This document shows, one piece after another, positions 1 through 64,000 of a stretch of 64,000 nucleotides of DNA. Source of the DNA: Candidatus Melainabacteria bacterium. GTDB lineage: Bacteria; Cyanobacteriota; Vampirovibrionia; Obscuribacterales; Obscuribacteraceae. The translations under genes were made by a program, and so were the position numbers. The number at the start of each line of letters is the position of its first letter. Position 1 is the first letter of the stretch. A model generated the notes under the pieces. The model was not told the origin of the DNA. It ran no database searches and worked only from the letters and a program-made list of their open reading frames with translations. The stretch is from assembly GCA_003151275.1 (NCBI GenBank), contig PLXC01000027.1:1-64000 (forward strand), in the 5' to 3' direction.

Positions 1-1
1 C

Positions 2-1552
<1,551 letters not shown>

Positions 1553-1568
1553 ATCGAACTAGTAAGCT

Positions 1569-1660
1569 AAGCCGAGCAGCTTCAGGCTATCCTAGGATAG
1601 TAGTTGTTGAGTTGGTCAGTTAATTGCTGAACCCAGGGGTACACGGCTATCCTTGAATAG
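1569..1660. repeat. Two copies of a CTATCCTNGGATAG intergenic repeat
   Basis: A perfect 14-bp palindrome CTATCCTAGGATAG lies at 1587-1600, preceded at 1571-1582 by GCCGAGCAGCTT. A degenerate second copy, CTATCCTTGAATAG, is at 1647-1660. The same two-part arrangement recurs at 9195-9350, also directly upstream of a TPR gene. It could be a dispersed short repeat or a regulator binding site. Confidence 0.6.
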
Positions 1661-1696
1661 GTTGATCTGGTTTTCCCTTTGAATGGAAAGTGGCGC

Positions 1697-2722
1697 GTGA
1701 TCCGTTGGCTGATTGTATTTGGTCTGGCGATTTCCATAGCCGGAACTCTTCCTGTCGAGGCGAAACGAAAACATGCTGTCTCGACTTCGCATCAGCTTAC
1801 AAGCTCGCACCAACCGAGCCACACGCATCGCTCTTCAGCTCGGCTATCCTTGGGAAACGCTGGGCGGACCAGCGCCAATGTCAAGCGAAAAGGGCTGAGC
1901 AGCGGCACTTCGCGAAAGCATTCAATAATAGACACTGCCCATAAACATTCACGAGCCGGAAAAACGGTCCACGTCGCTAAACATGCGCAAGCGAAAGCCG
2001 TTCCCGAGCCGCATGCTGATTATGTGCAAGATAATCAGGGACTTGCCAATGTATATAAGCTGTACGATCGAGGTGTGAATGAGCGCCTTGAAGGTCGATA
2101 TGAGCAAGCTACGAAAACGTTGCTAGAAGCGACGAACTCCTATTCGTCAACTAAGAAAGGTCTGACGCTCGAAGCAATGATCGATTATGAGTTGGGTCAG
2201 GCGGCTGAAGCTATTAACAATTATTCCGTTGCCGCCGATGCGTACTCGCGCAGTTTGCGGATTAAACCAAATTTGGTGGAAGCTGCTGTGCGCTTGGCTA
2301 GCATGCTTATGAAGGCTGGTCAGCCTCAAGCCGCGCTAAGTCGCGCCCGAGATGCCGTCGCCGTAAATCCGATGGATCCACGCGCTCATCAAATTCTTGC
2401 GCTCGTGCTTGATAAAAATGGCTTGTCTGATGCTGCCAAAGCTGAAAATGACACAACCATGAGACTGATGCGTTCTGGCTCTTCAGTGAACACAGATCCG
2501 ATTGATAGAACGCCGGTTGAGCCGACTGTCCAAACACCAGCATCTACGCCCGCGACGCCATCGACGACTCCGGTGACGACGCCGTCAACATCGACAATTC
2601 CGGAAACTGTCCCGACAACAAATTCTAATGCAGACCCTGCAAAAATCTCTGCGCCAATCCCTGTAGATAGCAGCAAGCCGAAGCCGCTGGCTGAGCCGGT
2701 TGACTCGGACGTAATGCCTTAG
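1697..2722 (+). CDS. Secreted TPR-repeat protein
   Basis: The protein has a hydrophobic signal peptide (LIVFGLAISIAGTLPVEA), a basic His/Ser/Lys-rich segment, then two to three TPR-like helical repeats around residues 115-245 (for example YELGQAAEAINNYSVAADAY), and a Pro/Thr/Ser-rich tail of about 90 residues. TPRs are protein-protein interaction scaffolds; the partner is unknown. The GTG at 1697 is preferred because GGAAAG lies 6 bases upstream; a TTG at 1679 in the same frame would add six residues. The low-complexity tail suggests an extended periplasmic or surface location. No specific family recognised. Confidence 0.75.
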   Translation: MIRWLIVFGLAISIAGTLPVEAKRKHAVSTSHQLTSSHQPSHTHRSSARLSLGNAGRTSANVKRKGLSSGTSRKHSIIDTAHKHSRAGKTVHVAKHAQAKAVPEPHADYVQDNQGLANVYKLYDRGVNERLEGRYEQATKTLLEATNSYSSTKKGLTLEAMIDYELGQAAEAINNYSVAADAYSRSLRIKPNLVEAAVRLASMLMKAGQPQAALSRARDAVAVNPMDPRAHQILALVLDKNGLSDAAKAENDTTMRLMRSGSSVNTDPIDRTPVEPTVQTPASTPATPSTTPVTTPSTSTIPETVPTTNSNADPAKISAPIPVDSSKPKPLAEPVDSDVMP

Positions 2723-2734
2723 CTCAGTGAAATC

Positions 2735-2822
2735 TAAACCGATATCGGTTTAAATCCAAACCGATGACTTCAAGATCCTCGGTAGTTGGATTGAACGAAA
2801 AATCTAAACCGATATCGGTTTA
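2735..2822. repeat. Two 18-bp perfect palindromes TAAACCGATATCGGTTTA
   Basis: Perfect palindromes occupy 2735-2752 and 2805-2822, 70 bp apart start to start, just after the TPR gene stop. As RNA each would fold into a 7-bp stem with an ATAT loop. A half site (CAAACCGAT) sits at 2757-2765. Three more copies follow eutA at 40105-40281. No T-run follows, so these are not ordinary terminators. Confidence 0.85.
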
Positions 2823-2908
2823 AATCAGAGGTCATGCCGTAGGATGCAACGGGCAGCCTGATTCAGCAAGCCGCGGATTGAACAATAATGCTCCATGCTC
2901 CAAAACCA

Positions 2909-2934
2909 AAGAGGAGGGTCGCCCCTCCTCTTTT
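2909..2934. terminator. Bidirectional intrinsic terminator
   Basis: A 9-bp GC-rich stem (AGAGGAGGG with CCCTCCTCT) and short loop is followed on the plus strand by TTTTAATAAT, and on the minus strand by TTTGGTTTT. It lies between the convergent TPR gene and HU gene and can serve both. Confidence 0.85.
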
Positions 2935-2959
2935 AATAATTCATCGCGATCCGAGTCAC

Positions 2960-3241
2960 TTATTTGTGGTCGACTCTTTCTTTGAATTCTTTTCCTGGTG
3001 CGAAAGCAGGTACTCTCTTGGCAGGTACTTTGATCTTTTCGCCAGGTTTTTGTGGGTTGTTCGTTTCACGAGCGTTACGGTTACGACGCTCGAAAGTGCC
3101 GAATCCAACGAGAGTTACACGATCGCCCTTTGCGACTACTTCGGTTACAACATCTGTAAATGCAGCGAGCATCTCTTCCACGGATTTCTTCGTGTTGTTG
3201 GTGCGTGCGGCGATTTCTGCAGCTAATTCTGCTTTGTTCAC
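2960..3241 (-). CDS. hup: HU family DNA-binding protein
   Basis: HU is a small dimeric nucleoid protein that bends DNA. The 93-residue length is normal. The N-terminal helices (MNKAELAAEIAAR), the GFGTFERRNRNAR core and the flexible beta arm ending in KVPAKRVPAFAPGKEFK are all intact, including the arm proline that intercalates in DNA. The start is GTG at 3241, chosen because AGGAGG lies 7 bases upstream. It is monocistronic, convergent with the TPR gene and shares its terminator. A small inverted repeat lies in its leader. Confidence 0.96.
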   Translation of the reverse strand: MNKAELAAEIAARTNNTKKSVEEMLAAFTDVVTEVVAKGDRVTLVGFGTFERRNRNARETNNPQKPGEKIKVPAKRVPAFAPGKEFKERVDHK

Positions 3242-3267
3242 TGAGCTTCCTCCTGTCCCTATTAGTT

Positions 3268-3287
3268 AGTAAACCACCTTGTTTACT
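3268..3287. promoter_or_regulatory. Inverted repeat in the HU leader
   Basis: AGTAAAC and GTTTACT, 7-bp arms separated by 6 bp, lie about 27-46 bp upstream of the HU start codon. This could be an operator or a leader hairpin. The evidence is only the symmetry and position. Confidence 0.35.
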
Positions 3288-3507
3288 GAGTCTTTGTGAT
3301 TTTTCTGCTCTACGCAACAAACCACGTAATCGGCAAGAATACAGCACCTTATAGCCTGAGACAAGATATTGAGCATAAAAAATCAAATTTCTTGCAAACG
3401 TGTAAAAAAGGCGCCCACGCCGCAAGAGGAGGATGACAACTTTCTGACGGATGCAAACCTAATTTGTAGGATGCAAGCAGCAAGCAAAAGAGGCTATTAA
3501 TGCGGAA

Positions 3508-3996
3508 GTGCTCATAAAAGAATTGGCCCAAAGTGGTGTGAAATCGGGTACAACTGGGAATATCTACCAGTACGGATCCTTAAGAGTAGTCAGTTTGGGA
3601 CCATCATCAGCCGCTAAACATTCGATCGATTCGCGCGAGGCGACCTTTGTGGCTGCTAACGCTTGCGAAGCGAAGAAGTCGCTTGGCACGATTGTATTGG
3701 ATGTGAGGCAGGTCACACTGATTGCTGACTACTTCGTCATCGCTGGAGGGGATTCCACAAACCAAGTGAGAGCGATTGTCGATTCTGTCGACGACCAGCT
3801 TTCCAAGTTGGGTTATGGTCAACGCAAGGTCGAAGGTATGCAGGACGGCAGATGGGTGCTCTTGGACTACGGCGATATCATCGTCCACGTGCTCCACGAG
3901 AAAGAGAGAAGCTTCTACAAACTAGAGCAGTTTTGGAATCATGGCTTGATTGTGCCGAAAGTAGAGTGGGACCGTTCAGATTGGGTACAAGATTGA
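3508..3996 (+). CDS. rsfS: Ribosome silencing factor RsfS (YbeB/Iojap)
   Basis: RsfS binds ribosomal protein L14 and blocks subunit joining when nutrients are low. The core domain (TIVLDVRQVTLIADYFVIAG, then VEGMQDGRWVLLDYGDIIVH and FYKLEQFWNHG) is complete and typical. The protein as read is 162 residues, about 45 longer than most family members. The N-terminal extension from the GTG at 3508 has no clear function and no strong ribosome binding site, so a later start near codon 45 cannot be excluded. It is flanked by HU (divergent) and the Lsm/propeller gene. Confidence 0.92.
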   Translation: MLIKELAQSGVKSGTTGNIYQYGSLRVVSLGPSSAAKHSIDSREATFVAANACEAKKSLGTIVLDVRQVTLIADYFVIAGGDSTNQVRAIVDSVDDQLSKLGYGQRKVEGMQDGRWVLLDYGDIIVHVLHEKERSFYKLEQFWNHGLIVPKVEWDRSDWVQD

Positions 3997-4098
3997 CAGA
4001 GAGATTTTGGAAATCGGATAGCAAGGCAGCGAAGCTGGTCTGATACAGATATTTCGATAAGTTAGCGGGTGAGGATCATTGGGGGCTAGGGGTTTGTT

Positions 4099-5253
4099 AT
4101 GAGCTTCAGGACCAGATTACAAGGGTTTGTTGAAAACAGGCAGAAGATCCAGATCTGGTATGGAATGGGTTGCCACAACACCGTTACCGGGCGTGTGCTT
4201 TCCGTTGATCACGACCATATCGACGTCGAATCTTATTCACATGAAAGTGACGGACAGATACACATTCGTCGCATTCTCATACCGTTGCATTTGATACTAC
4301 ACATTGACATTACGTCTGCTGAGTCCATTGACGAAGAAGAAGACTCAACCTCGGGGGCAGAGGCAAAAGAGGGAAAGCAGTCGGCGACTGAGATGCAAGT
4401 CATTGACTTGCCTGATGCGCCCCGCGGCTATGCCGTGCGCGTGCTCTCTCAGTTGAATGCTTCTTATTCGAATCGTTTTTCAAGAATGGCTTCCGGTCCC
4501 GGAGGCGTTTACTTCGCCTGTGACGGCAGCGTCTGGTTTGTAGATAGCGCCGGGCAATTGACCGAGTATGCTCGCATCCGCGGCAACAGCACTATCTCTG
4601 GATTGAGATTTGATCGCAAAGGCGTTTTGTACGTCGCTACTATTCAAGGCACCGTTTATCGCATCGATCCAAACAAGAGCGGACGCATCCTTGCCCAGCT
4701 CGACGGCAGTCTGACCGGTGGTGGCACCTTCCTTTCTGACCTGGCGATTGGCACACGGGAAGAGCTTTTCGTATCAAACTTCCCATCTAACACTGGTGGC
4801 ATTTTTAAGATTGATCGCACTGGTGAGTACGAAGTTCTTATCGGTGGACCTGGTCATGGCACTCAAGGATTGCTGCTCGATCCTGATGGCTTCCTCTGGT
4901 GCCTCGAACATGCAACCGGATCAGTAGTTAAGAGATCGCTGGACGGTAGAGAAATCGCCCGAGTCGTGGTAGCTGAACCTGAAAGTTTCAATTTCGCAGA
5001 CGGTTACGATGGTAATCTCTCGATGGACAGCCTGGGCAGATTGTATGTCACTGCTGGACGTTCGGGATGCGTGCTGCGCGTTAATCGCGAAGGCAAGAGC
5101 GAAATGTTCCTGACTGGATTGGTAAATCCAACTGGTGTCGCATTTGGTTCCGATGGTGCTCTCTTCGTTCTCGAAGCGGGACGCTCAAGAGTGTTGCGAG
5201 TGGCTGCTTTAGACAAAGCTGACCGCACCGCAAATGCCACAGCACTAAGCTAA
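4099..5253 (+). CDS. Lsm-like domain fused to NHL/SMP-30-type beta-propeller
   Basis: Residues 1-75 (RLQGFVENRQKIQIWYGMG through RRILIPLHLILHIDI) resemble the small SH3-like beta-barrel of Lsm/Hfq-type folds. An acidic linker (EEEDSTSGAEAKEG) follows. Residues ~120-370 carry repeated short beta-blades with G-D-G and D-x-x-G-x-L-Y/F-V motifs (FDRKGVLYVATIQG, SLGRLYVTAGRSG, GSDGALFVLEAG), as in NHL/SMP-30/gluconolactonase-like propellers. There is no signal peptide, so it is probably cytoplasmic. The ATG has AGGGG about 6 bases upstream. Fold assignment is by eye; no activity can be assigned. Confidence 0.7.
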   Translation: MSFRTRLQGFVENRQKIQIWYGMGCHNTVTGRVLSVDHDHIDVESYSHESDGQIHIRRILIPLHLILHIDITSAESIDEEEDSTSGAEAKEGKQSATEMQVIDLPDAPRGYAVRVLSQLNASYSNRFSRMASGPGGVYFACDGSVWFVDSAGQLTEYARIRGNSTISGLRFDRKGVLYVATIQGTVYRIDPNKSGRILAQLDGSLTGGGTFLSDLAIGTREELFVSNFPSNTGGIFKIDRTGEYEVLIGGPGHGTQGLLLDPDGFLWCLEHATGSVVKRSLDGREIARVVVAEPESFNFADGYDGNLSMDSLGRLYVTAGRSGCVLRVNREGKSEMFLTGLVNPTGVAFGSDGALFVLEAGRSRVLRVAALDKADRTANATALS

Positions 5254-5273
5254 TCGCACGATTATTGATTTAA

Positions 5274-5303
5274 TAAGGGGGCACCACAAGTGGTGTCCCC
5301 TTT
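5274..5303. terminator. Intrinsic terminator between convergent genes
   Basis: The sequence AAGGGGCACCAC-AA-GTGGTGTCCCCTTTT forms a strong stem with A-run on one side and T-run on the other, so it can terminate both the propeller gene and the J-domain gene. Its core also matches the CACC-N6-GGTG hairpin family (5282-5295). Confidence 0.88.
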
Positions 5304-5308
5304 TGGAC

Positions 5309-5875
5309 CTACTCCGATTGCTTCAAAATAAAATCGGTGATAGTTGGAGCTTTGTATGCGGACTTCTGCTGCTCTTGATTCTTGTAAGCGACCTTGTTTC
5401 TCCAAATCGATCTAGCTGCATCCTGCATGATGCGTTCAGCTGCCAATGGATCTACGAAATTTGGATCTGGCACTCGTTCACTTTTAGGACGAGCAGTTTG
5501 TTTTGAGTGTGACGATGCGCTCGCGTTTGTCTTTGATGAAGTAGTTGCGCCTGGTCTGGACGAAGAACCTGCGTTGGACCCAGCACCCGCGTTTGTTTTG
5601 GACGAAGTGTCTCTGTTTTTAGTAAGTGATTGCCACTGCCTACATGCGCAGGTAGCGTGCTCACTGTGATCCTTCTTAAAATGGGACTCAACAATTTCGA
5701 ACTGCAAATTGAATGTCTTCATTTGTTGTTCAGCAAGAAGTTTCTTATTCGGAGCCAAAGCATTGTCCGGATGAGATGTTTTCGCCAAACTTCTATAACG
5801 CAGTTTTGCGTTTTCAAATGAGCAACCAGGCTCCAATCCTAAGGATTGGTAAGCCTCTTGCAGAGAGTGCGACAT
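5309..5875 (-). CDS. J-domain (DnaJ-like) protein
   Basis: Residues ~5-50 form a J domain with the invariant HPD motif (TSHPDNA) between helices, which would stimulate an Hsp70 (DnaK) ATPase. No G/F region, zinc-finger or substrate-binding domain follows. Instead there is a Ser/Thr/Ala/Asn-rich linker (NAGAGSNAGSSSRPGA) and a short helical C-terminus containing DPLAAERIMQDAARSIWRN. This is a type III J-protein, likely a specialised co-chaperone. The ATG start sits at the natural J-domain N-terminus. The short tandem repeats at 5994-6027 lie upstream. Confidence 0.8.
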   Translation of the reverse strand: MSHSLQEAYQSLGLEPGCSFENAKLRYRSLAKTSHPDNALAPNKKLLAEQQMKTFNLQFEIVESHFKKDHSEHATCACRQWQSLTKNRDTSSKTNAGAGSNAGSSSRPGATTSSKTNASASSHSKQTARPKSERVPDPNFVDPLAAERIMQDAARSIWRNKVAYKNQEQQKSAYKAPTITDFILKQSE

Positions 5876-5993
5876 ATTTTCTTTTTAGTAAGGTGAGTGA
5901 AGTAAATCCATTTCTATCATGGCTCTTTATCCCGGGCACGTCAACTGCGGTGAACGAGGTCGGTGCCTGCATCCCACTCGGCATAACACAAGC

Positions 5994-6027
5994 CTCGCTA
6001 CAAGACGAGCTTCGCTACAAGATGAGC
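5994..6027. repeat. Tandem pair of 17-bp units
   Basis: CTCGCTACAAGACGAGC and TTCGCTACAAGATGAGC lie head to tail, identical at 15 of 17 positions, between the J-domain gene and the acyl-CoA synthetase stop. The GAGC/TTCGCT words echo those of the repeats at 9195-9243. Confidence 0.55.
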
Positions 6028-6036
6028 CGCTCTCTC

Positions 6037-7908
6037 TTACTTGCGTGAAGAACCGACCAACGCAGTCGCGTCCACATTCTCGTCTTTGTAGAGTGCTTCG
6101 ATGACCGACTTGTATTTCTGCGAAATCACATTGCGCTTAATTTTCAGCGTGGCTGTCAATTCGCCTTCATCAACGGATAACTCTTCAGGAAGAACAGCAA
6201 AGCGCTTCACCACTTCGTAGTCGGCAAGCTGTCCTGAACGCGATTGAATTTCTTTGCGCAAAAATTGATTCAGCTTCGGCTGTTTCAATAAATCAGTATA
6301 TGAATTGAATTCCCAATTCTGTTCGTGCCCAAAATCCATGACCGCTTGCTCATCCAAAGTAAGCAACGCCACAAGTGATTTCTGCTTGTCTCCGAACGCA
6401 ACAGCCTGAGACACATAAGGTACCGTTTTGAGAATCGCCTCGATACGTTGTGGTGCAATATTTTTGCCGGCTGAATTGACAATCAGATCTTTCTTGCGGT
6501 CGGTGATCTTCAAATAACCGTCTTTGTCGACCACTCCGATATCGCCAGTCTTGAACCAGCCTTCTTCGAAAGCTTCTGCAGTTGCTTGCTCGTTCTTGAA
6601 GTATCCCGAGAAGATCGATGGTCCGCGTAAAAGTATTTCTCCGTCTTCTGCGATTTTTAGTTCAACTGACGGCAAGGTTGGTCCCACTGTGCCGATTTTT
6701 ACTTTTCCCAGCCGATTGACGCAAGCCGGTGCTGTTGTTTCGGTCAATCCGTAACCTTCTAATGTATCGATGCCGATAGCATTGAAAAATTCGATTGGTT
6801 GAGCTGATGCTGGAGCGCCACCGCTGACGACAAGCTTCAGGCGAGGACCGATTTTCTCGCGCAATTTGCCCAACACCAACTTTTCCGCGAGCCAGTGTTT
6901 CGCCGTCAAGAATGGCGATGGATTTTTGCCCTCGCCTTTTTTGTGCACAACTTCTTTGCCGACTGAAATTGACCAATCGATCAGCTTTCGGCGTCGGCCG
7001 GATGCGCCTTCGATGCCGATGCGCACTTTGGAGAAGATGCGGTCGAGAACTCGTGGCACCACGAGAATCATTGTTGGTTGAACTTCGGCGAGATTTTTCC
7101 CCATTGCTTCGATGCTTTCCGCAAATGCATATTCACCGGCACATGCCATCCAATAGAATTCCCCGCAGACTCGTTCAAATACGTGTGATAGCGGCAGATA
7201 GTTCAGGTAGACCGTGTTCTCATCAACGGGCAATGTGACTTTGACAGACTCGATCAGAGCAAGAATATTGGCGTGCGTTAGTCCCGCACCTTTGGGAGTA
7301 CCAGTCGTGCCTGACGTGTAGATGATTGTCGCCAGGTCAGCCAATTCGGTGCGTTCAAGTCGTTCATCGATCAAATCAGGCTGTGTGTTTTTCAGCTCGC
7401 GCCCTAGATTCAATATCTCTTCGACGCCGATAATCAAATCTTGATCACCGGATAAACCTAGTTCCTGCGCCAATTCTGTCAAAGACTTGTCGGGCGGGTT
7501 GATCAATACGATTTTGTTCAGCGCCGGCAATTTGGCTTTTGCCGCCAAAACTTTTCGGCAGAGAGCTTCGTTTTGAACAAAAACAATTTGAGCCTCTGAA
7601 TTGTCCAGAATGTACTGGATATCAGACTGTGAGCTGGTTGGATAAATTGGAACTGAAATACCGCCATTACAAATGGTGGCAATATCGGCAGCGACCCATG
7701 TGATTGAATTAGCAGAAAAAATTGCAACGCTTGAGCCTGAGTCGACTCCGAGTGCGGCCAGTCCAAACGCCAGTTCTTTGACGAGCGAACTGTAGTCGGT
7801 CCAGCTCATAGTTTTGTAGGGACTCTTCGATTCTCGATACCGAACAGCGACGCGGTCGCTTAAGAGAACGGCACGTTCGAAAAACTTTGTCGCGAGACCT
7901 TGCTTCAC
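6037..7908 (-). CDS. Long-chain acyl-CoA synthetase (AMP-forming)
   Basis: This enzyme activates fatty acids to acyl-CoA through an acyl-AMP intermediate. The P-loop motif TIIYTSGTTGTPKGAGLTHAN, the GYGLTETTAP motif, GWFKTGDIG and the DRKKDLIVNSAGKNIAPQ motif with C-terminal lysine-bearing domain are all intact, so it should be active. Length from the preferred start is 623 residues, normal for the long-chain bacterial/eukaryote-like group. The reading frame extends to 8016, but GTG at 7908 has GAGAGG 7 bases upstream and removes a non-conserved extension. The neighbouring hydrolase could supply free fatty acids; that link is inference. Confidence 0.93.
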   Translation of the reverse strand: MKQGLATKFFERAVLLSDRVAVRYRESKSPYKTMSWTDYSSLVKELAFGLAALGVDSGSSVAIFSANSITWVAADIATICNGGISVPIYPTSSQSDIQYILDNSEAQIVFVQNEALCRKVLAAKAKLPALNKIVLINPPDKSLTELAQELGLSGDQDLIIGVEEILNLGRELKNTQPDLIDERLERTELADLATIIYTSGTTGTPKGAGLTHANILALIESVKVTLPVDENTVYLNYLPLSHVFERVCGEFYWMACAGEYAFAESIEAMGKNLAEVQPTMILVVPRVLDRIFSKVRIGIEGASGRRRKLIDWSISVGKEVVHKKGEGKNPSPFLTAKHWLAEKLVLGKLREKIGPRLKLVVSGGAPASAQPIEFFNAIGIDTLEGYGLTETTAPACVNRLGKVKIGTVGPTLPSVELKIAEDGEILLRGPSIFSGYFKNEQATAEAFEEGWFKTGDIGVVDKDGYLKITDRKKDLIVNSAGKNIAPQRIEAILKTVPYVSQAVAFGDKQKSLVALLTLDEQAVMDFGHEQNWEFNSYTDLLKQPKLNQFLRKEIQSRSGQLADYEVVKRFAVLPEELSVDEGELTATLKIKRNVISQKYKSVIEALYKDENVDATALVGSSRK

Positions 7909-8253
7909 GGTCAATCCTCTCTGTCTTGAAAGCCAGCTAAGTATATAGATGTAGGCACTTAGAGCATTCCACGTCGTAAGACGCCGCTTTATTATAGCCA
8001 GTTCCCGGCTTGTCAATGGTGAAGAATGATTGATTAAGAACAGGCTCTAGAATTAGATTAGGCTCCCCTTTCGGCTTGCTTTCCGCAGCACCAGTGAGCC
8101 TTTCCGGAGCTGTCAATGAGATTGGGGCATCTTCCTAGTGTGAAGAATCCTTAACGAAGTAAAGTGTGAGCAATCAGGTCTGGAGTGCTTTTAAGCTTTG
8201 GTAGCTCAAAAAGGCGAACTTCTGCTTAGGCACCGTATCTGATATCAATGCGC

Positions 8254-9180
8254 CTAAACGCTGTTGCGGAAATCCGCTTTTACTCGTTTCCCGTTTGACT
8301 TGGATGTTTGTGAGATCCAGCGTGCCAATTCATCACTCATCTCGTCGATGACGGGATCGAACATCAAGTCATGCCAGGCTTCTTGATAGATGTGTTTTTC
8401 TTTTAGACACGTCAATTGGCTGAACAATTTTTCGCTCGCACGGGGATTGACGATTTTTTCGATACCGGCGTTTAGCATCAATACAGGGCAACTAATCTGA
8501 CGCGATCGCTTGTTTATGTCGTTGGTTATTTTCAAGAGTTCAAGAAGCATGCGGGCTGGCACGGTGAATCGCCGCTCGGGATCGTTGAGAATCCAGTTCC
8601 GCACATTCAGGTCTCTGGTCACAAGTTCTGGTGAATAGGGCAGAACTACATCGCTGTCAGGATCGGTGAAAGCTTGCCATAACGCTTTGACGCGAAAGGG
8701 CAGGGTGAATATCTCGGGATGTCCGTCGAATCCAGGCGAAAACATGACAAGCCCGGTCGGGTCAACTGTTTGATCGCTGATCGCACGCAGTGAAACCACT
8801 GCACCCATGCTGTTTCCCATGATGTAGAGAGGTTTGTCGCCAATAGTTGAGCGCGCATATGCGTATGCAGTGCCAAGATCGTCCAACCATTGCGTATAAG
8901 AGTTAAAAGTTTCCTCTTTGCGCCGGCCGAAGCCAACTTGATCGTATGCAAGCGAATATATACGTCGAATTCTCAGCCGGCGTCCGAGCGCTTCGAACCA
9001 TCCGCTATGAGCGCCCAAGCCGTGCACGAGTATGGCGCCTGCAGCGCATTCGGTTGGTGTGCCCCAAGTGCGAGCCGGCAATGCCTTGGCAAGCTCAGGT
9101 AACCCCGCTGCCGTGTTCGTTTGAGCACGGGCAATTTCAATGTGCGAGGCTGTGGGCGTTAGATTGATATCGACGACCAT
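8254..9180 (-). CDS. Alpha/beta hydrolase, monoacylglycerol lipase-like
   Basis: The fold is shown by AILVHGLGAHSGWFE (oxyanion-hole HG), the nucleophile elbow GNSMGAVVS with catalytic Ser, and a late Asp/His pair (INPRASEK... and EAWHDLMFDP). This pattern fits the serine aminopeptidase S33/monoacylglycerol lipase group, which cleaves lysolipids or monoglycerides. No signal peptide is seen. ATG at 9180 is used; a TTG two codons earlier is also open. It lies upstream of, and in the same direction as, the acyl-CoA synthetase, but a 345-bp gap argues against a simple operon. Confidence 0.82.
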   Translation of the reverse strand: MVVDINLTPTASHIEIARAQTNTAAGLPELAKALPARTWGTPTECAAGAILVHGLGAHSGWFEALGRRLRIRRIYSLAYDQVGFGRRKEETFNSYTQWLDDLGTAYAYARSTIGDKPLYIMGNSMGAVVSLRAISDQTVDPTGLVMFSPGFDGHPEIFTLPFRVKALWQAFTDPDSDVVLPYSPELVTRDLNVRNWILNDPERRFTVPARMLLELLKITNDINKRSRQISCPVLMLNAGIEKIVNPRASEKLFSQLTCLKEKHIYQEAWHDLMFDPVIDEMSDELARWISQTSKSNGKRVKADFRNSV

Positions 9181-9194
9181 ATTCAAGTTATTAT

Positions 9195-9350
9195 AAGCCG
9201 AGCAGCTTTGCGGAGTCGAGCAGCTTCGCTGCCTAGACCCCTCTAGAGTGCATAGACCCCACTAGTGTGCATAGGCTATCCTCGGATAACTTTGACACCT
9301 GCTAGATATCACAAGGCCGAGCAACTTGTTGCATAAGGCTATCCTCGGAT
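9195..9350. repeat. Composite short-repeat cluster (GAGCAGCTT and CTATCCTCGGATA)
   Basis: AAGCCGAGCAGCTTTGC (9195-9211) and AGTCGAGCAGCTTCGCTG are followed by direct repeats of GTGCATAG and TAGACCCC, then CTATCCTCGGATAA (9276-9289) and a second CTATCCTCGGAT (9339-9350) preceded by GGCCGAGCAACTT. The last copy would encode the extra N-terminal residues if the following gene were started at an upstream TTG. Confidence 0.65.
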
Positions 9351-9358
9351 CTCAAACC

Positions 9359-10900
9359 ATGACGGATACAGGATTGAACGAGCCTGGAATTGATCAGCGT
9401 AAATCCGCCACCAAAACTGGTTCTATCTTTTGGCGCTTTCTAATAGGTTTGCTCGTCGTTTCTGCAATTATCTATGCAATTTATTATTTCACTCGCCCCG
9501 CTGAAACTCCATTCACTCGCGCCGCCGCTTTGATTCGCCAGGGCAAAGCTGCCGCAGCCCTGCCGATGTTGGAAGAATTAGCCAAAGAGCACCCTGAAAA
9601 TCCGGAAGTATTTCCCTGGCTAGCTCAGGTCTATTTGAGTACGGACAGACTGGCTGAGGGCCGAACCGCATTGGACACAGCACTTCGCTTGAATGTCAAA
9701 GGTCCGACTTTATCGCCGGTGGTTTTGTCTTACGCTAACTACTACGAAGGTAAGGAGGACTTTGACGAAGCTGAGAAATTATTTCAATCGGCTAATAATG
9801 CCTGTCCTCCTCAAGAACTTAGTGCGGGGCGGGGCAATCTTTATGCCAAGTGGGCCGATCATGACCTGGCGAAGAATCAACTCGAGCAGGCTGTTGCCCA
9901 TCTCGAATTAGCCAGAAAATTTTCCGACCAATTGCAAGAGCCTCAAAAGAGTGCAATTCCGCACCGTTTAAGCGAAGCCTACAGACAGCTAGCCGCAACT
10001 GCTGAATTGAAGAAAAACGATGCTTCTGCGATTGATTTGCTCAACAAGAGTCTCAGTGTTTCGGATGAACCGTTAACGAGAATGGCTCTGGCTGCTATAT
10101 ATTCTCGCACCGAGCAACCAGACAAAGCAATTGAGAATTATAAGAGTGTCACTACAGTTGATGCAAATAATTTGGAAGCGCGCCATCGTTTGATTGATTT
10201 GCTCTGTCAAACCAAGGATTACCAGGGCGCCCAAGAGGCTCTTCTTGACCTGACCGACAAGGAAAAGAGTGTAGAAAACTATCAACTGCTTGCGGCAGTT
10301 AATCTCAAGCTTGAAAATTACGCCGGTGCGGTGCGGGCGTTTGAAGATGCGTGTGATCTTCGACCCAAACCAGAGCTGCTCAAACAGCTGGAAGCGGTGC
10401 TTTTAGATTGGAGTGCGCTTTTAATGAAACAGAAAAAGTTTCAAGAAGCTGCTTCTGTGAAAGGGCATGCCGAGCGCGTAGCTGAGCAGTTGGGCATTAT
10501 CACCAAAGACGACAAAGTCGACCTGATCGATAAACAAGAAAAGAACGCCGTGCGAGTTGATGACCCTCGTGTGCCACCGGTTGCGCTTAGTTCGTCCAGA
10601 ATTTGGTTGGCCAAGGGCAGCTTAACGCCGGAAGGCGAAATCAAAATCCGCAATATCTCGGGTAAAGCAGTGGGCGACCTATCCCTCACTGCCGTTTTCT
10701 TCGATAACACGGTGCGTCGCCAGTGCGGCACTGTTAGCTTGCCTGTCGCCACGCCAGAGTCTCAGCCATTTCCTGAGGATTCGTCTCGTTCCCTCTATTT
10801 CTCTTGTCCAAATATCGTCAAGCCGGAGCATCAGCTGGCGGTAATCATTTTTTGGAGAGGTCATTTCTTGAAAGAGTTTCCGGTCGTTAAGCAACAATAG
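9359..10900 (+). CDS. Membrane-anchored TPR protein
   Basis: An N-terminal cytoplasmic stretch of about 25 residues is followed by one membrane helix (FWRFLIGLLVVSAIIYAIYYF) and then at least six TPR-type repeats (residues ~65-370, for example AAALIRQGKAAAALPMLEELAKEHPENPEVFPWLAQVYL). The last 130 residues form a beta-rich domain with a conserved-looking ISGKAVGDLSLTAVFFDN segment. It probably works as a periplasmic scaffold tethered to the inner membrane. ATG 9359 is chosen because the longer frame begins inside a repeat element. It is followed by three small genes on the same strand, probably co-transcribed. Confidence 0.8.
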   Translation: MTDTGLNEPGIDQRKSATKTGSIFWRFLIGLLVVSAIIYAIYYFTRPAETPFTRAAALIRQGKAAAALPMLEELAKEHPENPEVFPWLAQVYLSTDRLAEGRTALDTALRLNVKGPTLSPVVLSYANYYEGKEDFDEAEKLFQSANNACPPQELSAGRGNLYAKWADHDLAKNQLEQAVAHLELARKFSDQLQEPQKSAIPHRLSEAYRQLAATAELKKNDASAIDLLNKSLSVSDEPLTRMALAAIYSRTEQPDKAIENYKSVTTVDANNLEARHRLIDLLCQTKDYQGAQEALLDLTDKEKSVENYQLLAAVNLKLENYAGAVRAFEDACDLRPKPELLKQLEAVLLDWSALLMKQKKFQEAASVKGHAERVAEQLGIITKDDKVDLIDKQEKNAVRVDDPRVPPVALSSSRIWLAKGSLTPEGEIKIRNISGKAVGDLSLTAVFFDNTVRRQCGTVSLPVATPESQPFPEDSSRSLYFSCPNIVKPEHQLAVIIFWRGHFLKEFPVVKQQ

Positions 10901-10926
10901 ATAAGGAGCGTGTTTTAATAAGTTTG

Positions 10927-11430
10927 ATGATTGAAGAAATAGCAGAACAACCAGAACAACCAGAACTGCCGGTGGAAAAACCAGTAAAACTGTGTCGTCA
11001 TGAGTATGTGAAGGTTTATCAGCGCAAGCTGAAAGGACTTGAACGACGCATGGTGGCAATGAGGGTGTACCTTCCAGTTGGTTTTAAGGTTGGAGACTTC
11101 AGCCACCTTGGGGAAGGCAGTTATTGCTTCTGCTCTGATTGTCGGGCGCGCTTGTATCCGCGCAGAACCGCTGCCGATAAGACGGCTGCCCGAGTCGCTC
11201 TGGCAATGGGCAAAGCGGCAGCCGCTGCAGAAGCCGAGCTGGCAATGTCGGAGAGCGTAGATGCTCTTCTGGAGTCTATGGATGCGCATGAAGTCGCCAT
11301 AACCACCACAGACATTCACGTTGAAGAACTTGAGCTGGAATCAGTTGATGTTCAAGACATCACCGCTGAAGGCGTAAAGCTGAGCGATGATGAGGAATCC
11401 TGCAACCTGACCGACGATGGGGATATCTAA
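10927..11430 (+). CDS. Hypothetical protein with Cys pair and acidic tail
   Basis: This 167-residue protein matches no family I recognise. It has an acidic N-terminus, a basic middle (EYVKVYQRKLKGLERRM), a possible zinc site formed by an early C-x-H and a later FCSDC, an alanine-rich helix (AAAAAEAELAMSES) and a strongly acidic tail. No signal peptide or membrane helix is seen. It starts 27 bp after the TPR gene; the only purine-rich signal (AAGGAG) is some 17 bases from the ATG, so translation may depend on the upstream gene. Likely cytoplasmic and part of the same transcript. Confidence 0.6.
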   Translation: MIEEIAEQPEQPELPVEKPVKLCRHEYVKVYQRKLKGLERRMVAMRVYLPVGFKVGDFSHLGEGSYCFCSDCRARLYPRRTAADKTAARVALAMGKAAAAAEAELAMSESVDALLESMDAHEVAITTTDIHVEELELESVDVQDITAEGVKLSDDEESCNLTDDGDI

Positions 11431-11432
11431 TT

Positions 11433-11570
11433 ATGTTTCGCAAGATTGAAAAGTTGTTTGGTCTAATGGTGGTTTTGCCACCGATATATATGCTCTTTCG
11501 ATTTCTGAAATGGTACATAAAACAAGATCACGAGCCAGAACCATTAGCACCTGAATCCGCAGAATCGTAA
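11433..11570 (+). CDS. Small single-pass membrane protein (45 aa)
   Basis: A 45-codon frame begins 2 bases after the preceding stop. It has a short basic N-terminus (MFRKIEK), one hydrophobic helix (LFGLMVVLPPIYMLFRFL), a basic flank and an acidic, Pro-rich tail. The tight packing (2 bp to the gene before, 1 bp to the gene after) supports it as a real gene translated by coupling. Function unknown. Confidence 0.6.
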   Translation: MFRKIEKLFGLMVVLPPIYMLFRFLKWYIKQDHEPEPLAPESAES

Positions 11571-11571
11571 C

Positions 11572-12177
11572 ATGCAACGCTATTTTGCGCGAATTATTCG
11601 AGCGATTGTAGTCTGCACTCTCGGCGTTGGCGGTGGGGTTGGATTATTCATCTTCATTTGTTGTGTCATTTTCAGTGTCACGCCGCACGCGTTCGAGTTC
11701 GCCTGGAAGGCTGGTTTGATAGTCGGATTGCTTTTCTCGGCTATAATCGTCGGCATTTTGTTGCCGATGGATTTGAGCGCTCACTTATTTCTAGCCAAAG
11801 GGCTGTACCGAGAGGTTTGGGAGTTAGAACAAACTCGAGAAATCGAGGTGGATGGAACCAATAAAGAAATTATTTCCGCCTGCCGCCAGGCACTACTGGT
11901 AGTGCCTTACGTGACTAACGTGTCTGATGATACCGAACATTTAATTACCAGAGCCGCGACCGGAACCAGCTGGCGGTCTGCAGGTGAAGAATTGGAAGTT
12001 GAAATTAATCCTGTTAACGCGAACAGATGGAAACTAAAATGCACCAGCAAATCCAAAGGCAAAAATGTTCTGTTCGACTACGGCAAGAACTATGAGAACG
12101 TTGAAACCTGGCAGAGACACTTGACTCGTCTCTTGGAAGAAAACGTCATTAATCAAGCGAAGCGCGCAAATCAATAA
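11572..12177 (+). CDS. Hypothetical two-helix membrane protein
   Basis: Two adjacent hydrophobic helices occupy residues ~8-32 and ~42-68, followed by a soluble domain of about 125 residues with mixed alpha/beta character (EIEVDGTNKEIISACRQALL ... LEVEINPVNANRWKLKC). The soluble part has the look of a small cytoplasmic binding domain, but no family is recognised. It follows the 45-residue membrane protein by one base, so the two could form a membrane complex with the upstream TPR protein. The operon ends at a clear terminator. Confidence 0.65.
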   Translation: MQRYFARIIRAIVVCTLGVGGGVGLFIFICCVIFSVTPHAFEFAWKAGLIVGLLFSAIIVGILLPMDLSAHLFLAKGLYREVWELEQTREIEVDGTNKEIISACRQALLVVPYVTNVSDDTEHLITRAATGTSWRSAGEELEVEINPVNANRWKLKCTSKSKGKNVLFDYGKNYENVETWQRHLTRLLEENVINQAKRANQ

Positions 12178-12204
12178 AAAAGCGCATCCGCGATGCGCCT
12201 TTTA
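12175..12204. terminator. Bidirectional intrinsic terminator
   Basis: GCGCATC (12182-12188), a 3-base loop and GATGCGC (12192-12198) form a stem with an A-run before it and CTTTT after it, between convergent genes. Confidence 0.85.
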
Positions 12205-12221
12205 AAATGCCTTCGATCAGC

Positions 12222-12512
12222 TTATTTGCGAGCTTTAGCGGGGTGTTCAAAGCCGTGCTGTTCAGTCAGTCTGAACAGTCTTGAAACTTTGACTTCAAGC
12301 GCATCTGCCAATCGTGCAAGCACCGTAATCGTGATGTTCCGTGCTCCTCTTTCGATGTCACTTAAATAAGTTCTATGCACGCCGGCGCGTCCGGCCAATT
12401 CTTCTTGAGAGAGATCGAGTGCCAGTCTACGTTTTCTGACGACTTCGCCTAGTTCATGGAGCAATTCAGTTTCTGGGTTGGTGGCTTTGCCTTTCTTTGC
12501 AGCTTGAGTCAT
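12222..12512 (-). CDS. XRE-family helix-turn-helix regulator
   Basis: The 96-residue protein is almost entirely one Cro/C1-type HTH domain: RKRRLALDLSQEELAGRAGV (helices 1-2), HRTYLSDIERGARNITI (recognition helix) and the stabilising helices VLARLADALEVKVSRLF. It lacks a sensor domain. The basic N-terminus (TQAAKKGKATN) is unstructured. Such small XRE proteins often regulate their own or neighbouring genes, but no operator is obvious here. Identification of the domain is secure, the role is not. Confidence 0.9.
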   Translation of the reverse strand: MTQAAKKGKATNPETELLHELGEVVRKRRLALDLSQEELAGRAGVHRTYLSDIERGARNITITVLARLADALEVKVSRLFRLTEQHGFEHPAKARK

Positions 12513-12792
12513 GTTTTTGAGACCTTCCGGAGTAATGGGGATTCGGATAAGTGAGGAAAGCTTGGCGGATTAACGTTGCTGCCTAAGCCGAAATCTTATT
12601 CAACACTTCCAGTCTAGTGCCACAACGGGAAGTGTGGCTGAACGCTACGTGAAGCGAGCGTGAAGTTGTCCTGATTGTCTATGCGTAGCAAGCCTTTCGG
12701 GTTTTGATTAGTAAATCATAGTCATCTTGCCCTGACTTATATGGTCTACATGTTGGATATTCGTAATGCAGTATCAAAGTCGATAATGGCAA

Positions 12793-13473
12793 CTAGCTGT
12801 TGTTGTCCACGATTCTATAACCTAGATGACGAGTTGTTCTGATTAATGGATTTTCGTTGCTATCGCTGAGCTTCTTGCGCAAAGTCTTCATGTGTGTGCG
12901 AACCGTTTCAACTGAAGCAGAAGCGTCTGATCGCCAAACTCTCTGCAACAGAGCCTCAGCAGTGAACCTTTGATTCGGATGTCGCATCAGTAATTCGAGG
13001 ATGGCAATTTCTTTCAAGGCAAGATCGACTTCCTTCCCAGCTCGTGTCACTCTGAAAGTAGATGTGTCCATTGCGACGTCTTGCACTTTTAGCATCTTGC
13101 CGGCGAAACCTACGGGGCGTCGTAGCAGTGCGCGCAGTCGGGCCATGAGTTCAGTTGGATCAAATGGTTTAACGAGGTAATCGTCTGCGCCTGAGTCGAG
13201 TCCTACCGCTTTCTCTTCCGAGCTATTCTTCGCTGTTAAAAGAAGAATCGGTGTGGAGCCGCCTGCTGAGCGGAATTGTTTGCAAATTTCGACGCCAAGC
13301 ATGTCCGGGAGCATCCAATCGAGGATAGCCAGGTCGTAAACGCCGGAGTCCAGGTGTTTTAAGCCTTCCTGCCCAGTTTTGACCGCCTCGACTAAATAGT
13401 GATTCAGTTCAAGATGGTGTTGGATCAGGTAAGAAAATACCAGATCGTCCTCAACTATCAGAACCTTGGGCAT
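12793..13473 (-). CDS. OmpR/PhoB-family response regulator
   Basis: The receiver domain has the acidic pair (VEDD, residues 7-9), the phospho-acceptor in AILDWMLPDM (around residue 51), the conserved Thr in LLLTAKN and Lys in DDYLVKPFDP. The C-terminal winged-helix DNA-binding domain carries ELLMRHPNQRFTAEALLQRVW and SVETVRTHMKTLRKKL. All key residues are present, so it should be a phosphorylation-controlled transcription factor. No sensor kinase is adjacent, making it an orphan in this window; the kinases at 48-52 kb are possible partners only in principle. Confidence 0.95.
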   Translation of the reverse strand: MPKVLIVEDDLVFSYLIQHHLELNHYLVEAVKTGQEGLKHLDSGVYDLAILDWMLPDMLGVEICKQFRSAGGSTPILLLTAKNSSEEKAVGLDSGADDYLVKPFDPTELMARLRALLRRPVGFAGKMLKVQDVAMDTSTFRVTRAGKEVDLALKEIAILELLMRHPNQRFTAEALLQRVWRSDASASVETVRTHMKTLRKKLSDSNENPLIRTTRHLGYRIVDNNS

Positions 13474-13830
13474 CTTAGAAACTCATTTGATGTTACCCCT
13501 AGTCTACAAGATTCATCCAGGTCAGTCGATAAGGATGTCACTAGACCGTCCGCTCGGCTGGCAATTGCGCCGCAAGCTTCAATCGAAGCCACCACTCACT
13601 TTTCTTATGATTCAATGTCAGTCGGTCTTCGTAACGTCATAGTAAGTCTACATTTGACTGAGCGATATTTGTAAAGTCCGGGAGGATCCAACCGAAGTTT
13701 AAGGTTGCCCTGCATTTTGCTCGTGTGGACTTGATGCCTTAAAGTTGTGAGCCTTTGTGAATCCGTTTCTTATCCAGATGCGGGATGATAATAATCGGAG
13801 TTCAAGCTAGTGGTAGACTTGTATTTACCT
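13474..13830. other. Gene-free region upstream of the response regulator and tRNA
   Basis: About 357 bp without a convincing gene. It must hold the promoters of the leftward response regulator and of the rightward tRNA, but I see no close match to a consensus promoter for either. Confidence 0.4.
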
Positions 13831-13903
13831 GCGGGTGTAGCTCAGTTGGTAGAGCGACAGCTTCCCAAGCTGTAGGTCGCGAGTTCGAGACTCGTCGCCC
13901 GCT
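13831..13903 (+). tRNA. tRNA-Gly (anticodon CCC)
   Basis: The acceptor stem GCGGGTG pairs with CGCCCGC, followed by discriminator T. The D arm contains TAGCTCAGTTGGTAGAGC, the anticodon arm ACAGC-TTCCCAA-GCTGT gives anticodon CCC (codon GGG), and the T arm is GCGAG-TTCGAGA-CTCGT. The cloverleaf is complete with 73 nt. CCA is not encoded. A terminator follows 28 bp downstream. Confidence 0.95.
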
Positions 13904-13931
13904 AAGTTTTTCGAGATTCAACATTTTGCAC

Positions 13932-13953
13932 GGGGCCCCTTTTGGGCCCCTTT
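13932..13953 (+). terminator. Terminator after tRNA-Gly
   Basis: GGGGCCC and GGGCCCC arms with a CTTTT loop, followed by TTT. Position directly after the tRNA supports the call. Confidence 0.8.
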
Positions 13954-14245
13954 GCACAGGAGAATTCGGAAAACGTCGATAACTTTGAGAAAACCATATG
14001 TGGTGGCAGAGTTGCCATACGCTCAGACGCCTCAGAGAATGGTACGAAATTCAGGCGTTTCCTGAGCGCGACCGAGCGCTCTGTATCTTGCATAACCAAC
14101 GGTTCCCTCCCGGTAATGCCTGGCTCAAGGCACCAAACCGTCCAAACATTCTGAATGCCTGCCTCTGGCAGCTTAGTCCGGTTGTCGTCTGCGCACAAAC
14201 ATCCTCTGGTAAAATAGTACTCAAACCAAGTCCGGGGTATTCCAC
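13954..14245. other. Intergenic region with degenerate hairpin copy
   Basis: No gene seen. AACC-ATATGT-GGTG at 13992-14005 is a degenerate member of the CACC-N6-GGTG family. TGGTAAAATAGT near 14210 could be a -10 region for the toxin-antitoxin operon, without a clear -35. Confidence 0.35.
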
Positions 14246-14452
14246 ATGGACTCCGCAGGAAAGAAAGAAGCCGTAAAGAAAGGTCGTCCTAGTAATTTGC
14301 CCAGGACCGAGAGTTCGCGCGTCAGAAAAGTCAAACACCTTTTTGAAGACTGGTTGCAAGATTCGTCTGGCTACGACGAAGAGACTTGGCCAGACTTGAA
14401 ACGAGCATTGAACGAGAATCACTCGAAGTCTCACAAGTTATTTGATGAGTAA
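14246..14452 (+). CDS. Putative antitoxin of a PIN-type toxin-antitoxin pair
   Basis: This 68-residue, highly charged protein has a basic N-terminal half (KKEAVKKGRPSNLPR, RVRKVKHLF) and an acidic helix (YDEETWPDLKRALNEN). Small charged proteins encoded immediately before a PIN-domain gene are typically antitoxins that bind and neutralise the RNase. Its stop overlaps the ATG of the toxin frame by 8 bases, a usual arrangement for translational coupling. I do not recognise the antitoxin family, and there is no clear MazE/AbrB, RHH or Phd domain. The role comes from context. Confidence 0.6.
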   Translation: MDSAGKKEAVKKGRPSNLPRTESSRVRKVKHLFEDWLQDSSGYDEETWPDLKRALNENHSKSHKLFDE

Positions 14453-14889
14453 ACTCATTCTGCTGGATGCTGGACCGCTGGGGATGATCAGTCATCCACG
14501 AGCGGACAGGAACAGAGACATTCTTGAATGGGTGACTCTTATGATGCAACAGGGCAATGAGATGAAAGTGCCGGAGATATCGGACTATGAAGTGCGCAGG
14601 GAACTGCTGCGACAGAACGCTTGGGTTGCGTAGATTGGACCTTTTGCGGAAGCAGCTGGGTTTCTTACCAATTACATCGGATGCCATGTTAAAAGCAGCG
14701 GAACTTTGGGCGATGGTGCGAAAGAAAGGAAAACCGACGGCAGGTGATTCCGAACTCGATGCAGACGCAATATTAGCTGCACAGGCTCTCACCGTTTCAA
14801 CTGATCAGGATGAAACGGTCATTGCGACAAGCAACGTAAAACACCTTGAGCTGTTCACAGTCGCAAAGCTGTGGAGCGAGATAGATTGA
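14445..14889 (+). pseudogene. PIN-domain toxin interrupted by a +1 frameshift
   Basis: Two overlapping frames together make one PIN-domain RNase. The first (from ATG 14445) has KLILLDAGPLG with the first catalytic Asp and the YEVRREL glutamate; it stops at 14633. The second frame, one base on, continues LRRLDLLRKQLGFLPITSDAM, ELDADAILAAQAL with the next acidic residues, and IATSNVKHLELF. Removing one G from the GGG at 14623-14625 joins them as NAWLRRLDLLRK without loss. All catalytic acids survive in the two halves, so the break is recent, a sequencing error, or a slip site. Active state unknown. Confidence 0.75.
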
Positions 14890-14906
14890 GTCGGGAGAGA
14901 TCAATA

Positions 14907-14990
14907 ATGCCTGTGCCTATGCCTAAAGTTGAGCTACCGGTCAGGACGGAAGCGCTAGTTGCCGTAGTTGTTAGAGCCGGACGCAAATAA
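14907..14990 (+). CDS. Possible 27-residue small protein
   Basis: A 27-codon frame (MPVPMPKVELPVR...) lies between the PIN gene and the next gene, ending 5 bp before the latter. The purine-rich GGGAGAG upstream could serve as ribosome binding site. There is no other support, so this is tentative. Confidence 0.25.
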   Translation: MPVPMPKVELPVRTEALVAVVVRAGRK

Positions 14991-14995
14991 ACTAA

Positions 14996-17032
14996 ATGAT
15001 CCGTTGCAGTAGTTTCTTGTATTCTCTGATTTTCTTCTTAGCCATTTGGCTTGTAGGTGCAATCGTGCAAAGTTCCGAACTAAACACTAATTGCCAGACG
15101 TCACCTGGGCCGAAAACTATACTGGGTCTGTTGGAATATGCAGGCTCCGCAGACATGGAAGGCACTCCCATTCGTTTTGCGCTTTATTCAAACCGAACCG
15201 TAATCTACCGAGATCGCAAGAATCGCCATGGAGGCTTCATAACTGGTACAGTCGACGACGAAGCATGGCAGACATTCGAAAAGATCGTCACCGAACTCCC
15301 TGCAGTGAAAGCCAATTTTGCGTTCAGCGAGGCCGAAGGCCAATCAAACAGCCTCATCCTCTTTAACGACGGAAAGTGGATGCGCCAGCTCTCGATGTAT
15401 GGTTCCATTTCAGCAAAGAAAACTGGAAGTGGCAAAGTTGCTTCGTATTCGACTTCGGTGCCGGCGATCCAGTGCCCCAGTCCACTGTTTAGCGGCGGCG
15501 AAGTTCCGCAGAGCGCAATTGGTGCCTGGTATGAGACGCATTATTTTGAGCCTAAGGATGCACATCCCTGGATACCTGATCACTTCGAGGTTTCTCTCCC
15601 TGAGGGCACCGGAAGTAAAACTGTTTCATGGCTCGCGAATTGGCCGCAGTTGAGCGCAGCCAAACCACTAGACTATTCGAACGGCTTTTCCTTGCAGATG
15701 CCGGGAAAAGATCTTAACGAGTTTGAGAGGCTGTTTCGGAAGACCGGCACCGCAGCGCGTATCTCCGGACACACGTTGGTCGTATCGTACTCAATTTCCT
15801 TCCCGTCCCAGCAGGAGCTGCTCGCTGCAATTCCATTAGGAGTTCGGGAAGAGTCCCTTCGAAAACAACTTCCATTGCCTCGCGACTTCTTACAGAAAAC
15901 AAAGTTGGCTGACGTCAAAATAATAGCAAGGGAACGTGGCTACGACATGCAGCGAATCGTCTCCGAAAGTCCTGTGTCAGGTGGCGTTGGTTTTGTACGA
16001 TCGGCCGACGTCATCGAGGAGCTTTGTCAATCCAACGACTCTGAAGAGATCGATACCGGACTAGAGCTAACACTCGAAGCCAAACGGAATCCTTTGCGCA
16101 TGGCGTCGGTGATTGCATCGACACTCGCGCCTGAGTTAACGCAAGCGCTCATTGTCCGGCATATAGCAGACCACAAATTCCTCGAAGTAATCACGCCGCT
16201 GATTCAGGAATCCGTCGCGAGAGGTGCCGACTACGACGCTGTCGAACCGATAAGCACATTTTGGCGAAAACTCATGAAACAAAACCACCCGCTTGCTTGG
16301 CTTCCGCTTCTTCGGATGGACATCGAACGGTCCATTTCTTTCCCCAGCTACAGCACCGGCGGTAGTGTCGCTCACTTGCCGTCCACGTCCGTTCAAGGGA
16401 CATTGGAAAAGCAGCCCTCGCGCAGCACTCCCGAAAAGCCCTTCACGACTTTATCGTTGCCATTTAACCAGGATGCTGCGGCGCGCTGCGTGTGCTCCTG
16501 GAAGAAGCACTCCAATGGCAAATTCGAAGCAAAATTGTTTGAAATCTCTTCCGTCATTTCCGCCGCTGATGTTTCCACGAAACAATTGTTGAAGCTGCGA
16601 CTAGAGTGTCTCGCCGGTGCGACTCCGCGCCAAGTAAAGGTCGACGCCGTTCCAGCCGATAGTATTTTTGCCATGATGTTCGGAGCGGCTTCCAACGGTG
16701 GTGCGTATCCTCCGGGCGAGAACGGTGCTTACGGGCGGCTGGCCGCGTGGCAGTGGTTGGCGGCGCTGTCCGGTGTCGGCGCCAGTGCCACATTTGATGA
16801 TGTCCATAGTGCCGCGAAACAGAGCAACTGGTATTCGGTCTCGTCGACATCTAAGTGGTTTCATAACATCGCGTGGGATTTTGGGATTGTGTGCTTGCGC
16901 CCAGACAAACGGCACGTAGCAATACTCGTGGCTAGTGCGAAGATTGAAACAAGCCGCCGAGTGATGGCAACTACTCAGTTCGTTGACTCTCGACTCTTCC
17001 AGAACTCCACCATCATTGCATCAAAAGTTTAG
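14996..17032 (+). CDS. Large secreted protein of unknown function
   Basis: The 678-residue protein begins with a signal peptide (SFLYSLIFFLAIWLVGAIVQS). I recognise no family. Residues ~35-140 describe a beta-rich domain around YAGSADMEGTPIRFALYSNR and WQTFEKIVTELPAVKANF. The middle (residues ~270-460) looks helical. A C-terminal part contains AFGxxGG-like glycine-rich turns and a Trp-rich stretch (LAAWQWLAALSGVGASATF, NWYSVSSTSKWFHNIAWDF). Cysteines are sparse. Probably periplasmic. Start ATG 14996 has no strong ribosome binding site. The gene stands alone between the toxin-antitoxin pair and two small genes. Confidence 0.65.
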   Translation: MIRCSSFLYSLIFFLAIWLVGAIVQSSELNTNCQTSPGPKTILGLLEYAGSADMEGTPIRFALYSNRTVIYRDRKNRHGGFITGTVDDEAWQTFEKIVTELPAVKANFAFSEAEGQSNSLILFNDGKWMRQLSMYGSISAKKTGSGKVASYSTSVPAIQCPSPLFSGGEVPQSAIGAWYETHYFEPKDAHPWIPDHFEVSLPEGTGSKTVSWLANWPQLSAAKPLDYSNGFSLQMPGKDLNEFERLFRKTGTAARISGHTLVVSYSISFPSQQELLAAIPLGVREESLRKQLPLPRDFLQKTKLADVKIIARERGYDMQRIVSESPVSGGVGFVRSADVIEELCQSNDSEEIDTGLELTLEAKRNPLRMASVIASTLAPELTQALIVRHIADHKFLEVITPLIQESVARGADYDAVEPISTFWRKLMKQNHPLAWLPLLRMDIERSISFPSYSTGGSVAHLPSTSVQGTLEKQPSRSTPEKPFTTLSLPFNQDAAARCVCSWKKHSNGKFEAKLFEISSVISAADVSTKQLLKLRLECLAGATPRQVKVDAVPADSIFAMMFGAASNGGAYPPGENGAYGRLAAWQWLAALSGVGASATFDDVHSAAKQSNWYSVSSTSKWFHNIAWDFGIVCLRPDKRHVAILVASAKIETSRRVMATTQFVDSRLFQNSTIIASKV

Positions 17033-17219
17033 GTCCATTTTAACCGCCACTGCATCTGGTGGCGAACTTTTTAGGAATGCGTTTCTCAGTTCTTATCGTT
17101 TGGCATGGAGCGAACCACTTCGACGGATAGTCACGAGTTTTGGGGCTAAATCGACCAAGCGCGGCCACTCCAAATCCGCCTGGACCGGGGTATGATGGTG
17201 CTACCATCAGGAATTCACC

Positions 17220-17510
17220 ATGCATACTGCCGTCGTTGAACTGGCCATGGTCGTCGTCATCACTCCCCTGCTTGCGCTGGGAGCTGCTTGTTTTGATGCA
17301 ATCTGGTATCAAAAGATAGTTTCCACAATTGGTTTGAACCTGGGGAAAATTTGGATGGCTGGGGCGATTGTCGCGGCGCTGATGGTTCTTGCTGGAATGG
17401 GATTTGGAGTCATTCAAGCCTTCGGAAGACCAACACACTTCGATCGACCTTTAAAGTGGGCAGATAACAACGAATCATTGACCCCAAATAATACAAAGCC
17501 AAATCCCTAG
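17220..17510 (+). CDS. Small two-helix membrane protein
   Basis: A 96-residue protein with two hydrophobic helices (residues ~5-25, AMVVVITPLLALGAACF; ~43-65, WMAGAIVAALMVLAGMGFG) and a short polar C-terminus. The ATG at 17220 follows AGGA with a 7-base gap. The next gene starts 20 bp downstream, suggesting co-transcription. No family recognised. Confidence 0.65.
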   Translation: MHTAVVELAMVVVITPLLALGAACFDAIWYQKIVSTIGLNLGKIWMAGAIVAALMVLAGMGFGVIQAFGRPTHFDRPLKWADNNESLTPNNTKPNP

Positions 17511-17530
17511 AGAATCGCAATTATAATCGA

Positions 17531-18007
17531 ATGCCCGTAACCATCGCACGAACAATTGGCATTCCAGAATGGAACTCAGAGATTCAACAAGAAGCATCTG
17601 CTTTCTGGACGAAACATGGCATGACGATGTCTCAAGACGAGAACAGCCTGTCCGGTCATCGTGGCGGTCTCTTTGCCGTTCTGTCATCTGCCAAGCCTTC
17701 TGCCATGCCCGCCCGATTGACCATTACTTCCCTTGAAATAACAAAAATCGACTGTGTCTTAAAAGTAAGTACGGCGCTTCAGATCTGGTGCATTTGGGAC
17801 AAGACCGCCTTTGAACTCGAATTGAGTTTGTTTGGTCACTTTCTCAAGACAGGCAACTCGAAAGACGAGCAGTGGCAGAGCTTTGTAGAAGCTTACCAAA
17901 AGCACTACTGGATGGCGAATTTAACAGGCGGTCTTATGGGCCTAACAATGTCGGAGAAGGAAAGAAGGCAATTTCGAGCGGATATCGAAATAACTGATGA
18001 TCGTTGA
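17531..18007 (+). CDS. Hypothetical cytoplasmic protein
   Basis: A 158-residue soluble protein without signal peptide or membrane helix. It shows an alternating alpha/beta pattern (LTITSLEITKIDCVLKVSTALQIWCIWDK) and two closely spaced tryptophans near the middle. No motif or family is recognised. It lies 20 bp after the small membrane protein and converges with the LysR gene at 18044. Confidence 0.6.
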   Translation: MPVTIARTIGIPEWNSEIQQEASAFWTKHGMTMSQDENSLSGHRGGLFAVLSSAKPSAMPARLTITSLEITKIDCVLKVSTALQIWCIWDKTAFELELSLFGHFLKTGNSKDEQWQSFVEAYQKHYWMANLTGGLMGLTMSEKERRQFRADIEITDDR

Positions 18008-18043
18008 AGCAGTTTCCAGAATCAGCCAGCATAGAAGCCGTTT

Positions 18044-18958
18044 TCATTCCTGTTCCTCAGAGACAATCTGGTGAATGGGCTCGTTGTGGCATTCACGTTT
18101 GACATATTCAAGGAAAGTTCTGGCCGGTGGACTGAGGTGAACGTGTTTGTGCCACAAGACTCCGAAGTCGAGTGTGATTGAGGCATCTGCAATTGGAATT
18201 AGTCGCAAATTCGGATACTTTCTGACCGCAAGTCGCCCGAGCAGAGTGCCGACATTTCCTGCGCCGGCGATCTTCAAAAGTGCCTGCAAATCATCGATCT
18301 CGATCATTATTTTGGGTTCCAGCTTCTGCTCGGCGAAGACTCTATCCAACACTTTTCTCGCTGCTGTTCGATTGCTGACGACCGCCAGAGGTGTTGTCGA
18401 TAGTTCAGAGAGAGTGATCTCGGCGAGCCCAGCTAGCGGATGCTGTTCTCCGACAACGAAAAATATCTGTTCCGTAAACAATTTTTCGTAAGCTAGATCT
18501 TCGCTCGAGGGCGGTACAAATGACAGAGCCAGATCCACTTGCCCTGCTAAGAGTTCTTCCTCGAGTTGTTCCGAGGGACCTGTTTTGAGCATGATTTGAA
18601 TGTTCGGATAACTGCAGTTGAACTTCGCCAACCAGGTCGGCAAAATTTCCTGTCCGAAAAGAAGCAAGGCGGTAAGTCTCAGCGTGCCGCTCTTAAGCCC
18701 TTTCATATCGGCAATTTCTTCCATAGCGATGTCCAGTTCTCGCACCGATTTGCGCGCTTGGTCCAGGAAAACATTTCCTGCTTCTGTCAGACGGACGTTA
18801 CGCCCAATGCGGTTGAATAAAGGTAGCCCCAGCTCTTCTTCTAGCTGCTGGATGTGGATCGAAAGCGTCGGCTGCGAAATGTAAAATGATTCAGCTGCAT
18901 GAGTGAAGTGCAACAATTCTGCAGCCCGAATAAAATAGCGAATGTGCCGAAGTTCCAC
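18044..18958 (-). CDS. LysR-family transcriptional regulator (second of a tandem pair)
   Basis: The N-terminal winged HTH (MELRHIRYFIRAAELLHFTHAAESFYISQPTLSIHIQQLEEELG) is followed by the periplasmic-binding-protein-like effector domain (residues ~90-295, with LALSFVPPSSEDLAYEKLF). The pattern fits the CynR/CbbR-like group, but the effector is unknown. GTG start at 18958, 14 bp after the stop of the upstream LysR gene, indicates one transcript. The two proteins share most of the HTH and much of the effector domain, so they arose by tandem duplication. Confidence 0.93.
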   Translation of the reverse strand: MELRHIRYFIRAAELLHFTHAAESFYISQPTLSIHIQQLEEELGLPLFNRIGRNVRLTEAGNVFLDQARKSVRELDIAMEEIADMKGLKSGTLRLTALLLFGQEILPTWLAKFNCSYPNIQIMLKTGPSEQLEEELLAGQVDLALSFVPPSSEDLAYEKLFTEQIFFVVGEQHPLAGLAEITLSELSTTPLAVVSNRTAARKVLDRVFAEQKLEPKIMIEIDDLQALLKIAGAGNVGTLLGRLAVRKYPNLRLIPIADASITLDFGVLWHKHVHLSPPARTFLEYVKRECHNEPIHQIVSEEQE

Positions 18959-18972
18959 GCTGATTACTTCCG

Positions 18973-19872
18973 TTATTTTGTCGCACTCGAATTAGGGTTC
19001 GTGTGCTGTTGTCTAATGTGTTCCAGGAAGGCCTGAGCAGCCGGGCTGAGGTGTCCTTGTCCATGCCAGATTACTCCGTAATTGATCTTAAGCGGCTTGC
19101 CGGCGATAGGAACGAGCGTCAGTCCGGGAAAATCTGCCACCACAAATTGTGCTAGAAGGGCAGCCACGTTTCCCTCACTAGTAATCTGCAGCAGTGCTTG
19201 CAGGTCATCTATTTCGATGACAACGTTGGCGGCAACTCCGTTTTCAGCCAGAACCGAGTTGACGAGGCGGCGCGCTGTCCATTGTTTGCTCACCAGCGCC
19301 AGTGGTATTGCACTCAGTTCAGTCAATTCAATTTCTTTGCGTGATGCAAGAGGATGGTTCTCGCTCACGACGAGACAGATTTCCTCTTCAAGCAGGGTTT
19401 CGCCGTGGAGGGGCTCTAATGATGAGGAAACAAAGGAAAGTCCGAGGTCGGCGTCTCCGGCTAAGACTTGCTCTTGTATAAAGTCAGAAGTGCCAGTGGC
19501 GACAATGATGCGAATGTTCGGATAGGTTGCGTTGAAAGTCGATATCCACAACGGCAAGACTTCTTGCCCGAACGTGAGAAGGGCTGCCACTCGAAGCGTG
19601 CCGGCGGCGAGCACTTTTAGATCGTCTATGCGCTCTTTAGCCACGTCCAAGTTTAGCAATGCTTTTTGGGCGCGCTCAAGAAAGACCTTGCCCGCCTCGG
19701 TCAGACGCACGTTTCTTTGGCTGCGGTCGAACAACGGCAGGCCGACCTCTCCTTCCAGCTGGTGGATATGACTGGACAGCGTCGGCTGCGTGACGTACAA
19801 AGATTCTGCTGCGTGCGTGAAGTGCAACAGTTCCGCTGCCTTGACGAAGTAACGAATGTGCCGCAACTCCAT
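18973..19872 (-). CDS. LysR-family transcriptional regulator (first of a tandem pair)
   Basis: Same architecture as the next gene: HTH with MELRHIRYFVKAAELLHFTHAAESLYVTQPTLSSHIHQLEG, then an effector-binding domain containing LRVAALLTFGQEVLP and DLGLSFVSSSLEPLHGE. The frame opens at 19920, but ATG 19872 aligns with the start of the paralogue and is preceded by AAGAGG. The pair is divergent from the alcohol dehydrogenase region. LysR proteins often control a divergent gene, so the small protein and dehydrogenase to the right are candidate targets (inference). Confidence 0.93.
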   Translation of the reverse strand: MELRHIRYFVKAAELLHFTHAAESLYVTQPTLSSHIHQLEGEVGLPLFDRSQRNVRLTEAGKVFLERAQKALLNLDVAKERIDDLKVLAAGTLRVAALLTFGQEVLPLWISTFNATYPNIRIIVATGTSDFIQEQVLAGDADLGLSFVSSSLEPLHGETLLEEEICLVVSENHPLASRKEIELTELSAIPLALVSKQWTARRLVNSVLAENGVAANVVIEIDDLQALLQITSEGNVAALLAQFVVADFPGLTLVPIAGKPLKINYGVIWHGQGHLSPAAQAFLEHIRQQHTNPNSSATK

Positions 19873-20153
19873 TACGTTGAATCCTCTTCGTATGTGGCCA
19901 ATCCTAAAGTATAGAGCCATGGCGAGGGCAACGGAAGAATTGATCAGCCGGTGCCCTGGAAGTCAAGCGGGGTCGGGCTTTTCGGTGCCATCTCTGAGTC
20001 ATTGGCTGGCCCTATGAATGGCATTGCTTCTAGATATTGGACGCTGGCCAGCATCGTCTGTACATTGGTAATTGTCGAGGGGACGAATTCAATTCAAACA
20101 GCGGTCGGGGCTTAGCTTGACCGCAGTTGAGATAGTGACGGGGAGATTTGACA

Positions 20154-20369
20154 ATGCTAGTTACGACAAATATGTGGCATCCTGCCGGTGAAGCCAGGCA
20201 ATACGAAGCAGCCGGCTCGCGTATTTCGTTTAACGAAAGATGGAATCCGCACACTGCGTATGTTTTCAAAACTCAAGAACCAACTTCGAACACCTTGCAA
20301 CTGATGATCGCTGTACTGACGGATGAGCAGAAAACTCGCTGGCTGTATTGCTTTAAGCCAGCAGCTTGA
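20154..20369 (+). CDS. Possible small protein before the alcohol dehydrogenase
   Basis: A 71-codon frame starting at ATG 20154, 8 bases after GGGGAG. The product is soluble and Trp/Tyr-containing ([20 protein letters not shown]) with no recognised domain. It ends 79 bp before the dehydrogenase start and could be co-transcribed. The good ribosome binding site is the main support. Confidence 0.4.
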
Positions 20370-20448
20370 AGCAGCGTCACTCCTGGCGATCAACAAGCGG
20401 AATTATCCAAACAATTCTTCAAGGTTCAAAAAGAATGGGGTACTGTCG

Positions 20449-21540
20449 ATGAAAGATGCATACAACTCGTTAAGTGTTACCGACGCAATTCACACCAATA
20501 CAAGAACGCAGTCCTATGCAGCAATGGCTGCAGGAGAGCCTTTACGCCCGTTCGAAATCGAGCGCAGACCGTTAGGAGTGAACGACGTCCTCATACGAAT
20601 CAAGTATTGCGGCATTTGTCATTCCGACATTCACCAGGTTAGAAACGAATGGGGTGGCTCTACATTTCCCATGGTCCCCGGTCATGAGATTACCGGCATC
20701 GTTGAAAAAACCGGCGCAGACACGCGGTTTCGTCCAGGCGATCATGTCGGAGTGGGATGCATGATTGACTCTTGCAGAGAATGCAATCCGTGTTTGGATG
20801 GTTACGAGCAATACTGCGAGCGTGGCCCGAACTTCACTTACAACAGCTTCGAGAGGGACGGTAAGACACCCACCTATGGCGGTTATTCGGGCAGCATAGT
20901 TGTTGACCAAGACTATGTCCTTCGCATCCCTTCTAAGCTACCCCTCGATGCGGCAGCTCCACTGTTGTGTGCCGGCATAACCACCTATTCACCACTCAAA
21001 CATTGGAAGGTCAGTCCTGGAAAGTCAGTCGCTGTAGTCGGTCTGGGCGGGCTCGGTCACATGGCTGTGAGATTCGCGCAAGCCATGGGTGCAAGAGTGA
21101 CAGTTTTGAGTCGCAGTCCCAAGAAAATAGTTGACGCACTGCGTCTGGGCGCCGAAGACTATTTCTCCACCGCTGATCCCGCGACATTTCAGAAACTGGT
21201 GCGCAGATTTGATCTGATCATCAACACGGTCTCCGCGAAGTTGGACTTGAATCAGTATCTCGAGTTATTGCAACTGGAAGGGGCAATGGTGCTTGTGGGC
21301 GTGCCGCCGGAAGCGCCCGAGGTCAATGCATCGACGCTGATTAGACAACGTCGCACATTATCCGGTTCGCACATCGGCGGCATTGCCGAAACGCAAGAGA
21401 TGCTCGATTTCTGTGGCCAGCACAACATTGTTTCGGATATAGAAGTGGTCGACATCGAGCAGGTTAACGCAGCATACGAACGAGTTCTCTTGAGCGACGT
21501 GCGCTACCGCTTCGTAATCGACTGCCAATCTCTTAAGTGA
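20449..21540 (+). CDS. Zinc-dependent alcohol dehydrogenase, cinnamyl-alcohol/YahK type
   Basis: The catalytic zinc site is shown by CGICHSD and GHEITG, the structural zinc site by [16 protein letters not shown], and the nucleotide-binding fold by [17 protein letters not shown] with SRSPKK after it, which favours NADP. These residues are complete, so an active medium-chain dehydrogenase/aldehyde reductase is expected. The frame opens at 20323, but ATG 20449 gives 363 residues, close to the family norm of about 350. The N-terminus keeps about 20 extra residues. Likely role: NADPH-dependent reduction of aldehydes. Possible target of the divergent LysR regulators. Confidence 0.93.
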
Positions 21541-21549
21541 ACTGTGAAT

Positions 21550-22353
21550 CTAGCTTCTGTTTTTCCCAACTTCACCATGAATGCCGAGTTGGTTTAGGAA
21601 GATCAGTTTATCAACTTCGAAAGCCTCGGGATGTACTTTTCGATCACCGGAGAATGGGTAGCCGAACCAGAGCACAAGCAACATATTGAGAGAAATCAAT
21701 ACGGAGCACATGACGGTCATCGCCACCTGTATACGTATGTTCTTCAAGCCAAAGAAATATGTAAATACAATCGTCACCACGGCGCCAATGAAAAGAACCA
21801 GCCATTCCTCAGGTGGCACTCCGTATTGAGATGTATTGGTGCGTGCCCGACGGCAATCCCAGATCTGGCATACTTCCTGCACTGCAATCGAGTAGATTTC
21901 TTGTTGTGCCTGCGTTGTCGGTTCAAAATCTCGAACTGCTCGAATCAGCTCGATTGCCGTACGGCGAGCCTCCGGATCAATGTTACCGTCGTCCATAGCC
22001 CGCCATTCAACATCGATGACTCGCTGAACATAGTGCAGACAAAGATCTTTGATCTGTCGCTCCTTTGGAGGTGGATATTTCTCTGACAGCAAGAAAACAT
22101 CGGCAACACTATTTGCTTCATTTTGCACGTTGGTGCGTGCGTCTTGAAACTTGGCCATGGCATCGACGACCACCAAACCAAGCAAGACCGCATACATGGT
22201 GCCCACGATAGATATCATGTAGCCTGCCACCTCGTGCGACTCGTGCAGCGATTCAGGTTTGACTTTACCGCGCACAAGGATTAGTCCAGCCACCGAAATG
22301 GCCGCGAACAATATTACGAGCAGAACACCTGCGGGATACGAATCAATCGCCAT
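21550..22353 (-). CDS. DUF4239-type membrane protein
   Basis: Two membrane helices near the N-terminus (GVLLVILFAAISVAGLILV and AGYMISIVGTMYAVLLGLVVV) and two near the C-terminus (WLVLFIGAVVTIVFTYFFG and VAMTVMCSVLISLNMLLVLW) flank a soluble helical segment rich in charged residues. The pattern, including FQDARTNVQNEANSVADVF after helix 2, matches bestrophin-like DUF4239 proteins, whose function is not established. ATG 22353 gives the usual ~265 residues; the frame opens 40 codons earlier with a very basic extension (KPSLSKTSKKSKNQS) that is probably not translated. Confidence 0.75.
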   Translation of the reverse strand: MAIDSYPAGVLLVILFAAISVAGLILVRGKVKPESLHESHEVAGYMISIVGTMYAVLLGLVVVDAMAKFQDARTNVQNEANSVADVFLLSEKYPPPKERQIKDLCLHYVQRVIDVEWRAMDDGNIDPEARRTAIELIRAVRDFEPTTQAQQEIYSIAVQEVCQIWDCRRARTNTSQYGVPPEEWLVLFIGAVVTIVFTYFFGLKNIRIQVAMTVMCSVLISLNMLLVLWFGYPFSGDRKVHPEAFEVDKLIFLNQLGIHGEVGKNRS

Positions 22354-22474
22354 GGCGATAGTATACTTGTTCTTAAGTCTTGTTGAATGATGATTGATGG
22401 ACTGATTTTTCGATTTCTTAGAGGTTTTGCTGAGTGATGGTTTATGACTTTGACGATTTCTAAAAATTCTCATT

Positions 22475-22504
22475 AGTTGCTAGAGAGGCAGCTTCCCCAG
22501 CTGT
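22475..22504 (+). other. tRNA-Gly-like fragment
   Basis: Thirty bases match the D-arm to anticodon-arm part of the tRNA-Gly(CCC) gene (13844-13873) at about 26 positions, including CAGCTTCCC and AGCTGT. No acceptor or T arm surrounds it, so it cannot be a functional tRNA. It may be a remnant of a lost tRNA gene or of an element that had integrated in one. Confidence 0.5.
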
Positions 22505-22645
22505 GTATGTATGGATAAGGCGGCTGCGCATAGCCTCTTCTCGGTTTACTCACATTACTCTAATCTTTGATCATGCTGAGTTCATTCAGAATCTTTCAGG
22601 ATCTTTCAGGATGGGGAATTGCCACTGATTAACATGCTGTCAGTG

Positions 22646-22659
22646 CACCATATATAGTG
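22646..22659. repeat. CACC-N6-GGTG family hairpin
   Basis: CACC-ATATAT-AGTG, flanked by TG and GCA, 3' of the acyltransferase gene. Its surrounding bases match the copy at 57770 almost exactly. Confidence 0.5.
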
Positions 22660-22730
22660 GCAGAGACCGGCTACAACGAGATCGTCTCAAGGAATGTTGG
22701 ATGCGACGATGAGGAGTGGACTCTGCCTCA

Positions 22731-23657
22731 CTAGCTTAGCCTGTGGTGCTTAATGCGTCTTTGTGCTGATTTGAACTTGGCTGCCTTCTGCAAAATCTGT
22801 AAACGCTGAACGTAAGTATCCGTTGCCTTATCGGCATCGTCTGCAAGAACGAGACCTTTCTGCACTTCCTCCAGATCAGCAGCCTTGGGAGTGACCTTGA
22901 AGGGCTTGCCGACAATGGCGTAGGCACCGTAGTTCTGCTGCCCGAAGAGATTGCGAAATTTCTTGAAACCAAGTGCATTGATCCACTTGTGGAAGAGTGT
23001 CGCTTCGTGCGCCTCGGTTCGGTAGTGCACACCGACAGGAACGATCCAGATTCCTTCCTTCCTCTTTCTGGCTGCTAGTTTTGCAATTAGCATAACGCCC
23101 GATTTGAAATCTGCTCTGCGAACTTCTTCATCCGATACGAGTTGCCCCTGGGGAAAGATAACAATGCACGCGTTCTTGCCGCCGCCTTGCAGAGCCGAGA
23201 CTGTGGCTTTGAATGCCCTGGTGCGTCCCTCCTGACTCTCTTCGTCAACAGCAATCGCCCCGGTCATGGCACCAATCCAGCCGCGCACCCCCAGCACTTC
23301 TGTGGTGCGAATCAAGTAGTACATTGGTCGCACACCGAGCAACGCGGATACGACAGAGCCATCACCAGCATCTGCGTGGAATGGAGCGATAATCATCGGA
23401 CCACTTTCCGGCAGCCGATGGCGCCCCAAAATGCGAATGGGACCTACTTCGAAAAATCCCAGCAATACACAAACGCTGCGCATCAAAATTTCGGTGAGAA
23501 AATAAGGCGCCGGAGGCACATAGCCGCCCCCGCGCACTTTCTTCACCTCAGCCCCCCAGAACCTCACACGCGCAGTGACGGGGCGAGCAACCGCAAGAGC
23601 GATCACCAAAACTATCGCTACAAAGATGGCAATTCTTATCAGAACGTCTGGTGACAA
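22731..23657 (-). CDS. 1-acyl-glycerol-3-phosphate acyltransferase-like protein (PlsC family)
   Basis: A membrane helix at the N-terminus (ILIRIAIFVAIVLVIALAV-like) precedes an acyltransferase domain with the catalytic H-x4-D motif as HADAGD (around residue 93), a FPQGQL motif replacing FPEGTRS, and a later VPVGVHY. PlsC-type enzymes acylate lysophosphatidate or related lipids at the membrane. The Glu-to-Gln and lost Ser/Arg in motif III suggest a non-standard substrate. The TTG start at 23657 has GAGGG 7 bases upstream. It is divergent from a metallo-beta-lactamase-fold gene with essentially no intergenic space. Confidence 0.85.
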   Translation of the reverse strand: MSPDVLIRIAIFVAIVLVIALAVARPVTARVRFWGAEVKKVRGGGYVPPAPYFLTEILMRSVCVLLGFFEVGPIRILGRHRLPESGPMIIAPFHADAGDGSVVSALLGVRPMYYLIRTTEVLGVRGWIGAMTGAIAVDEESQEGRTRAFKATVSALQGGGKNACIVIFPQGQLVSDEEVRRADFKSGVMLIAKLAARKRKEGIWIVPVGVHYRTEAHEATLFHKWINALGFKKFRNLFGQQNYGAYAIVGKPFKVTPKAADLEEVQKGLVLADDADKATDTYVQRLQILQKAAKFKSAQRRIKHHRLS

Positions 23658-23726
23658 ATGTCGACCCTCATATCGCCGTCAATGCACAGGGCTTTGAGCT
23701 TTATACCCCAAGCTTGCATTGCGATC

Positions 23727-24494
23727 ATGCGTCAGGGCATAATCAAGCTTCAGCCCGAACTCGGAGATCTGCTAGTGCAGAATTATGAGCAGCTTGAGAA
23801 GAGCACGCAGCATGTCGTACAACGTATACGACCTTCGATTTGGCAGATTTCTTTTCACTATCCAACGCCGACCAATTGCTGGCTCCTGAAGGAGGAAGAC
23901 GGTCTGACGTTAATCGACGCAGGTCACCCATGGAGCACCAAATATATTCTCGCCGCCATTGAAAGCATCGGTCATCCGCTGCGCCGCATCTTTATCACGC
24001 ATGCGCATCCCGATCATGCCGGTGCAGCAAACGAACTGGCCGGCAAAACGCATGCCATCGTCATGGCGCATCAGAGCGAGATTCCTTTCCTGCAAGGGCA
24101 GCGCACGATGGCCAACGAAAAGGGATCTTTGATCTGTAGGGCCGTACTGAGCACCGCGCGACTACTTCGTTCTCTCGATTCACCATCAATCGAGCGCGTG
24201 CAGCCGGTGGCAGATGGTGAAAAGCTAGGCAGACTCAAGGTCATTCATACACCCGGTCACACGCCAGGCAGCATCAGCTTATGGGACGCAGACGAACAAG
24301 CCCTATTCTGCGGCGACAATCTGCTCTTTAGTATGGGTGCTGTTCGCGTGGGTTTGCCATGGTTTACACTCGATCGCTCGACGCAAAACAAAAGTCTCAA
24401 GCGCTATTTAGATCTGCCAGCGCAACTATTGCTGTCCGGTCACGGTCCAGTGTACGCAGGCGACGTAACCAGTAAAATCAGGAAGTTGATATGA
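23727..24494 (+). CDS. Metallo-beta-lactamase-fold hydrolase
   Basis: The zinc-binding signature THAHPDHAG, the later HTPGHTPGS and the C-terminal SGHGPVY are all present, so the di-metal site is intact. The family includes glyoxalase II-like thioesterases, lactonases and others; the substrate cannot be read from the sequence. The frame is open from ATG 23658, directly abutting the divergent PlsC start. ATG 23727 is taken because it leaves room for a promoter and removes a non-conserved segment, but the choice is uncertain. Cytoplasmic. Confidence 0.88.
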   Translation: MRQGIIKLQPELGDLLVQNYEQLEKSTQHVVQRIRPSIWQISFHYPTPTNCWLLKEEDGLTLIDAGHPWSTKYILAAIESIGHPLRRIFITHAHPDHAGAANELAGKTHAIVMAHQSEIPFLQGQRTMANEKGSLICRAVLSTARLLRSLDSPSIERVQPVADGEKLGRLKVIHTPGHTPGSISLWDADEQALFCGDNLLFSMGAVRVGLPWFTLDRSTQNKSLKRYLDLPAQLLLSGHGPVYAGDVTSKIRKLI

Positions 24495-24730
24495 AAAATG
24501 CTGTCCTGGATAGTGGATAAATCGCCCGATCTCCCGAGTCCGTAGACAAAATGGTCGTGTCTGTCGCAGGAGCGAGAAGAAGATTAGGTATGTAATCGAG
24601 CACTGCTGGTGGTGATTTGAGCAATTAAACTAGTGAGTTTGGCTTTTTCGGATGCGGCAGACAGTTGCTGTATTTGGTAAACTTTTAGAAGATTGCACGA
24701 ACCGGGAAATAGGATTTAATGAGGGAAAAC

Positions 24731-24775
24731 ATGCACAGCCACAAACCAATTCTCACAGAACTTGTTAGCCCGTGA
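24731..24775 (+). CDS. Leader peptide overlapping the cytochrome c start
   Basis: A 14-codon frame (MHSHKPILTELVSP) starts 5 bases after GAGGG and ends with TGA that overlaps the GTG start of the cytochrome gene (GTGA). The cytochrome GTG has no ribosome binding site of its own, so translation of this leader would deliver ribosomes to it. Confidence 0.5.
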   Translation: MHSHKPILTELVSP

Positions 24776-25134
24776 GGCTGAGCATTCCACTTGCCATCAC
24801 ATTGCTGTCAGCTACTTTGGTGTCTCCAGTTATTGCTGCAGACGCCACTACAGGTAATGCGGCAAAAGGAATTCAGATTTTTCACGACGTGCAGTGCTTC
24901 ACATGCCATCAGAATGGTCAGAACGTCATAGTGCCGAACAGACCTATATGTGGCGATTCATTTAAGCAGCGTTATCCGGAAGACAAACAGATTGCCGATG
25001 TGATTCGTTCTGGAGTACCAGGCACAGCGATGCCGAGTTTCAGCGCCGATCGATTGTCAGACAGCGATCTCACCGATCTGATCGCATATGTCCGCAGTTT
25101 GTCTGAGAAATCAAAAGAGAAGAAAAAGCGTTGA
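24772..25134 (+). CDS. Monoheme c-type cytochrome
   Basis: A signal peptide (IPLAITLLSATLVSPVIAA) precedes a class I cytochrome c domain. The heme attachment site is CFTCH, and the probable axial Met is in GTAMPSF, followed by the LTDLIAYVRSL helix typical of small periplasmic cytochromes. The tail is Lys-rich. It would shuttle electrons in the periplasm, but no oxidase, dehydrogenase or heme-maturation gene is nearby. The start is GTG 24772, apparently coupled to a short upstream leader frame. The stop is 2 bp from the stop of the convergent gene. Confidence 0.9.
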   Translation: MRLSIPLAITLLSATLVSPVIAADATTGNAAKGIQIFHDVQCFTCHQNGQNVIVPNRPICGDSFKQRYPEDKQIADVIRSGVPGTAMPSFSADRLSDSDLTDLIAYVRSLSEKSKEKKKR

Positions 25135-25136
25135 CA

Positions 25137-26186
25137 TCACAACTCCGGATCTTTGGCGTAGGAGCTCTTCAACGTTCGGCTCAACTCAGCCATGCTGGTT
25201 TCCATGCCGGATAACACTGCTTTGATATCAGACATCATCGCCATGGTGATCTCAATGTTGTTCTCAGCTGCGGGACTGGGTCGCAGCGACCCGCTTGTCG
25301 CTGCAGTATTTGCACGCCCAGTATTGGCAATGACCCGTCCCATACCGATCCAAGCATCGATTACTAATTGTCGTCTATTTTTTCCATCTTGACGCCCCGG
25401 CAAGGGATGGTTCAAGTATTCCCAGACACTGCTTGGATAGGCTTTTGGAATCCGATCGCCCGAGCTCAGGAAAGACAGTAAAGTCTCTGGGAAAAGCCGG
25501 CTCATTTTTCGTTCGCGCCCCTCCTGACGGAGCATCAAGGATGAAAGCGCCATTTGCACCGTGCCGTCAAACACCTCCAGCACATTGGTCGGTATAGCGG
25601 AAGTCTTCGTAAGTGCGGTCGTGTACCCACCAATTTTGGTTACTCCGCCACTGAAGAGGTTGGTGAAAGTGGTTCGGTGCTGCGCCCTGGCGTGTTCATC
25701 CGAAACCATGATTTTGAGGTCGTTGAGCTTGGACAGCTCGGAATCAAGCCTGGCGACGACCGAGTGCCAGTCGGAATCGGTTGTTTGGTAGTACTGAGAA
25801 ATTTGTTCGTGCAAGTAGATGATTTTTTGGTGCATTCTTATGTCTTGCAGGGGATCGCCAGATTTCGGAACTGGCATTCTTTTTTGTTCCGCCAAGAGGC
25901 GCTCGTGCAGTGTGAAAATTCCTGTCAGCTCGGCAACCTCTCGAGCATCGGCGGACATCACGTTATCAGCGTTAGCATCAGACCGATCCGGCGCTCGTGC
26001 ATCCGTTGCCTCTTTGGGCGAAACGATCCCGGCAGCACCATCGGAGTGAGTCGGTGCAGTGGGCTGGCTGTAGGCAGCGCTCTGGCAAAGGATGAGAGCG
26101 ATAATACAGTTGGGCAGGCGGTATCCAATGGCTTTTGTCAAAAGCCAGACAGCGACTGCCATGCAGGTGCGATAAAAATAGATCAC
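25137..26186 (-). CDS. Secreted or anchored protein of unknown function
   Basis: A long hydrophobic N-terminal segment (residues ~10-40, LPNCIIALILCQSAAYSQ) could be a signal peptide with a long n-region. The rest is mostly helical: a Glu/Arg-rich part (ELTGIFTLHERLLAEQKRM, EQISQYYQTTDSDWHS) and a C-terminal helix (MAMMSDIKAVLSGMETSMAEL). No family is recognised. The GTG at 26186 is used; ATG 26162 is possible. The gene converges tightly with the cytochrome c gene. Confidence 0.6.
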   Translation of the reverse strand: MIYFYRTCMAVAVWLLTKAIGYRLPNCIIALILCQSAAYSQPTAPTHSDGAAGIVSPKEATDARAPDRSDANADNVMSADAREVAELTGIFTLHERLLAEQKRMPVPKSGDPLQDIRMHQKIIYLHEQISQYYQTTDSDWHSVVARLDSELSKLNDLKIMVSDEHARAQHRTTFTNLFSGGVTKIGGYTTALTKTSAIPTNVLEVFDGTVQMALSSLMLRQEGRERKMSRLFPETLLSFLSSGDRIPKAYPSSVWEYLNHPLPGRQDGKNRRQLVIDAWIGMGRVIANTGRANTAATSGSLRPSPAAENNIEITMAMMSDIKAVLSGMETSMAELSRTLKSSYAKDPEL

Positions 26187-26305
26187 AGAGGCATATTAGC
26201 CGATCAAATGAGTGTCAATCAATCAGTCTGAAGATTGATCCCTGAGTGAGCGTTAATGGATTGTTTTGTCAAGAACATTGGCTCAGCCAAGAAACCCGGG
26301 TCGGG

Positions 26306-26731
26306 TCAATTTGAATTCTGCAACATAAGTGCGTTAGCGAAGCAAACCACCACATAAATCCAGATACAACTAAATAATATGTGCATGCATGTTTCGAATT
26401 TCTTGCCTACCCAAAGCTCTTTGGGATAAACGAAAAATTGGCACCATAATCTCGCCGCCCAGTAGATGGTAAGCCACAATGAAAGCACCAGTCCTGCCTG
26501 ACTTCGCACCAGCAGACATCCTGGAACGAAGAGGCAGATGCAGCCCATCAAGAACGAGTTGAATGCTACGAAAAAGCATTGCACGACAAACATATGTCGA
26601 TTAAAGCCTGTGAGTTTGGGAAGGTCAGTCGCCCACTCGAATTTTTTCGGCAATCCAAAATGAAGAATCGCTACACCAACAAGAATGCTGCCGACTAAAC
26701 GCAGGTTCATTTCCAGAAATGCAGTGTCCAT
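26306..26731 (-). CDS. Four-helix membrane protein of the MBOAT-TetR operon
   Basis: A 141-residue protein with four predicted membrane helices (residues ~10-28, 47-70, 76-95 and 118-137). No catalytic motif or known family is seen. ATG 26731 follows GGAGG by 4 bases, and it starts 16 bp after the TetR gene, so it is the last gene of the operon starting at 28849. Its regulation therefore probably follows the TetR operator upstream of that operon. Confidence 0.7.
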   Translation of the reverse strand: MDTAFLEMNLRLVGSILVGVAILHFGLPKKFEWATDLPKLTGFNRHMFVVQCFFVAFNSFLMGCICLFVPGCLLVRSQAGLVLSLWLTIYWAARLWCQFFVYPKELWVGKKFETCMHILFSCIWIYVVVCFANALMLQNSN

Positions 26732-26747
26732 AGCGCCTCCAATTAAT

Positions 26748-27461
26748 TCACTTCTTTAGTGCGACAGTCTGAGCGCCGCCCGTGGTGGCATCGAGCCGAA
26801 ACTCATTGATTAGCTTCAGTAATGTCGAACGCACTGGTTTGAGTATTGCCACAGACATAAGCAAAATGAAAGTGACAATGAGTTCTGAGGATAATTCGAT
26901 AAATCGTTTCGTCTTTTGCTGATCTGTCGATGAATCGTGCAACCAGAAAAATATAATGCCCATATGATAAAGCCACAGGCAGTAAGGCAGAGCGTCTCTC
27001 AGATCCGATGGTACTTTTTCCTGACTACCGACAATAACGCTATCGAAAAGTAATTGCGCTTTCTGTCGAATTTCGATCGAATCCGCACCAAAGGGACTAA
27101 GCGGGCTGTCGGGATCAGCACCAAATCGAAAGAGTGAGCGCAACACCATCCTGTAAGGCAGAAGCGCGGCTAATTCAGCATGCAGAACACCAGTCAGGCG
27201 ACGCTTCATCGTTCTTGCCGATCTGAGAACCGGTTGGCACGCAGCTATCTGATCATCCAAAGTCAAAGCATACAATCCAAGAACAAGGTGCTCTTTCGAC
27301 GGGAAATAATAGTAGGCATTTCCGAGCGCCACTCCACATTTTTCAGCTATGCCGCGCATGGTCGTCGCCTCATATCCCAGCTCTTGGAACATGGAAATGG
27401 CGGAGTGCAAAATCAGATCTTTCGTTCTTTCACCCTTGCTTGATTTTTTTTGAGTGATCAT
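26748..27461 (-). CDS. TetR/AcrR-family regulator
   Basis: The N-terminal HTH (TKDLILHSAISMFQELGYEATTMRGIAEKCGVALGNAYYYFPSKEHL) is typical, and the C-terminal helical ligand domain has about 180 residues. ATG 27461 is chosen because it overlaps the stop of the MBOAT gene (ATGA), has GAGG 8 bases upstream and gives the usual N-terminus; the frame runs 11 codons further. It lies inside the operon it probably represses, since the operon promoter carries two tandem TTGAAC-NN-GTTCA palindromes. A fatty-acid or acyl-CoA ligand is a reasonable guess, given the enzyme encoded. Confidence 0.92.
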   Translation of the reverse strand: MITQKKSSKGERTKDLILHSAISMFQELGYEATTMRGIAEKCGVALGNAYYYFPSKEHLVLGLYALTLDDQIAACQPVLRSARTMKRRLTGVLHAELAALLPYRMVLRSLFRFGADPDSPLSPFGADSIEIRQKAQLLFDSVIVGSQEKVPSDLRDALPYCLWLYHMGIIFFWLHDSSTDQQKTKRFIELSSELIVTFILLMSVAILKPVRSTLLKLINEFRLDATTGGAQTVALKK

Positions 27462-28849
27462 GTCTTCAGCCTCAAGAGGGGAAGCCATAACCAATTGGTC
27501 AGAACCACGTATGAATAAACACTTGCCAGGGCGATGAAGAGTGTGTTGAGCAGCGCATGACCGATAACAAATTCAGGTCCCTTCGGCCAGTCAGTGTCGC
27601 TAAAGTAAAACCGATCTACCAGCAGTCTCAGAATCCAGAAAATTGCGATTACTGCAGCTAGATACATCGCGGCTTTCTCGCCGATCATCAGTTCATCGTG
27701 CAACGCAAATGTGAGCCAACCGAAGGCTATGATCATCAGCCCTACATATGCGGCATAGTTGAGCATGATTTTGCGATTGAAATTGCTCAATCGTTTTAGC
27801 TCCTCCTTCCAGTGCAAACGAAACGGTACTTGCAGACCCGCCATCAAAGTGCAAAAGTGTCCAATCGCGGCTAACCACAAGGCGGTGCTGAGAAGCTGCG
27901 ACGAGGTCTGATGCGCCACTACTTGATGTACTGCAAGGGAGAGCGGCTCAATGAATGCAGCTCGAAATGGATCGTTGAACAGCAGAGAAATGGGGGCGAT
28001 AATCCAGGCCAGCGTAATCGCTCGTGCCAATGGCGTGGGTAGCTTCTTGGTGATTGACAGTTGTTTTTCCATCAACAGACCGAAGCCTTGGATCAGAAAA
28101 TATAGAAGGGGCAGTCCCCAGAGCTGTCCACTGGGATAGCTAATTGCTGCTTCGTGCAATAAGCCTGAGATAGCAAAAATGGCAAATATTGCAGAGCGTG
28201 GTTTAAGCCATCGACGCAAAATGGGCAGAAACAAAAGCTTGTCCATTTCGACAAAAGCTCGGTTCCAACGCCGGCTCCAAAAATCTTGTAGCGAAATGCT
28301 GAGCAAAGGAGCGTCAAAGAGCGGCTGGACATTCCAACCTAGCAATCTAAGAGAGCATGTAAGCATGCTGGCATAACCCAGGTGGATCGTGAACAACAGT
28401 GCCACCAGACCTAGCCAACCGGATGCAGGCAGCGGGCAGAACGATGAAACAACAAGCAAGATCAAACCGATCCAAAAGCAAATGTAGCCTTGCACAAATC
28501 TGCGTCCGTCCTCGACGCACTTTTCCCTGCCGGCAAACGGCAATGGATCCATCCCTGGCCAGGCAGACATGTAAATGAGCAATCCAACCGTAGAAAACTT
28601 TCGCAGTTCCTCGATTGGTTGCAGTAAGAGAACGGACGCTTTGATCGTAAACAGGAGCCCGACGCTGCCGAACCAGAGTCTTTGCCACGGTTGAAAGATT
28701 GGAAAAGCTAAGGCCAACGCGGCGACGAAGCCACATGGTATTGCAACGGCTAGTGCTCTTCGACTTTGTTGTCTACCGGTTAAATAGCAGCTGGCACATA
28801 ACAATAGCCAGTAAATGAGAAAACTAATGAAAAAATTCGGGGTATCCAT
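27458..28849 (-). CDS. MBOAT-family O-acyltransferase, wax-synthase-like
   Basis: The protein has about 10 membrane helices. A conserved SLQDFWSRRWNRAF motif followed by a histidine in ISGLLHEAA matches the membrane-bound O-acyltransferase group related to plant long-chain-alcohol O-fatty-acyltransferases (wax synthases, MBOAT_2). It would transfer an acyl group from acyl-CoA to an alcohol in the membrane. ATG 28849 is preferred over the earlier frame opening at 28894, which lies inside the operator. It is the first gene of an operon with a TetR regulator and a small membrane protein. Confidence 0.78.
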   Translation of the reverse strand: MDTPNFFISFLIYWLLLCASCYLTGRQQSRRALAVAIPCGFVAALALAFPIFQPWQRLWFGSVGLLFTIKASVLLLQPIEELRKFSTVGLLIYMSAWPGMDPLPFAGREKCVEDGRRFVQGYICFWIGLILLVVSSFCPLPASGWLGLVALLFTIHLGYASMLTCSLRLLGWNVQPLFDAPLLSISLQDFWSRRWNRAFVEMDKLLFLPILRRWLKPRSAIFAIFAISGLLHEAAISYPSGQLWGLPLLYFLIQGFGLLMEKQLSITKKLPTPLARAITLAWIIAPISLLFNDPFRAAFIEPLSLAVHQVVAHQTSSQLLSTALWLAAIGHFCTLMAGLQVPFRLHWKEELKRLSNFNRKIMLNYAAYVGLMIIAFGWLTFALHDELMIGEKAAMYLAAVIAIFWILRLLVDRFYFSDTDWPKGPEFVIGHALLNTLFIALASVYSYVVLTNWLWLPLLRLKT

Positions 28850-28864
28850 TGTGCTATCTTCTTT

Positions 28865-28922
28865 TTGAACACGTTCAGATTTGAACCTGTTCAAATTATA
28901 CTCTAACGCCCTCTCCTGTCAA
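28865..28922 (-). promoter_or_regulatory. Near-consensus promoter with double TetR-type operator
   Basis: Reading leftward: -35 TTGACA (28922-28917), 16-bp spacer, -10 TATAAT (28900-28895). The -10 and start region overlap a palindrome ATTTGAAC-CT-GTTCAAAT (28879-28896), followed by a second copy TTGAAC-AC-GTTCA (28865-28877), centres 16 bp apart. A repressor here would block transcription start. The TetR encoded in the operon is the natural candidate. Confidence 0.8.
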
Positions 28923-29031
28923 GAGTTCGTACATATCGGTTCAACGCATGATCTGAGTGCGCACAACTGGCGGCGCCCCCAGGTGTGGACTGAGCTTTGT
29001 AAGCTCTCGCTGTCCTTATTTTCTCAGGATT

Positions 29032-29574
29032 TCAGTATGCCATTGCTTTTTGAAATACGCTGTAGACAAATGAGTCAGCAATCACGATGTGGACTTCCGT
29101 CAGTCGTTCGTCTGATCGGCAGAACTCTTCGATGGCGTGAACAGCGACGAGAGCCGATTTTTCGACTGGGTAGCGTGCGTGATCCCCGATGCCCAATGGA
29201 GTTAAAGCTACAGTTTTCAAGCTGTAGTCAGCGGCAACTTTGAGGGCGTTCGTATAAGTCTCGGCCAGGTATTCTTCTTCGCTGGCGGAGCCTCCCTGCC
29301 AGTTTGGACCGACTGCATGAATGACATATTTTGCCTTTAATAGGCCGCCGTCAGTGACGCATGCGTGTGCAACTTGAATCGGTCCTTCGTGTTCAATTAT
29401 TCGCTTGCACTCGGCGAGCAAAGGCGCTCCAGCTGCGGCGTGAATTGCTTTATTTGGTCCACGCCCCGGCTTCAGGTCAGAACTGGCGTCGTTAATAATT
29501 GCGTCCACATTCGACTTTGTGATATCGCCCAAGGAAAGCCCGATCATCGTGGAATAGATCAGTTTTTGCGTCAT
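29032..29574 (-). CDS. Macro-domain protein with altered ligand loop
   Basis: Macro domains bind ADP-ribose and often remove it from proteins or O-acetyl-ADP-ribose. The fold markers are IGLSLGDITKSNVDAIIN, AIHAAAG, GLLKAKYVIHAVGP and a second loop LTPLGIGDHARYP. However, the usual NAAN and GGGV loop are changed to NDASSDLKPGRGPN, so the catalytic Asn and the diphosphate-binding glycines are partly lost. It may bind a different ligand or be a reader. 180 residues, no signal peptide, single gene. Confidence 0.85.
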   Translation of the reverse strand: MTQKLIYSTMIGLSLGDITKSNVDAIINDASSDLKPGRGPNKAIHAAAGAPLLAECKRIIEHEGPIQVAHACVTDGGLLKAKYVIHAVGPNWQGGSASEEEYLAETYTNALKVAADYSLKTVALTPLGIGDHARYPVEKSALVAVHAIEEFCRSDERLTEVHIVIADSFVYSVFQKAMAY

Positions 29575-29667
29575 TTCCCGACCCTGTTTTGTGTATCTAA
29601 GTATCAGACCATATTTTGCTAGCCAACACTCTATCCGACATAAAGCATTAGGGATTGCTTTAGCTTG

Positions 29668-30486
29668 CTACTGCTTGGGCACTAGGTCTTGCCGTCCCGT
29701 TTTGTTTAGAAATTCTGCAAAAAGTTTTTTCAAATCAAGACCGTTTAGAGTGTCCATATCTGAATAGGGTTTCGATCTTTTCATCAACAGTTCGTTGCGT
29801 TGCATTTGAATTGCAGCGCCGTTGCCGTCGAAGTTTCTGATGGATGCGTCGAGTTGGACCAGTCCGTCATCCAGCGGGATGTAGGTGCCGATTTGTTGGA
29901 CTTGATTTGAAGCAGCAATCTCTTGTTTCTTTCCGTCGACAGTGATCTGATTTGTGAGAACTTTCAAGACTACTTGCGATGGATCCGTTTGGATAACTTC
30001 CTCGCGCAAAGCTCGGAGATATGCGGTTCCATGTGTAAGTTCAACTTTGCGCGTATGAGGAATTTCGATGAATTCCCAGACTTGCCCGGTTTTGTCGCGC
30101 TGATGCCCATGAATGGCGTCACTTACTTCTTTCACCACAGTGTGAGGGGAAGCGTTGGCACCAGTCTTGCAATCTTGCACGAAATCAACCGTCTTGGTTT
30201 CAGAGTGCCACGCACCGGCAAGCCAGTTTGGAATGGGAAACCAAATGTTTTCGGGCGTAAGACTTTGCAATTTCGCTTCGTCGAATTGATTGCCGACTTG
30301 ATATTGGTCAGGCAGACTCGGTAAAGTTTCGTCATGATTGATCTCGGCGCGTAGTGGTGCTTTGATTCTAAGTGTGTTTGTTTCTTGGGCTGGAGCTGCC
30401 GCGATAGAAAAGAAGATCGCCCAAAGTAATATGTGAATATGCATGTTGAAACGTCTTGGAAGAATTGCCCATCTCTTTGCCTTCAC
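29668..30486 (-). CDS. Secreted protein of unknown function
   Basis: A signal peptide with a long basic n-region (KAKRWAILPRRF, then HIHILLWAIFFSIAAAPAQ) is followed by about 235 residues of mixed beta character, including NIWFPIPNWLAGAWHSETKT, which looks like a lipocalin-like GxW turn, and VLTNQITVDGKKQEIAAS. No family is recognised with certainty. GTG 30486 is used because GAGG lies 8 bases upstream; ATG 30444 would be the alternative and also keeps the hydrophobic core. Probably periplasmic. Confidence 0.65.
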   Translation of the reverse strand: MKAKRWAILPRRFNMHIHILLWAIFFSIAAAPAQETNTLRIKAPLRAEINHDETLPSLPDQYQVGNQFDEAKLQSLTPENIWFPIPNWLAGAWHSETKTVDFVQDCKTGANASPHTVVKEVSDAIHGHQRDKTGQVWEFIEIPHTRKVELTHGTAYLRALREEVIQTDPSQVVLKVLTNQITVDGKKQEIAASNQVQQIGTYIPLDDGLVQLDASIRNFDGNGAAIQMQRNELLMKRSKPYSDMDTLNGLDLKKLFAEFLNKTGRQDLVPKQ

Positions 30487-30653
30487 TGATCGTGCCTCAT
30501 TGCTAAAGAACTAATTGTACCTGTTATAGCTGCTGACTATGCTGAAATTTTGACTTGAGCAGATCAGCTCCATTATTCTTGAGGTGCCACCACCAGCGGG
30601 GCGAAGATTTGTCCTGGCATCGGTAACCAATCCTCTGGCATGTCCGAATGCGG

Positions 30654-30716
30654 TTGTAATGTGTTATACACTTACCGTATTATTTTAGGTGCCCCCCGTA
30701 TTGGCGGGCACTTTTT
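30654..30716 (+). promoter_or_regulatory. Possible promoter with immediate 5' hairpin
   Basis: TTGTAA (30654-30659), 18-bp spacer, TATTAT (30678-30683) would start a transcript near 30690, exactly at a GTGCCC...GGGCAC hairpin (30689-30711) followed by a T-run. The structure lies 42 bp before the Cys-rich protein. It could be an attenuator, a leader protecting the 5' end, or a terminator for a short upstream RNA starting near 30587. Confidence 0.35.
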
Positions 30717-30757
30717 CGTGGTAAGAAATATATGTGGTATCAGGGGTTTCACTTAGT

Positions 30758-31084
30758 ATGAGATGCATTTTCAACGAAATTCCGGTCTGGCGGCACTATT
30801 TGCTGCAGTCGATAGTCCTCGGCGTCTTGTTTGCCGATCCCGCGTTCGCTGCAAAGGGTCCGGTCGCTGCTCCTCGTACGATGCCGCTTTGGCTGTCAAT
30901 TTATAAGATGGTTCCCCCGGATGCGTGGACGATCATCGCTGTAATTGGTACCTGTTTCGTCATGTGGTTGCTTTTTTTCCAAATGAAAGACTGCAAATGT
31001 AAATGCGGCATATCATGCAAATGCGCATGTAAATGCTCAGCTAGTTGCCCGTGCCAAGCTCCAGCCCTCAAGTTGAAACGTTAA
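30758..31084 (+). CDS. Membrane protein with cysteine-rich metallothionein-like tail
   Basis: A 108-residue protein: a signal-peptide-like N-terminus (LLQSIVLGVLFADPAFAA), one membrane helix (WTIIAVIGTCFVMWLLFF), then a tail with nine Cys in about 21 residues alternating with Lys, Ala and Gly (KDCKCKCGISCKC..., SASCPC). Such spacing is typical of metal-thiolate binding, for example Cu(I) or Zn(II). If the N-terminus is cleaved, the tail is cytoplasmic. ATG 30758 is chosen; the frame opens eight codons earlier at a GTG. Function is inferred from composition only. Confidence 0.6.
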   Translation: MRCIFNEIPVWRHYLLQSIVLGVLFADPAFAAKGPVAAPRTMPLWLSIYKMVPPDAWTIIAVIGTCFVMWLLFFQMKDCKCKCGISCKCACKCSASCPCQAPALKLKR

Positions 31085-31240
31085 GAACGAAATTAAATGC
31101 AGGTCATTAGCATTTAGCGTTTCTGTAACAACAACCTTCTAATATTCAAAAGTGCTTCTAAAGGCAATCGCCTTTTGCGATGTCGCCTCATTTGACTGGC
31201 TAATCCCAATTTATTGGGAAAATTGTGCTGCAGGATTTCC

Positions 31241-32860
31241 ATGTCTCGAACATCAGGTATCGAAAGCTTTCATATGCCGAGTCTGACCAATGATTCGGTA
31301 ACATTGTCGACCAATGTTCAAGACATGATGCCAGGAAATTTTCCGAAAACTCAATCAAAAGAACTTCCTAATGCGCTCAATTTCAGCGCGGATATTTACC
31401 CTGGGCAGTCGACCGACTCACAGAATGCGCTCACTGCTGAACAGATCAAGCCTGTGTTCGACAAAGCCTCAGGCGTTAACTTTACCAGTGCCGCGGACAA
31501 TGAAAAGAACAACGTGCAACCAGATTTCTTTCTGGGTGAAGATGGAAAATTAAGAGCTAATCCGAATAAGACAACGCCAGTTGAAGATGGATCTATTAAC
31601 ATTCAACTACAGACAAAGAACAAGACTGAGACTGACGCTACTAAGTATGCGGATCAAATGCAGAAGGCGGCGGTGAAGGATTTGATCAATTATTTTAAGC
31701 AAGGAAATCCGAACGCTCGAATACCGCAACATTGGCTAGACATGCTGAGCAAGGAACCGGATTTACCATCCGCGGCAGTGCCGTTAAGTGTTTCTCGGCG
31801 TGAAACAAGTCCAGAACCTACTACGCAGCCTGGGCAAGATTCTTCTCGTCAACAATCCACACAGAGTCAGCCGCAAAACACTGGCGGCAGCAGCAGTGGG
31901 GGTGATGGCGGTGGTGGTGGCGGGGGTGGTGGCGGACATCGGGGCGGTGGTGATGGCAACACCTCTCGGTCGAGCGATGCTTCGACAGGTCCCAATGTCA
32001 CTTTGAATCCATCGTCGCCCAAAGCTATGCAAATCATGGACTACTTTGTCGAGAAGGGATTGACACCGCAACAAGCGGCTGGAATTACGGGCAATCTACA
32101 GCGCGAGTCGCATCTCAACCCTGGTATCAGCGAGAGCGGTGGCGGCGGATACGGTTTGGCGCAATGGACCGGTGAAAGACGCGAGGCACTCCAGAGCTAC
32201 GCTGCCAGCCAGGGACAACCTGTTTCCGATATGAAAGTTCAATTGGATTTCCTCTGGAAAGAAATGACGACGAGAGAACCCGCTGCACTCGAAGCTTTCA
32301 AGGCTGACCCGAACATGAGCGCATCCGAGGCGGCAAAAGTATTTAGCGAAAAATTTGAAAGACCCGGTGTGGTCGCGATGAACGATAGAACAAATGGCGC
32401 CGAACAGTTTCTTGCCGCGTACAAGAACGGTGGCGACAAAGGTACTACAGCTGACAAAGCACCCGCACCAACTGAGTTCAACGCGCAGCTAGTATCAGCG
32501 ATCAAGCAACAAGACGCAAATATGTCAGGTACAGGAAGGTGCGCTAAAGCTGTGCAACAGGCGCTAGCCCACTGCGGTCTTCCTGAATTCCTGGGCACAG
32601 GCAATGGTGGTCAGATGGACAAACCTTTATTGAATAGTGGCAAATTCACTGAAGTGTCCTATAAAGATGCGAAGCCTGGAGACATCATCGTTAGACCACC
32701 CAGTGCGAATCCACACAACAACAGTGTTTACGGTGACGTATCTGTGATAACTGCCAGGAGTGGCGACAATATCACTCAAACAAACGACGCTACTTACCAG
32801 TTCAGAAAAGAAAATCCTCGATACGATGGTCAAGCCAAGTTTTTGAGGTATACAGGTTGA
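31241..32860 (+). CDS. Two-domain peptidoglycan hydrolase (phage-tail-lysozyme type plus CHAP-like)
   Basis: Residues ~1-190 are low-complexity and polar, with a run of Gly (GGGGGGG) before the first enzyme domain. Residues ~259-396 match the phage tail lysozyme fold: AAGITGNLQRESHLNPG with catalytic Glu and GYGLAQWTGERR. Residues ~413-539 look like a CHAP/NlpC-type amidase or peptidase with the nucleophile Cys in GTGRCAKAVQQAL and KPGDIIVRPPS. There is no signal peptide, which is unusual for a wall hydrolase. ATG 31241 has AGGA 5 bases upstream. It could serve in cell-wall cutting of self or prey. Confidence 0.8.
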   Translation: MSRTSGIESFHMPSLTNDSVTLSTNVQDMMPGNFPKTQSKELPNALNFSADIYPGQSTDSQNALTAEQIKPVFDKASGVNFTSAADNEKNNVQPDFFLGEDGKLRANPNKTTPVEDGSINIQLQTKNKTETDATKYADQMQKAAVKDLINYFKQGNPNARIPQHWLDMLSKEPDLPSAAVPLSVSRRETSPEPTTQPGQDSSRQQSTQSQPQNTGGSSSGGDGGGGGGGGGGHRGGGDGNTSRSSDASTGPNVTLNPSSPKAMQIMDYFVEKGLTPQQAAGITGNLQRESHLNPGISESGGGGYGLAQWTGERREALQSYAASQGQPVSDMKVQLDFLWKEMTTREPAALEAFKADPNMSASEAAKVFSEKFERPGVVAMNDRTNGAEQFLAAYKNGGDKGTTADKAPAPTEFNAQLVSAIKQQDANMSGTGRCAKAVQQALAHCGLPEFLGTGNGGQMDKPLLNSGKFTEVSYKDAKPGDIIVRPPSANPHNNSVYGDVSVITARSGDNITQTNDATYQFRKENPRYDGQAKFLRYTG

Positions 32861-32965
32861 CCTGAAAGAGTCGTGCCATACGTCAATATTTCCAAAACAG
32901 ATCCATCGACGCTGGACGTTTGGTGAGATCTCATTTGGTTGATTTGCTAACTTTTAACGTTAGTT

Positions 32966-33625
32966 TTACTTCGCGAGCGCACTTGCTGCAGATTCGATTA
33001 GTCCGACGAGCTCCTGCGGAGGAATCGCTCCAGAAGCGATAATTTCTCCATTCAAAATGAAAGTAGGAACAGCACTAATGCCCATCAAGCGTCCTTCTTT
33101 CTCTTCTTTTCTAACTTCATCAATTCCTGCCTCGCTATTCAGAAAATCGCGAGTGCTTTGTGCCGACAATCCTGCTTCTTCAGCTGTTGAAACCAACACC
33201 TCCGTGTCACCGATATCGGCTCCATCGTAGAAATATTTGCGGAAAAGTATTTCAGACAAAGCATGTTGCTTTCCTTGTGTTCCTGCAAACCAGATCAGGC
33301 GATGTGCTTTGAAAGTGTTTGGCACCCGTGTCATTGCGGCAAAGTTGAACTTCACTCCGTTTTCAGCGCCGGCCGTTGACAATCGGTTGTGCATTGCAGA
33401 CATGTCCGAGCTGCCAAATTTTTTGGCCATATATTCTTTTCGGTCCGCGCCTTCCGTCGGCATGTTCGGGTTCAGTTCAAAAGGTTTCCAGCTAGTTTGG
33501 ACGTTGAGCTTGGAATCCAGCGATTTGAGGGCTTCATCGAGTCGTGCCTTGCCGACGTAACACCAGGGACAGATGACATCCGAATAAATATCCAACTGGA
33601 TACTGGGGTTTCCTGTTACAGCCAT
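32966..33625 (-). CDS. DsbA-family oxidoreductase, FrnE-like
   Basis: The thioredoxin-fold active site CPWC is in IYSDVICPWCYVGK near the N-terminus, with the inserted helical domain and the cis-Pro loop in SAVPTFILNG. This matches FrnE/2-hydroxychromene-2-carboxylate isomerase-like cytoplasmic DsbA relatives. There is no signal peptide, so it acts in the cytoplasm on thiols, perhaps under oxidative stress. ATG 33625 follows AGGAGG by 8 bases. Single gene, convergent with the peptidoglycan hydrolase. Confidence 0.92.
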   Translation of the reverse strand: MAVTGNPSIQLDIYSDVICPWCYVGKARLDEALKSLDSKLNVQTSWKPFELNPNMPTEGADRKEYMAKKFGSSDMSAMHNRLSTAGAENGVKFNFAAMTRVPNTFKAHRLIWFAGTQGKQHALSEILFRKYFYDGADIGDTEVLVSTAEEAGLSAQSTRDFLNSEAGIDEVRKEEKEGRLMGISAVPTFILNGEIIASGAIPPQELVGLIESAASALAK

Positions 33626-33752
33626 TTTGTTAGCCTCCTGCTTGTTGCGTTACGGAAGTCATTCTATCCAACATATTTGATCGATAGCTTAATGCACATT
33701 TTTTGTTCTGAAGATTCAGTCAGTTTGCGCATTCCCAAGTATTATGGTGTAG

Positions 33753-34637
33753 ATGATCGAACCAATCGCAGCACAAACCAGCCAACCTGTTTTTGTAGAA
33801 GGTAAACCCGCTCAAGGTTCTAAACCAGCAGTCGCGTTTAAATCTCCGCTTCGATATCCAGGTGGTAAGCAAAAAGCTATAGAGCAAATAGCGAAGATGC
33901 TCCCTTCCTCTGCCGCTGAGTTCAGAGAGCCCCTGGTTGGCGGAGGTAGCGTCTTTTTTCACGCGCGTTCCATTGGTTTCGCTGAGACGTTTTGGATAAA
34001 TGACGCGTTTAAAGAATTGATGACTTTCTGGGAGTTCGTCCAAGACGACGAATCTTGTGCGCGCATTGTTCAAGACCTAGAACGGTTTCGCACCAGCTTC
34101 TCTTCAGCTGAGGAAATTCGTGAATATTTTTTGACTGCACGAACCGAGGTTCCAGAGACCTCTTATCGTGAAGCATTTCTCTTTTTCTTTTTCAATCGAG
34201 TTACCTTTTCTGGAACTACGCGTGCCGGTGGATTTTCGCGAGCGGCGAGTCAAACACGGTTCACCGCGTCATCTATTGAAAGACTTGTGCCTATGCCCCA
34301 AGCATTGAAGGACACCCGAATTACGTGTGTAGATTTTGAAAAAATAATTGCTGAGCCAGGCGACGATGTCTTTATCTTTTTGGATCCCCCATATTTTACT
34401 GCCACCAAACTGTACGGTCACAACGGCAGCTTGCATGCCTTTGATCACTGGAAACTGGCTAAGCTTCTGCAGAACACTTCACACAAGTTTCTGATTACGT
34501 ACGATGATTGCCAGGAAATTCGCGATCTTTACCAATGGGCGAACATCAAGGATTGGCAGCTGCAGTACGGAATGAACAACTGCAATCTAAAAAAACAGAG
34601 CAAAATCGGATCCGAGTTGTTTATCTCAAACTATTGA
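33753..34637 (+). CDS. DNA adenine-N6 methyltransferase, Dam-like (D12 class)
   Basis: The protein transfers a methyl group from S-adenosylmethionine to adenine in DNA. Motif I SPLRYPGGKQK, the EPLVGGGSVFF motif and the catalytic DPPY in FIFLDPPYFTATK are all present, and the length of 294 residues fits Dam-type enzymes, which usually recognise GATC. No restriction endonuclease or specificity subunit is next to it, so it is an orphan methylase possibly used in regulation, repair or replication timing. Target site cannot be read from the sequence. It is followed by a coiled-coil membrane protein. Confidence 0.92.
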   Translation: MIEPIAAQTSQPVFVEGKPAQGSKPAVAFKSPLRYPGGKQKAIEQIAKMLPSSAAEFREPLVGGGSVFFHARSIGFAETFWINDAFKELMTFWEFVQDDESCARIVQDLERFRTSFSSAEEIREYFLTARTEVPETSYREAFLFFFFNRVTFSGTTRAGGFSRAASQTRFTASSIERLVPMPQALKDTRITCVDFEKIIAEPGDDVFIFLDPPYFTATKLYGHNGSLHAFDHWKLAKLLQNTSHKFLITYDDCQEIRDLYQWANIKDWQLQYGMNNCNLKKQSKIGSELFISNY

Positions 34638-34664
34638 TTCGCTCTATAAACCGCCTTACTTTGG

Positions 34665-34678
34665 CACCGTATTTGGTG
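34665..34678. repeat. CACC-N6-GGTG family hairpin
   Basis: CACC-GTATTT-GGTG within GGCACC...GGTGACC, between the methylase stop and the coiled-coil gene. Confidence 0.55.
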
Positions 34679-34756
34679 ACCAATGTGCTGTGCTGAACTT
34701 TAAACCTGCTTTCTTCTGGCATAATGAAGAAAGCGCTTCATTGTGTGCGGGGAAAA

Positions 34757-35194
34757 ATGACTGTAATTGAGAGACTTACCGAAGTCATCAACACGATGCT
34801 CAATGAGTTAATCAAGAAGATTCAACCGCCTGATTTAGTGTTGGATGAGGAGTTTCACGCTTTGAAATCGCAGCTAATCCAAGTTAAGCAAGAGTTAGCA
34901 AGCTCGCTTGTAAGTGAAGCACGTATTGAGAAGCAACTAAAGAAGCAGCCGACGTCTCAAGCGTTACAAGAGAAATTGACGAAAGAGGCGGCGAATATCG
35001 GTTTGTTAAAGCAGAGAGTAACGGACCTTGAGGCTGAATTGCAAAACAATTTCATCAGACTATCCCTCAAGGCGGCTCAAGGTCCAGTCCACGAACCCAT
35101 CAGACTGTCCAGCCCTGTCGCGATACTTCTGCTGTCTTTCCTTATTGCCTGGGTCATAGCTGCACTCTACGTCGTGACAAAGAACCTGTCTTGA
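34757..35194 (+). CDS. Coiled-coil tail-anchored membrane protein
   Basis: A 145-residue protein of nearly continuous helix. Residues ~30-100 have heptad-like leucines and charged residues (LKSQLIQVKQELASSLVSEA, RVTDLEAELQNNF), then a single C-terminal membrane helix (AILLLSFLIAWVIAALYVV) with only a short tail. This arrangement suggests a tail-anchored protein with a cytoplasmic coiled coil. ATG 34757 has GGGG a few bases upstream; the frame opens 11 codons earlier. Function unknown. Confidence 0.6.
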   Translation: MTVIERLTEVINTMLNELIKKIQPPDLVLDEEFHALKSQLIQVKQELASSLVSEARIEKQLKKQPTSQALQEKLTKEAANIGLLKQRVTDLEAELQNNFIRLSLKAAQGPVHEPIRLSSPVAILLLSFLIAWVIAALYVVTKNLS

Positions 35195-35253
35195 AACAGA
35201 TTGTGAGCATTGCATAAGGGCTATTTAGTAGCTCAGACCGCGGCTCTGATCGA

Positions 35254-35922
35254 TTAATGGTTCGAGATTAGTTGCATGCGTGGATAGAAAATCATGATTG
35301 CTTTTCCAAGCACCCGATCCACATGTAGGAAGCCCCAAAGGTGGCTGTCTTGGCTGTTATTTCGATTGTCGCCCAACACAAATAAACATCCTGGTGGCAC
35401 AACTATGGGCTCTTCTTGACCTGGGTACGGATACACAGCTCCTCCGGATAACATCTGACCGCCTAGATCTTTAAGCGTCTGCAACTCGTATTTGGCAGGT
35501 TCTTTGACATATGGCTCGGGAACCGCAACGCCGTTGACGAAGAGTGTTCCGTTGTTTTTCATTTCAATTTGGTCTCCGGGTATGCCGATGATGCGCTTGA
35601 TCGAGGACTCAGGAGAATGCAGAGACGGTGGTGCGAAAGCCTTGTCCAAAATATTCATTGGACTGGTACTTATGTCCTTTGTTGCCACTTTTACATAAGG
35701 AGGGAAAAACAGAATAATTTGTCCACGCACAAAGGGCTTGCCCATGCGGTAAGAGGTCAGATCGAACAACACTTTTTCATTTTCGTTCAGAGTGGGTGCC
35801 ATGTTGCCTGCTGTCACTCTTCTTCCCTCTATGGAGCAGCGCATCCAAACGAATACGGACATGACAAAAATCATGCACAATAGCACCAACAAAACTTGGA
35901 CAAATATTTTCAAATCGCGCAT
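35254..35922 (-). CDS. Signal peptidase I homologue with Ser-to-Asn at the catalytic site
   Basis: The fold is that of type I signal peptidase: one N-terminal membrane helix, then the box normally reading S-M-x-P-T-L, the Lys-containing SSIKRIIGIPGD (K109) and GDNRNNSQDS near residue 184-193. In place of the catalytic Ser the sequence has Asn (AGNMAPTL, N40, codon AAC at 35803-35805). The general-base Lys and the other boxes are intact. It is therefore either inactive, a binding protein, or uses another mechanism. Single gene on the minus strand. Confidence 0.88.
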   Translation of the reverse strand: MRDLKIFVQVLLVLLCMIFVMSVFVWMRCSIEGRRVTAGNMAPTLNENEKVLFDLTSYRMGKPFVRGQIILFFPPYVKVATKDISTSPMNILDKAFAPPSLHSPESSIKRIIGIPGDQIEMKNNGTLFVNGVAVPEPYVKEPAKYELQTLKDLGGQMLSGGAVYPYPGQEEPIVVPPGCLFVLGDNRNNSQDSHLWGFLHVDRVLGKAIMIFYPRMQLISNH

Positions 35923-36179
35923 TCCGAAATCATATCAAAGCCTGGCAATCCTTTAGTAGTTTACGTTAGCGGCATATTTTCAAAAGCGGCTCGCAAATTG
36001 TTTGTCTGGAATTGTCCAAAATTCGAGTCTTTTGTATATACCACTGACAAACCAGGTCCAACTCCGACAGCATAGGACGTGACAGAGGCAATATGCCAAA
36101 TGTCCATAGTCCTCAATCACTTACTAGTTGCGCTCTTACGTGACACATTTTTGCACAATCAGATTTACCAGGTCGGTTT

Positions 36180-36293
36180 ATGAGTTCTAAAGAAAGTCTT
36201 GCTACTGTGCTGATTCTGCTTTGCGGAGTTCTCTTGGGGATTCACTTCGTCAATGAAGTTGTTGCAGGCATGAACGCGTATGTTGCTAGGTAA
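36180..36293 (+). CDS. Small single-pass membrane protein (37 aa)
   Basis: The frame encodes 37 residues with one hydrophobic helix (ATVLILLCGVLLGIHFV). AGG-TCGGTTT before the ATG could serve as a weak ribosome binding site. Support is moderate. Confidence 0.4.
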   Translation: MSSKESLATVLILLCGVLLGIHFVNEVVAGMNAYVAR

Positions 36294-36405
36294 TAGCGAA
36301 TACGAGTGTTTCATTGGTTCTGGCGAAACGCACGCCAGTATAGGGTGTCATTGGTACAGCCTAACGCAGAACAGGGTTTTAATTGGAACTTGCGAACGCG
36401 GACCT

Positions 36406-37761
36406 TTAAAAAAAGCTGGCCGCGTCTCCCGCTTTGCTTGTGAGCTTTCGATCTTTCATCAGTCCGCGTTCTTCCAACCACTTTTCAAACTCCGGAGCAG
36501 GAGCGCAATTCATGAGCTCACGCAATGACGCCACATCATGATAACTGGTGGTTTGATAACCCAGCATCACATCGTCTCCCATTGGCACACCCATGAAGTA
36601 ATTGACGCCGGCCGCGACAAGTAGCACAGTGAGATTTTCAAGGTCATTTTGATCCGCTTCCATATGATTGGTGTAGCAAGCATCGATGCCCATTGGCACA
36701 CCTAATAGTTTGCCCATGAAATGATCTTCCAGTCCGGCGCGAATCATCTGTCGTCCATCCGCTAAGTATTCTGGACCGATGAAACCGCACACGTCGTTGA
36801 CCAAAAATGGATCAAATGTTCGGGCCATAGCATAGCATCTGGCCTCCAATGTTACCTGGTCCGCGTCGTTGTTTGAGCGCGACGAAAGCTCGGATCCTTG
36901 CCCGGTTTCGAAATACATTGGCTTGCGACCTTTATTTTTGCATTTCGCTAAGCCCAAAGTTTTTGCATCGTTCAGGATTTCGAGCGTGATACCGAATGCA
37001 GTATTACCTTTCTCGGTTCCCGCAATGCTCTGAAAAATCAATCCTGCTGGTGCACCGTTTTCGATGGCTTGCATCTGCGTTGTGATGTGGCTCAGAATGC
37101 AGTTTTGCGTCGGAATTTGTAGTTTGTCAATCACTTTGTCGGTCAGATGAAGCAATCGTTCTACCGACTCTGGAGTATCGTGAACTGGATTGATGCCGAT
37201 CACAGCATCACCAATTCCGTAAGATAGTCCCTCGTAAATCGAAGCCAAAATTCCTTGAGCAGAATCGGCTGGATGATTTGGTTGCAGCCTCGATCCAAGT
37301 ACCCCGCTCAAGCCTAATGTGGAATTTGCCGAAGCCACGACTTGGCATTTCTTCGCCGCAATAATCAGATCTAAGTTGGACATCAATTTCGTTACCGCAG
37401 CGGCCATCTCGCCGGTCAGCGCGTTTTTTATTGCATCAATTTCTGCCGTTTCTGCCTGGAGAATAAATTCGCGCAATTCTGAAACAGTCCATGTTTTAAT
37501 TTTGAGCCAGGCATTTGCGTCGAGCGAATCGTCAATCAGCCTTGTTATCGCGTCATCATCGTAGGGCACCACTGGATTGTTGCGAAGTGCCTGCAGTGAC
37601 AATTCGGACAAAACCTGCTTGGCGGCCACTCGCTCCAATTCGGACGCCGCGGCTATTCCTGCCAACAGGTCGCCAGCTTTTTCTTCGTTGGATTTAGCGA
37701 GCACCTCTTTGATGCTGCTGAAATTGAATCTCTGCGCACGAACCGTGCTGGATAAACTCAT
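36406..37761 (-). CDS. eutB: Ethanolamine ammonia-lyase, large (alpha) subunit EutB
   Basis: EutB holds the active site of the adenosylcobalamin-dependent enzyme that splits ethanolamine into acetaldehyde and ammonia. Conserved family stretches are intact: SYGIGDAVIGINPVHDT, NCILSHITTQMQAIENGAP, LIFQSIAGTEKGN, MYFETGQGSELSS and NYFMGVPMGDDVMLGYQTTSYHD. ATG 37761 gives 451 residues, the normal length. The gene is unusual in facing away from eutC-eutA, with 82 bp between the starts. No cobalamin riboswitch, two-component regulator or microcompartment shell gene is nearby. Acetaldehyde would have to be handled by an enzyme encoded elsewhere or by the dehydrogenase at 20 kb. Confidence 0.96.
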   Translation of the reverse strand: MSLSSTVRAQRFNFSSIKEVLAKSNEEKAGDLLAGIAAASELERVAAKQVLSELSLQALRNNPVVPYDDDAITRLIDDSLDANAWLKIKTWTVSELREFILQAETAEIDAIKNALTGEMAAAVTKLMSNLDLIIAAKKCQVVASANSTLGLSGVLGSRLQPNHPADSAQGILASIYEGLSYGIGDAVIGINPVHDTPESVERLLHLTDKVIDKLQIPTQNCILSHITTQMQAIENGAPAGLIFQSIAGTEKGNTAFGITLEILNDAKTLGLAKCKNKGRKPMYFETGQGSELSSRSNNDADQVTLEARCYAMARTFDPFLVNDVCGFIGPEYLADGRQMIRAGLEDHFMGKLLGVPMGIDACYTNHMEADQNDLENLTVLLVAAGVNYFMGVPMGDDVMLGYQTTSYHDVASLRELMNCAPAPEFEKWLEERGLMKDRKLTSKAGDAASFF

Positions 37762-37843
37762 GGAAGGAACCACATTGATTGCTGCAAGCCCTTAAAAGTG
37801 ACTATAGTGTAACGTGTCATAGAAGCTTGAACCAGGAGAAACA

Positions 37844-38608
37844 ATGACACGGTGGAGCAAGTACCCTCAGGAAAGCCAAGTGTTGGCTGAACTTCGTTCC
37901 TCGACTCCAGCTCGAGTCGGTGTCGGCCGCGCCGGGGTACGTCCGAGTACACAATCATGGCTCAAATTTCGTCAAGACCATGCTATGGCCAGAGACGCGG
38001 TTAAAAGCGAATTTAGCCCGCAATTTCTTACATTTGCGCAAGAGCGGCATTATCCACTGATTCAGTCTAAAGCCTCAAGCAAGTTGGACTTCATTTCTTT
38101 TCCGCCCAAGGGCAAGCAGACTGGCGCGGAAACAATAGATCAATTGCGGCAGTTGTGTCCGCAGAATTTGGATGTGCAGATCGTAGTTAGCGATGGACTC
38201 TCAGCGCAGGCGATTGACGAAAACGTTCGAGATGCTTTGCCGATGATTTTGGATGGGCTCAAACTTGAAAATATTACATGTGGAATTCCGGTCGTCGTTC
38301 GCTATGGACGTGTCGCAGTGGCAGACCAAATTGCTCACGCCCTTGGAATGAAACTGGCAATTAATTTGATCGGCGAGCGTCCTGGTTTGTCTACATCCGG
38401 CAGCATGAGCGCATACCTCACCTATAACCCCGGTCCGGATACAATTAGCTCTGACAGAACCGTCGTCTCAAACATTCATGAGCTTGGTACTCTTCCAGTG
38501 GAGGCCGGTGCGTATGTGGTGCAATTGGCTAAACGAATTCTTACACTTGAAATGTCAGGTGTAAAACTGCAGCAAAATCACAGTACATCGCAGACTAGTA
38601 ACATATAG
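37844..38608 (+). CDS. eutC: Ethanolamine ammonia-lyase, small (beta) subunit EutC
   Basis: EutC completes the alpha-beta holoenzyme and contributes to the cobalamin site. Family landmarks are present: ARVGVGRAGVRPSTQSWLKFR, AMARDAVKSEF, DVQIVVSDGLSAQAI, VVRYGRVAVADQIAHAL and LIGERPGLSTSGSMSAYLTY. ATG 37844 follows AGGAG. The gene is followed 11 bp later by eutA, so the two are an operon. It diverges from eutB over an 82-bp gap that would need to hold both promoters. Confidence 0.96.
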   Translation: MTRWSKYPQESQVLAELRSSTPARVGVGRAGVRPSTQSWLKFRQDHAMARDAVKSEFSPQFLTFAQERHYPLIQSKASSKLDFISFPPKGKQTGAETIDQLRQLCPQNLDVQIVVSDGLSAQAIDENVRDALPMILDGLKLENITCGIPVVVRYGRVAVADQIAHALGMKLAINLIGERPGLSTSGSMSAYLTYNPGPDTISSDRTVVSNIHELGTLPVEAGAYVVQLAKRILTLEMSGVKLQQNHSTSQTSNI

Positions 38609-38619
38609 GCGAGGTTTTC

Positions 38620-40101
38620 GTGTCCATCAAACCGATTTTAAGTGTCGGGATCGATGTAGGCACCACTTCCACTCATCTAACCGTAAGTCGACTATTTCTG
38701 ACAAACGTGTCGCGAGCGACTGAGCCGGAACGGATAGTTATAGAGAGGCAAGAAATTGTCTATCAAAGCCCGATTCAATTAACTCCTCTTCTAGCTGGAA
38801 CTATCGATGCAGAGGGAGTTATTGCTTTTTTGCAACAGCAATATCAAATAGCTGGATTAGAAAATAGTGATATCACCTCCGGTGCTGTGATAGTGACAGG
38901 TGAAACCGCATTGCTTCGCAACGCAGAAGTCATTGCCGAAAAGCTCTCTAGTTTGGCCGGGCAATTTGTTGTCGCCAGTGCGGGACCCAATCTTGAAAGT
39001 GTCTTAGCTGGCCGAGGATCGGGGGCGGCTGAGTACTCAAAATCTCGAGGCAAAACCATTTGCAGCATCGACATAGGTGGCGGCACATCAAATGTCGCGA
39101 TATTTAAATGCGGTCACCCAGAAGCGACTGCGGCCATATCAATCGGCGGAAGATTTTTATGTTTGAGTGATGATTTAACGGTGCTGCGGATCTCAGAGTC
39201 TGGTCAAGTTATCGGAAATCACTTGGGTGAGTCATTGGCACTCGGCGCTCAACTCGATGTTTTCTCGGCTAACAGATTGACCGACTACGCAGCTGACTGT
39301 CTTGTCAGCATGTTGACAGAGGTGGGCTATGTGCATCCCCTGTTAATTACCCCGCCTCTTAGTTACGAAGAAACGATCGATGAATATTGGTTTTCGGGTG
39401 GCGTCGCCGAAATTATGTCTACTGTTTCAAGTAGACATCGTGATACCGAATATGGTGACATCGGGGTATTCTTGGGCAGATCCCTAGTCAAAAAATTGAA
39501 TGCGAAGTCGATCTCTTTTGTGGTCCCTTCAGATCCGATCCGAGCGACGGTTATCGGGGCAGGCATCCACACCCTGCAGCTCAGCGGGTCGACCATAGCT
39601 GTTCATTCCAAGATCCTGCCCCTATTGGGCATACCCGTCATTCGACCATTAGCGGGGTTCGGTCCCATTGACCCGACCCTTTCTCCCCAGTGCATAGGGG
39701 CGCTCGTAGAGGACAGGGTCACTGCAAGTCTGAAAAACCATGACCTCCTGTGGGCTAGTCAGCCGGTCGCTCTGTTCCTACCTGAAATTCCGCGCCTGGG
39801 ATATAGCCAGCTGGCGGGTTGGGCCACAGCCCTGGCCGGCTCGTTCTCAAGCCACAGGGGATTGGCACCCCTTATCCTCTTATGTACTCACGACGTGGGC
39901 GCTGCACTCGGTCAATTTATGCGCCAGGCGCTACCCGGATTGGACGTACTTTGTCTGGACGGTATCCATGACGACATGGGCGGCGATTACATCGACATTG
40001 GTCTGCCCATCGCCAACAATCAAGCAGTTCCGGTGGTCATAAAAGACTTAGTGTTTGGAGCCCATACTAGCGCCAGACGGGGCTTTGCTTATCCCCGATA
40101 A
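38620..40101 (+). CDS. eutA: Ethanolamine ammonia-lyase reactivating factor EutA
   Basis: EutA is an ATPase-type chaperone that exchanges damaged cobalamin on EutBC. The actin-like ATPase core shows the phosphate-1 loop VGIDVGTTSTHL, AVIVTGETAL and phosphate-2 loop SIDIGGGTSNVAIF. Length (493) is normal. GTG start with GAGG 5 bases upstream. Base use shifts over the last third (from about 39,560) to more C-rich codons, which may be drift or a recombination join. Translationally close to eutC. Three palindromic repeats begin 3 bp after the stop. Confidence 0.94.
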   Translation: MSIKPILSVGIDVGTTSTHLTVSRLFLTNVSRATEPERIVIERQEIVYQSPIQLTPLLAGTIDAEGVIAFLQQQYQIAGLENSDITSGAVIVTGETALLRNAEVIAEKLSSLAGQFVVASAGPNLESVLAGRGSGAAEYSKSRGKTICSIDIGGGTSNVAIFKCGHPEATAAISIGGRFLCLSDDLTVLRISESGQVIGNHLGESLALGAQLDVFSANRLTDYAADCLVSMLTEVGYVHPLLITPPLSYEETIDEYWFSGGVAEIMSTVSSRHRDTEYGDIGVFLGRSLVKKLNAKSISFVVPSDPIRATVIGAGIHTLQLSGSTIAVHSKILPLLGIPVIRPLAGFGPIDPTLSPQCIGALVEDRVTASLKNHDLLWASQPVALFLPEIPRLGYSQLAGWATALAGSFSSHRGLAPLILLCTHDVGAALGQFMRQALPGLDVLCLDGIHDDMGGDYIDIGLPIANNQAVPVVIKDLVFGAHTSARRGFAYPR

Positions 40102-40104
40102 AGC

Positions 40105-40300
40105 TAAACCGATATCGGTTTAAGGTCTTGGGTTTGGATGTGGTCCCGGCAATTTTGCACGGGTCATTCAAAACTCTAAACCGATATCGGTTAAGACCCT
40201 GGCTTTGGATGTTGATCCAGGTATGGCGCTCCATTTGCCGGGTTATCCACTCTATGATGTTTCTAAACCGATATCGGTTTAAATTTCCTGGGTGGGATGC
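40105..40300. repeat. Array of three 18-bp palindromes with partly conserved linkers
   Basis: TAAACCGATATCGGTTTA occurs at 40105-40122 and 40264-40281; a near copy (one mismatched end) is at 40177-40194. Each palindrome is followed 13-14 bp later by a shared word, GGATG, then a GATCCGGCA-like stretch, so the true unit is larger than the palindrome. The unit lengths are about 72 and 87 bp. Same palindrome as at 2735-2822. Confidence 0.85.
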
Positions 40301-40659
40301 AGATCCGGCATAGCTCGGCATAAGTCTAAATTGCACCTGCCTGGCGAGCGAATTTCCAGTCGAAATCTCGCTTGGCAACCCGGAATTGATGAGATTTGGA
40401 GAAAACGAAACCTTAAATCTTAGGGCGACTTTGATCAAACAGGTGTTTAAGCCTCACGGAGCTGGAATTTCAGCAATTTTTCGGATAGGTGATTAGGAAT
40501 GGTTGGGACGGGCATAAAACTAGCAGCAGGGCAACGCAACTGCAAAAACAAATTCTCGGTCCGACACCAAGCGCAGCTGAACTATAAGCAGTGCTGAACA
40601 CTCTATTGCATTTGACCTGTAAACCATTAAACCAGTACGTATTTTGAGGACATCCACCA
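40301..40659. other. Gene-free region after the palindrome array
   Basis: About 360 bp with no convincing gene on either strand. A weak GAGG lies before the next small gene. No promoter, RNA gene or terminator is evident. Confidence 0.4.
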
Positions 40660-40857
40660 ATGAGCGACAGTTTTACCGATATCCCAACCCAAGTCGCCGA
40701 ATGCCTGCACATCATGGATTGTAATCCTGGAATGCGTTCCGGTATCTTCAACGAAATGAGAGCCGAGTGGATGGCTGAATATTCTGTAGTTGATTCTTCC
40801 GAAATAGAAGAAACGGTTCGCAGAGAAGTTAAGTCAGCACGTCGCACATACCGATAA
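40660..40857 (+). CDS. Small soluble protein (65 aa)
   Basis: The protein is acidic and helical (CLHIMDCNPGMRSGIFNEMR, ESSEIEETVRREVKSARR-like) with no membrane helix and no recognised domain. GAGGACATCCACCA before the ATG gives a weak ribosome binding site. A strong terminator immediately follows, which supports a transcribed gene. Confidence 0.5.
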   Translation: MSDSFTDIPTQVAECLHIMDCNPGMRSGIFNEMRAEWMAEYSVVDSSEIEETVRREVKSARRTYR

Positions 40858-40889
40858 CGCGGACGTTTTGTTTACGATTTGATTAGCAG

Positions 40890-40917
40890 AGGCACCTTAT
40901 TTGGTGCCTTTGTTTTT
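40890..40917 (+). terminator. Intrinsic terminator
   Basis: AGGCACC-TTATTT-GGTGCCT followed by TTGTTTTTG. The hairpin core also fits the CACC-N6-GGTG family (40893-40906). Confidence 0.85.
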
Positions 40918-41199
40918 GCCTTTATTTTTGCTCTGGGGGTCACAAAAGCCTCACGAATTACGGGTAGGATAAACGAGAGTCACTACATTTTCTGGATAGT
41001 CTTTCAACAGGCTGATGAAGGAATTCAGTGCTACGCTTTAGTAAACAGATCCTTCGTTCAGAACAACTCGTTGAAATGACATATATCTTCTGTAACTCCA
41101 ACGCTTAGTAAATCTCACATTCAAACACAAATTGCTTTCTTGAAACGAAGAATCCAGATCTACAAGGTATGATCATCTCATCACATTTAGAGGCCTACG

Positions 41200-41376
41200 A
41201 TGTCAGACTTGAGAAGTAGACAAGCCAGCGCTCCGCCACTCAGCCCGAGTGCTCAGATATCAATCGCGCTCGGAGCGTTGGTCGTAATTGGTGGGATGTG
41301 GTTTTTCAGATCGTCGCTTAAAATGCCGCCCCAAGTCACGTCTTTCACCAGATCTGTAATGAAGTCGTTTCACTAG
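41200..41376 (+). CDS. Small single-pass membrane protein (58 aa)
   Basis: The 58-residue product has a polar, Ser/Pro-rich N-terminus, one hydrophobic helix (ISIALGALVVIGGMWFF) and a basic tail. AGAGG lies 6 bases before the ATG. No homologue family is recognised; position and ribosome binding site are the main support. Confidence 0.5.
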   Translation: MSDLRSRQASAPPLSPSAQISIALGALVVIGGMWFFRSSLKMPPQVTSFTRSVMKSFH

Positions 41377-41743
41377 ACCTAAGATTTGTGAGTGGTATCA
41401 CTCTTCTTTTGCGGTGTTAGCGTTTTTTTATTACGATGCCGCGGCTCGTTGCTCTGCGGAGAGCCGTTCCCACCACTATAGATTCAGACAATGGCCTAAA
41501 CCAACTGTGTTTGGGCGACCCAGTCAACTAGGAATTTAGCGCCAGCGCCTCCTGTTGTCTTCTCTATGACAAATCTGCAGTAGCCAGTGTGTTCAAGAGC
41601 AGTGTGGTGTTTCGAGCGCCCCGGGGACTGCCAACGTGGGGAGCGTGCGGAAACTACGAAATTACTATCGTAGATACCCCATTGAAGGGGACGACTCAAA
41701 AAGCAAAACTTGGGTGTGGCTAGTTGAGAATGCGGTGGATTAA
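41377..41743. other. Gene-free region upstream of the EEP-domain gene
   Basis: About 367 bp without a convincing gene. A stretch GCCGCGGCTC...GGAGAGCCG could fold weakly near 41440. Otherwise nothing seen. Confidence 0.35.
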
Positions 41744-43555
41744 ATGCCAGATATCACTTATGAGATAACAAGCACCCAAAAGTCAGACGGTGCCCTCAGC
41801 TGGGCTCAACACAACGTCTTGGACCCGGCTTTGAATGCCGGACCTCTAGCGATTTACAACATCGCGGCAGACGTCACGCACTTGCCTGAACTTCACCTGG
41901 CTGTCGACGAAGCCAAACCTTACAGTGTTAATTGGTTTGTTCAAGGATTGTCCGGCGGCGTTGGCGCTGCAGCACCGTTCCTTTTGGCAGGCGCAGGAGC
42001 CGGCAAAGTCTTTAGAGCGGCGGACGGCGCACTTGCTGGTACGAAGGTCGGCGAAGCGCTCAGCCCCCTCCTGACGTCAACGCGCGCGGCTAATGTCGCT
42101 GGTGCGACCATGTTCGGTGCGTTGCAGAAACCGGAAGAGGGTCATACCCGATTCGGAAATGCCGTCGGAATGGGACTCGGATTCCTTGTATTCGATCAAG
42201 GAAATATGCTCAGTCGTGACCTGCCTGTCGCGGCGAAATTCGCCTCTTTCCCGTTGACCGGATTTGTTGGTGGCGCTGTTATGAGTGAGGGTTCTCAACT
42301 TTTCTCAAATGGAAAACTCGCACAGACGGATAAAGTTCTTCAATCTGCTGTGCAAGGCATGACACTTAATTCAGTTATTCCTTTGGCTCACGAAGGATTC
42401 AAACGGGTATCGACAAAATCAGCCCCAGCTGAAGATCAGTCAGTCCGTGTCGATGTTAGGGCTAATGGAATTATTGCCAATGATAGTGCAATTCCGGGGG
42501 CGGCTGAGAAAGTTATTCCAACAGGCACGATGGATCTTCATGCGCTATCAACGGCGTATTCGGATTGGGTCAGGGACAATAAGCCTAGTTATCCAACCTC
42601 TGAAGAATTCGCCAAACTAACTCCAGAAGAGATTGTTCAGCGTGGTTTCTATCATCCCGAAGCTACCAATCTCGAGCAATTAAATGTTTTCAAAGAGGGC
42701 AAACCGCGCCCGCTTCCCGATGCGAAAGTGGTAGCTTCCGAAGTAGGTAAGAGCGTTCAAGGAATGCCTATGGCTGGTGCTAAAGGTGACCTGATTCTCG
42801 GCGAGTGGAATATGGAATTTCTCACCGGTGATAAAGCCGCATATTTCACCGACAGCTACAAGCAAATAGTGCCAAGACATCACCTGATGTTTGTAGAAGA
42901 AGCCAACTCTGATGGGCTGGCAAAAATCGCTCAGGATAACGGCTACAATTTCCAAATTTCACGTGACAATAGCAGAGGACAAGCGGTCGGCTTCCTCGTT
43001 CATCCCCGTCTGAAGGTGCTGGGCACAAGCACCTACGAGGAAATAGCTAATGTTGATAACATTCCTGACTTGCGACCAGCTTTCCGAGTTGATCTACAGG
43101 ACACCGCGACTGGTGAAAAGTTCTCAGCAGTCACAGTCCATCTTAAGTCCATGAGAGGTGGACCTGAAGCTACTGCGCCTGTTCGTACCGAACAAGCTCA
43201 ACGATTGGCTACCGTGTTGGGACCAGACTTCTCTGGTGTCATCGCCGGTGACTGGAACACATTCCTCGATAAATCGACTGAACTTAAACCGCTAACCGAC
43301 GCCGGTTTCAAAATCCTCAATCCAACCGATGCAACTTCCACCCAGTCAATGGGCGGAAGATTGGATGGATTCTTGTACAAAAACCTTCAAGGCACTATGT
43401 CAAATCCTGAAGTAAGACCTTTCTTCAAGAATCCACTGATCACCCGAGGTTTGTCTGATCATGGACTGCTGACTACACACTTAAGCAGCAATCCGATTGC
43501 AAGCGTGCACACATTCGTGCCTAACTTCGTTGGTTTCGATCCGTCCCGCAACTAA
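41744..43555 (+). CDS. Large protein with C-terminal endonuclease/exonuclease/phosphatase domain
   Basis: Residues ~345-590 form an EEP-type (DNase I/sphingomyelinase-like) domain: LILGEWNMEF, FVEEANSDG, TVHLKSMRGG, GVIAGDWNTF and the catalytic His in GLSDHGLL. The metal site and catalytic His are all present. The N-terminal ~250 residues are rich in Ala/Gly (LSGGVGAAAPFLLAGAGAG, VGMGLGFLVFDQGN) and may insert in a membrane, followed by a linker. No signal peptide. The substrate (DNA, RNA or phospholipid) is unknown. The architecture, enzyme at the C-terminus behind a long N-terminal region, recalls exported toxins, but no immunity gene is evident. Confidence 0.72.
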   Translation: MPDITYEITSTQKSDGALSWAQHNVLDPALNAGPLAIYNIAADVTHLPELHLAVDEAKPYSVNWFVQGLSGGVGAAAPFLLAGAGAGKVFRAADGALAGTKVGEALSPLLTSTRAANVAGATMFGALQKPEEGHTRFGNAVGMGLGFLVFDQGNMLSRDLPVAAKFASFPLTGFVGGAVMSEGSQLFSNGKLAQTDKVLQSAVQGMTLNSVIPLAHEGFKRVSTKSAPAEDQSVRVDVRANGIIANDSAIPGAAEKVIPTGTMDLHALSTAYSDWVRDNKPSYPTSEEFAKLTPEEIVQRGFYHPEATNLEQLNVFKEGKPRPLPDAKVVASEVGKSVQGMPMAGAKGDLILGEWNMEFLTGDKAAYFTDSYKQIVPRHHLMFVEEANSDGLAKIAQDNGYNFQISRDNSRGQAVGFLVHPRLKVLGTSTYEEIANVDNIPDLRPAFRVDLQDTATGEKFSAVTVHLKSMRGGPEATAPVRTEQAQRLATVLGPDFSGVIAGDWNTFLDKSTELKPLTDAGFKILNPTDATSTQSMGGRLDGFLYKNLQGTMSNPEVRPFFKNPLITRGLSDHGLLTTHLSSNPIASVHTFVPNFVGFDPSRN

Positions 43556-43705
43556 AACTCTCGGTCTTTGAATGGTAGAGCTAAGTTCATGGCCGAACAC
43601 AATGAGGGTTTAATGTTTCCAGTGAATCAAACTGGATCGCTTTTGCGTCTTCTTTTTCAGACGGCTCAAATGAACAGAGTTTGTCAAATGTATAGGAGGA
43701 AGACC

Positions 43706-44068
43706 ATGAACCGTTTTATCAAATTGAGTCTGCTCGTAGGAGCTACACTGAGCGTGGCTGGAGCCTCTTTATGTACACCAGCACAGGCTAATGACCAGCA
43801 AAAGTATTTAGACAATGTGGCAGTACAAATGTATGCGAATAACGTAGCGAATGGCATGAGTCCACTTACAGGTGGTATTTATAGCCCTTATGTAAATGGA
43901 ACCATTAGACCTACGCGCTATCGTCGCAATTACAACAACAACAACTACAACTACAATAACAACAACGGTTATTATGATAATAGTTACGGTTATCAGGGTT
44001 ATGGCTACGGAAACGCTTACCGTAAACCGTCAGTATGGTCGCAGCTAATAAATGGCGGCGGCTATTAA
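43706..44068 (+). CDS. Secreted Asn/Tyr-rich protein
   Basis: The frame opens at 43568, but ATG 43706 follows AGGAGG and yields a clear signal peptide (FIKLSLLVGATLSVAGASLC). The mature protein ends in a repetitive stretch of Asn, Tyr and Gly (YNNNNYNYNNNNGYYD, GYQGYGYGNAY), a composition typical of self-associating, prion-like or glycine-rich cell-surface proteins. A hairpin terminator follows. Function unknown; export is likely. Confidence 0.7.
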   Translation: MNRFIKLSLLVGATLSVAGASLCTPAQANDQQKYLDNVAVQMYANNVANGMSPLTGGIYSPYVNGTIRPTRYRRNYNNNNYNYNNNNGYYDNSYGYQGYGYGNAYRKPSVWSQLINGGGY

Positions 44069-44098
44069 CTCGACATAGTTTAAGACAAGTTAGATTTG

Positions 44099-44135
44099 TA
44101 CAGCCGCTGACTCAGGTTAGCGGCTGTGCGCTTTT
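44099..44135 (+). terminator. Hairpin terminator after the Asn/Tyr-rich gene
   Basis: ACAGCCGCT and AGCGGCTGT arms with a 10-base loop, then GCGCTTTTA. A long strong stem with a short T-run. Confidence 0.7.
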
Positions 44136-44247
44136 ACTGCGCCCAATGGGATCAGAGTCGATGATTTCAATTCCAACGCCATGTCATCCTTTCGGCTAGG
44201 GATAACCACGTTTTTATTAGCAGATGCGATACCAGGCACTGTGTTTG

Positions 44248-44763
44248 TTATGGTTTTTGTGGCATCGTGTAAGTGTAAGAAACAATGTGTTTTGAATTTA
44301 GGGTGATGCCTTTTGGTCCAGTTATTGCGCTCACGAGAAATGGAGGAATGATAATTGCCGATGTTGATACATCCACGTCCCCATCGATGCCTCCGCCAAT
44401 CTCTTCTGGCGGTACATCGCGTAGAGTTTCAGTAACTAGAATTTGTTCGCCTACTTTAATAGGCAAGTTTCTAGGAGTTTGACTTCGCACGATCGCCAAT
44501 GCCCGTTGGTATGGCGCTTCGTTGGGAGCCACTGTTCGGGCTGTGCCAATTGTCGGTGTGCCAGGTGGTCCTGATGCGGCAGCCCGCGCCGCATCTCGAC
44601 AAACTGCGTCGTTGATGGTTGCCCCGAGAGCGATAGTGCCGAGGTCAATGCATGTAAGTGCAATGGGAACGACAAGTACCAAGCCCGCGCAAAGCTCAAC
44701 TAATCCCTGCCCGTTTTTTCGATTCTTTTGAAATCGTCTCTTTATGGTTTTCTTGGTAATCAC
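44248..44763 (-). CDS. TadE-like pseudopilin
   Basis: The N-terminus has a basic stretch, then NGQGLVELCAGLVLVVPIALTC, which fits the class III (Flp/Tad) prepilin cleavage motif: Gly before the cut and Glu five residues later, followed by a hydrophobic helix. The remainder is a soluble domain with two pairs of hydrophobic strands. TadE proteins are minor pilins of tight-adherence pili. No tadABC or flp genes are in the window. It is divergent from another pseudopilin-like gene with 201 bp between. Confidence 0.75.
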   Translation of the reverse strand: MITKKTIKRRFQKNRKNGQGLVELCAGLVLVVPIALTCIDLGTIALGATINDAVCRDAARAAASGPPGTPTIGTARTVAPNEAPYQRALAIVRSQTPRNLPIKVGEQILVTETLRDVPPEEIGGGIDGDVDVSTSAIIIPPFLVSAITGPKGITLNSKHIVSYTYTMPQKP

Positions 44764-44964
44764 TGCTCTACATCCATCTTTGCTAACTCTTCCATCTCTA
44801 CCCGTCCCTCGTCCACTTTTAGGAGGTTTACAAACTTGATACGACCTGCGCCTAATTCACATGTAAAAGGACACCGTTCCTCCTAAAAGAATGACGCTCG
44901 CAGTAATCCCAAGAGAGCGGCATACTGTTTGCTGCTCGATATGGACCGTGCGCAGGGGAGTTTT

Positions 44965-45513
44965 ATGAAGAGTCGTGCTCAAAGATCCAAAACAGGACAC
45001 GCTGCACTGAGCGAATTTGCTGCCTCAACATGCTTGTTGATTTGCTTTCTTCTCATCCCGATTCTGAATATCGCTTTTCTGCCTGTGCGTTTCATGATTA
45101 CCAATGGTGTACTTTCGGAACTAACTCATCGCTTGTCCCACTGCGAGTCGAGAAGCGAAGCGTACACCGCCATGTCTGGCGAGCTATGGTGGAAGAGTAC
45201 GCTGTCCAAATGTGGTGTCACAGTCAGTGGCGAACAGCTTAGCCTCATTATCCTAACGAGCGACGGCTCTAATTCTCTTGTCCTTAAGCGGGGTGATATC
45301 TTGCCGGCGGATTGGCTTCCTGGCGGCAAAAATGCGCCCTGTATCTATTCTTTAGAAGCTAAGATGAATTGCTCGGCGGCACCGCTGTTCAAAACAAGCG
45401 CCATTAACGTCGCTGGACTAACCAGCCCAGTAACTCTATCGCTTTCAAGTCGATCGCAATGGGAGAACTTATCTCGGGATCCGAAGACTTTGGCTTATTA
45501 CATAAATGAATAG
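44965..45513 (+). CDS. TadE/TadG-like pseudopilin
   Basis: KTGHAALSEFAASTCLLICFLLIPIL repeats the Gly, then Glu six residues later, plus hydrophobic helix arrangement of the divergent gene, so this is likely a second pseudopilin, although the cleavage motif is imperfect. The rest (residues ~55-182) is a soluble domain with four Cys that could form disulfides. ATG 44965 is used because GGGGAG is 4 bases upstream. It overlaps functionally with the next gene, which starts 8 bp later. Confidence 0.6.
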   Translation: MKSRAQRSKTGHAALSEFAASTCLLICFLLIPILNIAFLPVRFMITNGVLSELTHRLSHCESRSEAYTAMSGELWWKSTLSKCGVTVSGEQLSLIILTSDGSNSLVLKRGDILPADWLPGGKNAPCIYSLEAKMNCSAAPLFKTSAINVAGLTSPVTLSLSSRSQWENLSRDPKTLAYYINE

Positions 45514-45521
45514 GAGGCATC

Positions 45522-46187
45522 ATGCACGGTATCAAATTGATTTCTAGCGCTTGCGGCTTCCTGGCGTTTTCTTTAGCCTTCGCCTATCCCGCCGGCGCTG
45601 GAACCACGTCTCTCGCCATCCCTAACGATCGCTTGGAACCTGCCCAGACAGCATCAAAGAGTTTATTATTTGCTAAGAGAGAAATTAGACCTAAGCCTTG
45701 TTTTGTGTTGCAAGCGAAAATTGTTGCAGTCGAAAAGCAATTTGAGCACGAAAGCTTCAATATGCATTCAGTGGTTAAAGCTTCAGTGTTTGCTTTTAAG
45801 CCAGGCGATGATCTGCACAAAATCGGCTATGAGCGGTTATGGTTTCACGATGGCAAGGCTATTGGCGTGGAGAAGAGAAATATTCTCGACGTTAAGTCTG
45901 GCTCGGCCATTGCGATTCGAGTGATTCAATCGCCGTCGCCTACTATTGAGGAAACTAAAGCTTCCGCAAATGTGGTGCTGCGTTTAGTGCTAGACACTCT
46001 CATCCATAAAAATGAAGTTGCTGGAGTTACAGTGCCTGCAAATACTTTCTCCGCTATCTCACAAGAACTTCAATTCCGCAATGGACACTTGCTTCCAGAA
46101 GGTCAAGAACCTCCTAAAGAAGCACATGTATCGTTTCAATTGAATGGTGAAGCTTCGAATTTGAAGCAAACATTTTATTGGATATAG
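45522..46187 (+). CDS. Secreted protein of unknown function
   Basis: A signal peptide (LISSACGFLAFSLAFAYPAGA) is followed by about 195 residues with beta-rich segments and a PxNTFSAISQEL-like turn. There are no recognised motifs. ATG 45522 follows AGGAGG by 4 bases, and the gap to the pseudopilin gene is 8 bp, so the two form an operon. It could be an extracytoplasmic partner of the pseudopilins. Confidence 0.65.
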   Translation: MHGIKLISSACGFLAFSLAFAYPAGAGTTSLAIPNDRLEPAQTASKSLLFAKREIRPKPCFVLQAKIVAVEKQFEHESFNMHSVVKASVFAFKPGDDLHKIGYERLWFHDGKAIGVEKRNILDVKSGSAIAIRVIQSPSPTIEETKASANVVLRLVLDTLIHKNEVAGVTVPANTFSAISQELQFRNGHLLPEGQEPPKEAHVSFQLNGEASNLKQTFYWI

Positions 46188-46263
46188 GTCCAAATCTAGA
46201 ATGCCACCGATATCCATGCATGCTGAATAAAATTGTTCGCTGGCATGGGAAACAGCCAGAGCG

Positions 46264-47646
46264 TCAGCCCTTAAGCAACGATTCGACTGCTTCGCGAAAG
46301 ACTTCGGAATGTCTGTCGATGTCACTGGCTGTGGTGGCAGGGCACATCAACGCCATGTTATGAAATGGTGTCATTAAAATTCCGCGATTGAGCGCATAAA
46401 GGTGCATATACAAATCCAACGAACCGTCAATTGCTGCTGCCGCTTCTCCGCCGTTTTTAGGCGCTTTTTCTTTAAACCAGTATTCTGCTCGACAACCAAG
46501 CTGCTGAACCGTCCACGGTAATTCGAACTCGCTGATTACAGCTTGCACTCCTTCCACGAATCGGGTCGCCAGCGGAATTGTCTTTTCGTATGCTGAATCC
46601 GTCAGCACATGTTCGAGGGTCGCCCGCATCGCTGCTAGCGATAAGGCGTTTCCGGCCAAGGTGCCACCAATTCCACTTGTGTCGGATTCATCGATGGGTG
46701 TGTTATCCATGATTCGCTGAGCGGTCTCCTCATTGAACCCATAGGCAGCTGCAGGAATTCCACTGGCAATAGGCTTGCCGACTGTTAAGATGTCTGGTTT
46801 CAAAGCATGCAGCTGGGTGTACCCGCCCGGCCCCGAGCAAACAGTGTGGGTTTCATCAATTATCAGCAAAGTCTCTGTTCGCCGTGTTATTTCTCTCAAA
46901 GCTTCGTGAAAGCCGGGCTCAGGATGAACTATGCCGATGTTGGTCATAACTGGCTCCGCTAAAACGCAGGCTATTTCTTTGGACGCCAATGCATTTTCGA
47001 GAGCGTTTAGATCATTGAATTCAACTACTCGAGTGGTCACGCAAGGATCTACCGGTGGTCCAAGATTACCTTTGCGCGGCACAGCTATGCCATTTTCCAA
47101 GGTGATGAAGGTCTCGTCGACCGTACCGTGGTAGCACCAGTTGAAAACAAGAATCAACTTACGTCCGGTGATTTTTCGAGCGAGTCTGATTGAAAATCGA
47201 TTTGCGTCCGTTGCCGTCATGGCGATTTGCCAGTATTTGAGTCCGAACCGGCGCGTCAGTTCTTTGCCTACCCAGAGCGCGTCTGCGGTCGGTAACATGA
47301 AAGTGGTGCCATTTTTGATCCGATCAACAATCGCTTCTTGAGATGCTTTGGGAGCATGACCAGTCATTGCACCTGTATCCCCAAGACATAAGTCTATATA
47401 TTCGTGACCGTCGACATCTGTGAAATGTGCACCACTTGCCTCCGCCACAAAAATCGGAAAAGAACCGGCCCAGCGCACCATCCAATTCATTGGTACGCCG
47501 CCTAGCAAATATTGTTTTGACTCCTCGAAGAGGGCTTTCGATTTTGGATGCGTCTCTTCAAAGCGCGCTTGTTCCTTTACAATCAATGATGCTAGTTGCT
47601 CGCGGTCTATAGTTGCATGATTGGAGATGCTCGTTTTGATGATCAA
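46264..47646 (-). CDS. Class III aminotransferase, glutamate-1-semialdehyde aminomutase-like
   Basis: PLP-dependent enzyme with the internal Asp motif LLIIDETHTV, the Lys in TVGKPIASGIPAAAYGF and GGTLAGNALSLAA. This resembles HemL-type aminomutases and related omega-aminotransferases, but the usual HemL signature context is altered, so it is more likely a paralogue with another substrate. The TTG start overlaps the stop of the upstream membrane gene (TTGA), with GGGAG just ahead, so translation is coupled. Cytoplasmic. Confidence 0.88.
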   Translation of the reverse strand: MIIKTSISNHATIDREQLASLIVKEQARFEETHPKSKALFEESKQYLLGGVPMNWMVRWAGSFPIFVAEASGAHFTDVDGHEYIDLCLGDTGAMTGHAPKASQEAIVDRIKNGTTFMLPTADALWVGKELTRRFGLKYWQIAMTATDANRFSIRLARKITGRKLILVFNWCYHGTVDETFITLENGIAVPRKGNLGPPVDPCVTTRVVEFNDLNALENALASKEIACVLAEPVMTNIGIVHPEPGFHEALREITRRTETLLIIDETHTVCSGPGGYTQLHALKPDILTVGKPIASGIPAAAYGFNEETAQRIMDNTPIDESDTSGIGGTLAGNALSLAAMRATLEHVLTDSAYEKTIPLATRFVEGVQAVISEFELPWTVQQLGCRAEYWFKEKAPKNGGEAAAAIDGSLDLYMHLYALNRGILMTPFHNMALMCPATTASDIDRHSEVFREAVESLLKG

Positions 47647-48329
47647 TCTTCTCCCATCTCAATTTCGTCGAGTTCGTCATTCATAATCCAGCGCGTGTAC
47701 ACAACGGCTGTGGCGACACTTTGGGCCATGAAACACAGAAACGGCACGATTACTGTGAATGAGGCTACAGTCGCTATTGCCGCGAAGATTAGATCCAGAA
47801 TCGCGAGTGGAACAAAAATGCGATTGGTATCAAACCAGCTTCGTTTTAGCGCTTGAATCGGTCCATAACCCTGATCCACAACATAGTAGGGTGCGAGTTG
47901 GAACTTTAGAAAAATAATCGGGCTAACTACAACTAGTGCAGCAGGTATTGCCATGGCGATCGTAGTCAGACACAAAACCATTGCGGCGGAAAACATTTGA
48001 GGAATTGGTCTGAATAGATTGGTCATCTGCACCGACTCTTGCCTGGCGATTTTTAGTGTTACAAATATCCACCCGGCGTAAAATCCGGCAATCAATAATC
48101 CAGGGATCACCAATCCTAGGAGGCTCGCAGGACCGGCATCTTTGAGGTGAAAAATCATTTTGTCGATCAACAATCCGACCATGACGCCAACGCCCATTAA
48201 GGCTACGGGACCAAGCAAAGATACGATCCATGCTCCTACGAGCGGAAAGAATTGCTTCATGCAGAGCAGCCCTGATTCCTTCAAAACTGCAAGAGAATAC
48301 ACCGAAGACTTCTTTAGTTGAATTTCCAT
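47643..48329 (-). CDS. Multi-pass membrane protein of unknown function
   Basis: About six membrane helices in 228 residues (for example LVGAWIVSLLGPVALMGVGV, LVIPGLLIAGFYAGWIFVTL, LTTIAMAIPAALVVVSP). A YVVDQGYGPIQALKRSW motif recalls the DUF4013 or related families of membrane proteins of unknown role. ATG 48329, first gene of a two-gene operon with the aminotransferase. No catalytic residues are apparent. Confidence 0.7.
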   Translation of the reverse strand: MEIQLKKSSVYSLAVLKESGLLCMKQFFPLVGAWIVSLLGPVALMGVGVMVGLLIDKMIFHLKDAGPASLLGLVIPGLLIAGFYAGWIFVTLKIARQESVQMTNLFRPIPQMFSAAMVLCLTTIAMAIPAALVVVSPIIFLKFQLAPYYVVDQGYGPIQALKRSWFDTNRIFVPLAILDLIFAAIATVASFTVIVPFLCFMAQSVATAVVYTRWIMNDELDEIEMGED

Positions 48330-48370
48330 ACATTACTCAGTGGTATTAGTGGATGTCATTTTACCTGATT

Positions 48371-50155
48371 TCAGCGGAGTTGACGGACGGATATTTCTTC
48401 CTTCGCATAAGGGATAGTGAAAGTGAAGCGCGCCCCGCCAGCCGCTTCATTGGTGGCATATATAGTGCCACGGTGTCCTTCCACAATCAAACGGCTAATT
48501 GCCAAGCCAAGTCCAGTGCCACCTTCCTTTGTTTGCTTGCTTGTCGGCGCCACTTCGAATGCGGCGAAAACTTTTTCGACATAATCTGGCGGTATACCAG
48601 GTCCTTGGTCGATCACGCTCACTTCTACAAAATTTGAGCGCTCTTTACTGACGATCGTCACTAGTCCTTCAGGTTTGCAGTATCTAATAGCATTGGATAA
48701 CAAGTTAACCAGAAGCTGCGTAATCCGCTCGCCATCAACTAAGACAATTGCCGAGCAGTCGGCGGTTTTCAGTCGTACGTTGGACTTAGCAGCATGAGCG
48801 AGCACTTCTTGTTCTGCTTGTTTGAGGATGTTATTTAAGCTTGTCGGTTTAATGTCAAATTGCATTTGTCCCGATTGCAGTTTTTCAAAATCTAACAGGT
48901 CGCTGACCAGTCTGATCAGTCGATCCAAACTGCGGGTAACTGAGAGGAATACCGGTTGGGCAGCCTCGGGAATGGAACCCATTTTGCCGGCTATTGTTTG
49001 TGAAATGGTTTGTGATACCGCCATCAGTGGTGAACGAAGTTCATCACTGATCATGGCAATGAAGTCTTCTTTGAGATGCTCCACTTTTTTTTGCTCGGTG
49101 ATATCACTGACCACGCAAAATAAGCTTTTGTCAGATTCAGACCAAAAAGATGACCACGAGGTCTCCACTATTTTCTTGTCATTGGTTAAAAGCTTTAATT
49201 CGAATGTTCTCGAGCCCTCAACTTTGCAGGACTCCGTTAGTTGTTCATCGGAGCGCAATGCTTCCTCAGGCGGTACGACGTCCATCAGGGACAATCTGGC
49301 TAGTTTTTCCGGTGGGAATCCAAGCAATCTTTTCGCAAATGGATTTACTTTTAAAAATGATCCCTCACTAGTCAGCGAACAAATGAGATTGGCCGAATTG
49401 TCAATAATCGCATGTTCTCGCTGCTCCGCTTCTCTGATTGCCAAATCCATGACGTGGAAAATTTGGTCAACTCTTGCTAGATCGTCATCTCCCGTAAGTG
49501 GCTCGGCTAGTGGTTGACGGCGCGAGAATCGTTTCGCATTGGCCGTGATCAATTCAATCAGCTTGCGAGTATTTAAAGCACAAAGAGTGGCAAGGGCAAT
49601 CGTCACTATGATGCTGCATATAGTGGCAGTAACTACGATTTGGATAATATTATTGCGGCGCGCGCTTTCAGCGGATTTATCATGTCGGCTATTTTCGGCC
49701 TCAACAACTTTACTGACCACATCTGTCATTTGCGTCGACAAGGATAAAATTTTGGGAGTAATGTCTGGATGGGTTAGGTGATCTTGTTGAATGGTTTCGA
49801 GATAATGGAATGTTTCCAGTAGTTCATGCCCTATTCTCAAAATGTTTTGATCGTAGATCTTGTAAGCAGGAATTGTAGACAACTCTTTATGCAACTCAGT
49901 CAATCGGTCAGCAAACATTTTATTTTGCATGTTGGATCTTGCCGCGATACCGTCAAACGATATGAACGATTCGCCCAATGAGCGATAAAGGTCGTTGGTC
50001 AACAAGTCGCATTGGCGAATCAATCCGCTAGACATGGCTGATTTGGTCACATCTTCCTGTGCCCTAAAAATCCAAGCAACTAAGCAGATCGAAAGAAGAA
50101 ACTGAAACATCAGAGGCAAGCAGATTACGATTATGCCCTGAGTAAGGAGCTTCAT
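48371..50155 (-). CDS. Sensor histidine kinase with His-to-Asp at the phosphorylation site
   Basis: Architecture: membrane helix, ~170-residue extracytoplasmic sensor region, second helix (IVVTATICSIIVTIALATLC), HAMP-like segment, PAS domain (residues ~250-350), HisKA and HATPase. The H-box reads ISDELRSPL, where Asp371 (codon GAT) replaces the phospho-accepting His. The ATPase motifs LVNLLSNAIRYCKPEG, DQGPGIPPD and GGTGLGLAIS are intact. It cannot autophosphorylate by the standard route, and may instead modulate a partner. Its start overlaps the stop of the upstream kinase gene (ATGA), so both are made together. Confidence 0.9.
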   Translation of the reverse strand: MKLLTQGIIVICLPLMFQFLLSICLVAWIFRAQEDVTKSAMSSGLIRQCDLLTNDLYRSLGESFISFDGIAARSNMQNKMFADRLTELHKELSTIPAYKIYDQNILRIGHELLETFHYLETIQQDHLTHPDITPKILSLSTQMTDVVSKVVEAENSRHDKSAESARRNNIIQIVVTATICSIIVTIALATLCALNTRKLIELITANAKRFSRRQPLAEPLTGDDDLARVDQIFHVMDLAIREAEQREHAIIDNSANLICSLTSEGSFLKVNPFAKRLLGFPPEKLARLSLMDVVPPEEALRSDEQLTESCKVEGSRTFELKLLTNDKKIVETSWSSFWSESDKSLFCVVSDITEQKKVEHLKEDFIAMISDELRSPLMAVSQTISQTIAGKMGSIPEAAQPVFLSVTRSLDRLIRLVSDLLDFEKLQSGQMQFDIKPTSLNNILKQAEQEVLAHAAKSNVRLKTADCSAIVLVDGERITQLLVNLLSNAIRYCKPEGLVTIVSKERSNFVEVSVIDQGPGIPPDYVEKVFAAFEVAPTSKQTKEGGTGLGLAISRLIVEGHRGTIYATNEAAGGARFTFTIPYAKEEISVRQLR

Positions 50156-51969
50156 TGCTGGTCCTCACTTTCGCTAGCGAACTTTGGCAATGTAATATAA
50201 AATCGGCTGCCCTTGCCTTTCTCACTTAAAACACCAATGGTTCCATTCTGCGCTTCAATTAACACTTTTGCTAACGCCAAACCAAGACCATTGCTCTTGT
50301 TTTTCTGCTGCTGGTTATTGCGCGATTGGAAGTACTTTTCGAAAACAAGGTCGAGTTCTTCTGCCGGTATATGTGGACCTTGATCGTCGACGTTAATTTG
50401 CACCAAGTTGTCTTTCGAATTGATTGAAACAGAAATTGTATTACCAGGAGTTGACTGGTTGAGAGCGTTTTGAAGAAGATTTGTTAGAGTCTGCACCAGG
50501 CGTCTTTCGTCAGCCAACAAAGATTCATCTCGATTTGGGCGGACGATTTCCACCTTCGATGATTGCGCTTGTGCTGCCACTGTACTGATAGCCTGCAAAC
50601 AAGCATCAAGAGCGCTTACGCAATTGAGTTCGAAATGTGTCTTGCTTGATTCCATTCGCTCAAGGTCCAGCAGTGATTGAATCAAATCCATCAATTTATC
50701 CAGGTTTTGCTCAGCCTCTGTCAAAGCACCTTTGAGATTCTCGTCAAGCTCTCCAAATCTTCCTGCGCTCAAAGAAGTGAGATTGACTGAGACTGACATC
50801 AGAGGAGTTCTTAGGTCATGGCTGGCAATGGCGAGTAGCCGCTGTTTTGCGCGTTCAACGTTCTTTCGTTCGCTAACATCACGTATGACACAGTAGTATT
50901 TATTGGCTTCGGGGATCCAGCTGACTTTCCAAGCAAACTCTCGTATGATTCCATCGCCGCATTTGAATTCGGTTTCGAAATCATGTTCCGTTGCCGTTTG
51001 GCTCGTTTCACTTAAAATATTTCTGACTCTGGTTGCATCATGATCCGGCAGCAAAGTAAATATTGATCGCCCGAGAACGTCATCGACAGTGTATTGCCAC
51101 GAATTTTGTACTGATTCACCAATTGAGATTATTTTAAATCGATTATCTATGGAACAGAGTACGTCGACTGATTTGTTTAAAACAGCAAATTCTTTCTTGT
51201 GAACACTCTCCACATACTGAGCAGCGCTATGAAGCGTTCTATCCAATTCATCAATTTCATCGCCACCTGTAAGAGCCGGTGGTAGAGGTTGACTGAGAGC
51301 CACTTTTTCCGCGTTGCCTTCGATCAATTGAAGCCGTTTACCGAAACTTCTGAATAAGACTGATGCTACAAGTATTGAAATTAGTAAGCTTAGAAGAAAG
51401 GCAACTATCGCTGAAACTGCGACTAACCATCGCGATTTTTCTAGCTCTGATGATTCTAGCGTTTCAATCGAAGTCTCTACGTCGACGATACGTTTTACTA
51501 GCGGATCACTCTCCATAATCAGGCTAAAGACTTCATTTTTAAGCTTCGGGCCTTTTTTGCGCTTAGGTATTGTTTTGTCTTCAGAAATTCTGCGCGCTTT
51601 ATCTATCAGTTCCAGAGCATGATCAAATACTGCCGGTGCTGCCGCTAGCGCTTCGCGCACACTGGGATGAATGTCGGCGGCACTTAACACTCCAGCTTTA
51701 GCTATTTTTATGCGTTCCGCGTCCTCGGCAAAATTCGGAGAACTGCCATCGGCTCGATAGATTCCCATAGTGGCGATGTCGATTCCCGCCGCATTAAAAT
51801 TATTCTGCATAGAATGGTATTCGGAGAGAATTTTTCTAGAATTGTGGAAACGGTCTGCTGTTGTTTGCGTCGATTGCAGCATTTGAACAAGAAATGCAGT
51901 GGCTGCGATCTCGAAGGACAATGGAATCAGCATCAGTATCAGAATCTTTTGCCAAATGCGTAGATTCAT
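50152..51969 (-). CDS. Sensor histidine kinase (intact)
   Basis: Same overall layout as the downstream kinase: N-terminal membrane helix, ~140-residue sensor region with coiled-coil look, second helix (LVAVSAIVAFLLSLLISILVA), HAMP-like segment, PAS, HisKA and HATPase. The H-box AIASHDLRTPL keeps the phosphorylated His (H384). ATPase motifs are LTNLLQNALNQS, DDQGPHIP and NGLGLALAK. First gene of a two-kinase operon; no response regulator gene is adjacent. Sequence similarity between the two suggests duplication followed by loss of the His in the second. Confidence 0.92.
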   Translation of the reverse strand: MNLRIWQKILILMLIPLSFEIAATAFLVQMLQSTQTTADRFHNSRKILSEYHSMQNNFNAAGIDIATMGIYRADGSSPNFAEDAERIKIAKAGVLSAADIHPSVREALAAAPAVFDHALELIDKARRISEDKTIPKRKKGPKLKNEVFSLIMESDPLVKRIVDVETSIETLESSELEKSRWLVAVSAIVAFLLSLLISILVASVLFRSFGKRLQLIEGNAEKVALSQPLPPALTGGDEIDELDRTLHSAAQYVESVHKKEFAVLNKSVDVLCSIDNRFKIISIGESVQNSWQYTVDDVLGRSIFTLLPDHDATRVRNILSETSQTATEHDFETEFKCGDGIIREFAWKVSWIPEANKYYCVIRDVSERKNVERAKQRLLAIASHDLRTPLMSVSVNLTSLSAGRFGELDENLKGALTEAEQNLDKLMDLIQSLLDLERMESSKTHFELNCVSALDACLQAISTVAAQAQSSKVEIVRPNRDESLLADERRLVQTLTNLLQNALNQSTPGNTISVSINSKDNLVQINVDDQGPHIPAEELDLVFEKYFQSRNNQQQKNKSNGLGLALAKVLIEAQNGTIGVLSEKGKGSRFYITLPKFASESEDQQ

Positions 51970-51985
51970 TTCCAGCCTATCGAGG

Positions 51986-51999
51986 CACTATATGCGGTG
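51986..51999. repeat. CACC-N6-GGTG family hairpin
   Basis: CACT-ATATGC-GGTG, flanked by GG and CTG, between the cupin stop and the first kinase start. Confidence 0.4.
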
Positions 52000-52012
52000 C
52001 TGGATGCAGACG

Positions 52013-52369
52013 TCATTTATGAGCGTAATCCTCTGCACCAAGGAAGTGGATAGAGACATAAGGCTGGTCGCCGACGACCCAGCTATCATGCCCAGGACCA
52101 ACGTGAAATAAGGTTCCTGCAGTCAATTCAATTATGGTGCCATCATCCATTGCCGCAACTGCCTGCCCAGAAATCACTAGTCCAAGGTGTTCCACCTCGC
52201 AAGTCTTAGTGCCCACTATCGGCCCAACGTGCTCGGTCCACTTCCAACCTGGTTCATAAGTCGCTCTACCGAGTGTCATACCGGGCATGCGGACTAGTTC
52301 GAATTTTCCTTTTTCGAAGGTCAGGGTTTCATCTGGAGTTTCGAAGCGCTTCAAAGTTGCCGGTATCAT
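52013..52369 (-). CDS. Small cupin-domain protein
   Basis: A single-domain cupin (118 residues) with motif 1 around EHVGPIVGTKTCEVEHLGLVISG and motif 2 around LFHVGPGHDSWVVGD. The His/Glu residues could bind a metal. Cupins of this size are sensors, isomerases or dioxygenases; the role is not determined. ATG 52369 has AAAGGAG directly upstream. It lies 43 bp before the kinase operon on the same strand. Confidence 0.85.
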   Translation of the reverse strand: MIPATLKRFETPDETLTFEKGKFELVRMPGMTLGRATYEPGWKWTEHVGPIVGTKTCEVEHLGLVISGQAVAAMDDGTIIELTAGTLFHVGPGHDSWVVGDQPYVSIHFLGAEDYAHK

Positions 52370-52572
52370 GTGACTCCTTTAAGATAAATCCGATTCAACG
52401 CTACACTTCAATCAGAGTCCGTTGCCGATACCCGATACTGTACGTTATTTTATTTCATCTTCCAGGCATTTAGCTTTCCACCTAGAATGGGCTATAGACT
52501 CGAGTCTCAATAACCCAGTAAGGTCTTGTATTCTTGAGTTTCTATCTTTTCTCCAATTAAGTGTCGATCTGC

Positions 52573-53235
52573 CTACCGGATCGGCGCACCAGTAACGGGG
52601 TTTTGCCCTTTTAAATAACTGTCGTATTGATGCGCGTAAAATGCCTGCATGGAATTGCCGCTCGATTGATATCTTCTTCCATAGCCCCTGCCAGATGATA
52701 CCACTCGTCGTGGGCTGACCAGAGCCATCTCGCTCCGGGCTCCCTTGTAACCTAGACTCGATGCCTTCAGGTAATTTTGCTTAGCGGCCGCCTTGTTCCC
52801 TAAAGCTGCATAGGCACTGCCCAGGCTGTTCCAATAATTGGCATTGTTTGGTCTTAATTGCGCGGCATGTGTGAAAGCGTTGACGGCGTCAGCATATTGG
52901 TTTAATTCCATACTGGAAAAAGCTAAAGCGTTCCACGCTTCAGGGATGGATGGATCTAGCGCGACAGACTTTTGGTAGGCCCGACGCGCGTCCGCCGTGC
53001 GACCTAATCCAATGTGATGAGCTCTGCTGCCATAGGAAATTCCGAGGTAAGACCAAGCGTTTGCGTCTGCCGGGCTGGCTTGGGTCCACGCTGTCGTATA
53101 TTTGAGAAGTGCTGACCATTTCTTGGCCCGAGCGTAGGTGTCGGCCTTTTCTCTGGAAAACTCCTGCGCCTGAGCTGCGGGGAAGCCATAGGAGCAGAAC
53201 AAAAACAATAAGACCAACATTCTGGCAGCCATCAT
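52573..53235 (-). CDS. Secreted TPR protein
   Basis: Signal peptide (MLVLLFLFCSYGFPAAQAQ) followed by three to four TPR repeats (residues ~30-160, with DANAWSYLGISYGSRAHHIGLGRTADARRAYQKSV and ANYWNSLGSAYAALGNKAAAKQNY) and a basic, Ser/Gly/Tyr-rich tail. Periplasmic scaffold of unknown partner. ATG 53235 has GGGGG close upstream. Its start faces the metalloprotease gene. Confidence 0.8.
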   Translation of the reverse strand: MMAARMLVLLFLFCSYGFPAAQAQEFSREKADTYARAKKWSALLKYTTAWTQASPADANAWSYLGISYGSRAHHIGLGRTADARRAYQKSVALDPSIPEAWNALAFSSMELNQYADAVNAFTHAAQLRPNNANYWNSLGSAYAALGNKAAAKQNYLKASSLGYKGARSEMALVSPRRVVSSGRGYGRRYQSSGNSMQAFYAHQYDSYLKGQNPVTGAPIR

Positions 53236-53430
53236 TTACCCCCGCCTGCGCGACTGAATGTGCGATCACCACTAAATTGACTGTGTGTGATCCTATCAGG
53301 TAGCCTCTGTCGTGCAAATAGAGGATTCGTGCAAAATGAGGACCTCGGAGAAGTAGATAAGTGTCTGGTAGTCAAGTTTTTCTGTTAAACAGCGGCTGCC
53401 GCTGGGAAAATTACTGGAAAGGAATTGTTG

Positions 53431-54870
53431 ATGTTGCCTCGTTCACTCCAAATTTCTCTGGGCTTATTTGTCAGTTGTGTTGTGGCGGTGTCGAGCCTCA
53501 CTAGTGCCGCGTTCGCGGTCGCACCGCTCGACTATCAGACAGAGTCAAGAATTTTTGATTCTCTTGAAAAGGCTCATGGGCTGATAGTTGCCGACCGATT
53601 CAATGAGGCTAAGCCGTTGCTCGAGTCAGCGGCTAAGTTCGATCCCAGCCGATACTCAGGCTCTTTGCACGAAAATTTGGCGATCATTTATCGCGAGCTT
53701 GGTTATCCGGAAAAGGGTATCTCGCAAGCCAAAACTGCCATGAGATTCGGTGGGTCGCCCGGAATTGCTTACACGATGGGTCTTTGCTATTCCGACATGG
53801 GTGATTTTGACGAAGCCGAGAGATGGTTCCAGCGCTTCATTATCGACAGTCCCGACCCACAATTTCAGCAACAAGCGCGCGATATCATCAAAGACCTGCA
53901 AGATGACAGGCACAAAGTCAGTGCAGGATCGCCAAAGAAACGTGATTATTTTGATGACATAACGGCGAATAAAGAAGCGGAAAAATGGAGACAAACGCTT
54001 CTCCCTTTGAAGCTGTACATTGAACCCGGCAAGGGCGTGAGGGGTTATCGGCCCACATATCGTCGCTTGATCCTGGAGGCTTTTGATTCTTGGTGCAGCG
54101 CTTCGGGTAATAAGCTTTCTTATAAACTTGTGCCGGATCGTGCAAAGGCCGACGCCGTCGTTGAGTGGGTTGGTCAACCGATAAGCACCACTGAGAAGAG
54201 TCGGAAACGTGATGCGGCGGGGCTCACCACTGTGTCTGCGGATGATAAACAGATCATTTCGCATGCCCTAATTCAAATCGAAACCTACGACTTTGAGCGC
54301 AGTAAAGAAGCAGCAGACAGTAAGATCAAAAGCGCTTGTTTGCATGAAATTGGTCATGCGATTGGTGTCGGTCATTCACCTTACGTGAAAGACATTATGT
54401 ATTTCAAAATAACGCCAAGGCAGTTGTTCAGCTTGTCTCCCAGAGACCGAGCGACTGCAGCGAAGCTCTATGCTGATTACCCTGAAGTTACTTTGGTTAC
54501 AGGAACGACTTCTTTGCCACCAGAATGTTTTGCGCAACCTTCGCTTCCTCCAGGCATCATGAGATATCCACCAATCCCTCAGTCGTTCTTTGCCCAACCG
54601 CCCATGCCACCGCAGAACAGGGGCAGTGACTCTGAGGAAGATGTGGCCACAAATTCTCCTTCGGCCTTATTCGCACAGCCGTCGTTGCCAAAATCCACCC
54701 TACGCAGCAAACAAAGTGGTGCCGGTAGCAAACAGCTTTCAATGCCCTCCCATTTATTTGCTCAACCAGCTCTGCCACCTTCGAGTAAAAAAGTTCAATC
54801 ACGGTCGACCCTGAAGCCGTCTTTGCCTTCCCAGTTATTCGCAAAGCCATCACCGCCACCTCAGCGGTAA
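53431..54870 (+). CDS. Secreted TPR and metzincin-like zinc protease with FAQPSLPP repeats
   Basis: A signal peptide is followed by TPR-like repeats (residues ~30-140) and a zinc protease domain. The zinc motif HEIGHAIGVGH (around residue 304) with a downstream Met-turn in DIMYFKI is the metzincin/matrixin pattern, with Glu as catalytic base. The last ~120 residues hold five copies of an F-A-Q/K-P-x-x-P-P/K motif separated by low-complexity linkers. The combination of protein-interaction repeats, protease and proline repeats suggests a secreted enzyme. ATG 53431 follows AGGA. Confidence 0.82.
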   Translation: MLPRSLQISLGLFVSCVVAVSSLTSAAFAVAPLDYQTESRIFDSLEKAHGLIVADRFNEAKPLLESAAKFDPSRYSGSLHENLAIIYRELGYPEKGISQAKTAMRFGGSPGIAYTMGLCYSDMGDFDEAERWFQRFIIDSPDPQFQQQARDIIKDLQDDRHKVSAGSPKKRDYFDDITANKEAEKWRQTLLPLKLYIEPGKGVRGYRPTYRRLILEAFDSWCSASGNKLSYKLVPDRAKADAVVEWVGQPISTTEKSRKRDAAGLTTVSADDKQIISHALIQIETYDFERSKEAADSKIKSACLHEIGHAIGVGHSPYVKDIMYFKITPRQLFSLSPRDRATAAKLYADYPEVTLVTGTTSLPPECFAQPSLPPGIMRYPPIPQSFFAQPPMPPQNRGSDSEEDVATNSPSALFAQPSLPKSTLRSKQSGAGSKQLSMPSHLFAQPALPPSSKKVQSRSTLKPSLPSQLFAKPSPPPQR

Positions 54871-54954
54871 ATTCCTGCCACGCAGCGGTAGTGAAATCCG
54901 CCGCCTCAGCGATAATATCTATCACCGCCACCAGTGATGATGCCGTAGCGTTGT

Positions 54955-54968
54955 CACCAAATATGGTG
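54955..54968. repeat. CACC-N6-GGTG family hairpin
   Basis: CACC-AAATAT-GGTG within GTCACC...GGTGTC, between two convergent genes, followed by a partial T-rich stretch. Confidence 0.55.
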
Positions 54969-54970
54969 TC

Positions 54971-55915
54971 CTAGATTTTCAGATTTTTAGGTGGTTTGTA
55001 GCCGAATGAGTCGACCATCTTCTCGTCCTTCTCTGCTGCGTCGACATTTTTAAGTGCTCGCCAAACCTTTGCTCGCAGAAAGTAAGCGTCGCCTGCTTTT
55101 GGCGACATGGCGACCGCTTTGTTGCAGTCATTCAAAGCGGTTTTGTATTCATGAGTGGCGATTTCAGAGATGGCTCTGTTGAGATAAATATCAGGAATTT
55201 CAGGTCGAAGAGCAGCGGCTTGATTGAAGTCAGCAATTGCTTCCTTGTTGCGACCCATGCCGCTGTAGATGATCGCTCGACTGTTATATGACTGAGCGAA
55301 TTTGGGGTCGATCTCGATTGCTTTGTTGACGGCAGCCAAGGCTTCGTCGTTGCGCTTTAACTTTCGGAAAGCCTGACTTTGTAGTTCGTACACCGACGCT
55401 TGTTGGTTGTTTACTTTCAAAGCTTGAGCGATGTCTTTAAGCGCCAATTCTGGTTGATTTAAAAAGATCAAGGAGTTGGCACGTACTTCCCATGCACTGA
55501 GGTCCTTATTGTTTTGCTTTATTGCTTGATCAGCTTCAGTTTTCGCCTCACTGTTTTTGCCTTGCCAGAGCAGAGTTTGCGCCTTACCTGAGTGCGCACC
55601 GGCGACGTCTGGATCGATGGCCATTGCTTTGTTGAAATCTGCCAGCGATTCGTCAAACCGCCCCAGTTTTTCGTAACTCAAACCTCTGCCGACGTAAGAT
55701 GCGGCGTCCTTCGGATCCTTCGCGATGTTGGCAGAGTACATCTTCAAGTCGCTGGCCAGATCACCTTTGACTGGCGCTTTATCGGCAGTTGACGCGTCAG
55801 TCTCTTTCTCTGCACTCCGTTCAGTCGCTGAATTCTGTCTTCGATCGTTTGTACACGACGCACATATGCACAGGATGATTGCCGATAAAAAAAGTTTCTT
55901 TGTGTTCAAATTCAT
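54971..55915 (-). CDS. TPR lipoprotein
   Basis: The N-terminus has a lipobox (LSAIILCICASC) with the modified Cys at residue ~21, then a polar linker and at least six TPR repeats across residues ~60-310 (AASYVGRGLSYEKLGRFDES, AQSYNSRAIIYSGMGRNKEA, GDAYFLRAKVWRALKNVDAA). Attached to a membrane by lipid, it probably scaffolds a periplasmic complex. The downstream aminotransferase is 47 bp away on the same strand. Confidence 0.88.
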   Translation of the reverse strand: MNLNTKKLFLSAIILCICASCTNDRRQNSATERSAEKETDASTADKAPVKGDLASDLKMYSANIAKDPKDAASYVGRGLSYEKLGRFDESLADFNKAMAIDPDVAGAHSGKAQTLLWQGKNSEAKTEADQAIKQNNKDLSAWEVRANSLIFLNQPELALKDIAQALKVNNQQASVYELQSQAFRKLKRNDEALAAVNKAIEIDPKFAQSYNSRAIIYSGMGRNKEAIADFNQAAALRPEIPDIYLNRAISEIATHEYKTALNDCNKAVAMSPKAGDAYFLRAKVWRALKNVDAAEKDEKMVDSFGYKPPKNLKI

Positions 55916-55962
55916 TAGGCAAACCTACGAAAATGGATAACCACGGATAACTATAATCATCG

Positions 55963-57183
55963 TCAGCGCAGTGTAACTGCTGGTGGGGCTGAACTAATCT
56001 CTGGTGCAACCTTTTGAACAAATCGATTGATTCGTTCCAATGCTATTTCGATTTTCTCGATACTTGTCGCATATGAACACCTGATGTGACCTGCTCCTCC
56101 CTCACCAAATGCGGTGCCGGGAACAACGGCGACGTGTTCTTCCAAGAGCAAGCGTTCGGCGAATTCTTCCGATGACAAACCGGTGGCAGCAATGCTCGGA
56201 AAAGCGTAAAATGCCCCGGCAGGCAAATGGCATGGCAGCCCGATTAAATTTAGACCTTCCACGATCAGGCGTCGGCGTTGATTGTATTGCATGACCATAT
56301 CTGCGACTGCGCTTTCACCACTTTTTAGGGCTTCGATTGCCGCTTTCTGAGCAGTAATAGGTGCGCACAGGGCAGTGTAGGAATGGATTTTCATCATTGC
56401 TGATAGTACTGGTGATGGTGCACACGCGTAACCGATTCGCCAGCCTGTCATGGCATACGACTTGGAAAATCCGTTTAAGGTGATGGTGCGCTGCATAGCC
56501 TTTTCGAGCGAGGCCACGCAGATATGCTCACCGTCATAAGTGAGGCGATCATAAATTTCGTCGCTGATAATGTAAAGGTTGTGGCGATGAGCAAAATTGA
56601 CGACTTCCTGGAGCGCTTCTCTAGGCATTGTCGCCCCGGTTGGGTTGGATGGGAAGCCGAGAATAATCGCCTTGGTGCGGTCAGTCACTGCTTCTTCTAA
56701 CTGAGCAACGTTGACTCTGAAATCATCTTCACTTCTGGTCGGCACGCCTATAGGTTCACCACCTGCAAGAGAAACGCAGGGGCGATACGACACATAGCAA
56801 GGTTCAGGAACCAAGACCTGATCCCCGGGATCGATAATGGCGCGCATGGCAAGATCCATTCCTTCCGAAACGCCAACGGTGACGAGGATCTCATTCTCAG
56901 GCGTGTACGTCACTCCGTACAAGCGATCGAGGTGTTTGCTTATCTCCTGCCTTAATTCAAGCAATCCGTAATTTGAAGTGTAAGTCGTTTGTCCCTTTTC
57001 GATTGAGTAAATGCCGGCTTCGCGTATGACCCAAGGCGTGACGAAATCCGGTTCTCCCACTCCAAGCGAAATAACGTCATGCATTTTCGCTGCAATATCA
57101 AAGAATCTTCGAATGCCGCTGGGCGCCAGTTCACGTGCTATTTTCGAGAGTGGTGGCACCACATTGGACTGATCCATTGTCAT
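55963..57183 (-). CDS. Class I/II aminotransferase
   Basis: PLP-dependent aminotransferase with the family fold: SLGVGEPDFVTP near the N-terminus, the Asp/Tyr in YIISDEIYDRLTYDG, the PLP Lys in TLNGFSKSYAMTGWRIGY and the C-terminal Arg in HIRCSYATS. The group includes aspartate, aromatic and PatA-type enzymes that act on several amino acids; the exact substrate is not clear. ATG 57183 starts 6 bp after the Lrp gene stop, so the two are an operon controlled by an amino-acid-responsive regulator. Confidence 0.93.
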   Translation of the reverse strand: MTMDQSNVVPPLSKIARELAPSGIRRFFDIAAKMHDVISLGVGEPDFVTPWVIREAGIYSIEKGQTTYTSNYGLLELRQEISKHLDRLYGVTYTPENEILVTVGVSEGMDLAMRAIIDPGDQVLVPEPCYVSYRPCVSLAGGEPIGVPTRSEDDFRVNVAQLEEAVTDRTKAIILGFPSNPTGATMPREALQEVVNFAHRHNLYIISDEIYDRLTYDGEHICVASLEKAMQRTITLNGFSKSYAMTGWRIGYACAPSPVLSAMMKIHSYTALCAPITAQKAAIEALKSGESAVADMVMQYNQRRRLIVEGLNLIGLPCHLPAGAFYAFPSIAATGLSSEEFAERLLLEEHVAVVPGTAFGEGGAGHIRCSYATSIEKIEIALERINRFVQKVAPEISSAPPAVTLR

Positions 57184-57189
57184 AACGGC

Positions 57190-57684
57190 CTACGGGGTGA
57201 CAACAAGACGAGTATCCTCTTCGTTGTCAACGAAAACGATCTGGTCTTCTTTATACTTGCGCAAGAGGAAATGAGTTTCGGTCGCCATCACGCCTTCAAT
57301 GGGAGCCAGCTTCTCGGAAACAAAACGGCCGACCTCCCGAATATTAGCGCCTTCAACTGCGACGCGCAGATCATAGCCTCCGGAAACCAGCCATAAGCTC
57401 TGCACTTCAGGAAAGCGATAAATTCGCTCAGCAACTTTGTCAAATCCGACTTCTCTAGCTGGGTGCACTTTGACATCGATAAAGGCGATGACCTTTTCAA
57501 CGCCTGTCTTTTCCCAATCGATAATGGTCTTATAGTGTTTGATCACGCCGAGTCTTTCGAACTCAGCTATCGCCGCTTGGACGTCCTCAACGGTTCGCCC
57601 AAGCATCTTGGCGATTTTCTCAGGCGAGGTTCGCGCGTCGCGGGCTAAAATGGTTAAAATTTCGTCGGGTGCTTCTGACTGCAT
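57190..57684 (-). CDS. Lrp/AsnC-family transcriptional regulator
   Basis: N-terminal winged HTH (ILTILARDARTSPEKIAKMLGRTVEDVQAAIAEFERLGVIKHY) and C-terminal RAM/ligand domain (VSGGYDLRVAVEGANIREVGRF) are both present, 165 residues. ATG 57684 lies at the foot of a 12-bp inverted repeat and has no ribosome binding site, so it may be read from a leaderless or structured message; an upstream GTG at 57702 is inside the repeat. It likely controls the following aminotransferase and itself in response to an amino acid. Confidence 0.92.
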   Translation of the reverse strand: MQSEAPDEILTILARDARTSPEKIAKMLGRTVEDVQAAIAEFERLGVIKHYKTIIDWEKTGVEKVIAFIDVKVHPAREVGFDKVAERIYRFPEVQSLWLVSGGYDLRVAVEGANIREVGRFVSEKLAPIEGVMATETHFLLRKYKEDQIVFVDNEEDTRLVVTP

Positions 57685-57712
57685 AGGCTGATAGTTTAGC
57701 ACTATCAGCCTA
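57684..57712. promoter_or_regulatory. 12-bp inverted repeat at the Lrp start
   Basis: TAGGCTGATAGT (57684-57695) and ACTATCAGCCTA (57701-57712) are perfect inverted copies with a 5-bp spacer. The arm touches the ATG. As DNA it could be an Lrp operator; as RNA it could hide the start codon. Confidence 0.75.
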
Positions 57713-57769
57713 CATCAGTAAATTTTATTGATTCCTTTTAAATCAAGATTGAGTATCGGCTTTCAGTAG

Positions 57770-57783
57770 CACCATTGATAGTG
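57770..57783. repeat. CACC-N6-GGTG family hairpin
   Basis: CACC-ATTGAT-AGTG in an AGCACC...AGTGGC context, 3' of the EF-hand gene and upstream of Lrp. Confidence 0.5.
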
Positions 57784-57786
57784 GCA

Positions 57787-60390
57787 TTATCTACGGAAAA
57801 ATCTTCTTCGTGGTTGAGGTTGATAATTCTGTTGATAATATTGCTGGAAGTTGCGGACATTGTTGTTGCAAGCGCTGTCCTGTGTGATTGTCCTTTGTTG
57901 TTCTACGGGGCGAACCGTTTCAGTTACAGGAATGGGAAGCTCGATCGGTTTTACTGCTCTCGTGGCAATCGTCGCATCGACTTGTTCTTTGAGGAGGGCG
58001 TTTATATTAGCTTGGTTGCCGTAGTCGGCATATTGGGCTTGTTCTGGAACGTACTTGCCAGCAGTGTCTTTGTTAACATTGAACACTGTAGTCATGCTTT
58101 GGTCGTTTGTGCGATTGGTTTTGTTGTGGTTTTCCAGGACCGAAGCCGCGTACAATCCCAGTGAAGACTTCGGATCTACTTTGTCTTTGTCAACATAGAC
58201 AACGATTGCCTTGCCGTCCACACTTGCTTGTGCGCCTGCTTGTACCGCGTTTCCATCCCTGCTTGGGGCGATCACTAGCACTACCGGTTTACCTTGCTCC
58301 GTTGCGGCTTTCAATGCATCGGCGTAGTTTTCCTGAGTATATTTGAAATACTTGTCAACATATTCACCGAAGGCATCCTTCTTTGTTTTGGTTTCTGTTT
58401 TTTCTAATTTGTTTTCTTTGGGTTGGACAGTTTCAGTAGCTAAATCGGCATCGGTACGTTTTCTGGACTCTTCAGGTTTCTTTGTTTCGTGCACGGGTTC
58501 GATCGGTCTTTTCTCAAGTTGGCTAGGGTCGATCAGAGGTTTTAACTTTGTTGGCTTATCTAATAGGTGCGGAATACCAGCGTCTGGATTAATTTCGCCA
58601 ATTTTCGGATTTGGATCCAAAGGTGCAGTTTTGTCATGGGTTTTTGGTCCCGGATGCGAAGGTCCGGGTGTCAGGTGAGGAAAGAGCGGTGCAAATTCAG
58701 CAGGTGATTCAACGCCCGGCTTTTTGGGAAGTTCGCAAATGCCGTCGTGGCACACGACACCCTCAGGCTTTTTTGTATGAGGATCGTTGATCGTCATTTT
58801 CGGTAGTAGTTCAGCCGGTTTTTTGGGCTGATCAACTGGTCCCTCTTTCACCATTGGCTTTTTCTCTACGACTTCAGGCTTAACCTCCACTTGTTTCGCT
58901 ATTGGCTTTTTCTCTTCAATTTTTGGTTTGGCTTCAACTTCTGTCGGTCGGAAGATATCGTCGAGTTTGCCTTTTCGGTCGTTGGCATATTTCTCAACAT
59001 CTGCCTGCTTCATGTCGCTGCTCCAAGTGGCACTGGAGATTTTGCTCTTGTTTTTGTCCAGATATTCAAGGGCGGCCAGATTCTCAGCAAGTTTGGCTTT
59101 TGCCTCGGCTGGAATCAAACCTGTCGCCATAGCTTTGGCGTAGAAGTCTTTGGTTTTATCTAATTCATCTTTAGAGATCCAGCCGTTCTTGTCGGAATCA
59201 ATTGCATTGAAGTTCTCGGCGACAAACTTCGCAGCTGCTGTCGATTGTTTCTCGTCTTCACGTGCAGCTTCTTGTTTGCGAAGATATTCCGCCATGCTGT
59301 TGAGGCTGATCTCTTTGCTGCCGCCCCACCCCGCGGGGGCACCGGCAACTTCATCAAATCTGTTTCGCATTTCCTCGATCACTCTGCGCTGATCATTCGA
59401 AAGTGTGTTCTTCCATGCTGGAGTGTCCAGAATTTTGTTAAGTTCCGGGAGAGATATTTTGCCATTACCGTCGAGATCAAGTTCTGCTCTATGGTCGGCA
59501 AGATATTTGATCATTACTTCTGCCATGTAGGAACCGCGCGACATATCGACTAGACCCTTCTTTTCTGGCGCTGCCACCAATTTGTCATCGATTGCAGGTA
59601 TGTGTTCGAGAGATCTAGGATTAGTATTGTTTTCCGCATGCTTGTTAATATCTGCTAAAGAAACTGAGTTGGAAAAGGTCGTGTCATTTACTGCGGACGC
59701 AATCTCGCTTTGATGACCTTTCATGAATTCCAGAGCTTCCCGTTGCTCCTGCAGCGCTTTGGCCGCTTCCTTCGTAACTAAGCCAGGGGTAGCGAGGGCT
59801 CGGTTGTCAAAGTCGATTTGCTTATCCATTTCAGCTGCTGAGATGAAGCCATCGTGGTCGGAGTCGACTGCGTCGAATTTTTCTTTGCTACCAAATTGTT
59901 TAAGGACACTTTGGGCATTGACGTACGCATCGTATTTGGTGTCAGCTTTTGCGACGTAGCCATCCAATTTCGAGCCGGTGATTTCATCGGCATAGCCCCC
60001 CCATGCGGTCGGTGTGGACTGCGCTATTTCCTTGGTGTTCGCCAGAAGGTAAGCAGTCATTTCTCGCTCAAAGGGATCAAGGGAAGCTTGCATCTTTGGG
60101 TCATTTACAACGTGCTGCAGTTCTTTGGCTGAGAGAGAACCGTTGCCATCTAGATCGAGTGCGGAAAAGTTTTTCTTGCCGAAATCAACTGCCAGCTTTG
60201 GTAAATATCCCTGTTCCTGGCATTGCTGTGTTAAGGCGGTTAGAAATTGTTTGTTCGCTTCCGGTTGAGCGCCCGGCTTATTCATTTCGTCATGAATCTG
60301 TTTCAGCGCACCTTGTGTGTCATCGTTTCTCAACTGACCCATTACGCGATCAACTGCTTGTGGTACGGAAGTGTCTCTCGGCTCTGTCAT
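57787..60390 (-). CDS. Large EF-hand protein with thioredoxin-like C-terminus
   Basis: Four canonical calcium-binding loops: DLDGNGSLSAKE (79-90), DSDHDGFISAAE (176-187), DLDGNGKISLPE (305-316) and DSDKNGWISKDE (398-409). The first two and last two are spaced ~95 residues, so a two-EF-hand unit of ~226 residues was duplicated. Then come a long Lys/Pro/Glu-rich linker (residues ~470-670), a globular C-terminal domain (PVVLVIAPSRDGNAVQAG, VVYVDKDKVDPKSSLG) resembling a thioredoxin fold without active cysteines, and an Arg-rich tail. No signal peptide. GGAGG precedes ATG 60390. Paralogous to the divergent gene. Confidence 0.85.
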   Translation of the reverse strand: MTEPRDTSVPQAVDRVMGQLRNDDTQGALKQIHDEMNKPGAQPEANKQFLTALTQQCQEQGYLPKLAVDFGKKNFSALDLDGNGSLSAKELQHVVNDPKMQASLDPFEREMTAYLLANTKEIAQSTPTAWGGYADEITGSKLDGYVAKADTKYDAYVNAQSVLKQFGSKEKFDAVDSDHDGFISAAEMDKQIDFDNRALATPGLVTKEAAKALQEQREALEFMKGHQSEIASAVNDTTFSNSVSLADINKHAENNTNPRSLEHIPAIDDKLVAAPEKKGLVDMSRGSYMAEVMIKYLADHRAELDLDGNGKISLPELNKILDTPAWKNTLSNDQRRVIEEMRNRFDEVAGAPAGWGGSKEISLNSMAEYLRKQEAAREDEKQSTAAAKFVAENFNAIDSDKNGWISKDELDKTKDFYAKAMATGLIPAEAKAKLAENLAALEYLDKNKSKISSATWSSDMKQADVEKYANDRKGKLDDIFRPTEVEAKPKIEEKKPIAKQVEVKPEVVEKKPMVKEGPVDQPKKPAELLPKMTINDPHTKKPEGVVCHDGICELPKKPGVESPAEFAPLFPHLTPGPSHPGPKTHDKTAPLDPNPKIGEINPDAGIPHLLDKPTKLKPLIDPSQLEKRPIEPVHETKKPEESRKRTDADLATETVQPKENKLEKTETKTKKDAFGEYVDKYFKYTQENYADALKAATEQGKPVVLVIAPSRDGNAVQAGAQASVDGKAIVVYVDKDKVDPKSSLGLYAASVLENHNKTNRTNDQSMTTVFNVNKDTAGKYVPEQAQYADYGNQANINALLKEQVDATIATRAVKPIELPIPVTETVRPVEQQRTITQDSACNNNVRNFQQYYQQNYQPQPRRRFFRR

Positions 60391-60876
60391 TTAAAAATCC
60401 TCCAGCGAACGCCTTGTTTGTGAGCGATGCTAGAGACTAATTTGGAATTGTGTCCGTTGTGTACCTTTGCAACCGTTTTTTTATAAGAATGATGGCTGAG
60501 ATCCTGCCTCAGTCAGGAGTAGCGTCAGATATCGGCGCGGATGCAACTCAACCTTCTACCGCGAAGGACTTGATCTAATATGTGAATAAGTTGGTCACCC
60601 TATTGGTTCTTTCTCGAATCAATGATTGCTAGGCCGGCAGTGTGTCACCATATACGGTGGCATATATCTGCCTACGATGAATCTTTATTAGGTTGATGCC
60701 GATTCTAGAAGTTCCAATCTGACAAATCATAGCAATGCTTTGACTGTATACAAGGAACGCGTGAGCATTTGACGTTTTAAAAGTCCAAGGACGCTATGGC
60801 AACCAAGAAGTCACACTTGGAAATTATGCTGTTGAAATCGCTCCAGCGTTGAGCAACTCCCAGGAGGTTTTTTACA
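60391..60876. other. Intergenic region between divergent EF-hand genes
   Basis: About 486 bp. It holds a CACC-N6-GGTG hairpin copy at 60646-60659 and nothing else definite. Both promoters must lie here; no close consensus match is evident. Confidence 0.45.
60646..60659. repeat. CACC-N6-GGTG family hairpin
   Basis: CACC-ATATAC-GGTG in a GTCACC...GGTGGC context, in the middle of the divergent intergenic region rather than at a 3' end. Confidence 0.55.
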
Positions 60877-62466
60877 ATGTCTGATACCCGAATACCAGAA
60901 ACAGCAGAAGCAAAAGGACACAAGGTTGTCGCCGATTTCGAAGGTAGCAAGAATGCCGATAATGCTCGCGCAGCGATCAACAATGAAATTATTGGTCATT
61001 CAGGAGATACTGAATACAACAAAAAGTTTTTGGGAACGGTCACAGAAGATTTGCAAAAAAAGGGGCTTCTTCCAGGGCTGACGGTAGATTTTGGCAAGGC
61101 CCATTTCGCCGAATTTGATCGAGATAAAGACGGATGGGCGAGCGAAGCTGAAATACGTGCTGCTCTAGCTAACAACAAAGACAAATACTCACCGTTGGAG
61201 CGCGTACTGGGCAACCACCTTGCCGACACAGTGGCAGGCAAAGATATTCGCTCTGATGGCTATGTGAAACCATCCGAATTAGATACCTATAAAAAAGACT
61301 TTGCCACCAAATACGATGATTACGAAAATGGGCAGGGAGCTCTAAAGGTATTTGGCGGTAAAGATAATGATAGCTTCGACAAGACCGACACCGATCACAA
61401 CGGACAACTGACTAAAGAGGAGATGAACACTAGATTAACCCGAAATCAAGATATGATCGACAATCTCACATTGCTGCCAGGCAGGAAAGAACAATTAGAA
61501 GAAGAGAACAAAGCTCTGCGTTTTATGTCTGGGGACCATCAGGGCGCCATATCGAAAGCAGACTACTGGGATACCAAATTGGGTTGGGATATCACTCCGA
61601 GTGATTTGAAAGAATACGCAAAAGCCAACAAGAACCCAGCAGACACGCAAGCACCAGCCAAAGTAACTGAAGACACGGTGAGGACAACAGCCAAAGCTGA
61701 GGAGGACTTTCGAGCTGCTAAAGCAGCCCTAGATAAAGGAGCTCTCGATAAAGCAGCCCTCGATAAAGCAGCCCTCGATAAAGTAGCTCTCGATAAAGGA
61801 GCTCTCGATAAAGCAGCTCTCGATAAAGCAGCCCTCGATAAAGCAGCTCTCGATAAAGTCGAAGCTTACGACAAAACGCCATTCGGTAAATACGTAAAAG
61901 AAAATTTGCCTTACACGGAAAAGAACTTTGATGAAGCGTTAGCGAAGGCAGCCAAAGACAGCAAACCTCTTGTGTTTGTGGTAGCTTCTCAAAAAAATAC
62001 AGATGTGGTGACTGCTGCCGCGCAAGCCACTAAAGACGGCAATGCAGTCGTGGTATTTCTTGATCCATCAAAGCTTTCACCGGACTCAAAATGGGGCAGG
62101 TATGCGCAACAGCTCGTTGACACACACAACCGCACGTCGGGTACAAAGGAGGAATCTGTGAGCGCCGTTTTCGGCACGTATCAAGACGGATCAGGTAAAG
62201 CAACTCTGAGACAGCGTGATGCAAGTTTCATGGATCGGGAGCATCCATTGAATGAGTACAACGCCGGATTGAGAGAGTTGATCAAGCAACATGGACCGGT
62301 GTATGCATCGCAACAGCGGGAAGTTCAACCACCGATTCAACAAACAGTAAATCAACGTCCTGTCCAATATGAACAGCCAGTCCAATATCAACAACCAGTT
62401 CAATATGAACAACCTGTTCAATATGAACAACCGGTAAGACGCGGGCTGTTTGGCCGTCGGCGATAA
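60877..62466 (+). CDS. EF-hand protein with ALDKA repeats
   Basis: Two calcium loops, DRDKDGWASEAE (81-92) and DTDHNGQLTKEE (171-182), spaced 90 residues, match one duplicated unit of the divergent protein. A nine-unit A-L-D-K-x repeat (residues 284-328) replaces its long linker. The C-terminal globular domain (PLVFVVASQKNTDVVTAAAQ, VVVFLDPSKLSPDSKWGRYA) is the same thioredoxin-like fold without Cys, and a VQYEQPVQYQQP repeat leads to a basic RRGLFGRRR end. No signal peptide. AGGAGG sits 9 bases upstream. Paralogous to, and divergent from, the gene at 57787. Confidence 0.85.
   Translation: MSDTRIPETAEAKGHKVVADFEGSKNADNARAAINNEIIGHSGDTEYNKKFLGTVTEDLQKKGLLPGLTVDFGKAHFAEFDRDKDGWASEAEIRAALANNKDKYSPLERVLGNHLADTVAGKDIRSDGYVKPSELDTYKKDFATKYDDYENGQGALKVFGGKDNDSFDKTDTDHNGQLTKEEMNTRLTRNQDMIDNLTLLPGRKEQLEEENKALRFMSGDHQGAISKADYWDTKLGWDITPSDLKEYAKANKNPADTQAPAKVTEDTVRTTAKAEEDFRAAKAALDKGALDKAALDKAALDKVALDKGALDKAALDKAALDKAALDKVEAYDKTPFGKYVKENLPYTEKNFDEALAKAAKDSKPLVFVVASQKNTDVVTAAAQATKDGNAVVVFLDPSKLSPDSKWGRYAQQLVDTHNRTSGTKEESVSAVFGTYQDGSGKATLRQRDASFMDREHPLNEYNAGLRELIKQHGPVYASQQREVQPPIQQTVNQRPVQYEQPVQYQQPVQYEQPVQYEQPVRRGLFGRRR
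61726..61860 (+). repeat. Nine tandem 15-bp units encoding ALDK(A/G/V)
   Basis: Nine near-identical 15-bp units (consensus GCTCTCGATAAAGCA) differ by single bases. In-frame repeats like this can expand or contract without breaking the gene, altering linker length between EF-hand and C-terminal domains. Confidence 0.9.
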
Positions 62467-62498
62467 TCTAAGGCTAATGAAGATGCTACTTCACTACT

Positions 62499-62521
62499 CG
62501 TGGTGCCCGGCACCATGGTGG
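62499..62521. terminator. Possible hairpin at the 3' end of convergent genes
   Basis: TGGTGCC-C-GGCACCA arms 3' of the EF-hand gene and of the response regulator. A T-rich stretch follows on the plus strand only after some bases, so terminator activity is uncertain. Confidence 0.4.
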
Positions 62522-62541
62522 TGAAGTTGGCATTTTTATAT

Positions 62542-63183
62542 CTAATTTTTTTCTTCGTCAGATTGTGGTTTGCTTTGCTCGAAGCCCATAAGCCTATGCA
62601 TGAATGAATCCCACGCTTCATCCATATGATCATCGGCTAGTTCTTTTAATGCATGCGCTTGATCTGTTGCAGCGCGATTATCCCTTGAAGCGCTGTCTGC
62701 AACCTTCTGTAAGTATGATTTCTCGTTGCGAGTCAAATTGAGTTTATCGGCGTTGGCCGCTACTTGCAGAACGCGTTGAGCGATTAGAGGGTCTAACCAT
62801 GAGCTTCCTGAGTTGACTGTTCGAATCGCCACTTCGAGCTTCGCTTTGCTAAATCCGTCTTTTATTATGTATCCGTTTGCGCCTGCTTGAAAGGAAGCGA
62901 ACATGTCTTCATCAGAATCGTGTGAGGTCAGCATTATCGCTTTCAAACCAGGCAATTCTTGTTTCACTGTTTTCGTTACTTCAATGCCATCTACTTTAGG
63001 CAGTCCAATGTCCACTAAGGCAAGATTTGGCGGATTGGCAAGAATCTGGGTGATGGCAGTGGCGCCGTCTGCGGCTTGACCCACGACTACGAATCCCTTG
63101 ATACCATTCAAAGCCACAGAGACTGCCGATCTAATCAGCTCATTATCTTCAACTAGGAATATGGAAATAGTTTCGTCAGACAT
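62542..63183 (-). CDS. NarL-type receiver protein with degraded C-terminal HTH
   Basis: The receiver has VEDNELI, the phosphorylatable Asp in LALVDIGLPKVDG, Thr/Ser in MLTSHD and Lys in GYIIKDGFSK, followed by the SGSSWLDPLIAQRVL linker typical of NarL/FixJ regulators. The usual LuxR HTH (LTxRExEVL) is reduced to NLTRNEKSYLQKV with no complete DNA-binding helices. It may act through protein contact. Ribosome binding site GAGG 5 bases before ATG 63183. It lies 10 bp after the hybrid kinase gene and is probably in its phosphorelay. Confidence 0.85.
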   Translation of the reverse strand: MSDETISIFLVEDNELIRSAVSVALNGIKGFVVVGQAADGATAITQILANPPNLALVDIGLPKVDGIEVTKTVKQELPGLKAIMLTSHDSDEDMFASFQAGANGYIIKDGFSKAKLEVAIRTVNSGSSWLDPLIAQRVLQVAANADKLNLTRNEKSYLQKVADSASRDNRAATDQAHALKELADDHMDEAWDSFMHRLMGFEQSKPQSDEEKN

Positions 63184-63193
63184 GCGAGCCTCA

Positions 63194-64000
63194 TCAACTG
63201 GAAGTAGTGGAAGTCATGGTTAGTGTTTCAATCTCTAGGAGTGCTTCCTCGAAGGCATCTACCAATTGACCATATAACTGGCGCGCTTCGTCCCATGCTA
63301 GATTCCGAGTCGCCTCTCCTATTTGTTTGCTTAGGGATGCCATATCATGCATGGAAATAGTTGAGCAGTAACCTTTCAATTCGTGGGTGTTTGCTTTTGC
63401 CATAGCTAGATCTTGGCTTTCGATTGCGTCCTTTAATTTCGCCAAGATCGCCGGCGTGCCATCAGCAAACATTCGCAAAAGCCTGCAGGCGGCTTCCCAG
63501 CCGAAGTTGACTGTAAGCATCTCGGTGTCTAATCCACGACGTTGATTCTCCGGTGTGACTTCAGTTCTTGAAATATCTTCGCTCACAACAGTAGTGCTGC
63601 GCGATGATCGTTCCAGCTGAAAACGAATTTCGTAAGTTTGGAATTCAACCAACCGATGCGGCAACAAAGTGCTCAACAACTGCTTCAAGCCATCAATCGT
63701 AATTGGTTTGGCGACGTACTCGTCCATGCCAATTGCAATACAATTCTCTCGATCTCCTTCCATAGCATTTGCTGTCATGGCAATAATTATTGGAGAAGTC
63801 TTGATCGTATCGCCCAGGGCTCGTATCTGACGCGTCGCTTCAAACCCGTCCATAACTGGCATTTGACAATCCATCAGGATGACATCAAATTCTTGTTGCT
63901 TAATCAAATCGACTGCTTCCTTGCCATTGCCGCATATAACGGGCGTCAGTCCCAGTTTTCTAAGCTGCAAGTTTGCCACTTCCTGGTTAATTGGATTGTC
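63194..64000 (-). CDS. Hybrid sensor kinase, 3' part (receiver and Hpt)
   Basis: The frame continues past the window end. Visible: a receiver domain starting DNPINQEVANLQLRKLG with the acceptor Asp in VILMDCQMPVMDG and Lys in YVAKPITIDG, then a ~60-residue linker and an Hpt domain with the phospho-His in NTHELKGYCSTIS. This is the C-terminal end of a multi-step phosphorelay kinase. The single receiver protein downstream is the likely next step. Truncated by the window, not by mutation. Confidence 0.88.
   Translation of the reverse strand, partial: DNPINQEVANLQLRKLGLTPVICGNGKEAVDLIKQQEFDVILMDCQMPVMDGFEATRQIRALGDTIKTSPIIIAMTANAMEGDRENCIAIGMDEYVAKPITIDGLKQLLSTLLPHRLVEFQTYEIRFQLERSSRSTTVVSEDISRTEVTPENQRRGLDTEMLTVNFGWEAACRLLRMFADGTPAILAKLKDAIESQDLAMAKANTHELKGYCSTISMHDMASLSKQIGEATRNLAWDEARQLYGQLVDAFEEALLEIETLTMTSTTSS

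Follow-up and report, generated by a model that had tools for sequence, protein, structure and literature searches.

Two divergent EF-hand genes in a non-photosynthetic relative of cyanobacteria: putative calcium sensors from a lineage-specific family

In selenoprotein N, which sits in the ER membrane and carries a redox-active selenocysteine, an EF-hand is joined to a thioredoxin-like domain. The protein resembles the two bacterial proteins considered here, A and B, in architecture, and its membrane location and selenocysteine set it apart from them. A fusion of EF-hands with a thioredoxin fold has also been described from a green alga, namely calredoxin (CRX) of Chlamydomonas, which according to its description needs Ca2+ for thioredoxin activity and is conserved in green algae (PMC4911631). 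As laid out there, CRX carries four canonical EF-hands, a flexible linker and a C-terminal thioredoxin domain in one chain, a plan that it shares with A, and both A and B combine canonical EF-hands with a C-terminal thioredoxin fold in a single chain; the likeness is one of architecture as described. However, CRX has a redox-active disulphide (Cys238/Cys241), whereas the corresponding domain of A and B is without cysteine, and all four hands of CRX bind Ca2+ in one calmodulin-like domain, whereas the canonical hands of A and B are predicted to pair with degenerate ones (PMC4911631 for CRX). Lacking the redox-active feature, the two proteins are kept apart from the calredoxins here; by analogy, they may sense calcium in a similar way. 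Among the papers listed by literature searches on EF-hand, Melainabacteria and Obscuribacterales, no title pointed to such proteins.

Both genes lie in a 64,000-nucleotide stretch of DNA, here called the window. The initial annotation had proposed two divergent open reading frames, and both are present: gene A at 57787..60390 on the minus strand (867 aa), with two EF units, a linker, a thioredoxin-like C-domain and an Arg-rich tip, and gene B at 60877..62466 on the plus strand (529 aa), with one EF unit, an ALDK linker, a cysteine-less thioredoxin-like C-domain and a Q/Y-rich tail. On one side they are flanked by an Lrp/AsnC-type regulator identified by Pfam (57190..57702, minus strand). On the other side the response regulator and hybrid kinase that had been noted as neighbours are indeed there: the regulator (62542..63183, minus strand) has a receiver domain recognized by Pfam and a C-terminal part that matches no Pfam model, and the kinase, 813 aa long in a relative, is represented by a C-terminal fragment with receiver and Hpt domains (63194..63979, minus strand) that is open at the window end. 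A promoter and terminator scan found 3 and 2, compared with 3.1 and 2.3 in shuffles. A role in anti-phage defence was discarded after PADLOC gave no match, as was carriage of gene A on plasmids after a plasmid collection gave none. Elsewhere in the window, at 53425-54870 on the plus strand, a TPR protein carries a matrixin-type metallopeptidase domain (Peptidase_M10, 40.4 bits against a cut-off of 24) and a C-terminal tail with repeated LFAQP/FAQP motifs.

Strict 12-residue EF loops occur at residues 79 and 176 of A (EF unit 1, residues 1-270, 59581..60390, minus strand), at residues 305 and 398 (EF unit 2, residues 271-480, 58951..59580, minus strand), and at residues 81 and 171 of B (single EF unit, residues 1-275, 60877..61701, plus strand), whereas 1000 shuffles yield a mean of 0.002 loops for A and 0.003 for B. 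Pfam EF-hand models score above their curated cut-offs in both proteins, and the loop counts agree with the proposed two units and four hands in A and one unit and two hands in B. The loops had been called perfect DxDxDG; two of the six are literally so, but the other four read DxDxNG, which is equally canonical. The idea of EF-hand pairs likewise holds in part, since the hands are paired in the structural model, but the canonical hands, some 90-100 residues apart within one unit, are not each other's neighbours, and their partners are degenerate. When the EF unit of B is modelled (mean pLDDT 88.4), the short strand of one canonical hand, at residues 87-88, is matched between helices by residues 129-130 of the degenerate hand downstream, and that of the other, at residue 178, by residue 239 of its own downstream degenerate hand, so that the unit is predicted to form two lobes, each of a canonical and a degenerate hand. 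A second structure run used alignment A4 minus two rows, both of them second units, whose misalignment was suspected from the identity list. EF-hand pairs had been assumed to be rare in bacteria, but EF-hands are not rare in this order: of 53 genomes of the order, presumably Obscuribacterales (the name given by the source of the A homologue P0004), the EF-unit profile finds a match at E <= 1e-6 in 37, some of which may owe it to generic EF-hands, and below 1e-80 in 5. The EF-hand effectors of the XopAW family (NCBIfam NF041410) also match A (39.2 bits) and B (28.0 bits), a similarity limited to the EF-hands and far under the curated cut-off of 120 for the family.

The thioredoxin-like domain spans approximately residues 669-800 in A (57991..58383, minus strand; placed by alignment A3 and cysteine positions) and 61861..62340 on the plus strand in B. 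Its fold is seen in B's model and extended to A through alignment A3, which was used in place of the first alignment, A2; the domain contains no cysteine in either protein, and with it no CxxC of an active thioredoxin, both of which agree with the earlier description. Protein B as a whole has zero cysteines and protein A four. Searched against PDB sequences, profile A3 gave no match under E 0.2; the C-domain is the part for which confinement to the order is shown. The Pro/Lys/Glu-rich linker of A holds a C-x4-C pair (CxDGxC, residues 547/552) that is kept in all six A sequences compared (window, L001, L038 and P0002-P0004) in a linker that is otherwise variable, and that is possibly a redox or metal site. 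As an order-wide motif, C-x-D-G-[IV]-C-P was rejected, with 11 hits in 10 of the 53 genomes, one of them in the A/B family, against 2 control hits. In B, a 15-bp tandem repeat of 9.3 copies (61719..61858, plus strand) encodes nine [AGV]ALDK units, the nine-copy repeat of the initial annotation. It is not special, for similar KAAADK-type repeats occur in unrelated proteins of the order, and ALDK is therefore a generic low-complexity linker.

We read A and B as cytosolic calcium sensors on the calredoxin plan of EF sensor, linker and thioredoxin-fold responder, with the responder's redox chemistry lost, and assign this a probability of roughly 45%. The canonical hands would bind Ca2+, supported structurally by their degenerate partner hands, the EF unit would change shape, and the cysteine-less domain together with the Q/Y-rich, Arg-ended tail would dock a client protein or surface, all in the cytosol. 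A would be the constrained member; its paralogue B would change faster, retaining or losing an EF unit and exchanging one low-complexity linker for another. The many canonical hands of A, the long low-complexity linkers and a C-domain without catalytic residues would also suit a calcium buffer or structural scaffold, in which Ca2+ serves stability or buffering, spacer and tail make up the remainder, and nothing is signalled; a buffer, however, would need neither a thioredoxin-like domain that is compact and conserved nor a conserved tip, and sister proteins have EF lobes next to enzymes, which leaves that account rather unlikely.

Among named relatives, Candidatus Melainabacteria palsa_1080 (locus L001) comes closest, with L002 a second, weak match; a search with the whole of B returned at least one protein among the 7996 candidates sharing most words. 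Four loci share their flanks, the Lrp/AsnC regulator with an aminotransferase on one side and the response regulator with the hybrid kinase on the other, and differ between them: the window has A and a B with one EF unit, L001 has A and a two-unit B whose linker is KVEAA, L038 has A only (909 aa), and L039 lacks A but has a pair of B-like genes in tandem, of 269 and 728 aa. The divergent pair had been put forward as a conserved system, which these loci do not uphold, since A and B occur together in two of the four, the window and its close relative L001, and the paralogues are unpaired in L038 and L039. The Lrp/AsnC regulator is 89-98% identical across the four loci while adjoining genes turn over.

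The response regulator adjoins the locus in 4/4 cases, and its strong orthologues (E < 1e-100) are found in 3 of the 53 genomes, the same three that carry the EF locus, with five more at 1e-41 to 1e-46 making 8 at E <= 1e-40. This adjacency and co-occurrence could be taken to mean that the locus forms one unit with the regulator and kinase in which the EF proteins modulate the phosphorelay with Ca2+, but strands are opposite or changing, gene content changes too, and the three genomes belong to one small clade in which all neighbours are kept. Nor was a shared control region seen in the A-B spacer, because the spacer is poorly conserved (54-77% identity in 200-bp windows). We consider a phosphorelay unit improbable; the tie of the EF genes to the two-component genes is synteny within a small clade. 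The Lrp/AsnC regulator is more widespread, with a strong match in 30 of the 53 genomes, and in 12 of the other 27 the 3.4-8.3 kb on the Lrp side was inspected as a control: the Lrp-aminotransferase pair was present in 12/12, and an EF-lobe gene, an A/B match or two-component genes in 0/12 over that distance.

The Arg-rich tip that had been pointed out is present, with columns R, R, F and R invariant in the 8 rows of alignment A1; the Q/Y-rich tail of B ends in RRGLFGRRR, the L038 and L045 proteins share the tip ending, and the two L039 proteins are without it. As an order-wide sorting tag the tip was dismissed: its DNA pattern, too strict for B's own longer tip, gave 4 hits in 4 of the 53 genomes, one in the A/B family, against 3 control hits. 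A Kyte-Doolittle scan found no hydrophobic N-terminus in either protein (maxima over 12 residues of 0.26 in A and 0.15 in B, against 2.48 and 2.96 in two neighbouring genes), in keeping with the reported lack of a signal peptide. These features and the rapid change of B could suggest proteins exported or injected independently of a Sec signal, in which the tip would signal export from the C-terminus and the variable modules of B would diversify against a target, but the tipless B-like proteins of L039 and the control-level count of the tip pattern make this improbable.

The history of the EF units, as far as their sequences go, points to a duplication older than the A/B split. In a tree of 14 units in which several other forks are weak, unit 2 of L001 B clusters with A second units at 100/99, and the five B first units form a group of their own (100/100); therefore the two-unit state would predate the A/B split, unless L001 B took its unit 2 from an A-type gene. 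Most simply, the window B would have lost unit 2; P0005 and the L039 proteins have one EF unit each. Paralogy, unit duplication and linker swap, all part of the initial annotation, find support.

Divergence between the window and L001 is uneven. Nei-Gojobori dS is 0.45, 0.35, 0.44, 0.40 and 0.39 for five flanking genes and 0.62 for the kinase fragment, against 0.10 for A (0.31 for its C-domain) and 1.21 for B. In 200-bp windows, the flanks are mostly 86-95% identical (the lowest value, 73.5%, is a gapped intergenic window), A is 94.5-98.5% with one window at 87.5%, and B is 50-82%. Counted by block, identity within B is 91% and 79% in the two C-domain blocks and 37-60% in the EF-unit blocks. 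The simplest reading, which rests on this one genome pair, is recombination, in which A would have been recently homogenised and a distant allele would have replaced B or been its source; constraint on codons, or a B that simply changes fast, is a less simple alternative.

The 728-aa protein of L039 (genome G038) sits at the same locus and has a B-type EF unit and, after it, a degenerate thioredoxin-like domain that A3 matches at E 6.4e-8, but unlike A and B it adds a C-terminal CxxC domain (Cys 657/660; Pfam Thioredoxin 20.5 bits, under the 23.5 cut-off), and it may be closer to calredoxin in function than either of them. An order of bacteria related to cyanobacteria has a version with the redox site gone and a sister protein keeping a CxxC thioredoxin. 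Together they form a natural series, from active to dead responder and from one EF unit to two, in which the role of a thioredoxin fold devoid of redox chemistry can be studied.

An 84-position HMM, built on 32 EF lobes that come from calpain- and LysM-type proteins and not from A or B, matches three of the four lobes of the window A below 1e-3 (the third lobe gives 0.4) and those of the window B at 2e-6 and 0.002, mainly over the canonical hand, the E-values applying to a small set of open reading frames. The same HMM finds the EF parts of four proteins in which Esterase_PHB scores above its cut-off (L050:5029-6975, plus; L052:3166-4791, minus; L112:1206-3089, minus; L113:2187-4136, plus). 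In these, EF lobes are joined to alpha/beta hydrolases of the PHB-depolymerase type, and no hydrophobic N-terminus is obvious. EF-hand calpains of the order have several EF lobes and then a Peptidase_C2 domain (L051:3763-7023, minus; L106:4347-7808, plus; L107:3753-7358, plus; L108:2749-6303, plus, by pattern and not Pfam; L111:757-4392, plus; L114:638-2302, minus). Peptidase_C2 above cut-off together with EF-hands was found in 5 of the 9 proteins scanned (L051, L106, L107, L111, L114), with L115 below it, and the Cys/His/Asn triad is readable in 5 of 7 candidates (L051, L106, L107, L108, L111; His partly by eye), L114 having Asp for Asn and L115 matching none of the patterns. Two of the EF-calpain contigs are 792 kb and 2.4 Mb long (G040, G017), which speaks against stray eukaryotic contigs. 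Bacterial calpains are described as typically single-domain in a 2022 paper (PMC9380684), and according to Rawlings (2015) the EF-hand domain is absent from all bacterial homologues (PMC4631099), a statement that the EF-hand calpains of this order, if real, would contradict.

On domain and sequence evidence, A and B appear to be part of the order's set of EF-lobe proteins with different outputs. Tentatively, the order would have its own cytosolic calcium toolkit, a lobe of one canonical and one variant hand coupled to calpain, PHB-esterase-like hydrolase and CxxC or redox-dead thioredoxin outputs, and the locus would be a recombining site at which B sensor modules are exchanged and A is homogenised between lineages. 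With related EF lobes beside proteases and hydrolases, the order lends itself to testing whether calcium controls such outputs in bacteria. Around or after the EF-calpain genes L106, L107, L108 and L051 lie further EF-lobe genes of about 560-650 aa that run in the same direction, and an EF-hand gene cluster is seen in G043, G040, G047 and G046; LysM passes its cut-off in the EF protein L110 and also in the L107 calpain itself.
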